DNA of 53,490 nt from a virus. The DNA lies in the IMG/VR virus record IMGVR_UViG_3300025131_000053, positions 1-53,490 of that record; one strand, given 5' to 3'. This document shows, in pieces, positions 1-53,490 of this stretch. How positions within the stretch are numbered: the first letter of the stretch is position 1; each line of letters opens with the position of its first letter. Both the position numbers and the translations under genes were made by a program. Under the pieces are notes generated by a model. That model was not told where the DNA came from and ran no database searches. It worked only from the letters and a program-made list of their open reading frames with translations.

Positions 1-515
1 GTAGGAAAGCCTTTATTTAGAATATTCATTCCAGGTTCAACATCATAAAACATTTCTGTTTGTTTTATATAGCCACCAAATGCTATGTACCAGTCATAAT
101 CTTTCTTAGATTCTATAAAAAATCCTCCATTGCTAGGAGGCTCAAACTGAGACATATCTGTATTACCAAACCCTACACCTCTCCACCCTACAGTTATAGG
201 GGGGAATGTTTGAAGTTTGTCATTGTAATATATTTTAACATAACCACGGTCAAAGTCTGGAAGCCAAACGATATCAGCTTCCTTTGGCTTACCTGCATTA
301 AGGCCGGTTTCATTATTCGGACCAAACATTTCCTCAATGCTTCGATGATGAGGCTCATTAGCGTTATTTGTTACATTAACACCTATAAGCGAGAAAGAGT
401 CCGCCTTAACCAGCTCGGAGTGGAATCCTATAGGTGCAGAAGTAGATGATTGAGCTCCTAAAAAAGATTGTAATGCTAATGTTAAGAGCCCTATGGTTAG
501 TATGAGGGCCTTCAC
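1..515 (-). CDS. Exported protein, TIGR02597-like (3' end beyond window)
   Basis: About 171 residues are visible before the gene runs off the left edge; no stop is in frame. The N-terminus (V/M-K-A-L-I-L-T-I-G-L-L-T-L-A, then A-Q-S-S) is a signal peptide, so the product should be secreted. The body contains EEMFGPNNETGL, ADIVWLPDFDRGYVKIYYND, GWRGVGF, NGGFFIE and VEPGMNILNKGFP. This order of motifs is how I remember TIGR02597, an uncharacterised exported family mainly of Verrucomicrobiota. The GTG start is chosen because the codon before it is a stop (TAG) and an ATAAATA box lies exactly 5 bases upstream; there is no Shine-Dalgarno. Function is unknown. It sits next to another exported protein gene. 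Confidence 0.7.
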   Translation of the reverse strand, partial: MKALILTIGLLTLALQSFLGAQSSTSAPIGFHSELVKADSFSLIGVNVTNNANEPHHRSIEEMFGPNNETGLNAGKPKEADIVWLPDFDRGYVKIYYNDKLQTFPPITVGWRGVGFGNTDMSQFEPPSNGGFFIESKKDYDWYIAFGGYIKQTEMFYDVEPGMNILNKGFP

Positions 516-520
516 CTAAT

Positions 521-527
521 TATTTAT
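521..527 (-). promoter_or_regulatory. T4-like late promoter box for the exported protein
   Basis: ATAAATA on the minus strand, 5 bases before the GTG at 515. It lies in the 26-base gap between two minus-strand genes. Confidence 0.65.
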
Positions 528-541
528 TACTCAATGGGTTA

Positions 542-1744
542 TTATTCCACTATATAGTGTTGTTTAGTTGGTCCGGAATAAGTCGACCCAACGACAACAG
601 TCCAGGTTTTATTTATGATACCTATGCCAATTCTATTGAGGTGTGGTGTGTATAATTTAGGCCTGCTGTCTTCGCTTCTCCACCAGGTACTATGTACATC
701 ACGTGGGATTATAGAGCCTGCATGTAGGACCTCTCCAAATGTTCCACCATACCACTCTGCATCTCTTACACGTTGTTCGTAATCCTTGCCGTTAGATCCT
801 TTATGTGAATAGAATTCTCTCTTTACCATATCATGAGAGTGCTCTGTACAGACTCGCGATAGAATTTCATCTAGTTTATAGCATACCAACCCAATTTTAA
901 AACGTTTATCGTTTATAATTTGAACTGTTTGTCTAACCGCAGCCGAAGCCCACTGCTGCTTCTCGTTATATGAATGTGCTGCTGCATAGTCTTTTATTTG
1001 CTTATCAAAACTTTCAATTCTCTCTAGAGATCTCTTAAGACTTACACCTGCAGGAACTGCAGTAACCATCCTAGTAATGGGTGTCTTTTCATAATCATCT
1101 TCCCCATCACACCACGAAGCTTCTGCTCTACATTCATTAATAGCTTCACATGTTTCATATAAAGCTAAATAATCGCTACTATCTCTTATTGTTTCCCAAC
1201 TCGTAGACATCTTTGGAAAAAATACATCACAGCATTCTTTAAACTCTTTTTGCATCCCTTTAAACGACCCAAACTGCTGCACCCTTCTCCAGTCTGTTTG
1301 TACCATCTCCCTACAGTTGAGAGCAGATATATACCATTGATCATAATTCTTATTAAACGTTTTAAACATGCCTGTACTCTCATCTTTAGCTAGAGGTGAT
1401 CCTTTAGTTGTCTCTTCAACGTGTGATTTAAGTTCACCTAGATGGTAGTCGGCAGCTTTACTAATAAGAACTCTATACAGTCGCCGGTCGTCTGCTTTAA
1501 GCTCCCCCGCTTTAAACTTATCTCTCACAGCCTTATAACCAACCAGGCGACTCTTCTTCGTTGAAGATTTAAAGAGACCTAATAGCTTCTCTTGAACTTT
1601 AGGACTCTCCAATGGACTCTTAGGAGCTATACTAGTGAGCTTAGTTATAGGTTTTACTAGCATTAGTGAATGCGGTGGCGGTCCAGGGCGTTGAGCATTA
1701 GCGATTGAAGCTGTTAATATTAATAGTGCAGTTATGGTTTTCAT
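542..1744 (-). CDS. Secreted protein with C-terminal CAP/SCP (PR-1-like) domain
   Basis: The 400-residue product starts with a typical signal peptide (MKTITALLILTASIANAQ). Residues about 275-395 look like a bacterial CAP/SCP domain: LDEILSRVCTEHSHDMVKRE, then FYSHKGSNG, YEQRVRDAEWYGGTFGEVLHAG, a WWRSEDSRPKLYTPHLNRIG stretch and WTVVVGS. These correspond to the family's (F)FSH, R-x-R, G-E-N/V-h-h-x-G, W..S..H and I-G-x-G positions; some cavity residues differ. The N-terminal 270 residues, with several Cys, are not recognised. The ATG lies 4 bases after the CCA end of the upstream tRNA, so the mRNA probably arises by tRNA processing. CAP proteins are extracellular, and a role in altering the infected cell surface or in lysis is only a guess. 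Confidence 0.7.
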   Translation of the reverse strand: MKTITALLILTASIANAQRPGPPPHSLMLVKPITKLTSIAPKSPLESPKVQEKLLGLFKSSTKKSRLVGYKAVRDKFKAGELKADDRRLYRVLISKAADYHLGELKSHVEETTKGSPLAKDESTGMFKTFNKNYDQWYISALNCREMVQTDWRRVQQFGSFKGMQKEFKECCDVFFPKMSTSWETIRDSSDYLALYETCEAINECRAEASWCDGEDDYEKTPITRMVTAVPAGVSLKRSLERIESFDKQIKDYAAAHSYNEKQQWASAAVRQTVQIINDKRFKIGLVCYKLDEILSRVCTEHSHDMVKREFYSHKGSNGKDYEQRVRDAEWYGGTFGEVLHAGSIIPRDVHSTWWRSEDSRPKLYTPHLNRIGIGIINKTWTVVVGSTYSGPTKQHYIVE

Positions 1745-1748
1745 AAAT

Positions 1749-1824
1749 TGGTAGGAGTGGCGGGAGTCGAACCCGCACTGGACGGATTTTAAGTCCGCTG
1801 TCTCTGCCGTTGGACTACACTCCC
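1749..1824 (-). tRNA. tRNA with UAA anticodon (Leu by anticodon; class I body)
   Basis: A full cloverleaf is visible: acceptor GGGAGTG/CACTCCT, A73 and encoded CCA; a 3-bp D stem GTC/GAC with GG in the loop; anticodon stem GCGGA/TCCGT with loop CTTAAAA (anticodon TAA); a 5-base variable loop CCAGT; T stem GCGGG/CCCGC with TTCGACT. UAA reads UUA (Leu), but bacterial Leu tRNAs normally have a long variable arm and this one does not. The amino acid it carries is therefore uncertain. Confidence 0.85.
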
Positions 1825-1862
1825 GGTTATATTGTAATGTTTTTTGTTTAAATTTAAAGTGA

Positions 1863-1938
1863 TGGTGCGCCTGGTAGGATTCGAACCTACGGCCAAGGGA
1901 TTATGAGTCCCCTGCTCTAACCACTGAGCTACAAGCGC
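1863..1938 (-). tRNA. tRNA-Ile2 (CAU anticodon, reads AUA after lysidine modification)
   Basis: Acceptor GCGCTTG/CAGGCGC with A73 and encoded CCA; D arm TAGCTCAGTGGTTAGAGC; anticodon stem GGGGA/TCCCT with loop CTCATAA; T arm GTAGG/CCTAC. The D arm and the stretch from GACTCATAATC to TTGG follow the bacterial tRNA-Ile2 (ileX) pattern rather than elongator or initiator Met, so AUA decoding after TilS modification is likely. The first base is also the last base of the TAG stop of the upstream gene. Confidence 0.85.
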
Positions 1939-2279
1939 TAGTCTATATATCCTGTGTGAATTACTCCAACACCTTCTCCACTACTAGCAACCATAGCCCC
2001 AGTAGATAGATCAAATGCTATAAGATCATCATGATGCATAGAGTATCTTTCGATATACGATAGCGCTTGTCCTAGAGTGTTTGTTACTTCTAGTCGCTCA
2101 TTAGCATGATCATTTACGATTCGAATTTCAAATCCTTCTAAAACTTTCTCTTGAACTGTTACAGTTTTAGGTAAGTTATCTTTATTTGACTTTACTACGT
2201 AGCTGACATAAAAAATAGTTAGGATGAAGCAGATAAAAATTCGAATTTCTAGTGATAAATTGGTTCGTTCCATAAGCAT
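1938..2279 (-). CDS. Small single-pass membrane protein, unknown
   Basis: This 113-residue protein has one hydrophobic segment at about residues 11-28 (EIRIFICFILTIFYVSYVV) and a soluble C-terminal part. I do not recognise the family. ATG 2279 is used; a second in-frame ATG at 2273 is equally possible. A TATAGT -10-like box and an 18-bp sequence shared with another minus-strand gene lie directly upstream. The stop codon overlaps the first base of the downstream tRNA, so mRNA and tRNA are probably co-transcribed. Confidence 0.6.
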   Translation of the reverse strand: MLMERTNLSLEIRIFICFILTIFYVSYVVKSNKDNLPKTVTVQEKVLEGFEIRIVNDHANERLEVTNTLGQALSYIERYSMHHDDLIAFDLSTGAMVASSGEGVGVIHTGYID

Positions 2280-2283
2280 ATTG

Positions 2284-2301
2284 TACTATAGTTCCTTAAA
2301 C
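2284..2301 (-). promoter_or_regulatory. Candidate early/middle promoter element, copy 1
   Basis: On the minus strand this reads GTTTAAGGAACTATAGTA and matches 17 of 18 bases of the element at 34895-34912, which also sits just before a small minus-strand gene. TATAGT could act as a -10 box. It overlaps the stop codon of the upstream gene. Confidence 0.4.
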
Positions 2302-2535
2302 AAACAAGGCGGCGCCGCGGTACGCTCTAATGTTTACGCCTTCCTTATCATCTTCTGTTAAGACGATTTTTATTTTATGTTGCTCTTCTGAAGATTGCTC
2401 AATTATCTTTTCTTCCGGAAGGTTAGGATCGCTACTATTCCAGCTAGTTGAGGTAATGCTAAGCAACTCAATATCACAGTCCCCATGTAGTTTTTTTTGC
2501 TCTTCTAGTTTACCAATTAATTCAGAAATAACCAT
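2296..2535 (-). CDS. Small phage protein, unknown
   Basis: The 79-residue product opens with MVISELIGKLEEQKKLHGDCDIELLS. This amphipathic helix followed by a D-x-x-I/V strand is typical of small conserved phage proteins of the 'elIekLkk..pdaeV.i' type. The rest is acidic and charged. It is in a run of small minus-strand genes, 6 bases downstream of its neighbour. No motif allows a function to be named. Confidence 0.6.
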   Translation of the reverse strand: MVISELIGKLEEQKKLHGDCDIELLSITSTSWNSSDPNLPEEKIIEQSSEEQHKIKIVLTEDDKEGVNIRAYRGAALFV

Positions 2536-2541
2536 ACTCCA

Positions 2542-2811
2542 TTATAAGTTATTGCTTAGCTGTATCCACTCTTTAATTTGGTTATAGAAAAGAGTACCCT
2601 CCAAATCAGCTAACGGGCAACTTCCAGGTAAAATAAAGGGACCTACTTGATCCATAGACACGTTAGCTCTATCCAGTTTCCATTGTATCATTTTATCATT
2701 ACCGGTAATAGTCCATTTAATATCCTTAGAACTTATCTCTAAACAGTCTTGTTTAAACATAAACAAAAAATTGTTTAAGGAATATACTCTTAATACATCA
2801 GGGTGGTTCAT
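2542..2811 (-). CDS. Small hypothetical protein
   Basis: An 89-residue soluble protein without recognised domains; it has several Trp and the central stretch DIKWTITGNDKMIQWKLDR suggests beta strands. It lies 7 bases after the SET-domain gene. A weakly spaced ATAAATA box (8 bases before ATG) overlaps the stop of that gene. Probably a host-takeover type small gene, judged only from context. Confidence 0.55.
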   Translation of the reverse strand: MNHPDVLRVYSLNNFLFMFKQDCLEISSKDIKWTITGNDKMIQWKLDRANVSMDQVGPFILPGSCPLADLEGTLFYNQIKEWIQLSNNL

Positions 2812-2818
2812 GGGTTAG

Positions 2819-3160
2819 TTATTTATGGTTAAGAAGAGTATAATATACAGTTACTTCCTCTCCCGCCTTTACAGGCTTTACTATATATGCTCTCCGCCGC
2901 CAATAGAATTTCGCTCCATTTACCCTTTCATAAACCATAAAACAATTGGGGTTATTACTATGATTAATGAACCCGCCTAAAGGAGTACGAATCCATTCCT
3001 CAATATCATGATCCAAGCTCTTACATAATACATGAGAAATGCCTATCTCCTCTCCTGCATCCCAGTCTTTTGTTGCAAATAACCCAAGACCATCAATAGA
3101 ACTTTCTTTTATTGTCAGTCCTTCTGGTAAGGGCCTATAACTATTTTTATTAAATTTCAT
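2819..3160 (-). CDS. SET-domain protein (probable protein lysine methyltransferase)
   Basis: The 113 residues form a minimal SET domain: GLGLFATKDWDAGEEI at about 24-39, GGFINHSNNPNC at 62-73 (the N-H-S motif that binds S-adenosylmethionine) and GEEVTVYYT at 100-108 in the place of the usual G-E-E-L-T-x-x-Y end with its active-site tyrosine. There are no pre-SET or post-SET Cys clusters. It would transfer methyl groups from SAM to a lysine of a host or phage protein; the target is unknown. The ATG lies 7 bases after the CCA end of tRNA-Arg, so the message probably starts at the tRNA processing site. Confidence 0.8.
   Translation of the reverse strand: MKFNKNSYRPLPEGLTIKESSIDGLGLFATKDWDAGEEIGISHVLCKSLDHDIEEWIRTPLGGFINHSNNPNCFMVYERVNGAKFYWRRRAYIVKPVKAGEEVTVYYTLLNHK
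2820..2826 (-). promoter_or_regulatory. Possible late promoter box (spacing 8)
   Basis: ATAAATA on the minus strand, 8 bases before ATG 2811. It coincides with the CAT AAA TAA end of the SET gene, so it may be only a by-product of the stop codon. Confidence 0.3.
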
Positions 3161-3167
3161 AACGGTA

Positions 3168-3242
3168 TGGTACTCCTACCAAGAATCGAACTTGGATCTA
3201 AGCATTAGAAGTGCCTTGTTCTATCCGTTGAACTACAGGAGC
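3168..3242 (-). tRNA. tRNA-Arg (UCU anticodon)
   Basis: Acceptor GCTCCTG/TAGGAGT with A73 and encoded CCA; D arm GTTC/GAAC; anticodon stem AGGCA/TGCTT with loop CTTCTAA (anticodon TCT, reads AGA); T arm CAAGT..TTGG. AGA is common in the AT-rich phage genes here. Confidence 0.85.
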
Positions 3243-3250
3243 GTGTTTGT

Positions 3251-3277
3251 ATTATATTGCTTTTCATAGATTTTCAA
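3251..3277 (-). promoter_or_regulatory. Sigma70-like promoter before tRNA-Arg
   Basis: On the minus strand TTGAAA (3277-3272) and TATAAT (3256-3251) are separated by 15 bases, 8 bases before the tRNA. The spacer is short for sigma70. The region is shared with a late promoter firing the other way. Confidence 0.4.
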
Positions 3278-3286
3278 TCAGTATAA

Positions 3287-3294
3287 TATAAATA
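3287..3294 (+). promoter_or_regulatory. T4-like late promoter box, perfect TATAAATA
   Basis: Full TATAAATA octamer ending 5 bases before ATG 3300. Confidence 0.7.
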
Positions 3295-3299
3295 ATGTT

Positions 3300-3644
3300 A
3301 TGAGTGAATTCGATAAAGCAGCAAACGATATCTTGAGCAGGTTAGATGAAAACTTTATTAATAGCGCAGCTGACGCTATCCAGCATACATGAGCAAAGAC
3401 AATTGCACACCCAGGTCTGGGTGAAGAAGATGAAGAGTTCGCTGTTGTTGATCATAGTTTAACTAGTGATGGAGTTATTACTGAATATTATGTTAAGCAT
3501 AAAGGTAAATTAGTCGCTGTTCCAGCAGATGAAGCTAAGGTCATTGTTATTAAAGAACATGCTGAAGAGGATGAACACGGAGAGAAGCCTGAGAGAGATG
3601 ACGCTGAAGAGCTAGATTCTGACGAGGAAGAGAAAGATAAATAA
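3300..3644 (+). CDS. Late acidic protein interrupted by in-frame TGA (possible readthrough)
   Basis: From ATG 3300 the frame gives 30 codons (MSEFDKAANDILSRLDENF...), then TGA at 3390-3392, then 83 more codons ending in a Glu/Asp-rich tail and TAA at 3642. After the TGA there is no in-frame ATG, GTG or TTG, so the second part cannot be started independently in the usual way. Its composition is protein-like (GVITEYYVKHKGKLVAVPAD). The start has a perfect late box at the standard spacing. The stop overlaps the next start (TAATG), which suggests that ribosomes do reach the end. Either the TGA is read through, the gene is a recent pseudogene, or a base is wrong (TGG would give Trp). Confidence 0.55.
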
Positions 3645-3802
3645 TGAGTCGTGACGAGGCCAGATGGACTCGTACAATAATAGGACTTGGTATATTATTT
3701 TTTTGCATTAGCATAATGGCTGAATTAGCCAAACATAAGGTCGAAACCAAAAAGAGCCTCGATAGAATCGAGGCTCTCCTTATGAACGTACGCTCCGACT
3801 AA
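3644..3802 (+). CDS. 52-residue single-pass membrane protein
   Basis: MSRDEARWTRTIIGLGILFF begins a short protein with one membrane segment (about residues 11-26) and a charged C-terminal helix (KHKVETKKSLDRIEALL). The start overlaps the previous stop as TAATG, indicating translational coupling. Small size, one membrane helix and late expression would fit a lysis accessory or virion membrane protein, but no family is recognised. Its last codons contain a hairpin that terminates transcription coming from the other strand. Confidence 0.6.
   Translation: MSRDEARWTRTIIGLGILFFCISIMAELAKHKVETKKSLDRIEALLMNVRSD
3749..3777 (-). terminator. Rho-independent terminator for leftward transcription
   Basis: An 11-bp perfect stem (AGAGCCTCGAT/ATCGAGGCTCT) with a 3-base loop; on the minus strand the stem runs into five T. 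On the plus strand there is no T run. It would end transcripts from the minus-strand block starting near 6063. It lies inside the coding end of the convergent 52-residue gene. Confidence 0.65.
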
Positions 3803-3911
3803 AATTCTTTACTGACGATTGCGCGCCATTCGGGATAAAATACTTTTTATTTTCATTCCAACTTTCCTCTGGAAGTATTTCAATTTCCCCACCAGTCTTA
3901 TGGCTATAAGA

Positions 3912-4100
3912 TTACCATGCTGCATAAATAGCTTGAGGGGAATTCTTAAAATCTTCATGTTCCTTCTGCTGCTGCTCGTAGTAGGTCTTTATCATCTCCT
4001 CCTCTTTGATTTGATCCTCTACAAATCCTCTCATTTCTCCGAAAGTTAAACCGTGCTGGCGCGCGTACGCTTTATCAGATTCGGTAAGCTTTATTGTCAT
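3912..4100 (-). CDS. Small hypothetical protein
   Basis: A 62-residue, highly charged and probably helical protein (TESDKAYARQHGLTFGEMRG, then EDQIKEEEMIKTYYEQQQKE). The first half looks like the end of a small DNA-binding-like or regulator helix pair, but nothing definite. A TATAAT box lies about 8 bases upstream of the ATG, preceded by AAGGAAC. It is the last gene of its block, before the terminator at 3749-3777. Confidence 0.55.
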   Translation of the reverse strand: MTIKLTESDKAYARQHGLTFGEMRGFVEDQIKEEEMIKTYYEQQQKEHEDFKNSPQAIYAAW

Positions 4101-4122
4101 ACCTTTATTATACTGAGGTTCC

Positions 4123-4305
4123 TTATGACTCCTCAGTTTTCTTAGAATACCAATCCATTATCTCATAATGAAAATCTTTCTCATCAATGTCGCGACCTAC
4201 GGAAATATACCACGATGGTTCTGAACCTTCTCCGCGTTGATATACATCAATTCTGCTTAACGTGGTATCTAACTCAAACGTGAACTCTCCAATTTTACCG
4301 TTCAT
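4123..4305 (-). CDS. Small hypothetical protein
   Basis: A 60-residue protein with alternating strand-like stretches (KIGEFTFELDTTLSRIDVYQ, SWYISVGRDI) and an acidic end. No family recognised. The ATG overlaps the stop of the upstream gene by 4 bases (ATGA), so it is translated by coupling. Confidence 0.5.
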   Translation of the reverse strand: MNGKIGEFTFELDTTLSRIDVYQRGEGSEPSWYISVGRDIDEKDFHYEIMDWYSKKTEES

Positions 4306-4535
4306 ATGATTGTTTCATTAAAATCTGCTTCAACTAATTTTGTTATAAAGAGGTGGCTAATTAAATCAAGATCTTCTCCGATATCGTTTCCAATTATACC
4401 GTCAACTATAGTATATACTTGTAGTTTGAAAACATTAACATCTTTTTTATCTAAAGTGTATTGGGCTTGAATCAACACCCCATCCCCATATGGGGATGGA
4501 GGTATTAAGACTCTATGAATATTTATCCCGCCCAC
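4302..4535 (-). CDS. Small hypothetical protein
   Basis: A 77-residue protein starting at GTG 4535, which lies within the last codons of the DUF932 gene (13-base overlap). It has strand-rich sequence (GVLIQAQYTLDKKDVNVFKL) and no recognised motif. A 20-bp perfect palindrome lies within its codons 13-19. Coupled on both sides to neighbours, so part of one operon with the DUF932 gene. Confidence 0.5.
   Translation of the reverse strand: MGGINIHRVLIPPSPYGDGVLIQAQYTLDKKDVNVFKLQVYTIVDGIIGNDIGEDLDLISHLFITKLVEADFNETII
4480..4499. repeat. 20-bp perfect palindrome
   Basis: CCATCCCCATATGGGGATGG reads the same on both strands. It is inside a small coding region (P-P-S-P-Y-G-D-G). It could be an operator or an mRNA hairpin; no second copy was noticed. 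Confidence 0.5.
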
Positions 4536-5362
4536 TGGATCTTCGGCTCCCTTAGCACTCGGAGCGCTTTAGTGGAGAGTGTATTGCCCATGAGGGACCT
4601 TACGAGCTTCTCCGGAGACTGTCTGCGTTTGTGAGTTTCGAACTCAGTGAAAGCATTTAGAGCATCCCAACGAGACTCTCCTATGTTACCTTGACCGGAT
4701 TCGTAGAGCTCAACGATACCTTCTCGCTGATTAATCCTACGAGTGGACTCATCCTTTTCAACTGGGATGAGCAACTGAGTAAGCTTAGTCATCTGGTTGC
4801 GTGAAAACTTAGAGCCCTTCAAGAACTTGATAGTGTCACCGAACCCAGTGAAGTCTTTAATGTTGCGAATAATCCTACCAATCATACCCTTGACATTACT
4901 ATCGAAGGTTTCAGAATGGCGAAGATTATCACCTCGACGCTTTTCAATCAAATGAAGAGCATTGTCACAAGCAATACGCTGTGTGGAAGGAGCACACTTA
5001 TTGGAACTCATTCCAGTGTGATCAATAACAGTGTAGAAATAACCATCTACCTTGTCACCTTGAACATCAATCGGCTCGCCGAGTTTGGACTGTACCACAA
5101 CCCTCTTACCATCTCCAGCAAAAGTGTAGCCTGTATGGTTAATACCACCTACTTCGTCACTGGCAGTGTTGAGAATGTCAAACATCTCATCCATCTGAAT
5201 TGGACGATACTTTTTACCGCACGACCCGAGGTGTGCCCCGTTATCAGAGCGTTGCAAAGCAAATACTCCGTTGTGTTCGCCAGCTGGATTAACAAGCGGC
5301 GCTTTTTCTACCTCAAAGCGAGGTACTTCTTCTAGTGTTTTGATTTCTGTTAAGAATCCCAT
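4523..5362 (-). CDS. DUF932 phage/plasmid-type protein
   Basis: The 279-residue product carries the typical DUF932 signature: YRPIQMDEMFDILN near residue 52, a STQRIACDNALHL segment near 127 and GESRWDALNAFTEFETH near 228. Family members occur widely in phages and plasmids next to replication/recombination genes; no activity is established to my knowledge. The gene is visibly richer in G+C than its neighbours and uses more C-ending codons, which may mean recent transfer or high expression. ATG 5362 has no Shine-Dalgarno and no late box. It heads a coupled run of small genes. Confidence 0.75.
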   Translation of the reverse strand: MGFLTEIKTLEEVPRFEVEKAPLVNPAGEHNGVFALQRSDNGAHLGSCGKKYRPIQMDEMFDILNTASDEVGGINHTGYTFAGDGKRVVVQSKLGEPIDVQGDKVDGYFYTVIDHTGMSSNKCAPSTQRIACDNALHLIEKRRGDNLRHSETFDSNVKGMIGRIIRNIKDFTGFGDTIKFLKGSKFSRNQMTKLTQLLIPVEKDESTRRINQREGIVELYESGQGNIGESRWDALNAFTEFETHKRRQSPEKLVRSLMGNTLSTKALRVLREPKIQWAG

Positions 5363-5395
5363 TTTTTTATTTGTTGTTTGTTCTACTCTCTTATT

Positions 5396-5845
5396 TTAAC
5401 CTAGTTCCTTTAAGTTAAATTCTCTAAATTTTTCGTCGGCTTTCTCATAATTATCATAAATCTTAATAATCTCACTAGTTAGCTTCTCTTGCTTTCTGGC
5501 ATCTCGCTCTTCGAGAGATTTATAGTAAGCAGTATAAGAAGTAAACCTCGCGATAGTAGTAAACTTAAACAGATATTCTTGAAACGCGTGTCTTAATTCA
5601 TGGAGAATACTCCCAAAAACATATCTCTCATCACCCGCAGTATCTAAGTGCATTGTGAAGTGACACCGACCTTTAATGCACTCCATAGTTGACGTCTCCT
5701 TTTCCTTACTCCTCCAGACCTTACAATAAACATTGATCTTTCTCTTAAACCCCCTTTCAAAGACATCAGTACAAATCTTACTTAAGAGCATAAAATCGAT
5801 TCCTGTCTCCTTTTTTATTCTTCTTGATGGGAGAAATTTAATCAT
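5396..5845 (-). CDS. Zincin-like metalloprotease domain protein (HExxH)
   Basis: The 149-residue protein has HELRH at 82-86 in the helix SILHELRHAFQEYL and EERDA near 112-116 as a plausible third zinc ligand, the layout of small phage zincins related to the ImmA/SprT kind. The N-terminal half is strand-rich. It would be a cytoplasmic zinc peptidase; the substrate is unknown. The ATG overlaps the upstream stop by 4 bases. Confidence 0.65.
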   Translation of the reverse strand: MIKFLPSRRIKKETGIDFMLLSKICTDVFERGFKRKINVYCKVWRSKEKETSTMECIKGRCHFTMHLDTAGDERYVFGSILHELRHAFQEYLFKFTTIARFTSYTAYYKSLEERDARKQEKLTSEIIKIYDNYEKADEKFREFNLKELG

Positions 5846-6063
5846 CCAACTTGTTTAATAACTGGTTCATAGTAACCCTCTCTCGAGAGCTTTTCGCAAA
5901 TTTTTTCCGCCACCTTATAATTATCAATGTGTTCCTTATAGAACCGGAGCAGATCGCCCTTTTTTTCTCTATATTCAACAAGATATTTTCCATAAACAAA
6001 CGGTTTTATGGGTGGTCTACGTTTAGGCATTTCCTTTTCATTATAAGCTGGTTCCTTATGCAT
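5842..6063 (-). CDS. Small basic hypothetical protein
   Basis: A 73-residue Lys/Arg/Tyr-rich protein (PKRRPPIKPFVYGKYLVEYR, then KVAEKICEKLSREGYYEPVI). It resembles small phage proteins with one helix-strand unit but no family is recognised. It is first in a coupled pair with the zincin gene. The 18-base gap to the divergent plus-strand gene holds that gene's late box. Confidence 0.5.
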   Translation of the reverse strand: MHKEPAYNEKEMPKRRPPIKPFVYGKYLVEYREKKGDLLRFYKEHIDNYKVAEKICEKLSREGYYEPVIKQVG

Positions 6064-6069
6064 TGCAAC

Positions 6070-6076
6070 ATAAATA
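6070..6076 (+). promoter_or_regulatory. T4-like late promoter box
   Basis: ATAAATA, 5 bases before GTG 6082. Confidence 0.65.
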
Positions 6077-6081
6077 ATAGC

Positions 6082-6570
6082 GTGTTAGAACAGATTATAT
6101 TAGACAATAGCTCAGAAAAACAAGCAAAGCTTTTGGGTCCCGCTGAACGTGCTCATAAGAAGCCGGATATTGGCGTAGAGATTCAAAATAAATCAGCTTA
6201 CTATGTTATTAGAGACTGCGCAATGATTACGCAAAAGTATCTTGTTCATCACATTTGGAGTGCATACCCTGACCCTTTTGAAACCTTAAAAGGAAAATTT
6301 ACAAAAGATAATGTAACTGATTTTCTTGAGAGAGCAGAGAAAGATAATGCTGTTAAGCAGCTCAAACATACTATCATTGGTGATATTAGATCGAAGTTTG
6401 ATACAACTGTTGCTACATCAACTAACTTTGATTACAGTATGGAGGAGGAAGACATCTACAAATACTACAGTGATGCAGAAGAGACAAAAGAGGAAACTAT
6501 AGTAGAGCAGGAGATGACTGAAGAGGAAATGCTCTTAAAATTCTTCGAGGTAGATCCAAACAAGCTTTAA
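6082..6570 (+). CDS. Late protein of unknown function (162 aa)
   Basis: GTG 6082 is preferred because it lies 5 bases after a late box; the open frame extends further upstream only into the divergent gene. The product has a helical centre (SAYYVIRDCAMITQKYLVHH, NVTDFLERAEKDNAVKQLKH) and an acidic C-terminus ending EEEMLLKFFEVDPNKL. A hydrophobic-acidic tail of this kind could be a sliding-clamp-binding peptide as in T4 gp33/gp55, but this is a guess. It is the only plus-strand gene within 7 kb of minus-strand genes, and its stop overlaps that of the convergent gene by 4 bases. Confidence 0.55.
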   Translation: MLEQIILDNSSEKQAKLLGPAERAHKKPDIGVEIQNKSAYYVIRDCAMITQKYLVHHIWSAYPDPFETLKGKFTKDNVTDFLERAEKDNAVKQLKHTIIGDIRSKFDTTVATSTNFDYSMEEEDIYKYYSDAEETKEETIVEQEMTEEEMLLKFFEVDPNKL

Positions 6571-7556
6571 GCTTTATATTTTTCAACATAATACTTTATT
6601 GTATCCTCAATAGAGAAGTCTTGCTGACGCTTCACAGCCTCCAAGTTATGTTTGGTGGAGAGCTCATATTTAAAATCATGACCTTTTCTATCTGTAACAA
6701 ACTCGATATATTCAATTCTTGCTCCTTCTCGTTCTCTTTTATATTCAGGGTATAGTAATTCAAGCTCATCAATTATATTATTAATGAGCCGAATATTTGG
6801 ACATGTTTCGTTTCCTGGAATATTGTATACATGCGCTGGGACGTCATCATATAATACTTCAATAATAGCCTTAGCATGATCTTCCGCATGAATCCACTCT
6901 CTAATATTCTCCCCCGTCCCGTATACTGGTATCTTATCCCCCTTAACAATTGATCTAATAACAGTAGGTATTAATTTTTCATCCCCTTGTCGAGGACCAT
7001 AGTTGTTACAACATCTTGTAATAGAAGCATCAATACCAAACGTTTCAATGTAAGATCGTACTAGAAGATCAGAACCAGCTTTAGTTGCCGAGTAAGGAGA
7101 CCTAGGAGCAAGAGGACTCTCTTCTGTAAACGGAGGATCTTCCTTTCCTAAATGACCATATACTTCGTCTGTCGAAACGTGAACCATCCTAGCTTTATGT
7201 TTTCTTACTAATTCGAGTATATTAGCTGTACCTTTTAAATTGGAATCAACAAACGCTAAAGGGTTATCAATAGATCGATCAACATGAGACTCAGCAGCTA
7301 AATGAATTACATAGTCAACATCTCTCGATATAAAGTCTAAAGGATCAGCCATGTGAAGCCTCCAAGCATCACCATTAGCAATATCCATAAAATGATTCTC
7401 TACTCTCTCATCCTCTACAACATTCTCTTCGGAAGAGCCAACTCCCATTTTATCGATATTATAGATAAAGGTATCTGTATCTGTACTCTCTACCAGCGAT
7501 TTCATTACATATGACCCAATAAAGCCACATCCTCCAGTTACAACATATGTGCTCAT
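6567..7556 (-). CDS. rfbB: dTDP-glucose 4,6-dehydratase
   Basis: A 329-residue extended short-chain dehydrogenase. TGGCGFIGSY at 7-16 binds NAD; STDEVYG at 128-134 carries the Thr-Asp-Glu triad specific to RmlB-type 4,6-dehydratases; YSATK at 155-159 is the catalytic Tyr/Lys pair; RCCNNYGPRQ and REWIHAEDH match the sugar-nucleotide site. It would convert dTDP-glucose to dTDP-4-keto-6-deoxyglucose in the cytoplasm. Last gene of a four-gene operon, overlapping the upstream gene by 4 bases. No thymidylyltransferase (RmlA) is seen in the window, so the substrate presumably comes from the host or from a gene elsewhere. Confidence 0.85.
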   Translation of the reverse strand: MSTYVVTGGCGFIGSYVMKSLVESTDTDTFIYNIDKMGVGSSEENVVEDERVENHFMDIANGDAWRLHMADPLDFISRDVDYVIHLAAESHVDRSIDNPLAFVDSNLKGTANILELVRKHKARMVHVSTDEVYGHLGKEDPPFTEESPLAPRSPYSATKAGSDLLVRSYIETFGIDASITRCCNNYGPRQGDEKLIPTVIRSIVKGDKIPVYGTGENIREWIHAEDHAKAIIEVLYDDVPAHVYNIPGNETCPNIRLINNIIDELELLYPEYKREREGARIEYIEFVTDRKGHDFKYELSTKHNLEAVKRQQDFSIEDTIKYYVEKYKA

Positions 7557-7990
7557 TTTTTAAAAATATCAGGGTTTTGCTTAATAGTCTGCTTTGTAAT
7601 TTGATCTTTTAATTTGGTGGTAGACCAGCCATGCGACCGTGTAGTGTAAACAATTCTCGGAGGGAGATCATCTCCTGTAAAAGGCTTACCGATATAATCT
7701 TCTCCTAGAATACGAATATCAGGCCTCCAGAATTTTATTAAATCATACAACTCTTCCTCAGTTTGATATGTATAAACGTCATCAATATACTTAATAGACA
7801 TTAATGCTTCATATCTATTGTACAGAGAGATAACTGGCTTATACTTACTCTTTCTATGAAGAGACGGATCTATTTGAAGAAAGACAATAAACCTATCGCA
7901 ATGTCTTTTAGCTTCTCTAAAGCATCTAATGTACCCAGGGTGTAATAGATCAAAATTACCTGCAGTAAACCCTAAAATTTCTCTACTCAT
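7553..7990 (-). CDS. Cytidylyltransferase-like nucleotidyltransferase
   Basis: A 145-residue protein of the HxGH nucleotidyltransferase superfamily (TagD/HldE-C type). GNFDLLHPGYIRCF at 11-24 is the nucleotide-binding motif; the second His of HxGH is replaced by Tyr, as I have seen in other such proteins. The later ILGEDYIGK and STTKLKDQI correspond to the family's end motif. It would activate a sugar phosphate or polyol phosphate with CTP or ATP. It sits in an operon with sugar dehydratase/reductase genes, overlapping both neighbours. Confidence 0.7.
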   Translation of the reverse strand: MSREILGFTAGNFDLLHPGYIRCFREAKRHCDRFIVFLQIDPSLHRKSKYKPVISLYNRYEALMSIKYIDDVYTYQTEEELYDLIKFWRPDIRILGEDYIGKPFTGDDLPPRIVYTTRSHGWSTTKLKDQITKQTIKQNPDIFKK

Positions 7991-8852
7991 CCGTTATTAT
8001 ATTAGTCAGCGCTGATTGGATAGCAACTTCTTCATCCCAAATATTAAATTTGTACTCTGTCTGAAGCTTCTCTACCGACATTACACAATTAGATCTATTA
8101 GCAGCACAATTAAGATCATCAAAAGTTACCCATTCCCACTTTGGATTTTTTAAATCGTAGGCCTTCATGAGCTCTGTTATTGCGTCTGTAGCTAGTGCAT
8201 TAGGGTGAACAAAATTAACTATATCTTTTTTTCTAGTGTTATACCCTTTATCTAATACATGTTCAATAAAATCTAAAAGCTGTGGGATGTAGGTTTTAGA
8301 ATTAACGTTGTTAATTAAATTATTATATTTTAGAATTTTAGTGAGGTATGATCTGTCATGTAGTTTATCACAAAAAGGCATTCTTACTCTAAGAATTAAC
8401 CCATAATCACTCCCTAATTCAAATGCATGCTTACTCTTAGAATACGTTGAAGATTCCGGATTAAACAATCCAAAATTTGGTTCTTCATCTTCGCTAAAAG
8501 GATGGTCGTATCCTGTATATATACAACCTGAAGAAATATGTATGTAACCTATATTATATGTCTTGCAAAGATTACTAATTCGAAGCGGGGTAAATGTGTT
8601 AAGCTCATAACACAACTCAGGTTTCTTTTCACCTTCATCAACATTAGGGCGCCCAGTAAAGCCGGAACAATTAATAATATAGTTAAAGTGATCCTTTTTT
8701 GTCCTTAGCCACCCTTCCACTTCTGTAGAGTTTGAGTAATCGAGAAACTCTCTCTTTACTATCGTTACATCGCAATTTTTATTATGTGTGAGTCTTTCGT
8801 ATAAGTAGCCTCCCACATAACCGTAGCCTATAATTAATATCTTCTTTTTCAT
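7983..8852 (-). CDS. NAD(P)-dependent sugar-nucleotide reductase/epimerase (RmlD-like SDR)
   Basis: A 289-residue extended short-chain dehydrogenase: GYGYVGGY at 9-16 for the dinucleotide, INCSGFTGRPNVD near 60, ISSGCIY near 106, and YSKSK at 137-141 as catalytic pair. The short length and N-x-D motif point to the dTDP-4-dehydrorhamnose reductase group rather than a dehydratase. It could reduce the 4-keto sugar made by the downstream dehydratase. The ATG overlaps the guaC stop (TAATG). Confidence 0.7.
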   Translation of the reverse strand: MKKKILIIGYGYVGGYLYERLTHNKNCDVTIVKREFLDYSNSTEVEGWLRTKKDHFNYIINCSGFTGRPNVDEGEKKPELCYELNTFTPLRISNLCKTYNIGYIHISSGCIYTGYDHPFSEDEEPNFGLFNPESSTYSKSKHAFELGSDYGLILRVRMPFCDKLHDRSYLTKILKYNNLINNVNSKTYIPQLLDFIEHVLDKGYNTRKKDIVNFVHPNALATDAITELMKAYDLKNPKWEWVTFDDLNCAANRSNCVMSVEKLQTEYKFNIWDEEVAIQSALTNIITDE

Positions 8853-9895
8853 TAAATTTCTAAAGTATTAGACTCATATATCTTACTATGAGTCTTAGTA
8901 CATCTTACAAAGGTAGCACACTTACTTAAATGCTTTAGTTTTGAGGCGCCGGCGTATGTGCAAGCGCTTCTCACACCTCCTAAAATATCCTGTACAATGT
9001 CCTCCATGGGACCTTTATACGGTATAGCAACTCTCCTGCCTTCAGATGTCCTATAGTCTTTTAACCCACCGCTGTGCTTTTCATTAGCCTTCTTACTACT
9101 CATACCATAGAACTCAACATACTCCTTATCAAGGATCGTAACCTTTTCACCGCCTCCTTCTGTCGACCCTGCTAACATAGATCCGAGCATTACAAAATCA
9201 GCTCCTGCTCCAAATGCTTTAGCTACGTCACCAGGTGTAGTACATCCGCCATCGGCAATAATATGACCATTGAGGCCATGAGCAGCATCAGCACATTCAG
9301 CAATGCAACTAAACTGAGGATAACCTACACCTGTTTTAATTCTAGTTGTACATACGCTCCCAGATCCAATTCCAACCTTAACTACATCTGCCCCAGCTAA
9401 TAGTAGCTCTTCGACCATCTCACCTGTAACAACATTACCAGCAAATATATTTGAGTCAGGGTAGTTATCTCTGACCTTTGTTACAAAGTCTACAAACGCT
9501 TGACTATATCCATTTGCAACATCTATGCAAATATTCTTAACTGTCACATGTTTACTAATGCGCCCAAGTTTATCGAAGTCATAATCATTTCTCCCTATAG
9601 TAACAGCGACATCGAATCTATGATCGGATCTGAGTGCTTCTATTAGAGAGCCTTCATCAATATCCTTTTTATAGCAGGTAAACAGGTTTAATGATGAAAG
9701 TGTTTCACCAACTTCTAACTCTCCAACGCCGTCCATATTGGCGGCCATAATAGGTATACCTTCAAAATATGAACCACCGTGTAGAAAGTTATACGACCTA
9801 CGCAGATCTACATCTCTTCTTGATGCGAGTGTAGACCTCTTTGGCCTAATAAGTACATCATCAAAGTCTAACTTAAGATCAGTTTCTATACGCAT
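8852..9895 (-). CDS. guaC: GMP reductase
   Basis: At 347 residues the protein has the same length as Escherichia coli GuaC and aligns by eye along its whole length: MRIETDLKLDFDDVLIRPKR, the PIMAANMD loop, NICIDVANGY, FAGNVVTGEM, the catalytic loop GIGSGSVCTTRIKTGVGYPQ with Cys near 182, IIADGGCTTPGDVAKAFGAG, and EFYGMSSKKA. There is no CBS domain, which separates it from IMP dehydrogenase. It reduces GMP to IMP with NADPH. It heads an operon with the sugar-nucleotide genes. An ATAAATA box lies 4 bases before the ATG. Confidence 0.92.
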   Translation of the reverse strand: MRIETDLKLDFDDVLIRPKRSTLASRRDVDLRRSYNFLHGGSYFEGIPIMAANMDGVGELEVGETLSSLNLFTCYKKDIDEGSLIEALRSDHRFDVAVTIGRNDYDFDKLGRISKHVTVKNICIDVANGYSQAFVDFVTKVRDNYPDSNIFAGNVVTGEMVEELLLAGADVVKVGIGSGSVCTTRIKTGVGYPQFSCIAECADAAHGLNGHIIADGGCTTPGDVAKAFGAGADFVMLGSMLAGSTEGGGEKVTILDKEYVEFYGMSSKKANEKHSGGLKDYRTSEGRRVAIPYKGPMEDIVQDILGGVRSACTYAGASKLKHLSKCATFVRCTKTHSKIYESNTLEI

Positions 9896-9899
9896 TCCT

Positions 9900-9906
9900 T
9901 ATTTAT
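9900..9906 (-). promoter_or_regulatory. Possible late promoter box before guaC (spacing 4)
   Basis: ATAAATA on the minus strand followed by AGGA and ATG 9895. The spacing is one base shorter than usual. Confidence 0.45.
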
Positions 9907-9927
9907 TATAAGGTATATTTTATAAAA

Positions 9928-10131
9928 TCAACCTGATATTTGATCTCTAATCTCCTCAATAGTAACGTCTCCGCTTTCAAACCCTTCCGAAATCTGATCT
10001 AAGAACTTTCCAGCTAATTCAGCTAATTCATAGTCGTCCGTATTTTCTAGCAAATCTTTAATGTTATACAGAACGTCCCATAAACTTTCTACCTCTTTAT
10101 CAAACTTTTTAAGAACAGCAGTTCGCTTCAT
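9928..10131 (-). CDS. Small acidic hypothetical protein
   Basis: A 67-residue, helix-rich acidic protein (EVESLWDVLYNIKDLLENTD, then ELAELAGKFLDQISEGFESG). No family recognised. An ATAAATA box lies exactly 5 bases before the ATG, overlapping the stop of the upstream nuclease gene. Confidence 0.55.
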   Translation of the reverse strand: MKRTAVLKKFDKEVESLWDVLYNIKDLLENTDDYELAELAGKFLDQISEGFESGDVTIEEIRDQISG

Positions 10132-10135
10132 ATCG

Positions 10136-10819
10136 CTATTTATTTATACTAGCTAAAATAGCTTCCACTTCTGCCTTCATATAATTTATGTGATAGGAAA
10201 TAAATCTATCATCGTTTAGATAAAAGATTACACACTTCCTACACCTCTTACCAGACATTTTTTCATAGAGATAAGCATACAGAGACAGCTGCAAACCATA
10301 CAAATTAAATTCACAGTTATGAAGATGGCTTACAGGGTCTTTTAAACGTTCTGAGTAGGGTGAGCTAAATCTAAATCTCTTATTTGTCTTAAAGTCGCCG
10401 ATTGTAAATTCGTTTTTATGTTCATAAATTAAATCTGCAGTGCCGGCAATGGCATGCTCTTCATTGTATAGTAGATTTTCACTTAGAACGGTTTTAAATG
10501 AGTCAACCGATCGTTCTACAGCTTTATCATATGACTTGCATAACCATCCCCACTCACCTTCTACCTCACCAAAATTAATATAATCCTCGAGCACTGCATG
10601 AATGTTAGTACCTCGTGAGCATGCCCTATTTTTTTCTGCCTCCCACATTTCTAATACCAACTCCTGTGATACTCCTTCTCTATCTGCTACTCTTTTAGAG
10701 TGGCCGTGTCTATCGAAGGGCTGTTTGAATTTACCTAGTAAAGTTGTTACAGATATAAAAGGCTTATCAGTATCAATATGGGTGTAAGTATGCGTGGGTT
10801 CGTCGAATTTGATCTTCAC
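10136..10819 (-). CDS. PD-(D/E)XK superfamily nuclease (RecB/Cas4-like fold)
   Basis: The 227-residue protein has the nuclease core in the expected order: conserved Glu near 78 (AVLEDY), AGTADLI at 125-131, GDFKTNK at 141-147 (the D and K of the motif) and LQLSLYAYLYEK at 176-187 (the Q-x-x-x-Y motif). The N-terminus FDEPTHTYTH... ISVTTLL is typical of phage RecB-family exonucleases. It probably acts on DNA ends during recombination or host DNA breakdown. The GTG start directly follows an ATAAATA, so a promoter with normal spacing would instead have to be the TATAATA just upstream. Confidence 0.8.
   Translation of the reverse strand: MKIKFDEPTHTYTHIDTDKPFISVTTLLGKFKQPFDRHGHSKRVADREGVSQELVLEMWEAEKNRACSRGTNIHAVLEDYINFGEVEGEWGWLCKSYDKAVERSVDSFKTVLSENLLYNEEHAIAGTADLIYEHKNEFTIGDFKTNKRFRFSSPYSERLKDPVSHLHNCEFNLYGLQLSLYAYLYEKMSGKRCRKCVIFYLNDDRFISYHINYMKAEVEAILASINK
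10137..10143 (-). promoter_or_regulatory. T4-like late promoter box
   Basis: ATAAATA on the minus strand, 5 bases before ATG 10131; the end of the upstream gene (AAT AAA TAG) contributes to it. Confidence 0.5.
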
Positions 10820-10833
10820 TATTTATTATTATA
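10820..10833 (-). promoter_or_regulatory. AT-rich promoter region of the nuclease gene
   Basis: Minus strand TATAATAATAAATA directly abutting GTG 10819. TATAATA lies 7 bases from the GTG; ATAAATA has no gap at all, unlike other genes. Confidence 0.35.
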
Positions 10834-10894
10834 CGGACATTATTATAAAATCAATAATAAACATACAACTCTATAGAACTCTGTGTTTTTACAC

Positions 10895-10901
10895 ATAAAT
10901 A
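10895..10901 (+). promoter_or_regulatory. T4-like late promoter box
   Basis: ATAAATA, 7 bases before ATG 10909. A small hairpin TGTGT-TTTT-ACACA lies just upstream. Confidence 0.6.
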
Positions 10902-10908
10902 TAATAAC

Positions 10909-11226
10909 ATGGAGCCGGAAAAATCCTTAATAAAAGAGTTTCTACAAGGAGGTTGGGTCGTGCCTTTAATCGGGGCAGGAGCTATGCTAGCGCGCATGCT
11001 ATCTGCTGAAAACAACTACACTTGGCTCCAGCAACTTAAAAAAATATTAACAGCTGGTATTGCAGCTGGCGTTGCGTGGTTTATATTAGAGCAAACTGAG
11101 ATTTCATCACTATATAAAGCTATTACATATGGTATAATCGGTGTAATTTCACCTGAGGTGATAACAGGAATAGTAAAACTAGGAAAGAGATTCGCAGATA
11201 ATCCTGAAAAGGTTCTTAAAAAATGA
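10909..11226 (+). CDS. Holin-like membrane protein
   Basis: A 105-residue protein with three hydrophobic segments (about 16-30, 46-62, 70-86), a short charged N-terminus and a basic C-terminus (KRFADNPEKVLKK). Size, three-helix topology and late promoter are as in class I or LydA-type phage holins, which open the inner membrane at lysis. No endolysin gene is visible next to it. The next membrane protein gene overlaps it by 4 bases. Confidence 0.6.
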   Translation: MEPEKSLIKEFLQGGWVVPLIGAGAMLARMLSAENNYTWLQQLKKILTAGIAAGVAWFILEQTEISSLYKAITYGIIGVISPEVITGIVKLGKRFADNPEKVLKK

Positions 11227-11462
11227 AGCCCAAATACCTAGTTTACATTTTAGTGGCTATTATTGTAGCATTCGTCATTAGAGGCTACACTTGCGCAGAG
11301 GAAATGCGATGCTCGTTATATGCTATCGAGCAAGGTGGTAGTAAAGCAGTCGACTTTAACGGGTTAGGTGCATCTGTTGAAGGATTTAAGAACCATTTAC
11401 TTCTATCAGGTGTCTTAGCTATAGTAATTGCAATTTGTTGCAGGCTAAAAGCGCCGAAGTAA
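11223..11462 (+). CDS. Two-helix membrane protein, possible lysis accessory
   Basis: A 79-residue protein with hydrophobic segments at about 5-19 and 58-73 and a short loop containing two Cys (TCAEEMRC) that may be periplasmic. Translationally coupled (ATGA) to the holin-like gene, which suggests a partner in lysis such as an antiholin, but no family is recognised. Confidence 0.55.
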   Translation: MKPKYLVYILVAIIVAFVIRGYTCAEEMRCSLYAIEQGGSKAVDFNGLGASVEGFKNHLLLSGVLAIVIAICCRLKAPK

Positions 11463-11463
11463 C

Positions 11464-11470
11464 ATAAATA
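11464..11470 (+). promoter_or_regulatory. T4-like late promoter box
   Basis: ATAAATA, 5 bases before ATG 11476. Confidence 0.7.
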
Positions 11471-11475
11471 TACAT

Positions 11476-13854
11476 ATGGGCAAAAAGATTACTCAGCTTA
11501 ATGTAGGCGTAATACCATATACTGGGACAGAAGAAGTTGCAATGGTTGACGAAGCTCAAACTCGTCGAGCATCGCTAAGTTCAATTACAAATTATCTCTC
11601 TTCTGCTAAATACTGCACCGGAAGTACAGTCGACCGTCCAATAGCTACACCCTTAGCTAATAATTTCTTTCAAGCAACTCAATCAACAGTAGGAGACTTA
11701 AGCGCATCAGGTAAGCTTGCTATGGGTACTAGTACTACTGTTGGTGGTACCTTGGCCTCAGTAGCAGGTGGAACTGGAAATAGCGCCGCTGGTGGGTGCG
11801 CGGCTGTTGCTGGTGGTGCAACTAATACTGCTAGTGCAAATAATGCACATATTGGCGGTGGTAAGGGAAATTCAGCTGGTGGTGTATGTTCTGTCATAGG
11901 CGGTGGATGTGGTAACACTACCGGTCTTGGTGGATATTCTACAGTTGGTGGTGGTGATGCAAATACTGCATCAGGAGCCGGAGCAAGTGTTTTAGGAGGG
12001 TGCGGTGGTACTGCTAGTGGTGCATGTGCTACAGTAGGCGGTGGGAAACTAAATACAGCCAGTGGGGTTATAGATACTGTTGGTGGTGGTTATTGGAATA
12101 CAGCTAACGGTAATTGTGCTACAGTAGGCGGTGGAAAACACAACCGAGCGTCAGCAGATTTTGGAACTGTAGCTGGCGGTCTTAGTGGATGCGTTTATGA
12201 AGAATATGGATTTTCTGGAGGTGGATTTGATAACTGTGCTAGTGCTAAGTATTCAGCTGTTGTAGGTGGCGGTAAAAATACTGCTTCAGGTTTAAGTGCA
12301 TTTGTTGGTGGTGGATGTGGGAATACAGCTAACGGAAATAACGCTTCGGCAGTGGTTGGCGGAATGGCTAATACAGCTTCTGGTCTAAGTGCATTCATTG
12401 GTGGCGGGCTAAGTAATACTGCTGCAGGAATAGGTAGCGTGATTGGTGGTGGTCACTCTAACGAAGCTAGTGGTACCAATGCTGCTGTTGGTGGTGGTGA
12501 TGCAAATACTGCCGGGGGTGGAACATGTGCTGTAGTCGGTGGTGGTGCTGGAAATGCTGCAGCTGGGAACAGTGCTACTATAGCCGGGGGGTATGCTAAC
12601 TCCGTCACTGGAGTTGCGGGAGCTGTTGGTGGTGGTAATACAAACCTAGCTTCCGGTGCTTGCGCTACTATAGCCGGGGGGTACAAAAACTGCGCGTGTG
12701 GAATCAGTTCAACCGTTGGTGGTGGTGATTCAAACCTAGCCAAGTGTGCAAATTCAAGTGTTTTAGGAGGTAATAGTAATTGCGCATGCGGTGATTACGC
12801 CGTAGTAGCCGGGGGGTACAAAAACGACGCAACTACAGACTTTTCTTTTGTTGGTGGTGGTTGCTGTAATAGAATCTTAACATGTGGTGATACGATTGCC
12901 GGTGGTAAGGAAAACAGATCGGCTGGTGGTTGTGCATTTATAGGAGGTGGTTTGACATTATCTGCTAACAACGTATTTGATGTTGTTGGTGGTGGATGTG
13001 GTAACCGGTCATGTTCCGATACAACATACGGCGGTTACACATTTATTGGCGGTGGTAAAGATAATACCTCGTTATGTGGTGCTGGTATAATCGTTGGTGG
13101 TAGAGGAAATCAAACTGAAGGCCCATGGGGTGTTATTGTTGGAGGTAGCACAAATTTTTCCGGAGCAAGTGCATTTGTTGGCGCTGGACACGGCAACAAA
13201 GCATGCCAAGGTGCCTTTGTTGGTGCCGGGCGCACAAACTGCGCGCTTGGAAATTGCTCTATTGTAGTTGGTGGGTGTAACAGTGTTGCACGAGGCACCT
13301 ACTCGAGTATAGTAGGTGGACACACACTATCTGCCGCCGGTAATTGTTCTTTTGTAGGCGGTGGAGAAACAAACTGCGTTGTTAATAACCACAGTTCTAT
13401 AACAAGTGGACAATGCAACGTTGTCTGTGACACCGGATCATGTGCTTCGATTGTTGGTGGTTCGAGGCATAAAGCGTGTGCTATAAATTCACACATTGGA
13501 GGAGGTGATACAAACATAATAGATGGAACTGGGCATTATGGAGTGATTGCTGGTGGGCAATACGGCTGCATTAAAGCTACTCATAGTGGTGTTGCCAGTG
13601 GTCTTCGTAATTATGTTTGTGCAGATTATGGATTTGTTGGTGGCGGTCATGATAATTCCATAAGCAATACTGCATTTACCGGTTCCAGTATCATTGGTAC
13701 AAATATAACAGCTATGTCCGGTTGTATGATGCATACAAATAGATTATGGCTTAGCGCAGATGAATGCGGATGTGGTTTACCAGTAAGTGATCCTAAAGTT
13801 GAAGGTGTAGTTTGGCGTAACGGAACTGACTTAAAGATCTCAACAGGGCCATAA
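11476..13854 (+). CDS. Giant repeat adhesin/fibre protein (15-residue GGG-N repeats)
   Basis: A 792-residue protein. The N-terminus (KKITQLNVGVIPYTGTEEVA, with A-S-L-S-S-I) is the head domain common in phage tail/fibre proteins. Residues about 85-740 consist of some 40 copies of a 15-residue unit of the form x-x-A/S-x-V/I-G-G-G-x-x-N-x-A-S-G, as in left-handed beta-roll adhesin heads. About 39 Cys are present, mostly two to three residues before the G-G-G or beside N, so they would stack in columns. The C-terminus (LPVSDPKVEGVVWRNGTDLK) is a known end motif of phage structural proteins. Expected to be a trimeric fibre on the virion. Its distance from the other fibre genes is unusual. Confidence 0.75.
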   Translation: MGKKITQLNVGVIPYTGTEEVAMVDEAQTRRASLSSITNYLSSAKYCTGSTVDRPIATPLANNFFQATQSTVGDLSASGKLAMGTSTTVGGTLASVAGGTGNSAAGGCAAVAGGATNTASANNAHIGGGKGNSAGGVCSVIGGGCGNTTGLGGYSTVGGGDANTASGAGASVLGGCGGTASGACATVGGGKLNTASGVIDTVGGGYWNTANGNCATVGGGKHNRASADFGTVAGGLSGCVYEEYGFSGGGFDNCASAKYSAVVGGGKNTASGLSAFVGGGCGNTANGNNASAVVGGMANTASGLSAFIGGGLSNTAAGIGSVIGGGHSNEASGTNAAVGGGDANTAGGGTCAVVGGGAGNAAAGNSATIAGGYANSVTGVAGAVGGGNTNLASGACATIAGGYKNCACGISSTVGGGDSNLAKCANSSVLGGNSNCACGDYAVVAGGYKNDATTDFSFVGGGCCNRILTCGDTIAGGKENRSAGGCAFIGGGLTLSANNVFDVVGGGCGNRSCSDTTYGGYTFIGGGKDNTSLCGAGIIVGGRGNQTEGPWGVIVGGSTNFSGASAFVGAGHGNKACQGAFVGAGRTNCALGNCSIVVGGCNSVARGTYSSIVGGHTLSAAGNCSFVGGGETNCVVNNHSSITSGQCNVVCDTGSCASIVGGSRHKACAINSHIGGGDTNIIDGTGHYGVIAGGQYGCIKATHSGVASGLRNYVCADYGFVGGGHDNSISNTAFTGSSIIGTNITAMSGCMMHTNRLWLSADECGCGLPVSDPKVEGVVWRNGTDLKISTGP
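11730..13680 (+). repeat. Coding tandem repeats with 45-bp period
   Basis: About 40 imperfect 45-bp units; GTTGGTGGTGGT-like cores recur through the region, some stretches (GCTACTATAGCCGGGGGGTA) are repeated exactly. This offers many sites for slippage or recombination that would change fibre length. Confidence 0.75.
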
Positions 13855-13881
13855 TAGGTATTGAATTTTACCAATTGTGCA

Positions 13882-13888
13882 ATATATA
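13882..13888 (+). promoter_or_regulatory. Variant late promoter box
   Basis: ATATATA, 6 bases before ATG 13895; differs from the consensus at one position. Confidence 0.4.
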
Positions 13889-13894
13889 CAATGT

Positions 13895-14794
13895 ATGGCT
13901 ACTACCGTATTTCACATTGAAGGAGGCATTGGTAAAAACATTGCTGCGACAGCTGTTACAGCTGCATATAAAAAAGCTAATCCAAAGCGAAAACTTATTG
14001 TCGTTTCAGCTTGGCCTGAAGTGTGGGTTAAAAATAAAGACATAGCAAGATTTTATAGAATCGGTAACACTCCTTATTTTTATCAAGATGTTATTAAGGG
14101 TAAGGATGTAAAATTATTTGCGCAAGATCCATACAGACAAACTAACCACATCACAAAGAAAACGCATCTAATTGAAACATGGTGTGATATGGTTGGTGTA
14201 AAGTTTAATAATGAAGACCCTGTAATAAATTTTAATTTTAGAGAAATTGAAGAAGCTCGGACTTATATGAATGATTTTAGTGACGGTAAAAGACCGATGA
14301 TGGTATTTCAACCGTTTGGAGGGCCGGGGAAGGACCACCAGCAACACCCTTACTCCTGGACTAGAGATATACATCCGGCTCAAGCACAAGAAATTGTCAA
14401 TGGCTTAGCAGATAAATTTAATATTGTACATATATGTTATGAGTTTCATCCTAAGTTAGACAACTGTCACCGGTTTGAGAGAACGATTGGAAAGAAGCCA
14501 TTGTTTGCAATGATTGCTCATGCTGACAAAAGGCTGTTTATTGATTCTTCTTTACAACACGCCGCTGTTCCTCTAAAGTTGCCTTCTGTTGTAGTGTGGG
14601 TTAACACACAGCCAAAGGTTTTTGGATACGATATGCATACAAATATTGTACCTAATGTCAAGCGTGATGAAGGTACAATTGATTCATACCTCTATGATTA
14701 TGATTTTCAGGGGGTGATTCATCAATGCCCGTACGACAACATAGACGAGTTACACAATGTACCGGGTATAATTCAAGCTGTCTTAGATCAATAG
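13895..14794 (+). CDS. GT9-like glycosyltransferase (heptosyltransferase family)
   Basis: 299 residues from ATG 13895, chosen over the in-frame GTG at 13877 because it follows the box with normal spacing. The N-terminus FHIEGGIGKNIAATAVTAAY, then KRKLIVVSAWPEVWVKN and IARFYRIG, is the layout of family 9 glycosyltransferases (G-I-G-D-x-L-x-x-T-P...). The second half has MMVFQPFGGPG (the H-P-G-like donor loop), FNIVHICYEF and ADKRLFIDSSLQHAAVPLKLP, the usual 'future target... D-S-g-x-x-H-x-a' donor site. It probably adds a sugar to a phage structural protein or to host LPS. Stop overlaps the convergent gene by 7 bases. Confidence 0.6.
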   Translation: MATTVFHIEGGIGKNIAATAVTAAYKKANPKRKLIVVSAWPEVWVKNKDIARFYRIGNTPYFYQDVIKGKDVKLFAQDPYRQTNHITKKTHLIETWCDMVGVKFNNEDPVINFNFREIEEARTYMNDFSDGKRPMMVFQPFGGPGKDHQQHPYSWTRDIHPAQAQEIVNGLADKFNIVHICYEFHPKLDNCHRFERTIGKKPLFAMIAHADKRLFIDSSLQHAAVPLKLPSVVVWVNTQPKVFGYDMHTNIVPNVKRDEGTIDSYLYDYDFQGVIHQCPYDNIDELHNVPGIIQAVLDQ

Positions 14795-15609
14795 TAAGAG
14801 CCGTATATATCTGTATCATTGACATCCATATCCATTACTTGGGTCTTAGAGTTGTCTCCAATATCATACGGATCATTTGCATTCGCGTACTGCTTCCCGT
14901 CCGACGCTTCCTGACCAAAGAGATCTGTAGACAGTATGCCACTAGCAGTGCTATCATAGATTTGCTCATTGACCGGCTCGCTAGACAATCCGCTTTCGAA
15001 AGAGTAGTTAAATCTCTTACCTCTAAGCCTATAGACATAATGTCCAAGTAGTGGGTTTAAGGTAGAAAGATCTTGATCCATTCGCTCAGTTATTTGAAAC
15101 ATAACTGAGCCTCTCTGATTTGGTCTATCACAACCTAGAACCTTTAAGTCGATTACATCGCCTGCTTTAGGCTCAGGTGATTGCGCAACAGCAGAATAGT
15201 CGAAGTATGCTGATGCTGTAGATTGGAATGTACTTATATGAACAAATGCTGTAAACTCGTCATCCGGATCAAATCCAAACTTAGATAAATTTACCGCATC
15301 GTCGGATAGCTCGACATACATTTGCATTCCGGAAAGAGGACCATGAAACTGTTTCCTATCAGTGGTATTGCCGAAATCTTCACCATACAGAAGATCAGCT
15401 GCTGAAAGATTAAAGGTGTTTATGTAATATTCTACAGGAATACCAAAATTATTAATTAGGTCGTTATAAGCCTGATCAAAGACTAATTGTTCCGCTTGTA
15501 GGTTATTTGGATTAACTAATTGCCCACAGGTTGGAATAGCTGTTGCAGCTAAAACATCTGCTGGGAGACAGTTTAGTCGATTATTACTACATGGAGGTGA
15601 ATCCGGCAT
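14788..15609 (-). CDS. gp14: gp14-like neck protein
   Basis: 273 residues, close to T4 gp14 (256). The order of motifs matches what I recall of the family: FGIPVEYYIN, then DLLYGEDFGNTTDRKQFHGP, an MYVELSDDAVNLSKFGFDPDDEFTAFVH segment, PKAGDVIDL, VMFQITERM, and GHYVYRLRGKRFNYSFES. In T4, gp13/gp14 close the portal after packaging so that the tail can join. Here the gene is on the strand opposite to terminase and tail genes and follows a nucleotidyltransferase gene after 1 base, so it is expressed from the promoters at 16651 or further upstream. Confidence 0.65.
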   Translation of the reverse strand: MPDSPPCSNNRLNCLPADVLAATAIPTCGQLVNPNNLQAEQLVFDQAYNDLINNFGIPVEYYINTFNLSAADLLYGEDFGNTTDRKQFHGPLSGMQMYVELSDDAVNLSKFGFDPDDEFTAFVHISTFQSTASAYFDYSAVAQSPEPKAGDVIDLKVLGCDRPNQRGSVMFQITERMDQDLSTLNPLLGHYVYRLRGKRFNYSFESGLSSEPVNEQIYDSTASGILSTDLFGQEASDGKQYANANDPYDIGDNSKTQVMDMDVNDTDIYGSYY

Positions 15610-15610
15610 C

Positions 15611-16645
15611 TTACTTCTTTCTTAACATTCCACATGGGGTTCCTTCATTATCCTCAAACATTTCTACTTCAACACCAGAGTTACCGAGGCCGTTTGTTAC
15701 TCCGGGTTTGTAATCTACATCATACTCAGCTAGTGTATTTAACAGAGGCTGTCCCATTAATTTTATTTGATGAGCGGATCCGTTTACTAAGTTACTTACA
15801 TGCGGGCATTTGTGATTATGCTTTTTAGGTAACGTATTTAAATGCTTTTTTGTTAGGCCTACTCTGTTAGGATCTTTACCATTACGCATTTTAGGGTTCA
15901 TGATAGGGTCACCCTGGTAGTATTCGAAAAATGTCTTAAAGTTTTCCGTATAAATGCTATCATAAGATGCAGAAATTATATCTATTAAATCACCAATAGC
16001 TTCTGTGTTTCGAAGTACCTTAAAAGCTAAATTCTCGATACTAAATTCGCCTTCACGTGCTAGTCCACGTTTACGCATTTTAGATATTTTCTCTTTTAAC
16101 CGGTTCGCCTTTTCATGTAACTCTTTAGCGTCCGGTCCTTTGGCTGTTGAGATTTTTTCCTTTAATATTTGGATGTCGGTTTCAATCGCCCTAGCTTTTT
16201 TAAATACGTCATTAATGTCAATTGAAGGCGGGTCATACGATGGTTCAGTAATCCATTTATCATCTTTTAGCGAATAGAGACCGGAAGCTACATGCGGCTC
16301 ATCTTTGTCTTGCATGTACATTTCAACATCATGCCCTCTAAGGTTTACGTTATGTCTAAGATTCCACACAAAGCGAGGCCCGTCTAATGCCTTCTTTACC
16401 AATTTTTCATCTTCATTAATATCCTTAAAGTCAATCAGTACATGAACATCTAAGTCAGAATATTCATTGTAATTGTAATTGCTGTTACTACCAGTAAGAG
16501 TAATATCATATATTTCCACCCCTTGCAGATCTAAATTATCGATAAAATCATCGGTTATAGACAAAAGCTTTTCTCTTATATCTGGGTCAAATTTTTTATC
16601 CTCAGACCAAAATTTTTGATTTAAAGTTTCGTTGTAGAACCTCAC
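15611..16645 (-). CDS. Pol-beta-fold nucleotidyltransferase
   Basis: 344 residues from GTG 16645. Longer reading to TTG 16684 is rejected because it would run through a terminator, whereas the GTG sits 5 bases after an ATAAATA box. The active site is clear: LTGSNSNYNYNEYSDLDVHV near residues 50-69 is the G-S-x(10-12)-D-x-D motif of the DNA polymerase beta superfamily, followed by a third Asp in HDVEMYM near 106. The middle is a charged coiled coil (about 145-190). Similar proteins are encoded by other T4-like marine phages; substrate unknown (nucleotidylation of protein, RNA or a small molecule). Confidence 0.75.
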   Translation of the reverse strand: MRFYNETLNQKFWSEDKKFDPDIREKLLSITDDFIDNLDLQGVEIYDITLTGSNSNYNYNEYSDLDVHVLIDFKDINEDEKLVKKALDGPRFVWNLRHNVNLRGHDVEMYMQDKDEPHVASGLYSLKDDKWITEPSYDPPSIDINDVFKKARAIETDIQILKEKISTAKGPDAKELHEKANRLKEKISKMRKRGLAREGEFSIENLAFKVLRNTEAIGDLIDIISASYDSIYTENFKTFFEYYQGDPIMNPKMRNGKDPNRVGLTKKHLNTLPKKHNHKCPHVSNLVNGSAHQIKLMGQPLLNTLAEYDVDYKPGVTNGLGNSGVEVEMFEDNEGTPCGMLRKK

Positions 16646-16650
16646 ACCTA

Positions 16651-16657
16651 TATTTAT
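16651..16657 (-). promoter_or_regulatory. T4-like late promoter box
   Basis: ATAAATA on the minus strand, 5 bases before GTG 16645; it decides the start of the nucleotidyltransferase. It directly follows the terminator of the upstream gene. Confidence 0.65.
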
Positions 16658-16658
16658 T

Positions 16659-16695
16659 AAAAAAGCCCGAAGAGGTGTACTCAACGGGCTTTTTA
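16659..16695. terminator. Bidirectional rho-independent terminator
   Basis: AAAAAGCCCG pairs with CGGGCTTTTT around a 15-base loop that holds a small GAG/CTC stem. The A and T runs flank the GC core on both strands. On the minus strand it ends transcription of the acidic protein gene just before the next late promoter. Confidence 0.75.
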
Positions 16696-16718
16696 TTATT
16701 GTTTAATTTTTGAGCGGC

Positions 16719-17726
16719 TTATTCGAAAGCGTTTTTACCGACTTTAAGGTTACCAACTTTGTTCTGCTTACCGTAGTTAATTTCTTTCGAAAGAGTCGAT
16801 CCAGCATCAACGCCGTATCCACCACCATCTTTCTGTGCAGCAGCACCCTGGGTCTTTAAGTTACTAACCTTGTTATTTTTACCGTAGTTAATTTCTCCCT
16901 TAAGAGTCGATCCAGCATCAATGCCGTATCCACCACCATCTTTCATAGCGGCCTCTTCATCCTCTTCAAACTGTGTATCAGTGACTTCTGCAACATCAAC
17001 ATCGATGTCAACCTCAGTCTCTTGTTGTGCTAAAGCTGTTTGTAAGATATCAGCGAGTGTTTGTGCTAGTTCACCGGGAATGGTTACTGCGATTTCCTCT
17101 GGAACCTCATCTACAACCTCCTCAACGTCGGTTTCAATTCCGAGGGCTTCAAGCTCAGTAACATCTTCAGCATTTTCACCAAAGCTCTCACTGACCATTA
17201 CCTTATTATAAAGTTTATCAAATACAGAAGTCTTGCTCATAAAATTATTTAGGCCCTCGCGTGCAATTTTCTCGTGTTCTGCTAAAATTTCTTCATCTTC
17301 TTCATCTTCTTCAGCTTCTTCACCCTTTTTACCTTTTTTTGCTTTTTTTTCATTATCCTCATCCTCATTATCCTCATCCTCATCATGATCTTCTTCATCT
17401 TCTTCTGGCGGTCCCACATTACCAGAATATGGCACTTGATCAAATTCAGGACCAGTTGGGTCAGGCTGTTGGTTATTAATACCTGGATCGTTGCCATCAC
17501 CGTAGGTCAACCCACCAATATTATAAATGTTATCTTTTTTATCCTTATCAGATAGCTTAGTAATGTCGACAAGCGGTGGTCTCCAGCCGCCATCTTCTTG
17601 TGGTCCTCCTGTTTCTAGAGGAGCTTCACCAACAGCGCCGGCCGGGACTTCTTCATTAATTACAACTTTATTGAGCACATCTCCGTATGCTTTACCTAGT
17701 GACATCAAGTCTTTCTTATTTGACAT
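16719..17726 (-). CDS. Highly acidic late protein, possible prohead core/scaffold
   Basis: 335 residues from ATG 17726, which is 5 bases after an ATAAATA box; the upstream ATG at 17747 lies before that box. The protein is very acidic, with Glu/Asp runs at about 115-155, then a KKAKKGKKG stretch, a segment VFDKLYNKVMVSESFGE, and an amphipathic region (VTIPGELAQTLADILQTALA). The C-terminus carries two 37-residue tandem repeats (KDGGGYG.DAGSTL..EINYGK.NKV.NLK). Acidity and helical content resemble T4 prohead core proteins, and V-S-E/I-N-E sites could be cut by a gp21-type protease, but no head genes are near. Assignment is inference. Confidence 0.6.
   Translation of the reverse strand: MSNKKDLMSLGKAYGDVLNKVVINEEVPAGAVGEAPLETGGPQEDGGWRPPLVDITKLSDKDKKDNIYNIGGLTYGDGNDPGINNQQPDPTGPEFDQVPYSGNVGPPEEDEEDHDEDEDNEDEDNEKKAKKGKKGEEAEEDEEDEEILAEHEKIAREGLNNFMSKTSVFDKLYNKVMVSESFGENAEDVTELEALGIETDVEEVVDEVPEEIAVTIPGELAQTLADILQTALAQQETEVDIDVDVAEVTDTQFEEDEEAAMKDGGGYGIDAGSTLKGEINYGKNNKVSNLKTQGAAAQKDGGGYGVDAGSTLSKEINYGKQNKVGNLKVGKNAFE
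16743..16943 (-). repeat. Tandem coding repeat, 111-bp period
   Basis: Two copies of a 90-bp conserved block (ends in CCGTATCCACCACCATCTTT on the plus strand) encoding the C-terminal repeats of the acidic protein. Confidence 0.7.
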
Positions 17727-17731
17727 GTAAT

Positions 17732-17738
17732 TATTTAT
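17732..17738 (-). promoter_or_regulatory. T4-like late promoter box, divergent pair (left)
   Basis: ATAAATA on the minus strand, 5 bases before ATG 17726. Confidence 0.65.
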
Positions 17739-17745
17739 GCTAAGC

Positions 17746-17753
17746 ATTAAATA
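17746..17753 (+). promoter_or_regulatory. T4-like late promoter box, divergent pair (right)
   Basis: ATTAAATA, 5 bases before GTG 17759. Only 7 bases separate it from the box of the minus-strand gene, and the two are joined by ATGCT-A-AGCAT. Confidence 0.6.
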
Positions 17754-17758
17754 TTTCT

Positions 17759-19504
17759 GTGGCTAGACAAGATAATATGTTCTATATGGGTAATAAAAAC
17801 TTACCCAATGTTAATTGGAAAGGTGAATACACTAAGCAACAAGTAAGAGACCTTAAAAAAGCTAGTGCAAACATACTCTACTTTGCTGAAAATTTCTTTC
17901 ATATTGTTAACCTTGATAGAGGTAAAGAAAAAATATCTTTATACAAACCCCAAAAAAGAACTCTTAGAAAGATGAGAGATAATAGGTTTTTTGTTCTATT
18001 AGCTTCTAGGCAGATTGGTAAGTCGACTATGATGACCATATACATATTATGGCAAGCGTGTTTTAATAGCGATCAGCGCATCCTGTTAGTAGCGAACAAA
18101 GAAGCTACCTCTATTGAAATCTTCCAAAGGGTGAGAATGGCATATGAAGAGCTACCAAACTGGCTTAAGCCGCCTGTTAAAGAATATGCTAAGACATCAA
18201 TGACATTAGAAAATGGAAGTAGGATAGGTATTACAACCACAACCGGTACAGCTGCTCGTGGTCAATCTGTGAACTGTCTTGTTATTGATGAGATGGCCTT
18301 TATTGAGCCTCACTTGGTAGAAGAATTCTGGAAATCCGTTTTCCCTATTATTACTTCCTCGAAAAACTCTAAGGTATTTGTATGCTCTACAGCTAATGGT
18401 ACTGATAATCTTTTTTATAAATTATACACCGGAGCAATAGAAAATGAAAACGGCTGGGCCTATGACAAAATTAAGTGGGATGAGATACCCGGTAGAGATA
18501 AGCAATGGGCTAAAGCTACTAGAACCGCTCTTGGGTCTGCAGATGCCTGGTTACAAGAATTTGAATGTGAGTTTATTCACTCAGGTGAATCTACATTAGA
18601 TGACGAACTGTTTGAAGAGATGATGGGTAAGGTTTCTAAACCAAAAATTATTCTCGACGATGGTCATTATAAACTATGGGAAGAGCCGGATGAGTCTAGA
18701 CTATATGTAGCCGGGGTAGATATCTCTGAAGGTGTGGGTATAGATGCATCTGTTATTCAGATATTAGACATTACCGATATAAAAGATATTAAGCAGGTAG
18801 CTGTTTATAGAAACAATAAAATACCCCCGTTGGAGTTTACTAATAGATTATATAAGATTTTGCGTAACTGGGGGTCTCCCCTGGCTCTCATAGAGAGAAA
18901 CAATTGTGGCGCACAGGTCGTGGATAGGCTAGCAGTTGACATGGGGTATGAAAAAATCGTTTCATATGGTAACGCTAACGCTCATCGTCGTAATGTAATG
19001 AGAGGGATGATAGCTCATACTAATACCAAATATAAAGGCGTTCTTAATATGCGCTACTTTATGAACGAAGTAAGAGTTGTTAATATTAACGAAGAGGAGA
19101 CAGTCATGGAGCTTAGAAACTTTGTAAGGTATCCAAACGGTACATGGAAGGCTCGAGCTGGGTTTCATGATGATAGAGTGATGGCAATGTTATACAGTCT
19201 CTTTATATTAGAGAAAGAAATAACAGAACGCTTCTTTGAGATAGTAGAAGTTGATGATATGGGTAAGCCTTCTATTATAGAGCCTATGGATTTCGGCGTT
19301 CAGTATTTTGAAGAACCAACATCCATATACCTAGACAGTGAAATAGTTGGTGATCATACTCATGAACTGAATGCTCTAGTTTGGGGCATGGGTGAAGATC
19401 AAACTGCTGATATAGATGAACTAGAAGCATTTGGATATCAACTTATTGGCGAAAAACCACCGGAGGATTGGACAGGGCAACCGGTAGATTACCGTCGCCA
19501 CTAA
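17759..19504 (+). CDS. terL: Terminase large subunit (gp17-like)
   Basis: 581 residues. ATPase: Walker A SRQIGKST at 83-90, Walker B with catalytic Glu CLVIDEMAF at 173-181, and the coupling motif VFVCSTANG near 206-214. RNase H-fold nuclease: YVAGVDISEG (Asp 321) and the late Asp pair in FHDDRVMAM. This is the motor that packages DNA into the prohead and cuts concatemers. The GTG start is fixed by the late box 5 bases upstream; no Shine-Dalgarno. It is the first gene of a long plus-strand tail block, while the gp14-like gene diverges from it. Confidence 0.95.
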   Translation: MARQDNMFYMGNKNLPNVNWKGEYTKQQVRDLKKASANILYFAENFFHIVNLDRGKEKISLYKPQKRTLRKMRDNRFFVLLASRQIGKSTMMTIYILWQACFNSDQRILLVANKEATSIEIFQRVRMAYEELPNWLKPPVKEYAKTSMTLENGSRIGITTTTGTAARGQSVNCLVIDEMAFIEPHLVEEFWKSVFPIITSSKNSKVFVCSTANGTDNLFYKLYTGAIENENGWAYDKIKWDEIPGRDKQWAKATRTALGSADAWLQEFECEFIHSGESTLDDELFEEMMGKVSKPKIILDDGHYKLWEEPDESRLYVAGVDISEGVGIDASVIQILDITDIKDIKQVAVYRNNKIPPLEFTNRLYKILRNWGSPLALIERNNCGAQVVDRLAVDMGYEKIVSYGNANAHRRNVMRGMIAHTNTKYKGVLNMRYFMNEVRVVNINEEETVMELRNFVRYPNGTWKARAGFHDDRVMAMLYSLFILEKEITERFFEIVEVDDMGKPSIIEPMDFGVQYFEEPTSIYLDSEIVGDHTHELNALVWGMGEDQTADIDELEAFGYQLIGEKPPEDWTGQPVDYRRH

Positions 19505-19510
19505 TAAATA
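19504..19510 (+). promoter_or_regulatory. T4-like late promoter box
   Basis: ATAAATA, 6 bases before ATG 19517; overlaps the terminase stop codon. Confidence 0.65.
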
Positions 19511-19516
19511 TATTAT

Positions 19517-20104
19517 ATGGCATACAACACCATGCAGCAGTCGGTGCTCAATAAATCAAGAGCTGATAAGTTCTTGCTTGTTTTTGATATACCGCCTATA
19601 TTAAAAGAGTTTGATAAAAAATTTAAACAGAGCAATACTACAATTGTTAGTGACTCAGTTCAATTTTCTATTTTTGGGACCGCGGTCCCTGAAATAACCG
19701 TACCAGCAGTAGAAAATAGATATGCAGGTAATACTCTTTATGTATCTTCTCATAGTAAAAACTCGTACCCACCAGTAAGTGTTAAATTTAATGTTGACAA
19801 TGAATATAAAAACTACTGGGTAATTTATCAATGGCTTAACCTACTCCATGATCAATATGATGGAAGGTATAATGCTCGGGAGATAAATTCGAACGATCCG
19901 GATGAAAATTTTAAAGATTACCAAACAAATTTAACTATTTTTGGTAAGGATGAATTTAATAATAGTAGGATAAAGTTCACTTATACAAAAGCATTTCCCA
20001 CTACTATTGACACAATAGATTATAATTATCAAAATCCGGATGAAATTTCTTCTGGCTTTACCTTTGTCTATTCACAATTACACACTGAAGTTATGGATTT
20101 TTGA
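19517..20104 (+). CDS. Tail-tube-like protein (gp19 family), paralogue 1
   Basis: 195 residues. RADKFLLVFDIPPILK at the start, then FSIFGTAVPEITVPAVENRYAGNTLYVSS, VSVKFNVDNEYKNYWVIYQW and a final GFTFVYSQLHTEVMDF give the beta pattern of gp19-type tube proteins and their baseplate relatives. Unlike T4, it lies between terminase and sheath, and two more relatives follow the sheath. It may be the main tube, a tube-tip or a terminator protein; order alone does not decide. Confidence 0.6.
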   Translation: MAYNTMQQSVLNKSRADKFLLVFDIPPILKEFDKKFKQSNTTIVSDSVQFSIFGTAVPEITVPAVENRYAGNTLYVSSHSKNSYPPVSVKFNVDNEYKNYWVIYQWLNLLHDQYDGRYNAREINSNDPDENFKDYQTNLTIFGKDEFNNSRIKFTYTKAFPTTIDTIDYNYQNPDEISSGFTFVYSQLHTEVMDF

Positions 20105-20124
20105 ATATATTTGTATGAAAATGG

Positions 20125-20131
20125 ATAAATA
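20125..20131 (+). promoter_or_regulatory. T4-like late promoter box
   Basis: ATAAATA, 5 bases before ATG 20137. Confidence 0.7.
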
Positions 20132-20136
20132 ATTTT

Positions 20137-22956
20137 ATGGCACAGCGTACGATTAACTCTCCCGGAGTAGAAATTAGAGAATCCGATCTTTCACTTACAG
20201 CCCCCCTAAACGTTGGAACAAACGTTTATGCTACTGGCTTTGCTCAACAAGGGCCCCTTGATGAAGTTCTTAAGATTACAACTAAACAAGAATTGAATCA
20301 AATTTTTGGAGTTCCCACGAACTCATCTGAAAGATACTTCTATTATACTCTTTCCGAACTATTAAATTCACCAGCAAATGTATATGCTTCTAGATTACCA
20401 TACGGTCATGGTTCGGGTGATGGATTTGGTTCTAAATACTCAGCATTAGTTTACCCAGTACGAAATGTTACTGGTGATGCTGAGTTAGGACAATTAAGTG
20501 CTTATCAACTAAACTTTAATTTTGCTGGGACGGCGACAACTCCTGGAGCCGTCGCGACTGATACTGTAAACGCTCTTTCGGGTGTTGAAATTGGAATTCA
20601 ATCAAGTAGTGGTGTATTAAGCTCCATTGTCTTTGGTGTAAGTGCGAAAGGTTCTGGCTGGATTCATAAGGGCACGGTGTATTACAGTGGATCTTCTACT
20701 AACATTAACAACGGTGGTACTACTAACATTATACCTCTTTGTTCAAGTGCGACTGGTGGTAACTCTGTAGCATCTATATACAAACAAATTTCTGCTGCTG
20801 TTGGTTCTTATAAAGGTTCTGGCGAAACATATAACTTTACAAACTCGGGCATTGGACTTAGTATGAAAATAGCGCTTAGCGGCTCAGTTGCTGCTCAAAC
20901 ATACGGCACTATTTCAGATTCAGTAATTGAGCCATGGACGGATACAAGTGATACATTTAGTATATCGGCAAAATCAAACCAACAGATTTCAACTGACTTA
21001 GATACAGTTTCAGCAGTGTATGTGTTAGGTGAACCGACACATTTAGAACTTACTGAAGCACAATACCTTAGCGGTTTAAATGGTACAGCTTTCACATGGT
21101 CAAAGACAGCCGGTAATAAAGATTCATTCTCTACTATCGCTGACGCTGGTGGAGCTGGTGCAGTTATCTTAAACAAGTCGACTTCAACTGTCAATAACCA
21201 ATTTGAAGGTTATTATGTTGGGCTTGCAGATAATACAAATACTACACCGGGTAGTAACTTTAATAATATTTTAACAACAAAGACAATTACAGCATCTGCT
21301 GCAGCTACTACATCGTTTACTATTATACCTCCTGGTACACAAGTGTTTAAACTGTCATCTAATTACCAAACTGGTCCTGATGGTACAATCTCTGAAGTAA
21401 TAGAAAACTTTACAGAGTTTGAGATTGATGGTAGAGATGATGATGACATCTTAAGCTTAGGTGTATTTAAGTTACGTAAATCAATTTACGCAAATGAGGC
21501 ATTTAAGTTAGATTACGTCTTAGAAGACGGAATTGCTGGATCTATTAACTACTATAGAACAAAGCTCAATCCTAACGGTGGGCAAGATCAACCGTTCTTC
21601 GTAGAATCACGAGATGATTCGTCACGAAATGTTGTTGTAAAAGTTAACGATTATGTTTCTAACAGACTTAGAGGTACAAATGCTCTAGATGCTAATGGCG
21701 ATGTAAATAAGCGGGTTAGAGTATATACTACACAATTAGCTACAGAAACTACCGCTGCTGGAGTAGCAAGAACAGGAATTGCTGCTGGATTATACACTAG
21801 CATAGATTCAGTATTAGGTAAAGCAGAAAGCCTTTACCCTCTTGGAGCTTATACTGAATCGTCACCTATTGGTAAAGAGTTAGGCGATATTCCTAATAAG
21901 TTAGAAAGAGCACTCGACGGAATCAGAAATGATGAAATTTACGACATTGACGTTGTTGTTGAGGGTGGCTTAGGTACAATCTACGCCATTGCTAGTGCAG
22001 ACAATAAGACATATTATGATGAATATGCAACAACAGATAATATCACAGCAGCTGTTAACGGCTTAAGAACATCTGGTGATGTTGCTGGAACTGCTTTAAC
22101 TCTTAGAAATAACTACTCTACTATCTTTAATAAGTTTGAACAGTTTGTTTCACCGCCTTACTTAGGTGGAAGTAGAGGAGATTGCATATTCATTGCTGAT
22201 CCGTTACGTCAGATCTTTGTACAAGGTTCTGATGGTAAGGTTCTTGATGATAAGAATAAGAATTTCCAAACAGATATATATTGGCCTATAAGGCACCAGT
22301 TTGAAAATGAAAATACTTCTTATGCAGCTACATATGGTAACTGGGCATTAGTTTATGATAGCTACTCAGGTCGCCAAGTTTGGGCCCCATTCTCTGGTTT
22401 CGCTGGAGCAACAATGGCAAGAACTGATGCAGCAACCTTCCCATGGTTTGCACCAGCTGGTTTCACTAGAGGTCTTGTAACATTTGCAAATGACATTGCA
22501 GTTAATCCAAATCAAAAGCAAAGAGATGAGCTTTATAAAGCTAACATTAACCCAGTAGCACAATTCCCATCACAGGGATTAGTAATATTTGGTCAAAAGA
22601 CACTTTCTAAGAAATCGAGCGCATTTGATAGAATTAATGTTAGAAGGTTGTTCTTATCACTAGAGAGGCCAACTAAGAAAGCTTCTAGGTTCTTTGTATT
22701 TGAACAAAATACAGAGTTTACCAGAACTAGATTAGTTAATACACTTACTCCAATCTTTGAAAGGGCTAAGAACAATGAAGGCTTATACGACTACTTGATC
22801 GTGTGTGATGAGAGAAACAACACTGCAGCGGTTATCGATGCTAACGAGCTAGTGGTTGACATCTACATTAAACCGACAAGGACCGCAGAGTTTATCTTAG
22901 TTAACTTCTACGCTACTAGAACAGATGCTAATTTTGAAGAATTAGTCGGTGGTTAA
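20137..22956 (+). CDS. gp18: Tail sheath protein (gp18-like)
   Basis: 939 residues, longer than T4 gp18 (659). The N-terminus INSPGVEIRESDLS and the segment YATGFAQQGPLDEVLKI...TTKQELNQIFG are diagnostic of contractile sheath proteins; the C-terminal part RRLFLSLERPTKKASRFFVF, FTRTRLVNTLTPIFERAKN and ELVVDIYIKPTRTAEFILVN is the conserved handshake/core domain. The extra length lies in the middle (about 140-480), rich in Ser/Thr/Gly, probably surface domains. Forms the contractile outer tube that drives the tail tube into the host. Confidence 0.93.
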   Translation: MAQRTINSPGVEIRESDLSLTAPLNVGTNVYATGFAQQGPLDEVLKITTKQELNQIFGVPTNSSERYFYYTLSELLNSPANVYASRLPYGHGSGDGFGSKYSALVYPVRNVTGDAELGQLSAYQLNFNFAGTATTPGAVATDTVNALSGVEIGIQSSSGVLSSIVFGVSAKGSGWIHKGTVYYSGSSTNINNGGTTNIIPLCSSATGGNSVASIYKQISAAVGSYKGSGETYNFTNSGIGLSMKIALSGSVAAQTYGTISDSVIEPWTDTSDTFSISAKSNQQISTDLDTVSAVYVLGEPTHLELTEAQYLSGLNGTAFTWSKTAGNKDSFSTIADAGGAGAVILNKSTSTVNNQFEGYYVGLADNTNTTPGSNFNNILTTKTITASAAATTSFTIIPPGTQVFKLSSNYQTGPDGTISEVIENFTEFEIDGRDDDDILSLGVFKLRKSIYANEAFKLDYVLEDGIAGSINYYRTKLNPNGGQDQPFFVESRDDSSRNVVVKVNDYVSNRLRGTNALDANGDVNKRVRVYTTQLATETTAAGVARTGIAAGLYTSIDSVLGKAESLYPLGAYTESSPIGKELGDIPNKLERALDGIRNDEIYDIDVVVEGGLGTIYAIASADNKTYYDEYATTDNITAAVNGLRTSGDVAGTALTLRNNYSTIFNKFEQFVSPPYLGGSRGDCIFIADPLRQIFVQGSDGKVLDDKNKNFQTDIYWPIRHQFENENTSYAATYGNWALVYDSYSGRQVWAPFSGFAGATMARTDAATFPWFAPAGFTRGLVTFANDIAVNPNQKQRDELYKANINPVAQFPSQGLVIFGQKTLSKKSSAFDRINVRRLFLSLERPTKKASRFFVFEQNTEFTRTRLVNTLTPIFERAKNNEGLYDYLIVCDERNNTAAVIDANELVVDIYIKPTRTAEFILVNFYATRTDANFEELVGG

Positions 22957-22968
22957 TGAATCAAACAA

Positions 22969-22975
22969 TTAAATA
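22969..22975 (+). promoter_or_regulatory. T4-like late promoter box
   Basis: TTAAATA, 5 bases before ATG 22981. Confidence 0.6.
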
Positions 22976-22980
22976 ATATT

Positions 22981-23517
22981 ATGGCAACAACTATTCAGAA
23001 CTTCTTTACCAGAGCTGCATCGAAGCAATTTTCTCGAGATTTTCTATTTCGAGTAAGGCAAATAGACTTAATAGGAGGTATTAGGTTTGATGGAGAGGAT
23101 GACCTGGTTTATGCTAGGACAGCATCTTTACCTGGCAGAAACATTGACAACGTTAATGTTAATTACTTTGGACAAGAGTTCCAAGTACCGGGCAGAGCAA
23201 CATATGCTAACGCTGCTGGTTATTCAATTGAATTCTATCATGATGAAAATTGTGAGCTTCGAACAAAAATGGAAGCTGCTTCAAGAGCAGTGTTTAATAA
23301 TGAAACATCCACCGGTGCATATGGTATGCCCGGAGAAGAGTCAATAATTAACTTAGTACAAATAGATAAAAACTTAAACGATGTTAGAAACATCGAACTA
23401 GTTGGTGCATCAATTAGAGAAATTGGTGACATTGAGTATTCTATTGCTGATGGTACTGGCGATGTATTAAACTTCTCTACTACATTTGCCTACCACTTCT
23501 ATAGAGACTTTAGTTAG
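22981..23517 (+). CDS. gp19: Tail tube protein (gp19-like), paralogue 2
   Basis: 178 residues, near T4 gp19 (163). FSRDFLFRVRQIDLIGG, then YARTASLPGRNIDNVNVNYFGQEFQVPGRATY and YSIEFYHDENCELRTKMEAA follow the gp19 tube fold (R-x-P-x-R..., then a helix and closing strand), and it directly follows the sheath gene as in T4. This copy is the best candidate for the main tube subunit. Confidence 0.75.
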   Translation: MATTIQNFFTRAASKQFSRDFLFRVRQIDLIGGIRFDGEDDLVYARTASLPGRNIDNVNVNYFGQEFQVPGRATYANAAGYSIEFYHDENCELRTKMEAASRAVFNNETSTGAYGMPGEESIINLVQIDKNLNDVRNIELVGASIREIGDIEYSIADGTGDVLNFSTTFAYHFYRDFS

Positions 23518-23540
23518 TATATGTTTAATCGGATAGCTGA

Positions 23541-23547
23541 TTAAATA
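23541..23547 (+). promoter_or_regulatory. T4-like late promoter box
   Basis: TTAAATA, 6 bases before ATG 23554. Confidence 0.6.
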
Positions 23548-23553
23548 ATATTA

Positions 23554-24162
23554 ATGGCTGGTGAAGTATACGATTTTCTTAGCAACTATAGCGTTGGAGG
23601 ACCCTCAAGATATTACCTCTCGCTTCCTACTCTTTGGAAGATAGAATTTTCTAATGCTGGTTCTGTGAGAGGTCAAGTCGACCAAGCATTAGAAAAGGCT
23701 GGTGAAAGCTGGAGAGTAAAAAACATACCTGAAGAGTTTGTATCAAATGGCAATACGTTAGTCGCCCGTGAAGTCGCAGTTCCGGGCGAGACGACAGAAT
23801 TTTTAGAAGCAGGTGCAGATATAAACTTAGGCGGCTTTTTACCTGCTTATGGTGTTAATCGCCGGCAAGGATTTTTAACTAGGACGTTAGCTGTAAATAT
23901 TTTTGATACAGATGATGACTTAGAGCATAATTTCTTTAGACCGTGGATGATAGCAGTTGGTATTGATGGTTTGCTTAATAGAGGTTTGCTTTGTCCTAAT
24001 GTAGTTTTAAGGCAATATAACCATAAAGGGGAAATACGTAAAGGATATAACTTTACAGATGTATTCCCTACTAACGTTGAAGGGTATACAATTGATTACG
24101 ATAATGAAACATTTCTTGAAAAAAGCGTAACTTTTGCATTTAAGAATTACGCCCCTATATAA
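23554..24162 (+). CDS. Tail-tube-like protein, paralogue 3 (possible gp54-type tube initiator)
   Basis: 202 residues. LVAREVAVPGETTEFLEAGA, then a loop and LAVNIFDTDDDLEHNFFRPW and YTIDYDNETFLEKSVTFAFK keep the tube-family strand-helix-strand order. FRPWMIAVGIDGL in the helix-loop is typical of baseplate-proximal tube proteins. Located between the tube and hub assembly genes, so it could be the gp54-like protein joining tube and baseplate. This is inference from order and fold. Confidence 0.6.
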   Translation: MAGEVYDFLSNYSVGGPSRYYLSLPTLWKIEFSNAGSVRGQVDQALEKAGESWRVKNIPEEFVSNGNTLVAREVAVPGETTEFLEAGADINLGGFLPAYGVNRRQGFLTRTLAVNIFDTDDDLEHNFFRPWMIAVGIDGLLNRGLLCPNVVLRQYNHKGEIRKGYNFTDVFPTNVEGYTIDYDNETFLEKSVTFAFKNYAPI

Positions 24163-24167
24163 AATGT

Positions 24168-24935
24168 ATGCTCGTTGAAGTTGAAATACCTTTTAATAAA
24201 AAGAAGGTACAGTTAAATGTTTTCAAGTTTAAACATATAAACGAACTTCATTGGCTAAAGAATTCGCTAAGTAGTAAGATTAAGTTCTTAGAAGGGTTTA
24301 TACAAACGCCTAGGTTAAATGCTGTTGAAAAATTTATATCATTAATGCTACTTAGGAGTGAGTGTATTGATTCTTCTATATCTGTACAACGAAATAACAA
24401 ATCCGTTAATGTTGATATAGAGTATATTTTAGAATCTTTTTCCCAGTTAGCAGATATTAAAACTACTATAAAGCATGATAGTTTCGAATTTGTATTTGAC
24501 TACCCTTCAAGATTTTGTGTTGATTCTAATACAATGCTTAGTGTGTTGAGGCAGATAAAATTAGATGATTCAATTATTGATTTAGATTTATTATCTGATG
24601 AGGAGTTCAATAATGTTATATCAAATTTACCCCCATCGTGTTTATCTGTAATTACGTCGTTTATCGATAAACACGCAGACCATCTTACATTTTCTCTTTT
24701 CGGCACTAAAGATAAAATAGACCTTACAGATTTTAATTCATCGCTATTTGTTAGTAATCTGTTTGATTGTGTGAGTGAACAAAATTATAGAGAATATTTA
24801 TTTTTATTAAGTAAGCGATTTTCTGATATAAATTTTGTATTAAACTGCACTTTTTATGAAATAGAAGATTATCTAGATTTGTATAGGAAAGAGGCGCAGC
24901 AACAAAATGTCGAGTTGCAAAAAACTATCGACTAA
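24168..24935 (+). CDS. Baseplate/tail assembly protein, possible gp51-like
   Basis: 255 residues, helical and acidic, Cys-containing, with no clear motif (MLVEVEIPFNKKKVQLNVFK at the start; long helices follow; a C-terminal segment YLDLYRKEAQQQNVELQK). It lies just before the gp26-like gene and before the tape measure, where T4-like phages carry hub assembly factors gp26/gp51; length is near T4 gp51 (249). Start ATG 24168 rather than the overlapping out-of-frame ATG at 24164. A TATATAAA sequence overlaps the preceding stop. Confidence 0.5.
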   Translation: MLVEVEIPFNKKKVQLNVFKFKHINELHWLKNSLSSKIKFLEGFIQTPRLNAVEKFISLMLLRSECIDSSISVQRNNKSVNVDIEYILESFSQLADIKTTIKHDSFEFVFDYPSRFCVDSNTMLSVLRQIKLDDSIIDLDLLSDEEFNNVISNLPPSCLSVITSFIDKHADHLTFSLFGTKDKIDLTDFNSSLFVSNLFDCVSEQNYREYLFLLSKRFSDINFVLNCTFYEIEDYLDLYRKEAQQQNVELQKTID

Positions 24936-24941
24936 TAAATA
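24935..24941 (+). promoter_or_regulatory. T4-like late promoter box
   Basis: ATAAATA, 5 bases before ATG 24947; overlaps the upstream stop. Confidence 0.6.
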
Positions 24942-24946
24942 GGTGT

Positions 24947-25708
24947 ATGGAGAATATCACTGCAAAAGAGTTTCTTAAAAAACTCGCAGACATCGAAACA
25001 GATTTTAATATATATGTACCATCGTTAGGTAAAAGCGTTGAAACATTACCTCTAACCCTTAAGCAGCAAAAAGATATTATATCTACTGCAACTGGTGGTG
25101 CGCACGGCTCACTAGAGTTTACGCGTTCAATAAATGACGCTATACTAAAAAATGTTAAAGAAAAAAAGCTCTACCCTTACGATAGGGTACCTGTTATAGT
25201 TCAGTTAAGAAAACATTCTCTAGGTGATAGAGCACTAACTGATGATTATGAATACGCTTCTTTAGAAGATATAATTAAAAACTGTAAGAATGAAAAAGCA
25301 AGTTTTACAAATACAGGGGAAATTGCAGTTGACTCACTTAAATTAAAATTAAGAATACCAACACTAAAAGAGGAGAATGAAATAATTTCAAAATGTTTAA
25401 TTGAGTTGGATAAAATTGATCCTGAAGATGTAACAGAAACTGTCGGAACTGTTTTTGTTTTTGAATTAATCAAATATATACATACAATTTCTATTAAAAA
25501 TGATATAGTTGCTTTTAGTGATCTTAAAATTCAAGACAGGGTTGATATAATTGAGAGGCTTCCGTTGAGTGTATACAATGAGCTAGTTTCTTTCCTAAGA
25601 CAAATAGGAAAATATGAAGCTGACATATTAGCTGTTGGTGATAGTTATGTATCAATAGATGCAGCCTTCTTCGAAGGCAATATATTCGACCCTAGTGCTG
25701 ATGCATAA
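24947..25708 (+). CDS. gp26: gp26-like baseplate hub assembly protein
   Basis: 253 residues. The N-terminal YVPSLGKSVETLPLTLKQQKDIIS is the signature of the T4 baseplate protein family that includes gp26 (P-S-x-G-K... P-L-T-x-K-x-x-K). A later LKLKLRIPTLKEENEIISKC and a C-terminal helical region ending FDPSADA fit the rest. These proteins are chaperones for hub assembly rather than main virion parts. It precedes the tape measure gene. Confidence 0.65.
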   Translation: MENITAKEFLKKLADIETDFNIYVPSLGKSVETLPLTLKQQKDIISTATGGAHGSLEFTRSINDAILKNVKEKKLYPYDRVPVIVQLRKHSLGDRALTDDYEYASLEDIIKNCKNEKASFTNTGEIAVDSLKLKLRIPTLKEENEIISKCLIELDKIDPEDVTETVGTVFVFELIKYIHTISIKNDIVAFSDLKIQDRVDIIERLPLSVYNELVSFLRQIGKYEADILAVGDSYVSIDAAFFEGNIFDPSADA

Positions 25709-25711
25709 ATA
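25705..25711 (+). promoter_or_regulatory. T4-like late promoter box
   Basis: ATAAATA, 5 bases before GTG 25717; it makes the GTG, not the out-of-frame ATG at 25715, the start. Confidence 0.65.
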
Positions 25712-25716
25712 TATAT

Positions 25717-27642
25717 GTGGACGACCCAAAATTAGTAGCTACCTTAAATTCAATCCTAAATACACTAGGTAATATGGCCGCGGCCGCGGCCGTGGGCGAT
25801 GATTCTGTTGTAAAGAATATAGTAGAATCAAAAGGGTCAACATTTGGCAAAAAGGGAGGAACTAAAGTAGACCCAACTCAAGTACGTCTACAAACAGAAA
25901 TTGCGTATAAGTTTCTTAAAAAACAAGAGAAGCCAAAATCAGCAAATTTAGGACGTGATAAGCCTAGATTAGTATCTGAGTATACGCTTTTTGCAAAGAC
26001 CTTTTATAAGGTAATGCAACAGTTAAAGCCTGATGAAAAGGGTAAAACAAAAGTTATAGACCCTGCAGCAAAGGCAGCCTTAGCTCAACAAGAGCAAATG
26101 AACAAATTGTTGAAGCAAATCGCTAGTGGTAAGCTTGGTAGAGGAGGTAAAGGTGGACCTGGTGGGGATGAAGAAGGAGGGTTCTTCTCCGACATAATGG
26201 ATCAGCTTGGCGGTCTGCTGGGTATGGGCGCCGGCGGCGGGATCCTCGGTGCAGCTGGAAGTAGGCTCTTTGGTCGAAAGGGTAGAAAATTAGCTAAACA
26301 AAAAAAGGCTGAATTAAAGAAACAAAAGAAAGTTGATGCTGATAAGAAGAAAGCTCAAAAGAAGCAAGATGCTGATAAGAAGAAAGCTCAAAAGAAGAAA
26401 CCGAAGGCAGACACTAAGAAACCGAAGGCAGACACTAAGAAACCGAAGGTAGACACTAAGAAACCGAAGGTAGACACTAAGAAGGTCACCAAGAAGACGA
26501 CTCAACAGGCCTTAAAGAAAGGCGGGACGAAGGCCGCCGTCAAAACCGGTGCTAAGGTCGGCGCGAAGGTGGGCAGTAGATTCATCCCCGGTGTCGGGTG
26601 GGTGTTAACTGCTGTTGATGTAGCGTTAATAGCAAAAGGTGTCTATGATGTAAACAAAGCGAACGCTGAGGCTGCAGAATCAAATAGACGGTACCAAGCA
26701 GGTCACGGTAATTTAATAGATAAACTAAAAGCAGACCAGGAAAGAGTAGCTGCCGGCGGTGATCCATTAGGTGCGTTGGTAAAAGAATTACAGATTAAGC
26801 AGCAAATGCTTTCAAAACAATATAATGATAAGCAGTACGAGTACATGACGAATAAGGGGTTTATTGGCTTCGGTAAAAAGATTGACAAAGATGAGCAAAT
26901 TGAATTAGATCGAATAGAGAAAGAGCGACGCAATTTTCAGAAGGAACAGTTGAGACCAGCAATACGAGCTTGGCAAATGGCTAAAGCAATGCGAGGGGAT
27001 GAAAAGGCTCGAGAATATGTTAGTAGGGCAAAGAATGAGTTTGAGGCAGAGAGAAAAGCAGCAGCAAAACGACAGCCGATGGTTGACCGGATGGTTGAAC
27101 AGGGTATGGATCTAGAACAAATTCATACTGCTCTAGGGGAAGGGGACGCTCACCATAAAAAATTAAGAGCAGCTATAGCTGCGGATAGAGCATTAAGCGG
27201 TGGAACTAATATGTACTCACCTCAATCACAAGGAAAAATACCTTACGCTGAAGACTTTATGTTTAGAGGCGGTAGGTTTGTAAGGTTTAGTAGTAGTGAT
27301 GATATTTTAGGAGCTAAACGCGGCGGCGCTCTTGATAAGCTACTCTCACGTAGTGTACCAGGTGGAGTTGGAGCTGGGTCGCAACCAGTTCGAATTTCAA
27401 ACATTGCATCTATTACAGATGAAATAAAAACTTCTAACGTATACTTACAGCATTTAGTTAAACTCACGGCAAAACTGGTTAGCTCTGCTGGCGGTGGTGC
27501 ACGTGCAATACCGGTACCGAGTAGCGGTGGTGAGAGTATATCTAAGGCACAAGGGAGCCCGGACGGGCCTAGTTTTTCCGATAGTAGAGTAGAATTCTAT
27601 AACTCACCTTATAGTATGCATACCCCCGGAACCCTTACATAA
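25717..27642 (+). CDS. Tape measure / baseplate hub protein (gp29 position)
   Basis: 641 residues. N-terminal helical part with an Ala run; Gly-rich hydrophobic segment (GGLLGMGAGGGILGAAGSRL) near 165-190; a Lys-rich block at about 190-270 with tandem repeats (D-A-D-K-K-K-A-Q-K-K twice, P-K-A/V-D-T-K-K four times); a second hydrophobic segment (GSRFIPGVGWVLTAVDVALI) near 290; then a long helical, charged region. Hydrophobic segments plus helices and internal repeats are usual in tape measures, and the place between gp26-like and gp48-like genes is that of T4 gene 29. Tail length would be set by the helical length. Function is inferred from order. Confidence 0.6.
   Translation: MDDPKLVATLNSILNTLGNMAAAAAVGDDSVVKNIVESKGSTFGKKGGTKVDPTQVRLQTEIAYKFLKKQEKPKSANLGRDKPRLVSEYTLFAKTFYKVMQQLKPDEKGKTKVIDPAAKAALAQQEQMNKLLKQIASGKLGRGGKGGPGGDEEGGFFSDIMDQLGGLLGMGAGGGILGAAGSRLFGRKGRKLAKQKKAELKKQKKVDADKKKAQKKQDADKKKAQKKKPKADTKKPKADTKKPKVDTKKPKVDTKKVTKKTTQQALKKGGTKAAVKTGAKVGAKVGSRFIPGVGWVLTAVDVALIAKGVYDVNKANAEAAESNRRYQAGHGNLIDKLKADQERVAAGGDPLGALVKELQIKQQMLSKQYNDKQYEYMTNKGFIGFGKKIDKDEQIELDRIEKERRNFQKEQLRPAIRAWQMAKAMRGDEKAREYVSRAKNEFEAERKAAAKRQPMVDRMVEQGMDLEQIHTALGEGDAHHKKLRAAIAADRALSGGTNMYSPQSQGKIPYAEDFMFRGGRFVRFSSSDDILGAKRGGALDKLLSRSVPGGVGAGSQPVRISNIASITDEIKTSNVYLQHLVKLTAKLVSSAGGGARAIPVPSSGGESISKAQGSPDGPSFSDSRVEFYNSPYSMHTPGTLT
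25776..25791. repeat. 16-bp GC-only palindrome
   Basis: GGCCGCGGCCGCGGCC, coding for part of an Ala run, in an otherwise AT-rich gene start. Confidence 0.6.
26335..26481 (+). repeat. Tandem repeats in the tape measure gene
   Basis: Two identical 30-bp units with 33-bp period (26335-26364, 26368-26397), then four 21-bp units (AAACCGAAGG followed by CAGACACTAAG or TAGACACTAAG) filling 26398-26481. Confidence 0.9.
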
Positions 27643-27645
27643 ATA
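27639..27645 (+). promoter_or_regulatory. T4-like late promoter box
   Basis: ATAAATA, 5 bases before ATG 27651; overlaps the upstream stop. Confidence 0.65.
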
Positions 27646-27650
27646 TTATT

Positions 27651-28763
27651 ATGGACGACGTTGATATAGTAAGAGATTATGATTGGACTTCCGTTCCAAG
27701 AAATTCTGCTCTTCGCGAAGAAGCTCCTATTGCTATTGTAGTTGCTCATCAGTTAGAGAACAACGCACTACAACAATTTGTCAACGGATATCTAAATACT
27801 ATTCAGTTAGAGGGAATGTTAGAAGGAGATGAAGATCCCGGTATTGCATTTTATAGAGGATTATACAAAGGATCGAAGCCACTAGGAACATTTTTCTTTC
27901 CCTTCTTTACTGATGCATATCGTGCATTTAGTAATGAGTATGCAGATACTTTTTCTCCGATAAGTCAGAGAGGTGCAAGAATGATTGGAGCGGAAGCTAT
28001 TGAAAACTTAGCAGGTGCCGGTGAAAAAATTGTAGGAGGTGGCGTCGAGTTAGGAAAAGGTTTACTGTCTGTTGGCGGTGGTATTGTAGAAAACATAGGT
28101 GATCTTGCAAAGGCTGGGTTCTCTGCGCTAAAAGGAGAAGGTGCGGGTGATTTGTTTACAGAAAAAACCTTTATTAGGGGGTTAGAAGGAATGAAGAGTA
28201 CAATGGAAGGTGCTAAAACTATAGGTGCGCCAGGTAGCTTTATTGAGACTCCCAAATTTTATCAATATGCTAATACTGACCAAGGTCTAGAGTTTCAATT
28301 TGTTTTATCTAATACTTTAAACGATGACGCGCCAGCTAAAAATGCTGAGTTTATAAAAGAGTTTACTAAGATAAATAGACCTAAAAGGGAGGGGGCATTA
28401 GCCATCACCTTTCCAGCGATCTACCACGTTGAGGTGCCCGGTTTGCGATATATAGAGTGGGCTTCTTTAGATAATTTTAATGTTTCATTATTAGGTCAAA
28501 GAAGAAAAATTGACGGTGTTATCATTCCTGAAGCTTATACAATTAGTTTAAGCTTTACATCTTTAACAATAGAAGCAGCTAATTTTATGAAAATGGTACA
28601 AACCCCAAGTCAATCTGGCAGCCAATATCAAAGAGAGCGTGCAATAGCTCTCGGAGAACTAAGAGAGCAGAGTCTAGCAGCTCAACGACAGTTAGGGCCA
28701 AATTTTGTAGGACCGCCGTCACCAATAGCAACCCGAGATAATACAGGTACAAATTTTGATTAA
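27651..28763 (+). CDS. gp48: gp48-like tail tube cap / baseplate protein
   Basis: 370 residues, near T4 gp48 (364). The C-terminal half has ETPKFYQYANTDQGLEFQFV, then AIYHVEVPGLRYIEWASLDN, FNVSLLGQRRKIDG and IPEAYTISLSFTSLTIEAAN, the conserved tube-like domain of gp48. The middle is Gly-rich and hydrophobic. In T4, gp48 sits at the top of the baseplate hub and starts the tail tube with gp54. First gene of the run gp48-gp53-gp27. Confidence 0.78.
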   Translation: MDDVDIVRDYDWTSVPRNSALREEAPIAIVVAHQLENNALQQFVNGYLNTIQLEGMLEGDEDPGIAFYRGLYKGSKPLGTFFFPFFTDAYRAFSNEYADTFSPISQRGARMIGAEAIENLAGAGEKIVGGGVELGKGLLSVGGGIVENIGDLAKAGFSALKGEGAGDLFTEKTFIRGLEGMKSTMEGAKTIGAPGSFIETPKFYQYANTDQGLEFQFVLSNTLNDDAPAKNAEFIKEFTKINRPKREGALAITFPAIYHVEVPGLRYIEWASLDNFNVSLLGQRRKIDGVIIPEAYTISLSFTSLTIEAANFMKMVQTPSQSGSQYQRERAIALGELREQSLAAQRQLGPNFVGPPSPIATRDNTGTNFD

Positions 28764-28764
28764 C

Positions 28765-29172
28765 ATGAGTTTAACAGGTACAACAGGAGAATATCAAGAC
28801 GACATAGAAGCATTAAAACCGCTTCCATTGACGCGGTATGAGAGAATATTTAGAATATACACAGAAGGTAAAAATGGTAAGCAGTTTTACTTTTATAACA
28901 TTCTTAATAAGATTGAATTTCCAGATAATATAGATCCCATGTTACTTGACTTGTATACTGTAAAGTCAAGAGAGCCATTGACAACAACATCTTATAATCT
29001 ATATGGTGATATTGAAAGCTGGTGGATGATATACTTATTAAATAAACCTCTTCTTAAAAACAAATTTTATGCTGAAGGTGGTATGCAATTAAAGTTTATC
29101 AAAAAAGCTGATAGAGCTTTGATTTATCAGCAAATTACTGATACAACTGCTTTCAGCAATAGACACTTCTAA
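28765..29172 (+). CDS. gp53: gp53-like baseplate wedge protein
   Basis: 135 residues from ATG 28765, one base after the upstream stop (an in-frame TTG at 28756 inside the gp48 gene is less likely). LPLTRYERIFRIYTEGKN and TTSYNLYGDIESWWMIYLLN are typical of gp53-type wedge proteins (Y-N-x-Y-G-x-x-x-x-W-W-x-I...). In T4 gp53 links wedges around the hub. Stop and next start overlap (TAATG). Confidence 0.72.
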   Translation: MSLTGTTGEYQDDIEALKPLPLTRYERIFRIYTEGKNGKQFYFYNILNKIEFPDNIDPMLLDLYTVKSREPLTTTSYNLYGDIESWWMIYLLNKPLLKNKFYAEGGMQLKFIKKADRALIYQQITDTTAFSNRHF

Positions 29173-30551
29173 TGGCAGAGGAACCAATATTCCCTATTAA
29201 CGGATCAAAGTTTTACTGTAAATTCGATCTTACAGGGCCGAGTACAGAAGGCCCAGGTAAGATTCAATTTACAAAATCTGCTATTGTTCATTTTGAGTTA
29301 GAAGAAAACTTTTTTGAGCCGTTTGTAAGTGCATCTGTAACGGTTAATAATCCATTAGATTACGTAGAGAACACAGTGTTTACAAGGGGAGACGGTAGGG
29401 ACAAGTTTAGTATAAAGTTATACAATACAGAAGATAAGAGACCAACAGACGAAATTCAATTAGAATATGATTTTGTAATCGCTAATGAGAGTAATAGTGT
29501 ATCTAAAACAGATAGAACTAATAACTTTAAAACGTATACTTTAATTGAAGAAAACTATTTTAAGTTAAATGAACAAATTCCATATGGTAAAAGATATGGC
29601 GGCGGGGGACGCGGTGGACTGCATGTTGCTATCGGTACTATCATTCAAGAAATATTAGAAGAAGTTATTGGACCTGATTGCATTGACTATGAGAACTGGG
29701 AGCCAGGTGACATGGTGATAGATAACTTTCCGGAATATATTATTCCACCAATATCATTTAGGTATTCAGATCTAATCAAGTATTTGCTTAGGTTGTATTA
29801 TTTTCTCGATGGTGATCTAGCTTGTCAAGGAATGCTTACTTTTAACAGGGTAAATAAAAAATATCAACTACGACCCATAAGTAAAATATTTGGTGAAAAC
29901 TCAGAGTTGACGCAAGAGGCATTTGGTGTTGGAGATTTGACTAATGCCGAGAATGTCGGTACAGTTAAAAGTAACCCTATAGATGAGGGCGTTCTGGTTA
30001 ATAAATACACTAACGCGTTAAAGAATACAAACTTTACCACCCCGATGGTAACATGGAGTAACGAGTTCTTTACAAATTATTCAATAGCTACAACTAACCA
30101 ATACCTGGGGATAGAAGTTAAAGAATTAATGACAATTAAAACTATTAAGGATGCATGGGCAAAGTCGTTTGTCGAAGTCTTTAAATGTGTTGGAGGGGTG
30201 CCAAAGCCCTTCCTACCATTAAATGAAGCAAAGAGTAATATTTTTAAGCCCTTTATTCTGCCATATAAAAAAGAGCATGTAAGAAATATAGCAAAAGCTC
30301 AAATGGTTTCTAACTTAACCTTTTTTAACCTCCAGCTAGCTATTGATAATATTGGCGATACAGCTAGAAAGGCTGGCAAGTTTATAGATGTATTTAAGAG
30401 AAACAAAAAAGAACAAATTGTAGACAAAAAATTATTAGGTAGGTGGTTTGTAACTAAGGTAAGACACCTGTTTACAAAAGATAAGTATTTTAACGTAATC
30501 TCATGTGTTAAAACATTTGTGGGACCCGACTCTAAAATAGAAGACACTTAA
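29172..30551 (+). CDS. gp27: gp27-like baseplate hub protein
   Basis: 459 residues (T4 gp27 has 391). IQFTKSAIVHFELEENFFEP, then SASVTVNNPLDYVEN and KFSIKLYNTED are the first hub barrel; FKTYTLIEENYFKLNEQIPYG follows; the central FPEYIIPPISFRYSDLIKYLLRLYYFLDGD is the helical insertion; the C-terminal KKLLGRWFVTKVRHLFTKD closes the second barrel. This is the common VgrG/gp27 hub layout. It would form the trimeric hub under the tube and hold the spike. Confidence 0.75.
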   Translation: MAEEPIFPINGSKFYCKFDLTGPSTEGPGKIQFTKSAIVHFELEENFFEPFVSASVTVNNPLDYVENTVFTRGDGRDKFSIKLYNTEDKRPTDEIQLEYDFVIANESNSVSKTDRTNNFKTYTLIEENYFKLNEQIPYGKRYGGGGRGGLHVAIGTIIQEILEEVIGPDCIDYENWEPGDMVIDNFPEYIIPPISFRYSDLIKYLLRLYYFLDGDLACQGMLTFNRVNKKYQLRPISKIFGENSELTQEAFGVGDLTNAENVGTVKSNPIDEGVLVNKYTNALKNTNFTTPMVTWSNEFFTNYSIATTNQYLGIEVKELMTIKTIKDAWAKSFVEVFKCVGGVPKPFLPLNEAKSNIFKPFILPYKKEHVRNIAKAQMVSNLTFFNLQLAIDNIGDTARKAGKFIDVFKRNKKEQIVDKKLLGRWFVTKVRHLFTKDKYFNVISCVKTFVGPDSKIEDT

Positions 30552-30552
30552 A

Positions 30553-31869
30553 ATGGCTATATGTAACAAAAGTATCGAAACATTAAGAGCTTTAGAATTA
30601 ACTAAAGATCAATTTGATTCCCTTGTAGAACGGGATTGCAGGGGACAAAATAGAGGACCAATATTAGGGTATAAGTTTACAAATAAGGATAAACAGCTGT
30701 GTCAATCATTTAAAAGAGTATATCAATTAGGGCTAAGACAGCTGCAAATATTTGTTGATGATCTTATACGTGGTAATCCAGAAATTGATGAACAGTCAGC
30801 TTTATACTATATAAGGCAGCTTTATAACGGACCGTTTACAAACTATGTTGTACAGTATGCGCAAAATCCTTATAGAGGTCAAGGTCGTAAAGAAAATTGC
30901 TTTTTCCCCTCCCCGGACACTTTAGCATGCTTAGCTAATACAACTCAACAAAACGCTAATGTACCGGTGTATGTCGGTGCATCTGAAGACATATCGATAA
31001 ATTTATATAAAAAGACGCCGGCTTTTTTACGAAGGAATCTTAATATCTGTCAGACAACATGCGCTGATGTTTTTAACTATAACTCTGAAAGCGCAATATA
31101 TAGCGATGGTGCATACCCGTATATAGACAGGCGTTCTATAGAGCGTGTCAATAATGAATATAACGGGGATTACTGTTCAGGGCCAGTTGCGTGTGGTAAT
31201 CTAATGATTAAGGATGTTAAATTTGGTAACATATTAAAAGGCATTGCAAATAGTATTATTCAACTAGTTGCGGGCTACCTCGGTCCGGATGCGTTTAGAT
31301 TATTTACTTACAAGAGAGATATAAACTTTTTCGACCCGAATCAAAATATATCAAAAACAAAAAATGAAGCAGTTTGTAAATCTGTCCTTCTCTTAAGAAA
31401 AGCCTTTGACGAACAAGGGAATGAAAAGTTAGAAGAAGAATGTGTTGAGGTTTGTTGTAGTTGTTGCTGCGGTCCATCAATACCAAATTTTGGTCTTACA
31501 ATATCTACCGGGGAAGGCTCGTTTGATTTATACACAGTTGCAGGTCGGGGCGGAACGGGGTCGAAACCGAGAGAGAATCCAAATATTGGAGGTACACAAA
31601 TGTCGCCACAAGTTGATCCGGTAATTGAAGGTCTCGGTACTTTCCCGGGTGTGTTGAATGTTACTACGTTTACCAACCCTTTAAGTGCCGCGCAAAAGAC
31701 TTTAGATCTAACGAACGGATCTTTATCTGGTGCACATACACATCTTACAAGTACTGGCGAAACAGTATGGATGCCGTTCGGTACTATGGAAGAGTTTCAA
31801 GAATATTTAGATAGAGGAAAAGATATCTGCGACGATAAAGACACTTGCGACGACGCGCTTGATTTTTAA
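30553..31869 (+). CDS. Cys-rich baseplate-associated protein, possible spike/central protein
   Basis: 438 residues with 18 Cys, including CVEVCCSCCCG near 297-307 and paired Cys elsewhere (CQTTC, CDDKDTC). The C-terminal region has GAHTHLTSTGETVWMP, a His-x-His motif seen in several phage baseplate proteins. It follows gp27, where T4-like phages encode the gp5 spike, but I see no lysozyme domain or regular spike repeats. A metal-stabilised baseplate tip is conceivable. One base separates it from the gp27-like gene, so it is in the same operon. Confidence 0.55.
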   Translation: MAICNKSIETLRALELTKDQFDSLVERDCRGQNRGPILGYKFTNKDKQLCQSFKRVYQLGLRQLQIFVDDLIRGNPEIDEQSALYYIRQLYNGPFTNYVVQYAQNPYRGQGRKENCFFPSPDTLACLANTTQQNANVPVYVGASEDISINLYKKTPAFLRRNLNICQTTCADVFNYNSESAIYSDGAYPYIDRRSIERVNNEYNGDYCSGPVACGNLMIKDVKFGNILKGIANSIIQLVAGYLGPDAFRLFTYKRDINFFDPNQNISKTKNEAVCKSVLLLRKAFDEQGNEKLEEECVEVCCSCCCGPSIPNFGLTISTGEGSFDLYTVAGRGGTGSKPRENPNIGGTQMSPQVDPVIEGLGTFPGVLNVTTFTNPLSAAQKTLDLTNGSLSGAHTHLTSTGETVWMPFGTMEEFQEYLDRGKDICDDKDTCDDALDF

Positions 31870-32309
31870 ACATCAATAACGTCATCGTCCCTATCAACCA
31901 ATGCTTGCATAATATCTTCACGAGAGAGAAGCACTCTAGTCTGATTATCTGTAATGTTTATCCTCTCTTTAGATTCAACATCCATTTTCTTAACTTCCTT
32001 TTGTGTTTCGTTTCTCTCGTTAGAACTGTGAAGCTTTTGTAATGTATCAATAGACCCTGCAGTTGCTTTAATTACTTCTGCCAATGCTGCAACATCTCTA
32101 TTCTCCGGAGCTGTTGAAATGTAATCATTAACATTATCAACAAGTTCTAAAGACTTTTTAACAAGCTTTCCAGAAGAGTTCATAATAAACTCTTCTAAAT
32201 TGTCTTTATCTATAGTTATATCTTCGCGCTTTTCGCGTACGGTACTATTATTACCTTTTATCTGTGCAATAATATCATTCACCGCTCCATCTAACTCTTC
32301 ATCAGCCAT
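31866..32309 (-). CDS. gp16: Probable terminase small subunit (gp16-like)
   Basis: 147 residues, helical. KDNLEEFIMNSSGKLVKKSL, ELVDNVNDYISTAPENRDVA and ALAEVIKATAGSIDTLQKLH resemble the gp16 core of T4-like phages (R-x-N-h..., 'p-r-x-x-e-v-x-a-x-l-i', then 'L-L-x-L-H-K'), and the C-terminal NQTRVLLSREDIMQALV resembles the 'n-x-x-x-F-V-G-S-t-x-e-L-x-k-x-L' end. It would recognise DNA and stimulate gp17. It is unusual in being 12 kb from terL and on the other strand. Stop overlaps the convergent gene by 4 bases. Confidence 0.55.
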   Translation of the reverse strand: MADEELDGAVNDIIAQIKGNNSTVREKREDITIDKDNLEEFIMNSSGKLVKKSLELVDNVNDYISTAPENRDVAALAEVIKATAGSIDTLQKLHSSNERNETQKEVKKMDVESKERINITDNQTRVLLSREDIMQALVDRDDDVIDV

Positions 32310-32317
32310 TACATCTA

Positions 32318-32324
32318 TATTTAA
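32318..32324 (-). promoter_or_regulatory. Possible late promoter box (spacing 8)
   Basis: TTAAATA on the minus strand, 8 bases before ATG 32309. Confidence 0.4.
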
Positions 32325-32365
32325 TCTACACTTGAATTTTTTACAACATACCTTATTATAGTTAT

Positions 32366-32788
32366 ATGATTGTAAGGTTTAAGAAAACTAATGAAAATGC
32401 AGTTATTCCGTCTAAAAATCATGATTCAGATACTGGTTTAGATGTAACTTCCGTTGAAGATAGGTTAATACCAGCGCGCGGCTCTGCTGTCGTTGATGTA
32501 GGGTTAAAATTTGCATACATTGATCACGGGTTTTGGATAAAGGTGGAAGGTCGTTCAGGCCTTGGATTTAAACATGGCATTATTCCGCACCCTGGAATTA
32601 TCGATCAAGGATACCGTGGAGATGCTGGGATTAAGTTATATAATAATACTGATAAGGATTATAAGGTTAAATCCGGAGATCGCATTGCTCAATTTGTTGT
32701 GTATAAAAATTATAATGTCGAGGTAAGTGAAGGTAATATTATGGAATCAAAACGCGGGGAAAAGGGGTTTGGTTCATCTGGTAAATAA
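32366..32788 (+). CDS. dut: dUTP diphosphatase
   Basis: 140 residues with all five trimeric dUTPase motifs: DSDTGLDV near 20-27, EGRSGLGFKHGI at 61-72 (P-R-S-G changed to G-R-S-G), GIIDQGYRGDAGI at 77-89 with the catalytic Asp, GDRIAQFVV near 104, and RGEKGFGSSG at the end (130-139). It hydrolyses dUTP to dUMP, keeping uracil out of phage DNA and feeding dTMP synthesis. A TATTAT sequence a few bases upstream may be its early promoter; no ATAAATA. The clamp loader gene follows after 2 bases. Confidence 0.93.
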   Translation: MIVRFKKTNENAVIPSKNHDSDTGLDVTSVEDRLIPARGSAVVDVGLKFAYIDHGFWIKVEGRSGLGFKHGIIPHPGIIDQGYRGDAGIKLYNNTDKDYKVKSGDRIAQFVVYKNYNVEVSEGNIMESKRGEKGFGSSGK

Positions 32789-32790
32789 TT

Positions 32791-33717
32791 ATGATTGATT
32801 TTGATAAAATTTGGGTCGAAAAATATCGCCCGCAAACGCTAGATGATGTTATCTTAGATCAAGAGACATTACGCGTAGTTAAAGAGTTTAAAAATGAAAT
32901 ACCTAATCTTCTTTTTGTTGGTAATCCTGGTACTGGTAAAACCACCCTTGCTAGAGTTATTGTTAACGACATTCTTAAGTGTAATTACCTTTATATTAAT
33001 GCTTCTGATGAGTCTGGTATCGATACTATTCGACACAGTATTACTAATTTTGCACAAACTAAATCTTTCGATGGTAAGGTTAAGGTCGTAATTTTAGATG
33101 AGGGAGATGGTCTAACATCTCAAGCTCAAGCAGCGCTTCGTAATACAATGGAGTCGTATGCTAAGTATTGTAGGTTTATTATTACTGCGAACTATAAGCA
33201 TAAGATTATTCCAGCCGTACAGTCCAGATGTCAGTCATTAACTTTTAAACCTGTTATCGAATTAGCAGTTAAAAGATGTTACACCATTCTAAAAAATGAA
33301 AATATTAAAGTACCGGAAGAGCAAAAGAAAAAGTTCGTACAGCTTGTCAAGCGTCACTTCCCCGATTTACGGAAAACCATTAACGAGCTCCAAAAAAACG
33401 TCATTGATTCAGAGCTGTGTATTACTAGCGTTGTTAGTGATAACGAGTTGCTCGAAACGATTTACAAAAAAATAGCCTCTAAGCAGTGTTTAGAAGCTAG
33501 GAGATATTTGATTGAAAACGAAGATAGGTTCCAAGGAGATTATGACACGCTATTAGCTAATTATCTAGATTTTATCTATACTTCAAATATCGAAGATCTT
33601 AAAAAGAAAGAAACGATTGCTATTATCGCAGACCATCTCTATAAGAGCGCGTTTGTTGTAGATAAAGAAATTAATGCATTTGCATGTTTAGTAAATTTAG
33701 AAAATGCCCTACATTAA
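32791..33717 (+). CDS. gp44: Sliding clamp loader ATPase (gp44-like, RFC small subunit type)
   Basis: 308 residues (T4 gp44: 319). WVEKYRPQTLDDVI at the N-terminus, Walker A GNPGTGKTT at 44-52, Walker B VVILDEGDGL near 99-108, sensor 1 RFIITANY near 128-135, and the arginine-finger motif SRC at 145-147, followed by a C-terminal collar domain. It loads the gp45-type clamp for replication and, in T4, for late transcription. Follows dut directly. Confidence 0.93.
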   Translation: MIDFDKIWVEKYRPQTLDDVILDQETLRVVKEFKNEIPNLLFVGNPGTGKTTLARVIVNDILKCNYLYINASDESGIDTIRHSITNFAQTKSFDGKVKVVILDEGDGLTSQAQAALRNTMESYAKYCRFIITANYKHKIIPAVQSRCQSLTFKPVIELAVKRCYTILKNENIKVPEEQKKKFVQLVKRHFPDLRKTINELQKNVIDSELCITSVVSDNELLETIYKKIASKQCLEARRYLIENEDRFQGDYDTLLANYLDFIYTSNIEDLKKKETIAIIADHLYKSAFVVDKEINAFACLVNLENALH

Positions 33718-33964
33718 ACCAGAACAAAGACAACTAGTGGATGGTGCTCTTGAAGTATACGGATTGAATTTTGTCCCTAAAAACGCAGGTGAGTTAAATT
33801 ACGTAATTACTGTTTTTATAGATAATTATATTAGATCACAGGGAGAAAATTACGCAAATTATAATGAAATGATTGGCGCGCTAGAGTGTTGCAAACAGGA
33901 ATACTACAGAACGGTAGTAGGTCTTTACGAAGATCAAAAAATTGACGAGAACGGAGACGTTTAG
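33704..33964 (+). CDS. Conserved small phage protein (GELNYVIT...YEDQKI family)
   Basis: 86 residues: MPYIKPEQR, then AGELNYVITVFIDNYI, MIGALECCKQEYYRTVVGLYEDQKIDENGDV. I recognise the pattern 'G-E-L-N-Y-x-I-T...E-C-x-K-x-E-F-Y-R-R...Y-E-D-x-K-I-x-x-N-G-D-V' from a very widespread phage family of unknown function (DUF6899 by memory). It overlaps the end of the clamp loader gene by 14 bases. In many phages it lies near replication genes, as here. Confidence 0.75.
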   Translation: MPYIKPEQRQLVDGALEVYGLNFVPKNAGELNYVITVFIDNYIRSQGENYANYNEMIGALECCKQEYYRTVVGLYEDQKIDENGDV

Positions 33965-34557
33965 GCTTTTTTAAGATCAGCCATATATTCGTTTGTGTAT
34001 GATGTAACCGCCGGCGACGGGGTAGCAGGATCACTAGGAATTACTGTATTCTGCTTTGGTAAAGATCTCTCTGTTGGTGTGAGCTCGTGTGGCTCTGTCC
34101 CACCTCTATCAGATCTATTGGAAAGCATTTCCTCATCCTCTACAACCTCTTCCGGTTTGATGTTTACATTACTAGGTCTCTTTAGAGCATCTGGTATAGG
34201 CAGAAGGTTAGGGTAATATTCAACAGACTGTCCTAACAAACCAGGAACTGTAACATAATGTGAATATCTCCCACCTCCTTCATCGAGTGCAATATCTAAA
34301 TTTACATCGAGAGATGATTGCTGCGAACTAGCAGGGTACCGCGTAGGTTCTGTATCTTTTATTCCAACGACTCTAATATGGAGCCCTGAATCGATCATTT
34401 TTGTGAGTAACTCTTTTGTATTTTTCGGTAATGATTTATAACAATCAGTTGATTGATAATCGTCATTAAATTTAAAAACGTCACCTACAAGAAAACCTCC
34501 GCGTTGGTATCTTCTCATATAAGACTCGTGCAAATTAACAAACTTTTTACCTGCCAT
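33961..34557 (-). CDS. Late protein of unknown function (198 aa)
   Basis: ATG 34557 lies 5 bases after an ATAAATA box; the longer reading from 34581 starts upstream of the box. The N-terminus KKFVNLHESYMRRYQRGGFLVGDVFKF is shared with conserved proteins of T4-like marine phages as I remember them (L-x-E...R-Y-Q-x-G-G-F-L-x-G-D), whose role is unknown. The middle is strand-rich and the last 70 residues are Pro/Ser/Thr-rich and probably disordered. Late expression suggests a virion or assembly role. Confidence 0.6.
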   Translation of the reverse strand: MAGKKFVNLHESYMRRYQRGGFLVGDVFKFNDDYQSTDCYKSLPKNTKELLTKMIDSGLHIRVVGIKDTEPTRYPASSQQSSLDVNLDIALDEGGGRYSHYVTVPGLLGQSVEYYPNLLPIPDALKRPSNVNIKPEEVVEDEEMLSNRSDRGGTEPHELTPTERSLPKQNTVIPSDPATPSPAVTSYTNEYMADLKKA

Positions 34558-34562
34558 AATAT

Positions 34563-34569
34563 TATTTAT
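34563..34569 (-). promoter_or_regulatory. T4-like late promoter box
   Basis: ATAAATA on the minus strand, 5 bases before ATG 34557; followed upstream by the palindrome TGCAAGCTTGCA. Confidence 0.65.
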
Positions 34570-34604
34570 GCAAGCTTGCAAATAATCACACAGTATCGCG
34601 TAAC

Positions 34605-34883
34605 TTAATCTTTAAGAAACTCAGCTATTGTATGAAATGCTGTAAACACTTCAATATCCTCTTCTACAGCAGGTCCTAAATTCTCTTCGAGTTCAAAAGA
34701 ATGCGTTGTATGTACAGTTCTTTGGATCGCCCATCCAGTCGTCCCGGAATCATCTTTAACGAATACTCGTCCTTCTATTGGATTTGGGAGCTCCAATGTT
34801 GCATAAACTTCATTTTTGAGAGCTGTTACTAGTTCGTTAGTGGATATCTCCACATCAACATCTGCTTTACCTTTAACGCGCAT
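34605..34883 (-). CDS. Small hypothetical protein
   Basis: 92 residues. VDVEISTNELVTALKNEVYATLEL is a strand-helix unit found in small phage proteins; the rest (VFVKDDSGTTGWAIQRTVHT) is strand-rich and the end is acidic. No function known to me. A TATAAT box within the 18-bp shared element lies 14 bases before the ATG, so it is probably early or middle rather than late. Confidence 0.55.
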   Translation of the reverse strand: MRVKGKADVDVEISTNELVTALKNEVYATLELPNPIEGRVFVKDDSGTTGWAIQRTVHTTHSFELEENLGPAVEEDIEVFTAFHTIAEFLKD

Positions 34884-34894
34884 ACCTATAAGTA

Positions 34895-34912
34895 TATTAT
34901 AGTTCCTTAAAC
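34895..34912 (-). promoter_or_regulatory. Candidate early/middle promoter element, copy 2
   Basis: On the minus strand GTTTAAGGAACTATAATA, with TATAAT as -10; 17 of 18 bases match the copy at 2284-2301. Here it is not inside a gene. Confidence 0.45.
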
Positions 34913-34931
34913 TCGATTTACCACTCGGGTA

Positions 34932-34938
34932 TTAAATA
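34932..34938 (+). promoter_or_regulatory. T4-like late promoter box
   Basis: TTAAATA, 6 bases before ATG 34945; opens the second baseplate block. Confidence 0.6.
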
Positions 34939-34944
34939 TTATAA

Positions 34945-35433
34945 ATGGCTCTTATAAAGATATCAGATGTTTCGGTAGATAAAAAAGATAACGCGGCCCT
35001 TAAAGGTGGTTATCTGTATAAGGATTTATTTTTAGATCTAGTACCCGAGGTATATTATAACAAACAACTAAACAAAGACGTAGTTTTAAAAGATATTCAA
35101 GGGTCATATGATTTACAAGCTATTAAAAATAGCATTATAAATGCGTTTTTAACGTCACCGGGACAGAAAATATTAAACCCTGAATTTGGTATTGATTTAA
35201 GAAGATATCTGTTTGACCCTGTCAACAGCTCGACTGCGTATAAAATTAGGTATGATATTGATACTAAATTACCTGAACAAGAGCCACGTATACAGCTTCA
35301 AAAGGTTAACGTAGATGCTATTACAGATGCGCAGGAATATTACATAGCTTTACAAATAAACATACCATCATTAAATGCATATGGGATAACACTTAAGTCA
35401 TTATTAAATAGTAACGGATACTACGTATTATAA
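34945..35433 (+). CDS. gp25: gp25-like baseplate wedge protein
   Basis: 162 residues (T4 gp25: 132). KDIQGSYDLQAIKNSIINAF, LTSPGQKILNPEFGIDLRRYLFDPVN and LPEQEPRIQLQKVNVDAI are diagnostic of the gp25/GpW wedge family, including the E-P-R motif that binds the sheath-like core. It adds about 30 residues at the N-terminus. In T4 it connects wedges to the first sheath ring. The gp6-like gene follows after 4 bases, as in most contractile systems. Confidence 0.88.
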   Translation: MALIKISDVSVDKKDNAALKGGYLYKDLFLDLVPEVYYNKQLNKDVVLKDIQGSYDLQAIKNSIINAFLTSPGQKILNPEFGIDLRRYLFDPVNSSTAYKIRYDIDTKLPEQEPRIQLQKVNVDAITDAQEYYIALQINIPSLNAYGITLKSLLNSNGYYVL

Positions 35434-35437
35434 TATC

Positions 35438-37285
35438 ATGCCAACAAACACAAACGAAACATCGAATAAGTTTTTAGATTTTAATCTGCCACAAGACGCA
35501 TATGTCGCGTTTGATGCAGTAAGTTTAAAAGATTATATTATTAATCGATTAGATGAAAATCAAAAGTTCACCGATCAAAATTATGAAGGTAGTAATTTAG
35601 CCGCCGTAATTGATATAATTGCATACTCTTATCATGTTCTCTTGTTCTATTTAAACAATACAGCTGCAGAAGTAAATTTTGATCAAGCTACTCTATATGA
35701 GAACATGAACAAAATTGTAAAGTTAATCGGTTATAAGCCGGCCGGGAAGCAAACTTCTATTGTTCCAATAAACGCAGTTGCATCAGCATCTTTACCTACC
35801 GGTAATTATACTATTCGTAAATATTCTTATTTTTTAGCAGACGGTGTTCAATATAACTTTAATGGAGATTTATCCTTTAATAAAAATGTTGCCGGCAAAA
35901 CAGAAACTTTACAAACTGTAAATGATGAAGCTATCTTGTATCAAGGGACCATTAAAGAGTATCCAGATTATACTGCCCAGGGCGAGGAATTTGAAATATT
36001 ACCAATTGTTGTAGATAACATTGTTGATAGTAATGATGATAAATTTATTGCTGATGGTACTGTAAGCGTGTATGTCAAAGAGGCTAGTAATTCAACATAC
36101 TATCAATACCAGATTGTTGAAAGCTTGTATCTATCAAGCGCGGTTGATAGAGTATGTGAGATTAGATTAAATGAATACGGTCATTATGAAGTAAAGTTTG
36201 GAAATGGTGTATTTGGTAAAAAGCTAGAGCAGAGTGATATTGTATCAATCGATTATATATTGTCAGATAATACTGCCGGCATTATTAGTAAAAACATAAT
36301 TAATGGTAATAAATTATTTGTTTATGATTCGGCTAGGCAACGTGCATTATTTAAGGACATATATCCGAATAAAGACGAAACAACATTCCTAAATATTACC
36401 AACAGTCCAAAGATTACATTTAATAACCCTCTCAATTCTTCTACTCTTTCAACAGAAGAAACAGTCGACCAAATTAGACAAAATGCTCCAAAAATGTTTT
36501 CATCGCAATTGAGGCTGGTTACTGAAAAAGACTATCAATCATTCCTAGAAAGAAACTTAGCTAACGTGATCACTAGTACGCGCGTTGCTAGCAACACGTC
36601 TTATATTAATGAATATATACAATATTTTTATGATATATGTGTTGACCCTAATAAGGTAAATAGAGTAATAATCAATCAAGTGAATTTTGCAGATTCGTGT
36701 GACTTTAATAACATTAATGTATTTGTTGTACCTAAATTTAAAATCACAGAAGATAAGTCCTATCCTCCGTTTTTGAGTAATTCATTTAAAAATTATATTG
36801 TAACGCAAACGCAGGACCGTAAGATGTTATCTAATACTGTTGTACCTAGAGATCCTATCTATATGGCGTTTGGGTTAGGTATAGGTAATGCTTCTAACTT
36901 AACATTAGATATACTAGATCAAAGTAAGTTATACGCTGTTAGAGAAACAAACAACAAAATTAATAAAAACACGTTAAAGTCGCGAATTGCCAGTATAATT
37001 AAAAACTTTTTCATTCCGGAAAATAACAATCTAGGTGAGAATTTAAAATTAATAGATTTAGCTAATGATATTCTTTCACTGGAAGGTATAAAGCGAATAG
37101 AAACTAGAAATGAGCTAACTGGGGAAATATTCACAGGTGGTGTATCATTTTTATCATTTAACCCTCAATACCCTGAAAGTGATATAGAGTTAGTAAATCA
37201 AGATAAAACGTTACCGTTTTTTAAATTTCCGTACCTATACTCTCCCTTATCCGTAGCTAAGCGTATTGTTATAACAGATGAGTAA
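35438..37285 (+). CDS. gp6: gp6-like baseplate wedge protein
   Basis: 615 residues (T4 gp6: 660). The N-terminal DYIINRLDENQKFTDQNYEG, SNLAAVIDIIAYSYHVLLFY, LNNTAAEVNFDQATLYENMN and KLIGYKPAGKQTS are the family hallmark; ERNLANVITSTRVASN and KLIDLANDILSLEGIKRIET mark later domains of gp6/GpJ proteins. It forms the ring that holds the baseplate wedges together and changes shape on contraction. Its end overlaps the next gene by 8 bases. Confidence 0.88.
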   Translation: MPTNTNETSNKFLDFNLPQDAYVAFDAVSLKDYIINRLDENQKFTDQNYEGSNLAAVIDIIAYSYHVLLFYLNNTAAEVNFDQATLYENMNKIVKLIGYKPAGKQTSIVPINAVASASLPTGNYTIRKYSYFLADGVQYNFNGDLSFNKNVAGKTETLQTVNDEAILYQGTIKEYPDYTAQGEEFEILPIVVDNIVDSNDDKFIADGTVSVYVKEASNSTYYQYQIVESLYLSSAVDRVCEIRLNEYGHYEVKFGNGVFGKKLEQSDIVSIDYILSDNTAGIISKNIINGNKLFVYDSARQRALFKDIYPNKDETTFLNITNSPKITFNNPLNSSTLSTEETVDQIRQNAPKMFSSQLRLVTEKDYQSFLERNLANVITSTRVASNTSYINEYIQYFYDICVDPNKVNRVIINQVNFADSCDFNNINVFVVPKFKITEDKSYPPFLSNSFKNYIVTQTQDRKMLSNTVVPRDPIYMAFGLGIGNASNLTLDILDQSKLYAVRETNNKINKNTLKSRIASIIKNFFIPENNNLGENLKLIDLANDILSLEGIKRIETRNELTGEIFTGGVSFLSFNPQYPESDIELVNQDKTLPFFKFPYLYSPLSVAKRIVITDE

Positions 37286-39527
37286 TATAAAAGTAGACTA
37301 TGCGACATTTGACGTAGAAGATTATAAGCGAGAAGCTAAGTTATCTTCTTATAATCTACCCTTTACCCCGCTAACTTTTAAGGCTCGTATACCTAGCTCT
37401 CTCGGCGGTGTGGCGGTAACAACCCAATATAATACCTTAAAGGCTACTTTCGACTTTGGCGACGGTACTTATGGTAATACATTAACCAGTAACCACGTTT
37501 ACGAATACCCCGGGGTATACAATGTCAGAATGGTGTTACGTGATTGTAATAATAATTCAATATTAGCGTCGTATAGCACAGATGTTGAAATATTTGATTA
37601 CATAACTAACACCTTTACAGTTACCGCTGGCCCTGTAAAGACAAATATATTAAATTTATCAGCAGGTGAATTTTCTAATGCTATAACAATTAATTCACAG
37701 TCGCCCTTCTATCAAGATTTTCAAGATATTTATTTTTCGGTGTCTGGGTGTGATGTACCTAATTATTATAATTTAAATGCTAATAGGTTTAATAATCTTA
37801 AAAAGTTTAATTCATTTTATAAGAAAGAATACATACCTTCACTATCTGGATTTGAGTATGAGGATATAGACAAGATTTCTCTTTCTTCTGCAAACATATA
37901 TGTGCGGTTAAGTGGTAATAATTACACTAGTGGTAAAGGCCCGAGTGCGTTTGCAATAGTAAACTCATTAAGCACGCATATATCAAGTATTAATGTAGGA
38001 AGCTCGGGAGATCAAGTAGTATATTTTAAGACTGACGGACAAAAAGCACCTTACAACACTATTAACGTATCTTTCTTTAAGGATAGAGATAATATATTCT
38101 CTAATAGCACTACTGGTTATAAAAATAATAACTACAACAACAACTTTACTATTACACTATCATCTTTAGTTGGCGCAACTTCTGCTCAAACTCTTAGTAG
38201 TATAGCAATCACCTCAAATGGTATTCCAGGAGAAGGTGACAGTGTAGCTACCTTTGCTGTATCTCCAGTTCAGTACAAAGGATTGGGTATACCATTTATT
38301 CTTTCACCAAAGAATCAGGATTACTATACAATGAAGTCCTTGTCTAGTCACTTAACACCAACCTTTTCGTTGTTATCAGGTAAAACACCACAAATAATTC
38401 CGGGTGTAAGTGGTGTTAAAGTATCTGCATCACATTATACAATTCAAAGCTTAAGCGCTACGTTATCTTCTTTTGATACAACATTTTGGTATAGAGGTCT
38501 CTTAACATTTAATGATAATACTCTTGCTTCACTTTCTGCTGAGCCTGCGTACTTAACACTTAGTGCAAAATGTCCGTATGAAAATACTGCGACCTCTACA
38601 ACTAATACAGTAACCGGCTATACAGCTTTTACTTGTTATCCAAAAAACTATTACGAAGCATATAAGCAAAATGAAGAATTTGATTTTGAACAAACAATAA
38701 AGGATTTACGGTTCCAGGAAATTTTATTAGATAAGGATATCTTATTTACTGATTTTATTGGAACTATATTTGGTAACGTTAGTAGTAGTTATACTGTTTT
38801 AGGAAAGAAGATTTGGGAAAGAATTCAAAACTTTACATCAAACACTAGCGATATAGATTATTGTGATATTAATTCTCTTATTAATTTAGCTGATCTAACC
38901 GATGACGAAGGGATCGTGTTTGATCGATCTTTAGCTCAACAACCTGAATTAGTGGATAGGCTAATGAGTGTGCTCAGTATGAATTATAACAAATTTAGAG
39001 GTACACAAAATAAATTTGATGAAAACTACAACCCCAAAGGACATACAACAAAAACAACTTATGGAAAAAATCTAAGTGCATTACTTGATACATCAACTTA
39101 CGAAGTGTCTGCCGGCACAGACATTGTAGCGTATGAAAAGTTTAGTGACACATATACAAGACTGAATACTTATCAGCCAATATCTGCATTAAGTGGAGCT
39201 TCATATTCTAAATCTGGTAATTTCCAGACTTATATGCTTAGTAATTTTAATACTACAGCGACACCTGCAACTAGCGGTGGCCCATATTGGGGGTGGCCTT
39301 TAGTATTACCAGCAACTTATGCTAGTATTACAGATGTAGATAAGTTTTACAAATTTTATAGTCTATCTGCAACGTACGATAACACCATCGAGGGTGGTTT
39401 AATCGACTATTCCAATGGATTAACAACATTAGATTATAATACCCCGCTTAGCGCCCTCGAAGGAGCTAATAACGTATTTGATGTTATGATTCGAAACTCC
39501 TTATTTAGTAGTCTATCTCTGTTCTAG
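37278..39527 (+). CDS. Large baseplate/tail structural protein with PKD domain
   Basis: 749 residues. A PKD-type Ig-like domain lies near 52-115: LKATFDFGDGTYGN, then HVYEYPGVYNVRMVL. The central part is Ser/Thr/Asn-rich beta sequence. The C-terminal 300 residues (DFEQTIKDLRFQEILLDKDI, FGNVSSSYTVLGKKIWERI, QPELVDRLMSVLSMNYNKFR) look conserved in wedge proteins of marine T4-like phages. Coupled to gp6, so probably a baseplate wedge or peripheral protein. Exact T4 counterpart unclear. Confidence 0.6.
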   Translation: MSNIKVDYATFDVEDYKREAKLSSYNLPFTPLTFKARIPSSLGGVAVTTQYNTLKATFDFGDGTYGNTLTSNHVYEYPGVYNVRMVLRDCNNNSILASYSTDVEIFDYITNTFTVTAGPVKTNILNLSAGEFSNAITINSQSPFYQDFQDIYFSVSGCDVPNYYNLNANRFNNLKKFNSFYKKEYIPSLSGFEYEDIDKISLSSANIYVRLSGNNYTSGKGPSAFAIVNSLSTHISSINVGSSGDQVVYFKTDGQKAPYNTINVSFFKDRDNIFSNSTTGYKNNNYNNNFTITLSSLVGATSAQTLSSIAITSNGIPGEGDSVATFAVSPVQYKGLGIPFILSPKNQDYYTMKSLSSHLTPTFSLLSGKTPQIIPGVSGVKVSASHYTIQSLSATLSSFDTTFWYRGLLTFNDNTLASLSAEPAYLTLSAKCPYENTATSTTNTVTGYTAFTCYPKNYYEAYKQNEEFDFEQTIKDLRFQEILLDKDILFTDFIGTIFGNVSSSYTVLGKKIWERIQNFTSNTSDIDYCDINSLINLADLTDDEGIVFDRSLAQQPELVDRLMSVLSMNYNKFRGTQNKFDENYNPKGHTTKTTYGKNLSALLDTSTYEVSAGTDIVAYEKFSDTYTRLNTYQPISALSGASYSKSGNFQTYMLSNFNTTATPATSGGPYWGWPLVLPATYASITDVDKFYKFYSLSATYDNTIEGGLIDYSNGLTTLDYNTPLSALEGANNVFDVMIRNSLFSSLSLF

Positions 39528-39529
39528 AG

Positions 39530-39536
39530 ATAAATA
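39530..39536 (+). promoter_or_regulatory. T4-like late promoter box
   Basis: ATAAATA, 6 bases before ATG 39543. Confidence 0.65.
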
Positions 39537-39542
39537 TGTTTA

Positions 39543-42521
39543 ATGGATACTATTGTTACAGGCTTTCCTGAAGTAGATTTATCTATAACTAATCCTAATG
39601 TAAAACATGATGATGCGTTAGATAAATTTACACCATTTTCGTTTGTTCAGTTTATTGAAACGGTAAGTGAATCTTACCAACCAGAAACTTTAACAGACTT
39701 TTATAACACCTATCTTAATAGGTGGAATATTCAGACGAATAATCAAGCTAAGGATAATAAGGATATAATTATCGAACGGTATCGTGATTTTTTAAAAGAC
39801 ATTACTTTAAATTTTTCTACTAATGCAGAAAGAACGTTTCTTACACAGTTAGATTTTACCGATCCATATGATATGGAGATCGCAATGTCCTTTTATAGTA
39901 GTAAAATAAGAGACATTATTTCATACTATAAGAAAAAGCGCCAAACTCTTCATTATGCTACTACAAAAGCTAAAGTAAAGGGTAGTTCATTAGGTGCAGA
40001 GCGCGCTGCTATAGATCTTGTTATTAACTTTCTCGAAAATCGTAGCACAGCTGCAAAAGACTATGATATAGGAAAGATTAAAAGAGATTTATCAATCTCA
40101 CTAACAGAGTATTTTGATAATTTTTCACAGTACTTTAACAGGTCTCCAAAAGCAGGCGACTACGGTAAAACCTTTAAAAGCTATGATCCGGCTGGGTTAC
40201 CAAAAGATAATATATTTTTAACTGATGATGAGTCATTAATTACTCAGGTTTTTGCTAATGTTGGTGAGGATTTAATTACACTTAAAGAAGGTCGTAAGAC
40301 TTTAGATTTTAATGTTACAGACGATTCTCTGTTTAATAATAAGCGGAAGCTAACAGAAAAATTTATGGGGGCTGATTTTTATTATCTAGCCACAGATGAA
40401 AATGGAAAGCCAGAATTGGATGAAAATAATTTACCTCCTATTTTATTTAAAGCAGAAAAACCATATGCTAATTTTTTAAATCAAGACTTCCCTTCTACAG
40501 CTTCAGTGTTTTCTGGTGAAGTTGTAAGTGAGAGAGATTTAGGGTTCTTTAGACCACAAAATTCTTCAATCGTAACTATTGAAGGCCGGCGGTTAAAATT
40601 CTTTACTAAAAAGACCTACCCGCCTAACCAATTATATATATTTCCGGATCCAAATTTATTTACAAATACAGAAAACGTATTAACTTTTATTATTGATACC
40701 TCTAGATCAATTAATAATGCTAGTAAAGGAATTGCAGTTAATCAACCTAATACTGATAGAGATAGTACTGCTTTTATAGGTTATAATTCTGAAATTGGAC
40801 AAGATAGGAATTTAAACACCGACTTATCTTATCTTTTTGATCAAGGATATATAAATGATAGTAAAAAGGATTTATTTGGAAATATCTTTGGTTTAGTAAA
40901 AGATTACAATTATTACAGAAGTAACATTGTACAAGAAAATCCGAAAACAATAAAAAGCTTGTTATTAAACGGTTATCAATTTTTTGATGACCTGTATGGC
41001 GAGGGCTATAATTTTGTTTATAAAACAACTGATACGACAACGTATTCTGAAACTATAAGATCGGGCCTATCAACATTTACTAATGGTTTTACCGGTAGAG
41101 GCCCGTCCGGTTTACTACCTGATACTCCAAGCACTTGGTTAAGCTTTCCCACCTCTGCATATAATATATTCGCTAGGTATTTTAACCCCTATCAAACTTT
41201 ACAAAAACCTTCAAACTACCTAGAAGTAGATTATGGGCGGCCTGAGTCTATGACTCTAGATGCAGATATTAAAGAAGGGGCGTATTTTAAATTTTCTGAT
41301 TCGGAGTTTCTTACAGACCCTGTAAGTGCCACTCGAGTTGGAGACTTAAACATTTCTCAGTTAAGTGCCTACGCAACTAGTAGTGACCAGTTTTATTTTT
41401 CAGATTTAGTAGAAGCCGGAATAGGTCTCTTTAATGTTGATGCCGACTCCGGCAAAACTTTATTCACAGCATTATGTGATCCTACAGATACATGGACAGA
41501 TGATTTAACAGGTAATTTTACTTATGATGTACGATTATCTGGTGGCTCTGGTAATTCCGGAAATGATGTTAAAAACTATGACGGAATGCGGTTCACAGAT
41601 AATATAGTATTTAACTACACGCCTAATGAAGAGAGTTTTGAGTATAACGCAAATGTAGATTCTAAAACTACAATATCTAATGTAACATCAGCAAAAGAAA
41701 GCTTCTTTAATAAGCAAGACCACCTAGGCAAAATTTATTTAAAGAATACAAATACAGCGTGGAATACCCCTGCTGTAAAAGAGCTTACAGAGTGGTTATC
41801 ATATCTCTCTACAAAATACAACACCGCAGTTTGTAACGAACTTTCTTCCGCGGTAACTAATTTTGATATTTTTTATAGCACGTTGTTTATTGAAACCAGT
41901 GGTTATTTAGTTGTTGAACGAACTTCATATAAAGACGAAAGGTTTGTTAGCCCAGGAACGTTTACTAATTCTCTCACTATAAATACAAACTTTTTTGATA
42001 AAGTAAGTAATAGGTTAAAGGTAGAGGATGATGTGTTTTACTGTAGGATGGCGAGAGACCAGCTAGGATATAAGGGAGATAGATTTTACCCAGAAATTTA
42101 CAAGTATAGTTACATCGATGATAAGAGTGTACAAATATTTCCTACAACAGGTAACCCAGCAGTGTCTTCTGCTGCATTTTTAAATCTAACAGGGGGCGAT
42201 GCTGCTTATATAGAGTGTAGCAAGCCCTTGTTAACGTATAGTAGCGATAACGAGCAATTTAACTTGGGGGTTATACTAAAAGATCAAAACAAAGGGCCGG
42301 TGCTGTTTAATTATCTATTTGAATACGTAGATGATATTAAATTTTTAAATTCTGAAGTTTATGTCTGTAACAACAGTAGGTTTACATTTACTTTTGCGGA
42401 ATCTGCCTCTAACACACGCAATCTGAATAATTTGAACTTTGTTTTATCTTCAGCCATACCATCATTAACGGCGACGTATGTATCACCATCACCTCTATCT
42501 GCTGCGGCTTTAATACTATGA
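39543..42521 (+). CDS. Very large baseplate wedge protein, candidate gp7 counterpart
   Basis: 992 residues, similar in size to T4 gp7 (1032). The N-terminal 190 residues are helical (IIIERYRDFLKDITLNFSTN, ERTFLTQLDFTDPYDMEIAM, SKIRDIISYYKKKRQTLHYA), the rest is mixed strand sequence. Placement after gp25-gp6 and before fibre genes matches gp7/gp8 in T4. I see no catalytic motif. Function is inferred from size and order. Confidence 0.55.
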   Translation: MDTIVTGFPEVDLSITNPNVKHDDALDKFTPFSFVQFIETVSESYQPETLTDFYNTYLNRWNIQTNNQAKDNKDIIIERYRDFLKDITLNFSTNAERTFLTQLDFTDPYDMEIAMSFYSSKIRDIISYYKKKRQTLHYATTKAKVKGSSLGAERAAIDLVINFLENRSTAAKDYDIGKIKRDLSISLTEYFDNFSQYFNRSPKAGDYGKTFKSYDPAGLPKDNIFLTDDESLITQVFANVGEDLITLKEGRKTLDFNVTDDSLFNNKRKLTEKFMGADFYYLATDENGKPELDENNLPPILFKAEKPYANFLNQDFPSTASVFSGEVVSERDLGFFRPQNSSIVTIEGRRLKFFTKKTYPPNQLYIFPDPNLFTNTENVLTFIIDTSRSINNASKGIAVNQPNTDRDSTAFIGYNSEIGQDRNLNTDLSYLFDQGYINDSKKDLFGNIFGLVKDYNYYRSNIVQENPKTIKSLLLNGYQFFDDLYGEGYNFVYKTTDTTTYSETIRSGLSTFTNGFTGRGPSGLLPDTPSTWLSFPTSAYNIFARYFNPYQTLQKPSNYLEVDYGRPESMTLDADIKEGAYFKFSDSEFLTDPVSATRVGDLNISQLSAYATSSDQFYFSDLVEAGIGLFNVDADSGKTLFTALCDPTDTWTDDLTGNFTYDVRLSGGSGNSGNDVKNYDGMRFTDNIVFNYTPNEESFEYNANVDSKTTISNVTSAKESFFNKQDHLGKIYLKNTNTAWNTPAVKELTEWLSYLSTKYNTAVCNELSSAVTNFDIFYSTLFIETSGYLVVERTSYKDERFVSPGTFTNSLTINTNFFDKVSNRLKVEDDVFYCRMARDQLGYKGDRFYPEIYKYSYIDDKSVQIFPTTGNPAVSSAAFLNLTGGDAAYIECSKPLLTYSSDNEQFNLGVILKDQNKGPVLFNYLFEYVDDIKFLNSEVYVCNNSRFTFTFAESASNTRNLNNLNFVLSSAIPSLTATYVSPSPLSAAALIL

Positions 42522-43096
42522 ACACTCATACTTTTTCTATATCCACTACCACTACCGGAGCATCAAAGGTTTATGAAGCGATTGATCTCTTTGATGTAAC
42601 AAAGTTTGCATTAAATTTGGTAGATGTCTATACCGGTACCTTTCCTAACTATCTAGCAATCGACTGGGGTGATGGTACTGCAGTGTTAGAACCAGATGTT
42701 TCGGTTTTTCGTGATTACACAAAAGATTCTATTTACCCTGAAATTAATAAAGGCGTGGCACCAAAATATCTAACTGATAATTACCATCATATATATGAAC
42801 CTTCTAGTTATGCATTAAAAAAATATGTTGTGTTAAAAATAAACATTGGGTATGTTACCGGTGAAACGACAACATTAAGCGCTCCGATGAACATACGAAC
42901 TGAAGGATATTACCAAGCTGTAGAGGATATGGAGTTAGTTGGTGTGGATCTTTTGAATGATAAATATAATACTTCGCGATTTACCTTACTTACTAAAAAA
43001 GATGACTTCCTCGTACAATTAGATAATAAAATATATAAAGAAGACCCGGCAAGTGGCGGGGCTGGTGCAGCTTCGGACAGCGGAGGTGGTCAATAA
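42518..43096 (+). CDS. Small PKD-like structural protein
   Basis: 192 residues. NYLAIDWGDGTAVLEPD and later YHHIYEPSSYALKKYVVLKI are the paired D-G-D-G and H-x-Y motifs of a PKD/Ig-like fold. The C-terminus is a flexible Gly/Ala/Ser tail (SGGAGAASDSGGGQ). The start overlaps the stop of the 992-residue gene (ATGA), so the two are produced together. A decoration or linker in the baseplate periphery is likely. Confidence 0.55.
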   Translation: MNTHTFSISTTTTGASKVYEAIDLFDVTKFALNLVDVYTGTFPNYLAIDWGDGTAVLEPDVSVFRDYTKDSIYPEINKGVAPKYLTDNYHHIYEPSSYALKKYVVLKINIGYVTGETTTLSAPMNIRTEGYYQAVEDMELVGVDLLNDKYNTSRFTLLTKKDDFLVQLDNKIYKEDPASGGAGAASDSGGGQ

Positions 43097-43120
43097 CAAA
43101 TCTTATAAAGAAGACACAGC

Positions 43121-43127
43121 ATAAATA
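43121..43127 (+). promoter_or_regulatory. T4-like late promoter box
   Basis: ATAAATA, 6 bases before ATG 43134; it excludes the in-frame TTG at 43128, which adjoins the box. Confidence 0.65.
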
Positions 43128-43133
43128 TTGTTA

Positions 43134-45506
43134 ATGGGATCTTTAGTAAAATCTAGTCTAAGTGCACTTAGCTCAGCAGAGGCTAGCTTTTGCCCGATGA
43201 ATATTGAATTAGATCAATTTCCTAGGACTTTTAACGGGGGGTTTAAAATAAATTTTGTTCAAGCACTATCTGGTTCACAAAGTTTTAAAAATCTAAACTA
43301 TACTAATTTTTATCTTACGGATAGTTTTCTTCTAGATGATGTAACTACATACAATTCACCAAACATAAAACCAGGTAAATATTCAACTTCATTAAATTTT
43401 GGGTTTAGTGGCACTGCATTTTGTAAATTTAAAGCTGCTTCTTTAAGTACCTTTAAACTTGAAAATAAAATTTATGAAGCTGTAAATTATGGAACAGCTG
43501 ACATTAGTCCAATAAGTGGTGATGTTTTCGAGATTGAACTGATAGATAGTTTTACATGTAGGGTAGCTACTCGCAAAAATAACTTTAAATATTACCTTGT
43601 AGTAGAGGACGGTACTGAGTTTACAGAGACACGTAACGTACTATTTGTTGCTGAGAGTCAATTACCCCTATCCGGGTTTAATTTAAATTATAATTTATCA
43701 AAGTACCTGAATACCAGTTACATCAACCTGTATTCCACAAAACAGGTCGATGCTACAAAAAATCAGTATGCTATTAATAGTAACGGTGTAGAAGTAGTAG
43801 CAACATATCTCGATCCAGCTAATAGATACAACGCATTTTTTATTAATTCATATAATATAAAAATTGATCAAGAGTTAAATTTATCTGTACCATCACCATA
43901 TAATGCTTCATATATTACATATGATGATACCGGTAAAGTAAAAGATAGTAATAGTGATTTTAACCTCCCATCAAATTACCTGCTTTACAGCTCAAGTAAT
44001 AGTGATTCACTAGTGTTTAATTTTCTCAATCTAAAGAATATAGTTAATACACAAGATTCGTTTACCTCTTCAAATAATTTATTATCCACATCTGAAACAA
44101 CTATCTTTTCACAAGATTTAAGAACATATACAAGTATCTTTACCGATGTGGATAGTGAAGAGAATGAAACGCTAGCATTAAACTATGTATACAATAACTA
44201 CGATTTGGTTATAACACCAGGTACTACATACTTTACGACACCTTCATCACTTCAACCTTTTGATAAAATAAACATTAACGATACTAAGTTTGCAGATTGC
44301 GGGTCATTTGCATTTAAAACACCGGATTTAGCGGACAGGGTATATAACTTAGATGATAACACTGTTAAGAGTGAAAATGTAACTTATCTCTGTACTTGGT
44401 TGTCCGGTGGCATAGGTGAGCGTGGAACGTGGGTTGATAGATATTTTTACCCGGATGTTACTACAAAGGAAAATGCTCTTAACGGGGTTCCAGCGTTTAA
44501 TGTTACCTATGATGGTACGGTGGAGAATTTAATAATGACTAACTCGAGTTTAAAGACTTCTGTAACTAAAAAGTTTTATTTTGATAAAAAGAGTGACTTG
44601 GTTTTTGAACCTTCAAAGAGGTATAAGTATGTTAGAATATCAAAAGATGATTTTGTGGCAAAATCACCTACAAACTTTTGTGATACGTCATCAATAAATA
44701 GGAAAATAAATAATTACTTTTCAACCATTAATAAAAATGGTGGGTTTGGATTAGGATTTACTATACAAAACGATACTGATGATTTTCATATAGAGTCAGA
44801 ATATAACGCTGTTCATGGCGGCATTAGATTTGAAAAAAATGGAAAAAAATGTAAATTTATATATAGATTTTTTGATAGCAGCACAGAGGGTCTCAGCTTA
44901 TCAGCAAGAATAGCTAAAACAACATTTGAGTACAATTTTGAAATCGATTTATTTGAAAAGAATAATGTATTTTTATCTTTTGATGCTGTCCAAGGAATTG
45001 GTAAGGTATATTTAAATTCAATTAAATTCTATGAATTTGAAATTAACGCATATCAGATGTACACTAAAAGACTTCTTTTCGGTGATATATTTGTATATTA
45101 CATCGACGCTGACAATGTGCAGCAAAAAATAGAAGTACTACGAAATGCGGCTCTTGATCAAGAGGATACGGTTGCTATTGATAATTTATATTTAGCTCTA
45201 GAGCCTTTAAGTGAAAATGAACAATTAGCATTTTTGTTTAGTTCTAATTTAAATAATGTGCAAGACATTACAATATCATTACCATGTGGTATGAGAAACT
45301 TAACAGATACTATAACGTTAGTTAACTCTATTAACACAAATCTAAAGCATAAGAGTAATGTTGTTGATATTAACGTTAAGAATTTAAATATAACTAATGA
45401 AAGTATCCGAGATGAGGTTAGAAATATTATTTTATCTAATATACCTAATTCAATACCTAAGACAGCAAACATTAGCGATATCAATTTTATAGATTACAAG
45501 AAATGA
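43134..45506 (+). CDS. Large tail/baseplate protein with possible LamG-like domain
   Basis: 790 residues, rich in Asn, Ser, Tyr and strands. The segment near 570-640 (FGLGFTIQNDTDDFHI, GIRFEKNGKKCKFIYRFF, NNVFLSFDAVQGIGKVYLN) resembles concanavalin/laminin-G-like domains that bind sugars. The rest is unrecognised. Placed between wedge genes and fibres, so probably a peripheral baseplate protein or fibre base. The next gene starts within its stop (ATGA). Confidence 0.5.
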   Translation: MGSLVKSSLSALSSAEASFCPMNIELDQFPRTFNGGFKINFVQALSGSQSFKNLNYTNFYLTDSFLLDDVTTYNSPNIKPGKYSTSLNFGFSGTAFCKFKAASLSTFKLENKIYEAVNYGTADISPISGDVFEIELIDSFTCRVATRKNNFKYYLVVEDGTEFTETRNVLFVAESQLPLSGFNLNYNLSKYLNTSYINLYSTKQVDATKNQYAINSNGVEVVATYLDPANRYNAFFINSYNIKIDQELNLSVPSPYNASYITYDDTGKVKDSNSDFNLPSNYLLYSSSNSDSLVFNFLNLKNIVNTQDSFTSSNNLLSTSETTIFSQDLRTYTSIFTDVDSEENETLALNYVYNNYDLVITPGTTYFTTPSSLQPFDKININDTKFADCGSFAFKTPDLADRVYNLDDNTVKSENVTYLCTWLSGGIGERGTWVDRYFYPDVTTKENALNGVPAFNVTYDGTVENLIMTNSSLKTSVTKKFYFDKKSDLVFEPSKRYKYVRISKDDFVAKSPTNFCDTSSINRKINNYFSTINKNGGFGLGFTIQNDTDDFHIESEYNAVHGGIRFEKNGKKCKFIYRFFDSSTEGLSLSARIAKTTFEYNFEIDLFEKNNVFLSFDAVQGIGKVYLNSIKFYEFEINAYQMYTKRLLFGDIFVYYIDADNVQQKIEVLRNAALDQEDTVAIDNLYLALEPLSENEQLAFLFSSNLNNVQDITISLPCGMRNLTDTITLVNSINTNLKHKSNVVDINVKNLNITNESIRDEVRNIILSNIPNSIPKTANISDINFIDYKK

Positions 45507-47629
45507 TTGAATACTTTAAATACACCACTACTGGTTCGTTTACTTTAAGCGGGATTCCCTACTCTGGGTTTGTCAATGTAAGAGACGGTGTTGCTTACAC
45601 CGGTAAAACTTTCTCAACATCTTCAAAGATTTTAAAATCATCAGATACTTTTTATGCTAACTGTGTACTAGAGAAGTTAGAATTTGATAGAACAGCAACA
45701 CCAATTGTTGAGTCTAATATACTAACAAAGCCTGTTGTTTCACCTAGAAGTGTTGTCGATCAGTCTTTTATTGAAACCAACTTAGGCATACTAAATCAAA
45801 ACAATTTAAATTTATATGCATTAAATATTACCTCAAATACGGATTTATTAAATTTCAAAAATTCTGCATCAGATGGAAATGCATATTTTTTAGGGCTATC
45901 TAGTGGTCAGTTTGATATACGAAATGATGACACAAAAATGGCTAAAGATAATCTATTTCCCATTCAAATAGATCCTTTTAGCTTTATCGATAAGGTACCC
46001 GGTATTAATGTATTGGATGACACAATTGATAGCACTTTATTTGTGTACGACGATGAGACATATTTTTATTTTACTACCACACCAACAGCTGCTCACACGT
46101 TCTCTGGAAGTTTTGTAAAAAATAGTAATTTTATACCTATTACACCGGATGAGGATACCGGGGAAAGTTTATTTAAAGGTTCTACTAGATTCACATACGA
46201 TAATTCAACCGATATACTTTATAGCTTGTCTGCTGGTACGAATGAAATACAGCTTAATTTATATGATAATAGTTTTGTTAATCCTTGTAAAAAATTAAAA
46301 CTGGTTGACAGGATTGAAATACAAGAGCAAATTATAGACGAGGTAGTAAAGATAGGTAAGGATTTATTAGGGTATCGATATAATGAAATAATACCTCTCG
46401 GGGCTCCAAGACCTGGTGTTGAAATAGAAGAGCTGCCCCCTGTTCGTGGTGTTCGAACTTTTGATGAAGATATTTTAAGTGAAGAAGAAATTAACAGTTT
46501 ATCAGATAAAACTGAAACCATATCTTATATTGCTATTAGAAACAAATATTCGAATAAATTAATTAAAACTATAACAACGATAGAAGATGACGAGGAAATA
46601 ATTGCATTTGATATAAGAGATACGGATGATTCTATATTGATCTTAACAGAACCAGGAGCCGGTGAGATGGCTGTTCAAGATATAGATCCAAATGCCGGTG
46701 GATTGGCTAATAATGACCCAGAAAAGATTAACAGTGTTTCGGATGGGAATTCTAATGTATTTTTATTATACCATATTAATGCAGAAAATATAACTAACTT
46801 AGGACCTAAATTAAAGCCAAAAATCGTCCGCCGGTATAGGCCTAACTACGGTTTTGCGGCGAGGGAAGAAGATATAGATGTATATTTTTCGCAAAACGAC
46901 TCTAATATGTTTATATTAAACGATAAGGGGTTTATTTCGACTAGATTTATATCAAATCCAACGCAGGTTGCTGGGTTTGCTTCACCTGAAAATTTGCTTT
47001 ATTTACCTGATATGTATTTTGATAATACAGGTGAGAGATTTAATTTGATACAGAAAAAGTTTAATTCAAATACATTAAGATCTAACTATTTTAATTATAT
47101 AAATTACCTCGTTGCTAAGAATGAAACAGACTTATTTTTCTTACTGCATACTATTGGTCGTATATACTTGTTTAAAGAAAGTAACTTACTGTATCAAAAC
47201 TTCGTGCCCTTAGATCTTGAGAATTTATATGAAAAAATAACTAGTTGTGAATCTAGTTTAGGAAGCTCTTTAAATAGTGAAATTCAAAATATTATTAAAG
47301 ATACAGTAAAAATATTTTTAAATCTTAGTGTTATACCTGCTGAAACCGTCTCTGATGGTATACCTGTATTAAGAGATTACACCACTTATAAAGGTACAGA
47401 TATTAATTTTAGAGACATGGAGTTTCATGAAAATGAAGCAGTGGATTATAGCGTTGTAGCACGTGTAATAGATCAGTTATTTAACTTACAACAAGAAGTT
47501 TTAAACAGTATAACAGACACATCACATGAGTTAGAAGCTTCACCAGATGATGATTTTTTCGGTAATATTGTCTTAGGAGACGCTGAATTTGAAGAACTAA
47601 ACCCAGACGGTGGAGGTCTGGATTACTAA
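45503..47629 (+). CDS. Large tail structural protein, unknown
   Basis: 708 residues. The N-terminus (FKYTTTGSFTLSGIPYSGFV) recalls short beta domains used to attach tail appendages. The middle contains repeated strands with F-I-L-N-D-K and S-I-L-I-L-T-E type elements that could form a propeller-like or beta-sandwich body; helices occur near the C-terminus (LYEKITSCESSLGSSLNSEI). The end is acidic. Translationally coupled to the 790-residue gene, so the pair probably acts together. No T4 counterpart recognised. Confidence 0.5.
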   Translation: MIEYFKYTTTGSFTLSGIPYSGFVNVRDGVAYTGKTFSTSSKILKSSDTFYANCVLEKLEFDRTATPIVESNILTKPVVSPRSVVDQSFIETNLGILNQNNLNLYALNITSNTDLLNFKNSASDGNAYFLGLSSGQFDIRNDDTKMAKDNLFPIQIDPFSFIDKVPGINVLDDTIDSTLFVYDDETYFYFTTTPTAAHTFSGSFVKNSNFIPITPDEDTGESLFKGSTRFTYDNSTDILYSLSAGTNEIQLNLYDNSFVNPCKKLKLVDRIEIQEQIIDEVVKIGKDLLGYRYNEIIPLGAPRPGVEIEELPPVRGVRTFDEDILSEEEINSLSDKTETISYIAIRNKYSNKLIKTITTIEDDEEIIAFDIRDTDDSILILTEPGAGEMAVQDIDPNAGGLANNDPEKINSVSDGNSNVFLLYHINAENITNLGPKLKPKIVRRYRPNYGFAAREEDIDVYFSQNDSNMFILNDKGFISTRFISNPTQVAGFASPENLLYLPDMYFDNTGERFNLIQKKFNSNTLRSNYFNYINYLVAKNETDLFFLLHTIGRIYLFKESNLLYQNFVPLDLENLYEKITSCESSLGSSLNSEIQNIIKDTVKIFLNLSVIPAETVSDGIPVLRDYTTYKGTDINFRDMEFHENEAVDYSVVARVIDQLFNLQQEVLNSITDTSHELEASPDDDFFGNIVLGDAEFEELNPDGGGLDY

Positions 47630-47630
47630 A

Positions 47631-47637
47631 ATAAATA
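47631..47637 (+). promoter_or_regulatory. T4-like late promoter box
   Basis: ATAAATA, 7 bases before ATG 47645. Confidence 0.6.
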
Positions 47638-47644
47638 TATAAGT

Positions 47645-50482
47645 ATGTCGGACAGTCTTTCACAACAACGTATAGCAGATCAATACACATCACTTTTACA
47701 TGTAAGTGGTGGTAGTATTGCTTCTTGGTTAACTAATACTGTAACAGAGCTATGGTCCGCAGCAGGTCCTTATAATGTGTTTACACCAGAGCCTGGTGTA
47801 GCTCAAATATATGATGGCGCCGGGGGCACAACTGGTCTATCTTTAAGCTCTCTCGGTGATAGGGTTGTAGTGAATAACTATATCAAACCTGAAGGTTGGT
47901 CATATCAAAAAGAGTGGTTAGATGCTTTTTTTCCAATTAATAGTATAATCCTAACTACTGATTTTAAAAACCCTGGAATTAAAATAGCAGGAACAAAGTG
48001 GGTTTTAGAGTCACAAGGGTTATTTCCTGTTGGTGTAGGAACCGGTACTGATAAAAATAATAATAGTTTTACTTTTACTGCTGGTAATAAAGAAAGAACA
48101 GGTGCAGGATTAGAAAACGGAGATCTAGCTGGTGAATTTAGAGCTGGTGTTGATGCTGAAGACCTACCTACGCATACTCACACAACTGATATTAAAACAG
48201 AGGCAGTACCAGAGCAAAGTCAGGGCGAAGGAACGAATGTAGCATTTATATTTTATTTTGGTGACACTTTAAACCCGCAGCAGCTAGTAACAGATGACCA
48301 GCGGTACTTAGATAGTAATGTAATTGAAGCGTTTCAATACAATACTGCATACGGTGATACTGAACACTACAGAGATTTTATAATTAGAGAAAATCATAAA
48401 ACCGGTAAAGTATATACTGATGCTGATTTTAATCCTAGGTTTGGAAATCAAACTTTAGCAGGATGGGCTCCACCGGCCGCTGGAGGCCCAGGGTGGGGTG
48501 GTATTTTAAATGTGTCTGGTAAATTTATTGGATCTAGTCCTAGACCGGTTGGTGTAAAATGGGAATACAATGGCGTAGAATACTACATAGACCGGTCTTT
48601 TTATGACCCAAGATCCTCAGATAGAGTCCATCCAGGTAGGTTTCCGGATAGAGAATTAATTAAAGCGCGTGATTTTATTATCGATATATTAGGACTGGAT
48701 GAGGCAGCTAAAGCTCTTGATGGGGTTAACCGATTAAAAGAGTTAAACGCCACGGTAGGGCAAGCAGTAGCCGGTGAGAATTTATATTACGGTTTAGTAC
48801 CTAGTTCAAAAGTTGTACAATCGACAACTACTGGTCAATCTGTAAGACATAATAATATACCACCTAATTTCCCGGTTTACTTTTGGAAACGTGTACCTCT
48901 TAATTATCATGATAATTTATCACCAGACCAAAGACCGGGTGATAATCTACCATATCAGTTAACTATTTCTAGTAACAAAATATCTACTAAAAATAAGGTA
49001 TTTAATTTAAATAAGTGGGCTACAGATAACGGGTGGGATGGGCAGTCTAAATGTAGAGTAATTATCGATAATGGTGTTTATATATATTCAGACGACCCAA
49101 GTGACGATAAGGTACCAGCAATGATCGTAGATCATTTTCCTGGTGGTTTAGAGTTAATAAATAAAGGGTTCATTATGGGTAGAGGTGGTAATGGAGGTAG
49201 CTATTGGAGTATTAATCGATCTGGACAAGATGGTGGAGATGCTATACTGGTTACTGGTAATTCTGAAATTATAATTGACAACACACAAGGTGGTATAAGT
49301 GGTGGTGGAGGAGGCGGAGCAAGCGCATATGATGGAGATAAGTCTGGTGGAGGAGGAGGGGCCGGTGGAGGCTGGGGCGGTACTAGCCCAATCCACGGTA
49401 TAGGTCGATCTCTTTATACTAACGATGGTGATGGGCATTTAGGTGTTGTTGATAGATGGAAAGAGGTCAATGCACCAACTACGGCCGGCGGTGGCGCAGG
49501 CGGCGCTCCGGGTGAACCCGGCGGCGCTGGTCGTTTCTTTAGCCCAGTTGTTAGTGCGCATTCTTTACAACAATTTAAACGAGCTGGTGATATTGTTACT
49601 GTTGGGTGGGGACCACTTTACGTACTATTACCTGGAATTGGTGGTGAAGCTGGTGGCTCCGGAGCTGGTGGTAGGGAGTGGAGAGGGGTAAATCCTCAAG
49701 GCACTGGAGGCGGTGGGGGTCGCATACTAACACCTACAGCATATGGTGGAGGGACAGGCGGTATTTTTGGTGCTGAATTTGGTGCACTAGATTTAAGTGG
49801 TAATTTAAAAGAAGGTCGTGAAAGCGGGCCGGCGTGGAGTAATATACCTCCAGGTGAAAATGGATCGGTAGATATAGCATGTACTGGAAGACGCCTGAGT
49901 AGACGTTGTATTGAAACATATATTACAGCTTATAATCGTAGTGAGCCATACTACGGGTGGCTCTCTGGGTATACGCTAACGTCAAATAGAAAATATGGCA
50001 ATTTCTTCGGCCGCGGGCCGCGGTTTCATGTAGGGCCTCACTGGAGAGCAAACGGCATAGTAGGTGGCGCGCCAGGTTTACCTTATGTCGCCGCTCGAAT
50101 TAATAAACCGGGTGGTGGAAGCGATTTAATATATAACGGCATTTCATATGTATCACCCACGGGATGGGATGGCTATAATCATAGATCTGGACTCGTTAGA
50201 GGTGGATCTGGAAGCCTACCTGGTGTTTTTCAAAAATACCCTGTACAAACAACAAATAGGTCTGGATCGGGCTACCCTTCAATCGCAAACCGTCGCTGGT
50301 ATAATAGATTTAGTGCAGGTGGCGGCGGTTGGGGCGCGCCAGGCGGGTCTACAACGCAATCCGGGGATACTTATAAAGGCGGCAAAGGCGGTTATTCAAT
50401 AAGAGTTAGAGGCGGTAGTGGTGTTAGAATTGTTGGTGGTATAATATACGGTCAAACGGAAGGAAATGTCAACATTGGATAG
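47645..50482 (+). CDS. Tail fibre/tip protein: collar domain plus Gly-rich C-terminal domain
   Basis: 945 residues. The first 420 residues match the next gene: VVVNNYIKPEGWSYQKEWL, DAFFPINSIILTTDFKNPG, IKIAGTKWVLESQGLFPVGVG, LPTHTHTTD and RHNNIPPNFPVYFWKR form a gp10/collar-type domain. From about 430 a different part begins, with GNSEIIIDNTQGGISGGGGG, GGGGGAGGGWGG and more Gly-rich blocks to the end. Such domains in T-even-type adhesins (gp38-like) and tail tips form polyglycine helices with variable surface loops and bind the receptor. Probable host-range determinant. Confidence 0.7.
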   Translation: MSDSLSQQRIADQYTSLLHVSGGSIASWLTNTVTELWSAAGPYNVFTPEPGVAQIYDGAGGTTGLSLSSLGDRVVVNNYIKPEGWSYQKEWLDAFFPINSIILTTDFKNPGIKIAGTKWVLESQGLFPVGVGTGTDKNNNSFTFTAGNKERTGAGLENGDLAGEFRAGVDAEDLPTHTHTTDIKTEAVPEQSQGEGTNVAFIFYFGDTLNPQQLVTDDQRYLDSNVIEAFQYNTAYGDTEHYRDFIIRENHKTGKVYTDADFNPRFGNQTLAGWAPPAAGGPGWGGILNVSGKFIGSSPRPVGVKWEYNGVEYYIDRSFYDPRSSDRVHPGRFPDRELIKARDFIIDILGLDEAAKALDGVNRLKELNATVGQAVAGENLYYGLVPSSKVVQSTTTGQSVRHNNIPPNFPVYFWKRVPLNYHDNLSPDQRPGDNLPYQLTISSNKISTKNKVFNLNKWATDNGWDGQSKCRVIIDNGVYIYSDDPSDDKVPAMIVDHFPGGLELINKGFIMGRGGNGGSYWSINRSGQDGGDAILVTGNSEIIIDNTQGGISGGGGGGASAYDGDKSGGGGGAGGGWGGTSPIHGIGRSLYTNDGDGHLGVVDRWKEVNAPTTAGGGAGGAPGEPGGAGRFFSPVVSAHSLQQFKRAGDIVTVGWGPLYVLLPGIGGEAGGSGAGGREWRGVNPQGTGGGGGRILTPTAYGGGTGGIFGAEFGALDLSGNLKEGRESGPAWSNIPPGENGSVDIACTGRRLSRRCIETYITAYNRSEPYYGWLSGYTLTSNRKYGNFFGRGPRFHVGPHWRANGIVGGAPGLPYVAARINKPGGGSDLIYNGISYVSPTGWDGYNHRSGLVRGGSGSLPGVFQKYPVQTTNRSGSGYPSIANRRWYNRFSAGGGGWGAPGGSTTQSGDTYKGGKGGYSIRVRGGSGVRIVGGIIYGQTEGNVNIG

Positions 50483-50499
50483 TATTTTCAAATTGTGAC

Positions 50500-50506
50500 A
50501 TAAATA
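50500..50506 (+). promoter_or_regulatory. T4-like late promoter box (spacing 8)
   Basis: ATAAATA, 8 bases before ATG 50515. Confidence 0.5.
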
Positions 50507-50514
50507 ATAGTAAT

Positions 50515-51597
50515 ATGCCGGAGAGTTTAACAAATCAATTTATATCTGATTTTTATACTTCTTTGCTCCATTTAAGTGGGTCAGAGCTAGGAGACTCGTT
50601 AAATCAAGTGTTTGATGGAGCTGGTAATTCTACCGGGTTACAATTAAGTGGTAATAGAGTAGTAATTAATAATTACATATACCCGGAAGGGTTTGCTGAA
50701 AACCCTACAGAATGGTTAACAGCATTTTTTCCTGTCGGGTGTATACAATTAACTCTAGATAACGTTAACCCACAAACAAGAATAGCAGGGACTACTTGGG
50801 AGCAAATTGCACAGGGTAGATTTTTAGTAGGTGTTGGAGATTTTACGGATAAAAATAACGATTTTAGAAAATTTTGTACTGATTACGAAAACACAGAAGA
50901 ATCTGGAAATCTAGCTGGTGAGTATATGACAGAACTTACTATTGCAAACTTACCGCCGCATAGGCACGACACTAATGTTGGAGCTGATGATGTTTTTGTC
51001 GCGACCGGTTCTAATGTAGGTAACGGGCAAGTTTTTGTTGCTACTGGCGCTGGTACAACAAATTCAACACAAGCATGGGCACAGCAGCAGAGGCGAAGAA
51101 ATCAACTTGGAGCTGCTAGTGGATGGAATTGGAATAACGATTTTGGAAACAGAACAAATAACCCTAGCGACCCACAGGATGTTATAAGAAGAACATTAGA
51201 TCTTAATTTCTTACTAGGATCTGCTGCTACTTATTCTGCAATTCAAAGGGCCGCGTACCTAGAAAATCCGGATTATGGTTATAAGGAAATGATTGGATTA
51301 TGGAACGGTGAAACACGGTTTGTGGCAAGTGAATTTCCTGGAGGGGCTGGAGCGCAATGGGATTTTGATGCATATACATTTTGTAGGGAGTTAGGTGCTG
51401 TTGATTTAGGCCAGGCTACAGCTGGGGAATTAGCTACTAATGAAAGTTCAGCAACAGTGGTAACAAAAGGAGATGAACAAGTAGTTGTAAATGAAGGAGC
51501 ATCTAATATTAAGCCGTCTACAGCTGTAGGTGATGGAACAAAACACAATAACATTCCGCCGTCGTATGGTGCGTACGTATGGCGACGAATAGCATAA
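50515..51597 (+). CDS. Collar-domain tail/baseplate protein, paralogue of the preceding gene
   Basis: 360 residues. FPVGCIQLTLDNVNPQTRIA, GTTWEQIAQGRFLVGVG, LAGEYMTELTIANLPPHRHD and KHNNIPPSYGAYVWRRIA are the standard motifs of collar/gp10-like proteins. It parallels residues 1-420 of the upstream protein without the Gly-rich extension, so the two arose by duplication. It may form a short fibre or pin at the baseplate. The end is the normal family end. Confidence 0.7.
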   Translation: MPESLTNQFISDFYTSLLHLSGSELGDSLNQVFDGAGNSTGLQLSGNRVVINNYIYPEGFAENPTEWLTAFFPVGCIQLTLDNVNPQTRIAGTTWEQIAQGRFLVGVGDFTDKNNDFRKFCTDYENTEESGNLAGEYMTELTIANLPPHRHDTNVGADDVFVATGSNVGNGQVFVATGAGTTNSTQAWAQQQRRRNQLGAASGWNWNNDFGNRTNNPSDPQDVIRRTLDLNFLLGSAATYSAIQRAAYLENPDYGYKEMIGLWNGETRFVASEFPGGAGAQWDFDAYTFCRELGAVDLGQATAGELATNESSATVVTKGDEQVVVNEGASNIKPSTAVGDGTKHNNIPPSYGAYVWRRIA

Positions 51598-51601
51598 AAT
51601 T

Positions 51602-53149
51602 ATGGCAAATATTACTATAGTAAAATTAAAAGTTAGGAGAGGTACTGATGACCAACGAAAGGAGATCGTATTGGATCAAGGTGAAGTAGGTTATACCCTA
51701 GATTCAAAAAGACTATTTGTCGGTGATGGGGCTACTTACGGTGGTAAGGTAGCTGGTAACGTAAATGTGGGTCCTTTTGCTGCTGATGCTAGTTTAGGCC
51801 CAGCGGTTAGTGAGTCACCATATTTACAGGTTGGTGATATTGGTTACGCGAAAAACAAGCTATATATACTCTCCGGCGCATCGGCAACCGGGAGGGCATA
51901 TACAAACACTTTATCAGGGTGGAGTTATATAGGATCAGTTCCAGATGGTGCATTCCTCGAATTTGATACCAATAATAAGCTTACGCTATCAAAAAACGCA
52001 ATTGATGCAGAATATTTAGGTGGAACGTTTTTTGGGGATGCTCTATTATCTGCTGTTAATGGTAATGTAAATGTTGCATTTAACACTGATTATTTACAGT
52101 TATCTAGCGCGCCTGGTAAAGACGGGAGATTAACACCAAAGCAAAACTCTATAACTAAAAGAGAGATAAAGGCCTTATTTCCAGCATCTAGCGGATTAAA
52201 GGGTGGGGATGGTGAAGAATTAGCTTTAAGTATTAATGAGCAGCAATTTAAATTTGATACTAATAATAAATTAGAGCTCAAAGATGTTGGGGCGATGAAT
52301 GTTAGTATTTCATCATGGGCCGGACCTGGAGATGGTACCTCAACAACAGATGGTAGGTTAGGCGGCGGATTACAAGTAAACACAGCAACAAATAAATTAG
52401 AAGCTGTATTACAGTCAGTTGATGGTGCACTTATTACAAATGACAACGGTACAGTAACATTAAATGGAGCTACATCTGCCTTTATGGAGATGCCTTTCTT
52501 AGACACGAACAAAGGATTAATTACTGAAATTAAAAGCTCTGTATTTGATGTCATTACTGCTACCGGTCTTTCAGGTAGTGGAGCGGGTGACGGTGTTCCG
52601 ATCGGTTCGATACTACCACATGCACAAGCGTTTACACTCCCCCCAGCTGGGTATTTATTATGCAACGGACACAGTCTTAACGCAACAGCTCGACCGGAAT
52701 ATAGACAATTATTTGATAAGATCGGAACTACTTACGGCGGTACAAATATGACCGACTTTAAAGTACCAAACCTCACCGGTGGTGATGTTTTATTATATGG
52801 TGCTAACGGCGCTATTACAACCGGTACACAAACCTTATATTTAAGTGCTACTGATGGTAGTCTATCTGGTCCAACACCAGGCACAACTTTAAGTGCTTCA
52901 GGTGTTAACTTTATTATAAAATACGCTGAAGATCCTGTTTTAAATATCTTTAATGGAGCTCCTAACCAGGTTGAAAATAATTTCGGTGGTAAATATTCAC
53001 AGCAAATATGTGAAGGACTAACTTCAGCCGGAAATAATATTAAATTAAGTTCTGCAGGATTTATTACAATGGCGTTATCCGGCGACGTACGAAGTGAAGA
53101 GAGTACTGAAACGTTTGATAGATTTGCAATACCTGTTTTTAGCTACTAA
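51602..53149 (+). CDS. Tail fibre protein with Mtd-like N-terminus and collar domain
   Basis: 515 residues. KLKVRRGTDDQRKEIVLDQG, EVGYTLDSKRLFVGDGATYGG is the N-terminal knob seen in Mtd and many fibres (R-R-G-T...G-E-x-G-x-T-x-D...F-x-G-D-G). The middle is beta sequence with repeated F-D-T-N-N-K-L. Near 330-395 SILPHAQAFTLPPAGYLLCN, GHSLNATARPEYRQLFDKIG, TTYGGTNMTDFKVPNL is a full phage tail collar domain (PF07484 type). Fibre or adhesin on the virion. No late box at normal spacing; it starts 4 bases after the upstream stop. Confidence 0.72.
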   Translation: MANITIVKLKVRRGTDDQRKEIVLDQGEVGYTLDSKRLFVGDGATYGGKVAGNVNVGPFAADASLGPAVSESPYLQVGDIGYAKNKLYILSGASATGRAYTNTLSGWSYIGSVPDGAFLEFDTNNKLTLSKNAIDAEYLGGTFFGDALLSAVNGNVNVAFNTDYLQLSSAPGKDGRLTPKQNSITKREIKALFPASSGLKGGDGEELALSINEQQFKFDTNNKLELKDVGAMNVSISSWAGPGDGTSTTDGRLGGGLQVNTATNKLEAVLQSVDGALITNDNGTVTLNGATSAFMEMPFLDTNKGLITEIKSSVFDVITATGLSGSGAGDGVPIGSILPHAQAFTLPPAGYLLCNGHSLNATARPEYRQLFDKIGTTYGGTNMTDFKVPNLTGGDVLLYGANGAITTGTQTLYLSATDGSLSGPTPGTTLSASGVNFIIKYAEDPVLNIFNGAPNQVENNFGGKYSQQICEGLTSAGNNIKLSSAGFITMALSGDVRSEESTETFDRFAIPVFSY

Positions 53150-53152
53150 ATA
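53146..53152 (+). promoter_or_regulatory. Possible late promoter box (spacing 9)
   Basis: CTAAATA, 9 bases before ATG 53162; it includes the stop of the upstream gene. Confidence 0.35.
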
Positions 53153-53161
53153 TTAAAACAT

Positions 53162-53490
53162 ATGGCCATAGAAATTTTAGAAAATACCTTGTTAAAGCTC
53201 CTTGTTAGGAGAGGGACTAATTATGATCGACAACAAATTACCCTCGAGACTGGTGAGCTTGGGATGACGACTGATACGGTGAGATTATTTGTCGGTGATG
53301 GTACAACAAAAGGTGGGGTAATTGTTGGAAACAAGTGGGCTGGGCGCGCAGCTAATTTAACTAATTTAGCACCTGTATTAACTGGAGACTATGGTTATGA
53401 TTCAGATAACCATGAAATAAAAGTATGTGTTACCGGTACAGGAGCTGCAGCTTCAGACTGGGTAACAGTATCGAATTTAATAAGCGCCGG
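53162..53490 (+). CDS. Second fibre protein with Mtd-like N-terminus (3' end beyond window)
   Basis: 109 codons are visible. LLKLLVRRGTNYDRQQITLE, TGELGMTTDTVRLFVGDGTT, KGGVIVGNKWAG repeats the N-terminal knob of the preceding gene, with clear but partial identity. It then follows the same 'G-D-x-G-Y-D-x-D-N-H' strand, so it is a tandem paralogue. The receptor-binding part is not in the window. Confidence 0.7.
   Translation, partial: MAIEILENTLLKLLVRRGTNYDRQQITLETGELGMTTDTVRLFVGDGTTKGGVIVGNKWAGRAANLTNLAPVLTGDYGYDSDNHEIKVCVTGTGAAASDWVTVSNLISA

Follow-up and report, generated by a model that had tools for sequence, protein, structure and literature searches.

Cells and a few eukaryotic viruses are known to insert selenocysteine (Sec). 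In the A1 gene of phage Qbeta a UGA inside the phage gene is read through by a near-cognate tRNA, with neither a SECIS nor Cys homologues. Bacterial genes of the bSECIS type, for example E. coli fdhF and FdhA of the Verrucomicrobiales, have an in-frame UGA, a hairpin 17-21 nt further on and a loop of the GGUC type; they have Cys homologues and belong to bacterial lineages with SelB and tRNA-Sec. The open-access literature yielded tRNA-Sec genes in Basilisk-like Bacillus phages, where no selenoprotein is described (PMC6145125), and no phage selenoprotein. A 2026 review of prokaryotic selenoproteomes mentions neither phages nor viruses.

The gene presented here very probably encodes a phage selenoprotein, in which UGA would be decoded as Sec by means of a SECIS hairpin and the host SelB. 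As far as was found in the open-access literature searched, no bacteriophage had been reported to carry a selenoprotein gene before, so that this would be the first. It resembles the bSECIS genes in the in-frame UGA, the hairpin with its loop and the Cys homologues, and its likely hosts come from a bacterial lineage with SelB and tRNA-Sec. Unlike them, it is borne by a phage, stands outside the known selenoprotein families and the recognised redox enzymes, and has no C-x-x-U motif. The Basilisk-like phages likewise carry a component of the Sec system, but there it is tRNA-Sec with no selenoprotein, while here it is a candidate selenoprotein gene with no tRNA-Sec. The likeness to Qbeta A1 is the UGA inside a phage gene; the two differ in the points given for A1.

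Gene layout and conservation of the UGA

The gene is located in a window of 53,490 bases (the whole stretch of DNA analysed), which is an IMG/VR virus record. Its terminase, sheath and tail-tube genes are remotely T4-like, so that the source of the window, a marine virus, is taken to be a T4-like phage distant from the isolated ones. The features of the locus are presented in Table 1. Elsewhere in the window, three phrog_45 tail-tube-like genes are found around the sheath gene (19517-20104, 22981-23517 and 23554-24162), and the minus strand of this T4-like phage encodes, at 542-1744, a protein that has a CAP domain (PF00188) and a signal-like N-terminus.

Table 1. Features of the UGA-containing gene and its surroundings (positions in the window)
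Feature	Position	Strand	Remarks
Late-promoter-like box TATAAATA	3288..3295	+	4 nt before ATG
Whole recoded gene	3300..3644	+	114 residues with UGA as Sec at residue 31
N-terminal 30 codons	3300..3389	+	kept within window branch; mostly different in L022/L023
In-frame UGA at residue 31, proposed to encode selenocysteine	3390..3392	+	TGA in 12/12 relatives; Cys in 14/14 sampled cyanophage homologues
Post-UGA coding region	3393..3641	+	about 55-residue predicted SH3-like barrel, then acidic tail
SECIS-like hairpin CACCCA-GGUC-UGGGUG	3408..3423	+	loop GGUC 3414-3417, 21 nt after UGA
Overlapping downstream ORF (TAATG)	3644..3802	+	52-aa putative membrane protein

The translation of 3300-3644 reads MSEFDKAANDILSRLDENFINSAADAIQHT*AKTIAHPGLGEEDEEF...EEEKDK*, where the first asterisk is the TGA and the second the TAA at 3642-3644. 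An earlier sequence-only reading had described an ATG at 3300, 30 codons, the TGA, and then 83 codons in the same frame free of ATG, GTG and TTG. The translation and the ORF list of the window confirm this arrangement, and the TAATG overlap with the next start is found as described. The second part could be translated separately, through a non-AUG start or coupled reinitiation, to give two proteins; ATT and CTG codons do occur early in it, and translational coupling is common in phages. However, the second part of the window gene offers none of the three usual start codons, and the HxU-A motif across the UGA is shared with the Cys homologues, where it belongs to one continuous protein. A separate restart is therefore considered very unlikely.

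The same reading had called the gene late, and a late-type promoter box is indeed present directly upstream (Table 1). The NATAAATA box precedes the UGA gene in 11 of 11 sequences. In the window it stands 12-16 nt before the start in 11 of 42 tested genes, many of them structural, and 8 nt before it in two more. This box suggests late expression of the UGA gene. If the boxes are late promoters of the T4 type, with the box at -13 to -6, the late mRNAs would be nearly leaderless. Boxes at 12-16 nt are seen, for example, before the starts at 19517, 20137, 24947, 25717, 27651 and 39543.

Relatives of the gene were found in 12 IMG/VR contigs, all with a TGA in the same place and with both flanks in frame. 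In the gene itself two of them are identical to the window. Eight more fall in the window branch, with 84% to about 70% identity in the best post-UGA segment, and the other two, L022 and L023, make up a distant branch. A final pattern scan for extra contigs with the UGA gene returned the known contigs only, and when the divergent relative L085 was searched by way of neighbouring genes, no UGA gene with a hairpin turned up. By itself an open stretch of 83 codons could be due to chance; the in-frame conservation of both flanks in 12 relatives rules this out. For nine window-branch sequences, the pooled pN/pS is 0.18 upstream and 0.20 downstream of the UGA, the codon changes on both sides are mostly silent, and the other two frames contain 2 to 12 stops in their first 51 codons. 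It is important to note that the post-UGA module is the conserved part of the protein. The N-terminal part mostly differs between the branches, and what it has in common in both is I[QE]Hx just before the UGA.

These data bear on two further explanations. In an IMG/VR virus record such as the window one might suspect a pseudogene or an error of sequencing or assembly, with nothing that points to this site in particular. Against it, 12 contigs with listings of their own have the identical TGA, and in ten of these the gene has diverged from that of the window; purifying selection acts on both sides of the codon. This explanation is so improbable as to be negligible, and the recent TGG-to-TGA mutation, which the sequence-only reading had placed beside an error as the main alternative, is refuted by the relatives. 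Alternatively, UGA might be generally reassigned as sense by the phage or the host (for example, code 4 or 25), which would agree with a UGA read as sense in the recoded gene. However, under table 11 no long gene is interrupted, and no suppressor tRNA was found. A screen for conserved TGAs leaves only the UGA gene, with antisense readings of long ORFs and a dUTPase upstream region set aside. Since no other gene of these phages has a conserved in-frame TGA, the code is not reassigned, and this explanation is given almost no weight.

The SECIS-like hairpin

In the window branch the hairpin begins 15 nt past the UGA. In the distant branch the protein sequence and the stem are both different, the hairpin is GCACC-GGUC-GGUGC, and its loop follows the UGA after 17 nt. 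The shift of the loop from 21 to 17 nt also places it in a different codon phase. The loop GGUC is nevertheless retained in every sequence, despite stems of CACCCA/UGGGUG in one branch and GCACC/GGUGC in the other. In a covariation test 100% of the cells were paired and three of five pairs were altered on both sides, while slid controls gave 0; only four distinct rows entered the test, so the shuffle control is modest.

With the protein fixed, the probability that random synonymous recoding creates such a hairpin is about 0.006 for one branch and 0.005 for the other. Five of the six hairpin codons are invariant in nine sequences of the window branch, while 31 of 46 other codons for invariant residues vary (Fisher p = 0.026). 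The rare Leu codon CTG, which accounts for 20 of 481 Leu codons, is invariant within the hairpin. A scan for such hairpins took in 811 candidate TGAs over 613 kb of sequence from these phages; it recovered the UGA gene in each genome and one chance-like match besides. Single-sequence folding z-scores of the hairpin region were mostly unremarkable, and an Rfam scan of the region gave chance-level snoRNA-like matches only.

It is important to compare this hairpin with the published bSECIS model, which has a loop of 3-9 nt with G in the first two loop positions, a stem of 4-16 bp, a UGA-to-loop distance of 16-37 nt and an MFE at or below -7.5 kcal/mol (PMC13188914, Fig. 2A). The loop (GGUC, 4 nt), the stems (5-7 bp) and the spacing (21 or 17 nt) agree with the model in 11 of 11 sequences, and the in-frame UGA has coding conservation on both sides. 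Folded with context, 10 of the 11 reach -9.5 to -11.8; L009 is short of the energy limit, at -5.3 for the hairpin alone and -6.9 with context. The bulged U in the upper stem, of the E. coli type, is absent from the window branch, whose stem is an uninterrupted 6 bp. The E. coli fdhF gene, taken as a control, has GCA[GGUC]UGC 18 nt after its UGA, while the loop of E. coli fdnG and fdoG is different (AGUCU region). On these grounds the hairpin largely fits the bacterial SECIS model.

Predicted fold and homologues with cysteine

The AlphaFold2 model was built with Cys in place of the UGA. In this model the post-UGA part forms a small five-stranded barrel (mean pLDDT 61.5, with block means of 71-82 for residues 31-80), and the protein is probably an SH3-like barrel. 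A search of PDB folds gave weak SH3/Tudor/KOW-type barrels only (Z about 5). This fold is common, so the function was not read from the PDB matches. Foldseek against viral models placed T4-like cyanophage proteins named 'cytitidyltransferase' at the top (best E = 9.6e-4). One of these is the P-SSM7 protein ADO98915.1 (PSSM7_192) of 133 residues, whose sequence includes SHDCASKVKHEEYGVGE... and ...SHDCASKVKHEEYGVGECMKEMHDLDENGNVAHYDVLFSHGIEKNVPVENLEIVKEGVHEH. The domain is carried by 269 cyanophage records, its members including phrog_22379, phrog_11470 and phrog_764.

In 14 of 14 sampled cyanophage sequences the Cys is invariant, as are the HxC motif and two more His residues. Residues H29, U31, H52 and H87 of the UGA family correspond to H62, C64, H83 and H119 of the cyanophage family. 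The two families are thus alike in the predicted fold, in H-x-[C/U] and in the register of the two further His residues. They differ in that the cyanophage domain has Cys in place of the proposed Sec, is usually part of larger proteins, and belongs to phages of Synechococcus and Prochlorococcus.

The first family-to-family alignment had U written as C, and hence two tests with the position masked were performed. In hhalign, the UGA family aligned with the Cys family at E = 0.001, and at 0.013 in the same register when the UGA was masked as X; one of 20 column-shuffled control profiles scored better (0.0044). An HMM of the Cys family only was searched through 7,762 six-frame ORFs in which TGA was written as X. 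The nine top non-self ranks all went to copies of the UGA gene, with E from 0.003 (best) to 0.7 and in register with the Cys. The register and this ranking support remote homology to the Cys family, and with it an exchange of Cys and Sec at the UGA site. The homologues were reached through structure: Pfam and PHROGs gave nothing significant for the post-UGA domain, and tblastn of the domain against phage records gave nothing useful. The domain profile of the UGA family had no match in bacterial and archaeal genomes, nor did the Cys-family profile in four host-lineage MAGs, the latter being an uncontrolled negative.

The sequence-only reading had proposed to look for homologues in related phages and to count a sense codon there against recoding. 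The close relatives all have TGA (12 of 12). The distant cyanophage homologues do have a sense codon, but it is Cys, which supports Sec rather than refuting the recoding.

The same reading had taken the arrangement for readthrough in which, as in Qbeta, a minor form of the protein is extended at its C-terminus. Its first part holds, as the UGA is genuine and conserved and has to be decoded, but Sec is more likely than a leaky mechanism. If a near-cognate tRNA (Trp or other) read the codon at some frequency, aided by the hairpin, this would account for a conserved in-frame UGA followed by a hairpin and for constraint on both products. However, the loop GGUC itself is retained, not just the stem, and it is the same as in known SECIS elements and in those of the likely hosts. 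The homologues have Cys and not Trp or variable residues, and the supposed short form is mostly unconserved between the branches while the post-UGA module is conserved. Together with the SECIS-type hairpin and likely hosts that decode UGA as Sec (see below), this speaks against a minor extended form, and readthrough of the Qbeta kind is regarded as improbable. Decoding of the UGA as Sec is the preferred reading.

Likely hosts, proposed mechanism and meaning

In the distant branch, a protein of 490 residues is encoded directly downstream of the UGA gene. Over its length it shares 64-67% identity with proteins encoded in four MAGs of marine Verrucomicrobiales, and the genes for these proteins adjoin a CtaA-like gene that reads as heme A synthase. 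This neighbour indicates that the MAG homologue is located on a bacterial chromosome. DUF1501 genes occur in phages of both branches, and PSCyt2/PSD1 in the longest relative. The gene content points to marine Verrucomicrobiales as hosts, on the basis of shared genes and most strongly for the distant branch. In these T4-like phages the bacterial genes for PSCyt2/PSD1 and DUF1501 are at L063:10734-13806 and in L162, L163 and L164.

With curated cut-offs, SelB was found in two and tRNA-Sec in two of the four MAGs, whose completeness is not stated. FdhA with one in-frame TGA is present in one of the four, and SelW-like genes with two in-frame TGAs in two. The SECIS of the Verrucomicrobiales FdhA is UGA + 18 nt + GUCGCC[GGUCU]GGCGGC, and its loop is closed by C-G pairs, as in the hairpin of the distant branch. 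The SelW-like (Rdx) genes (L155 about 300-430; L156, minus strand; L157 about 1500-1600) have two in-frame UGAs (YUGMUNYK, YUGVUNYK), a U-x-x-U motif and a conserved hairpin after the second UGA.

In the family of the host lineage SelB is over the cut-off in 38 of 75 genomes, while none was over it in the control cyanobacterium; the cyanophage hosts appear to have no SelB. This distribution fits with Cys in the cyanophages and Sec in the window phages. Most of the phage records are fragments; neither tRNA-Sec nor SelB was over the cut-off in them, so that Sec insertion would rely on the host. As a host marker, the tmRNA of a long relative of 196,877 bp (L063:15777-16193, minus strand; tag AANKVVDFVLPQAEPQFALAA) matched at the conserved ends only and was uninformative. 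Near-identical gene pairs resembling ribonucleotide reductase subunits were seen at L063:3999-6634 and at L072 about 13362-15994; such pairs near both ends of the 196,877-bp record are possibly a duplication or a terminal repeat.

From the established bacterial Sec pathway we infer the following mechanism. Ribosomes on the late mRNA would reach the UGA at codon 31, where the hairpin, acting as a bacterial SECIS, would recruit the host SelB-GTP-Sec-tRNA-Sec complex. The UGA would be read as selenocysteine and translation would go on for 83 codons; some ribosomes would presumably stop, leaving a peptide of 30 residues. The Sec would be placed at the start of the predicted SH3-like barrel, within the invariant H-x-U...H...H set. 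This conservation suggests, as a guess, that the Sec and the three His residues form a metal or redox site. A fuller proposal is held with about even confidence: the protein would represent a new family of selenoproteins, the first to come from bacteriophages, and would be expressed late, possibly be present in the particle and have such a site.

A phage selenoprotein would show that bacterial viruses use the host Sec machinery for proteins of their own, and that viral lineages exchange Sec and Cys depending on what the host is capable of. The need for host SelB and selenium would, if this is true, tie the phage to hosts that use Sec. Because gene callers end a gene at UGAs of this kind, further phage selenoproteins may be hidden, and the screen for Cys/Sec exchange together with a hairpin could be applied to all viral contigs.
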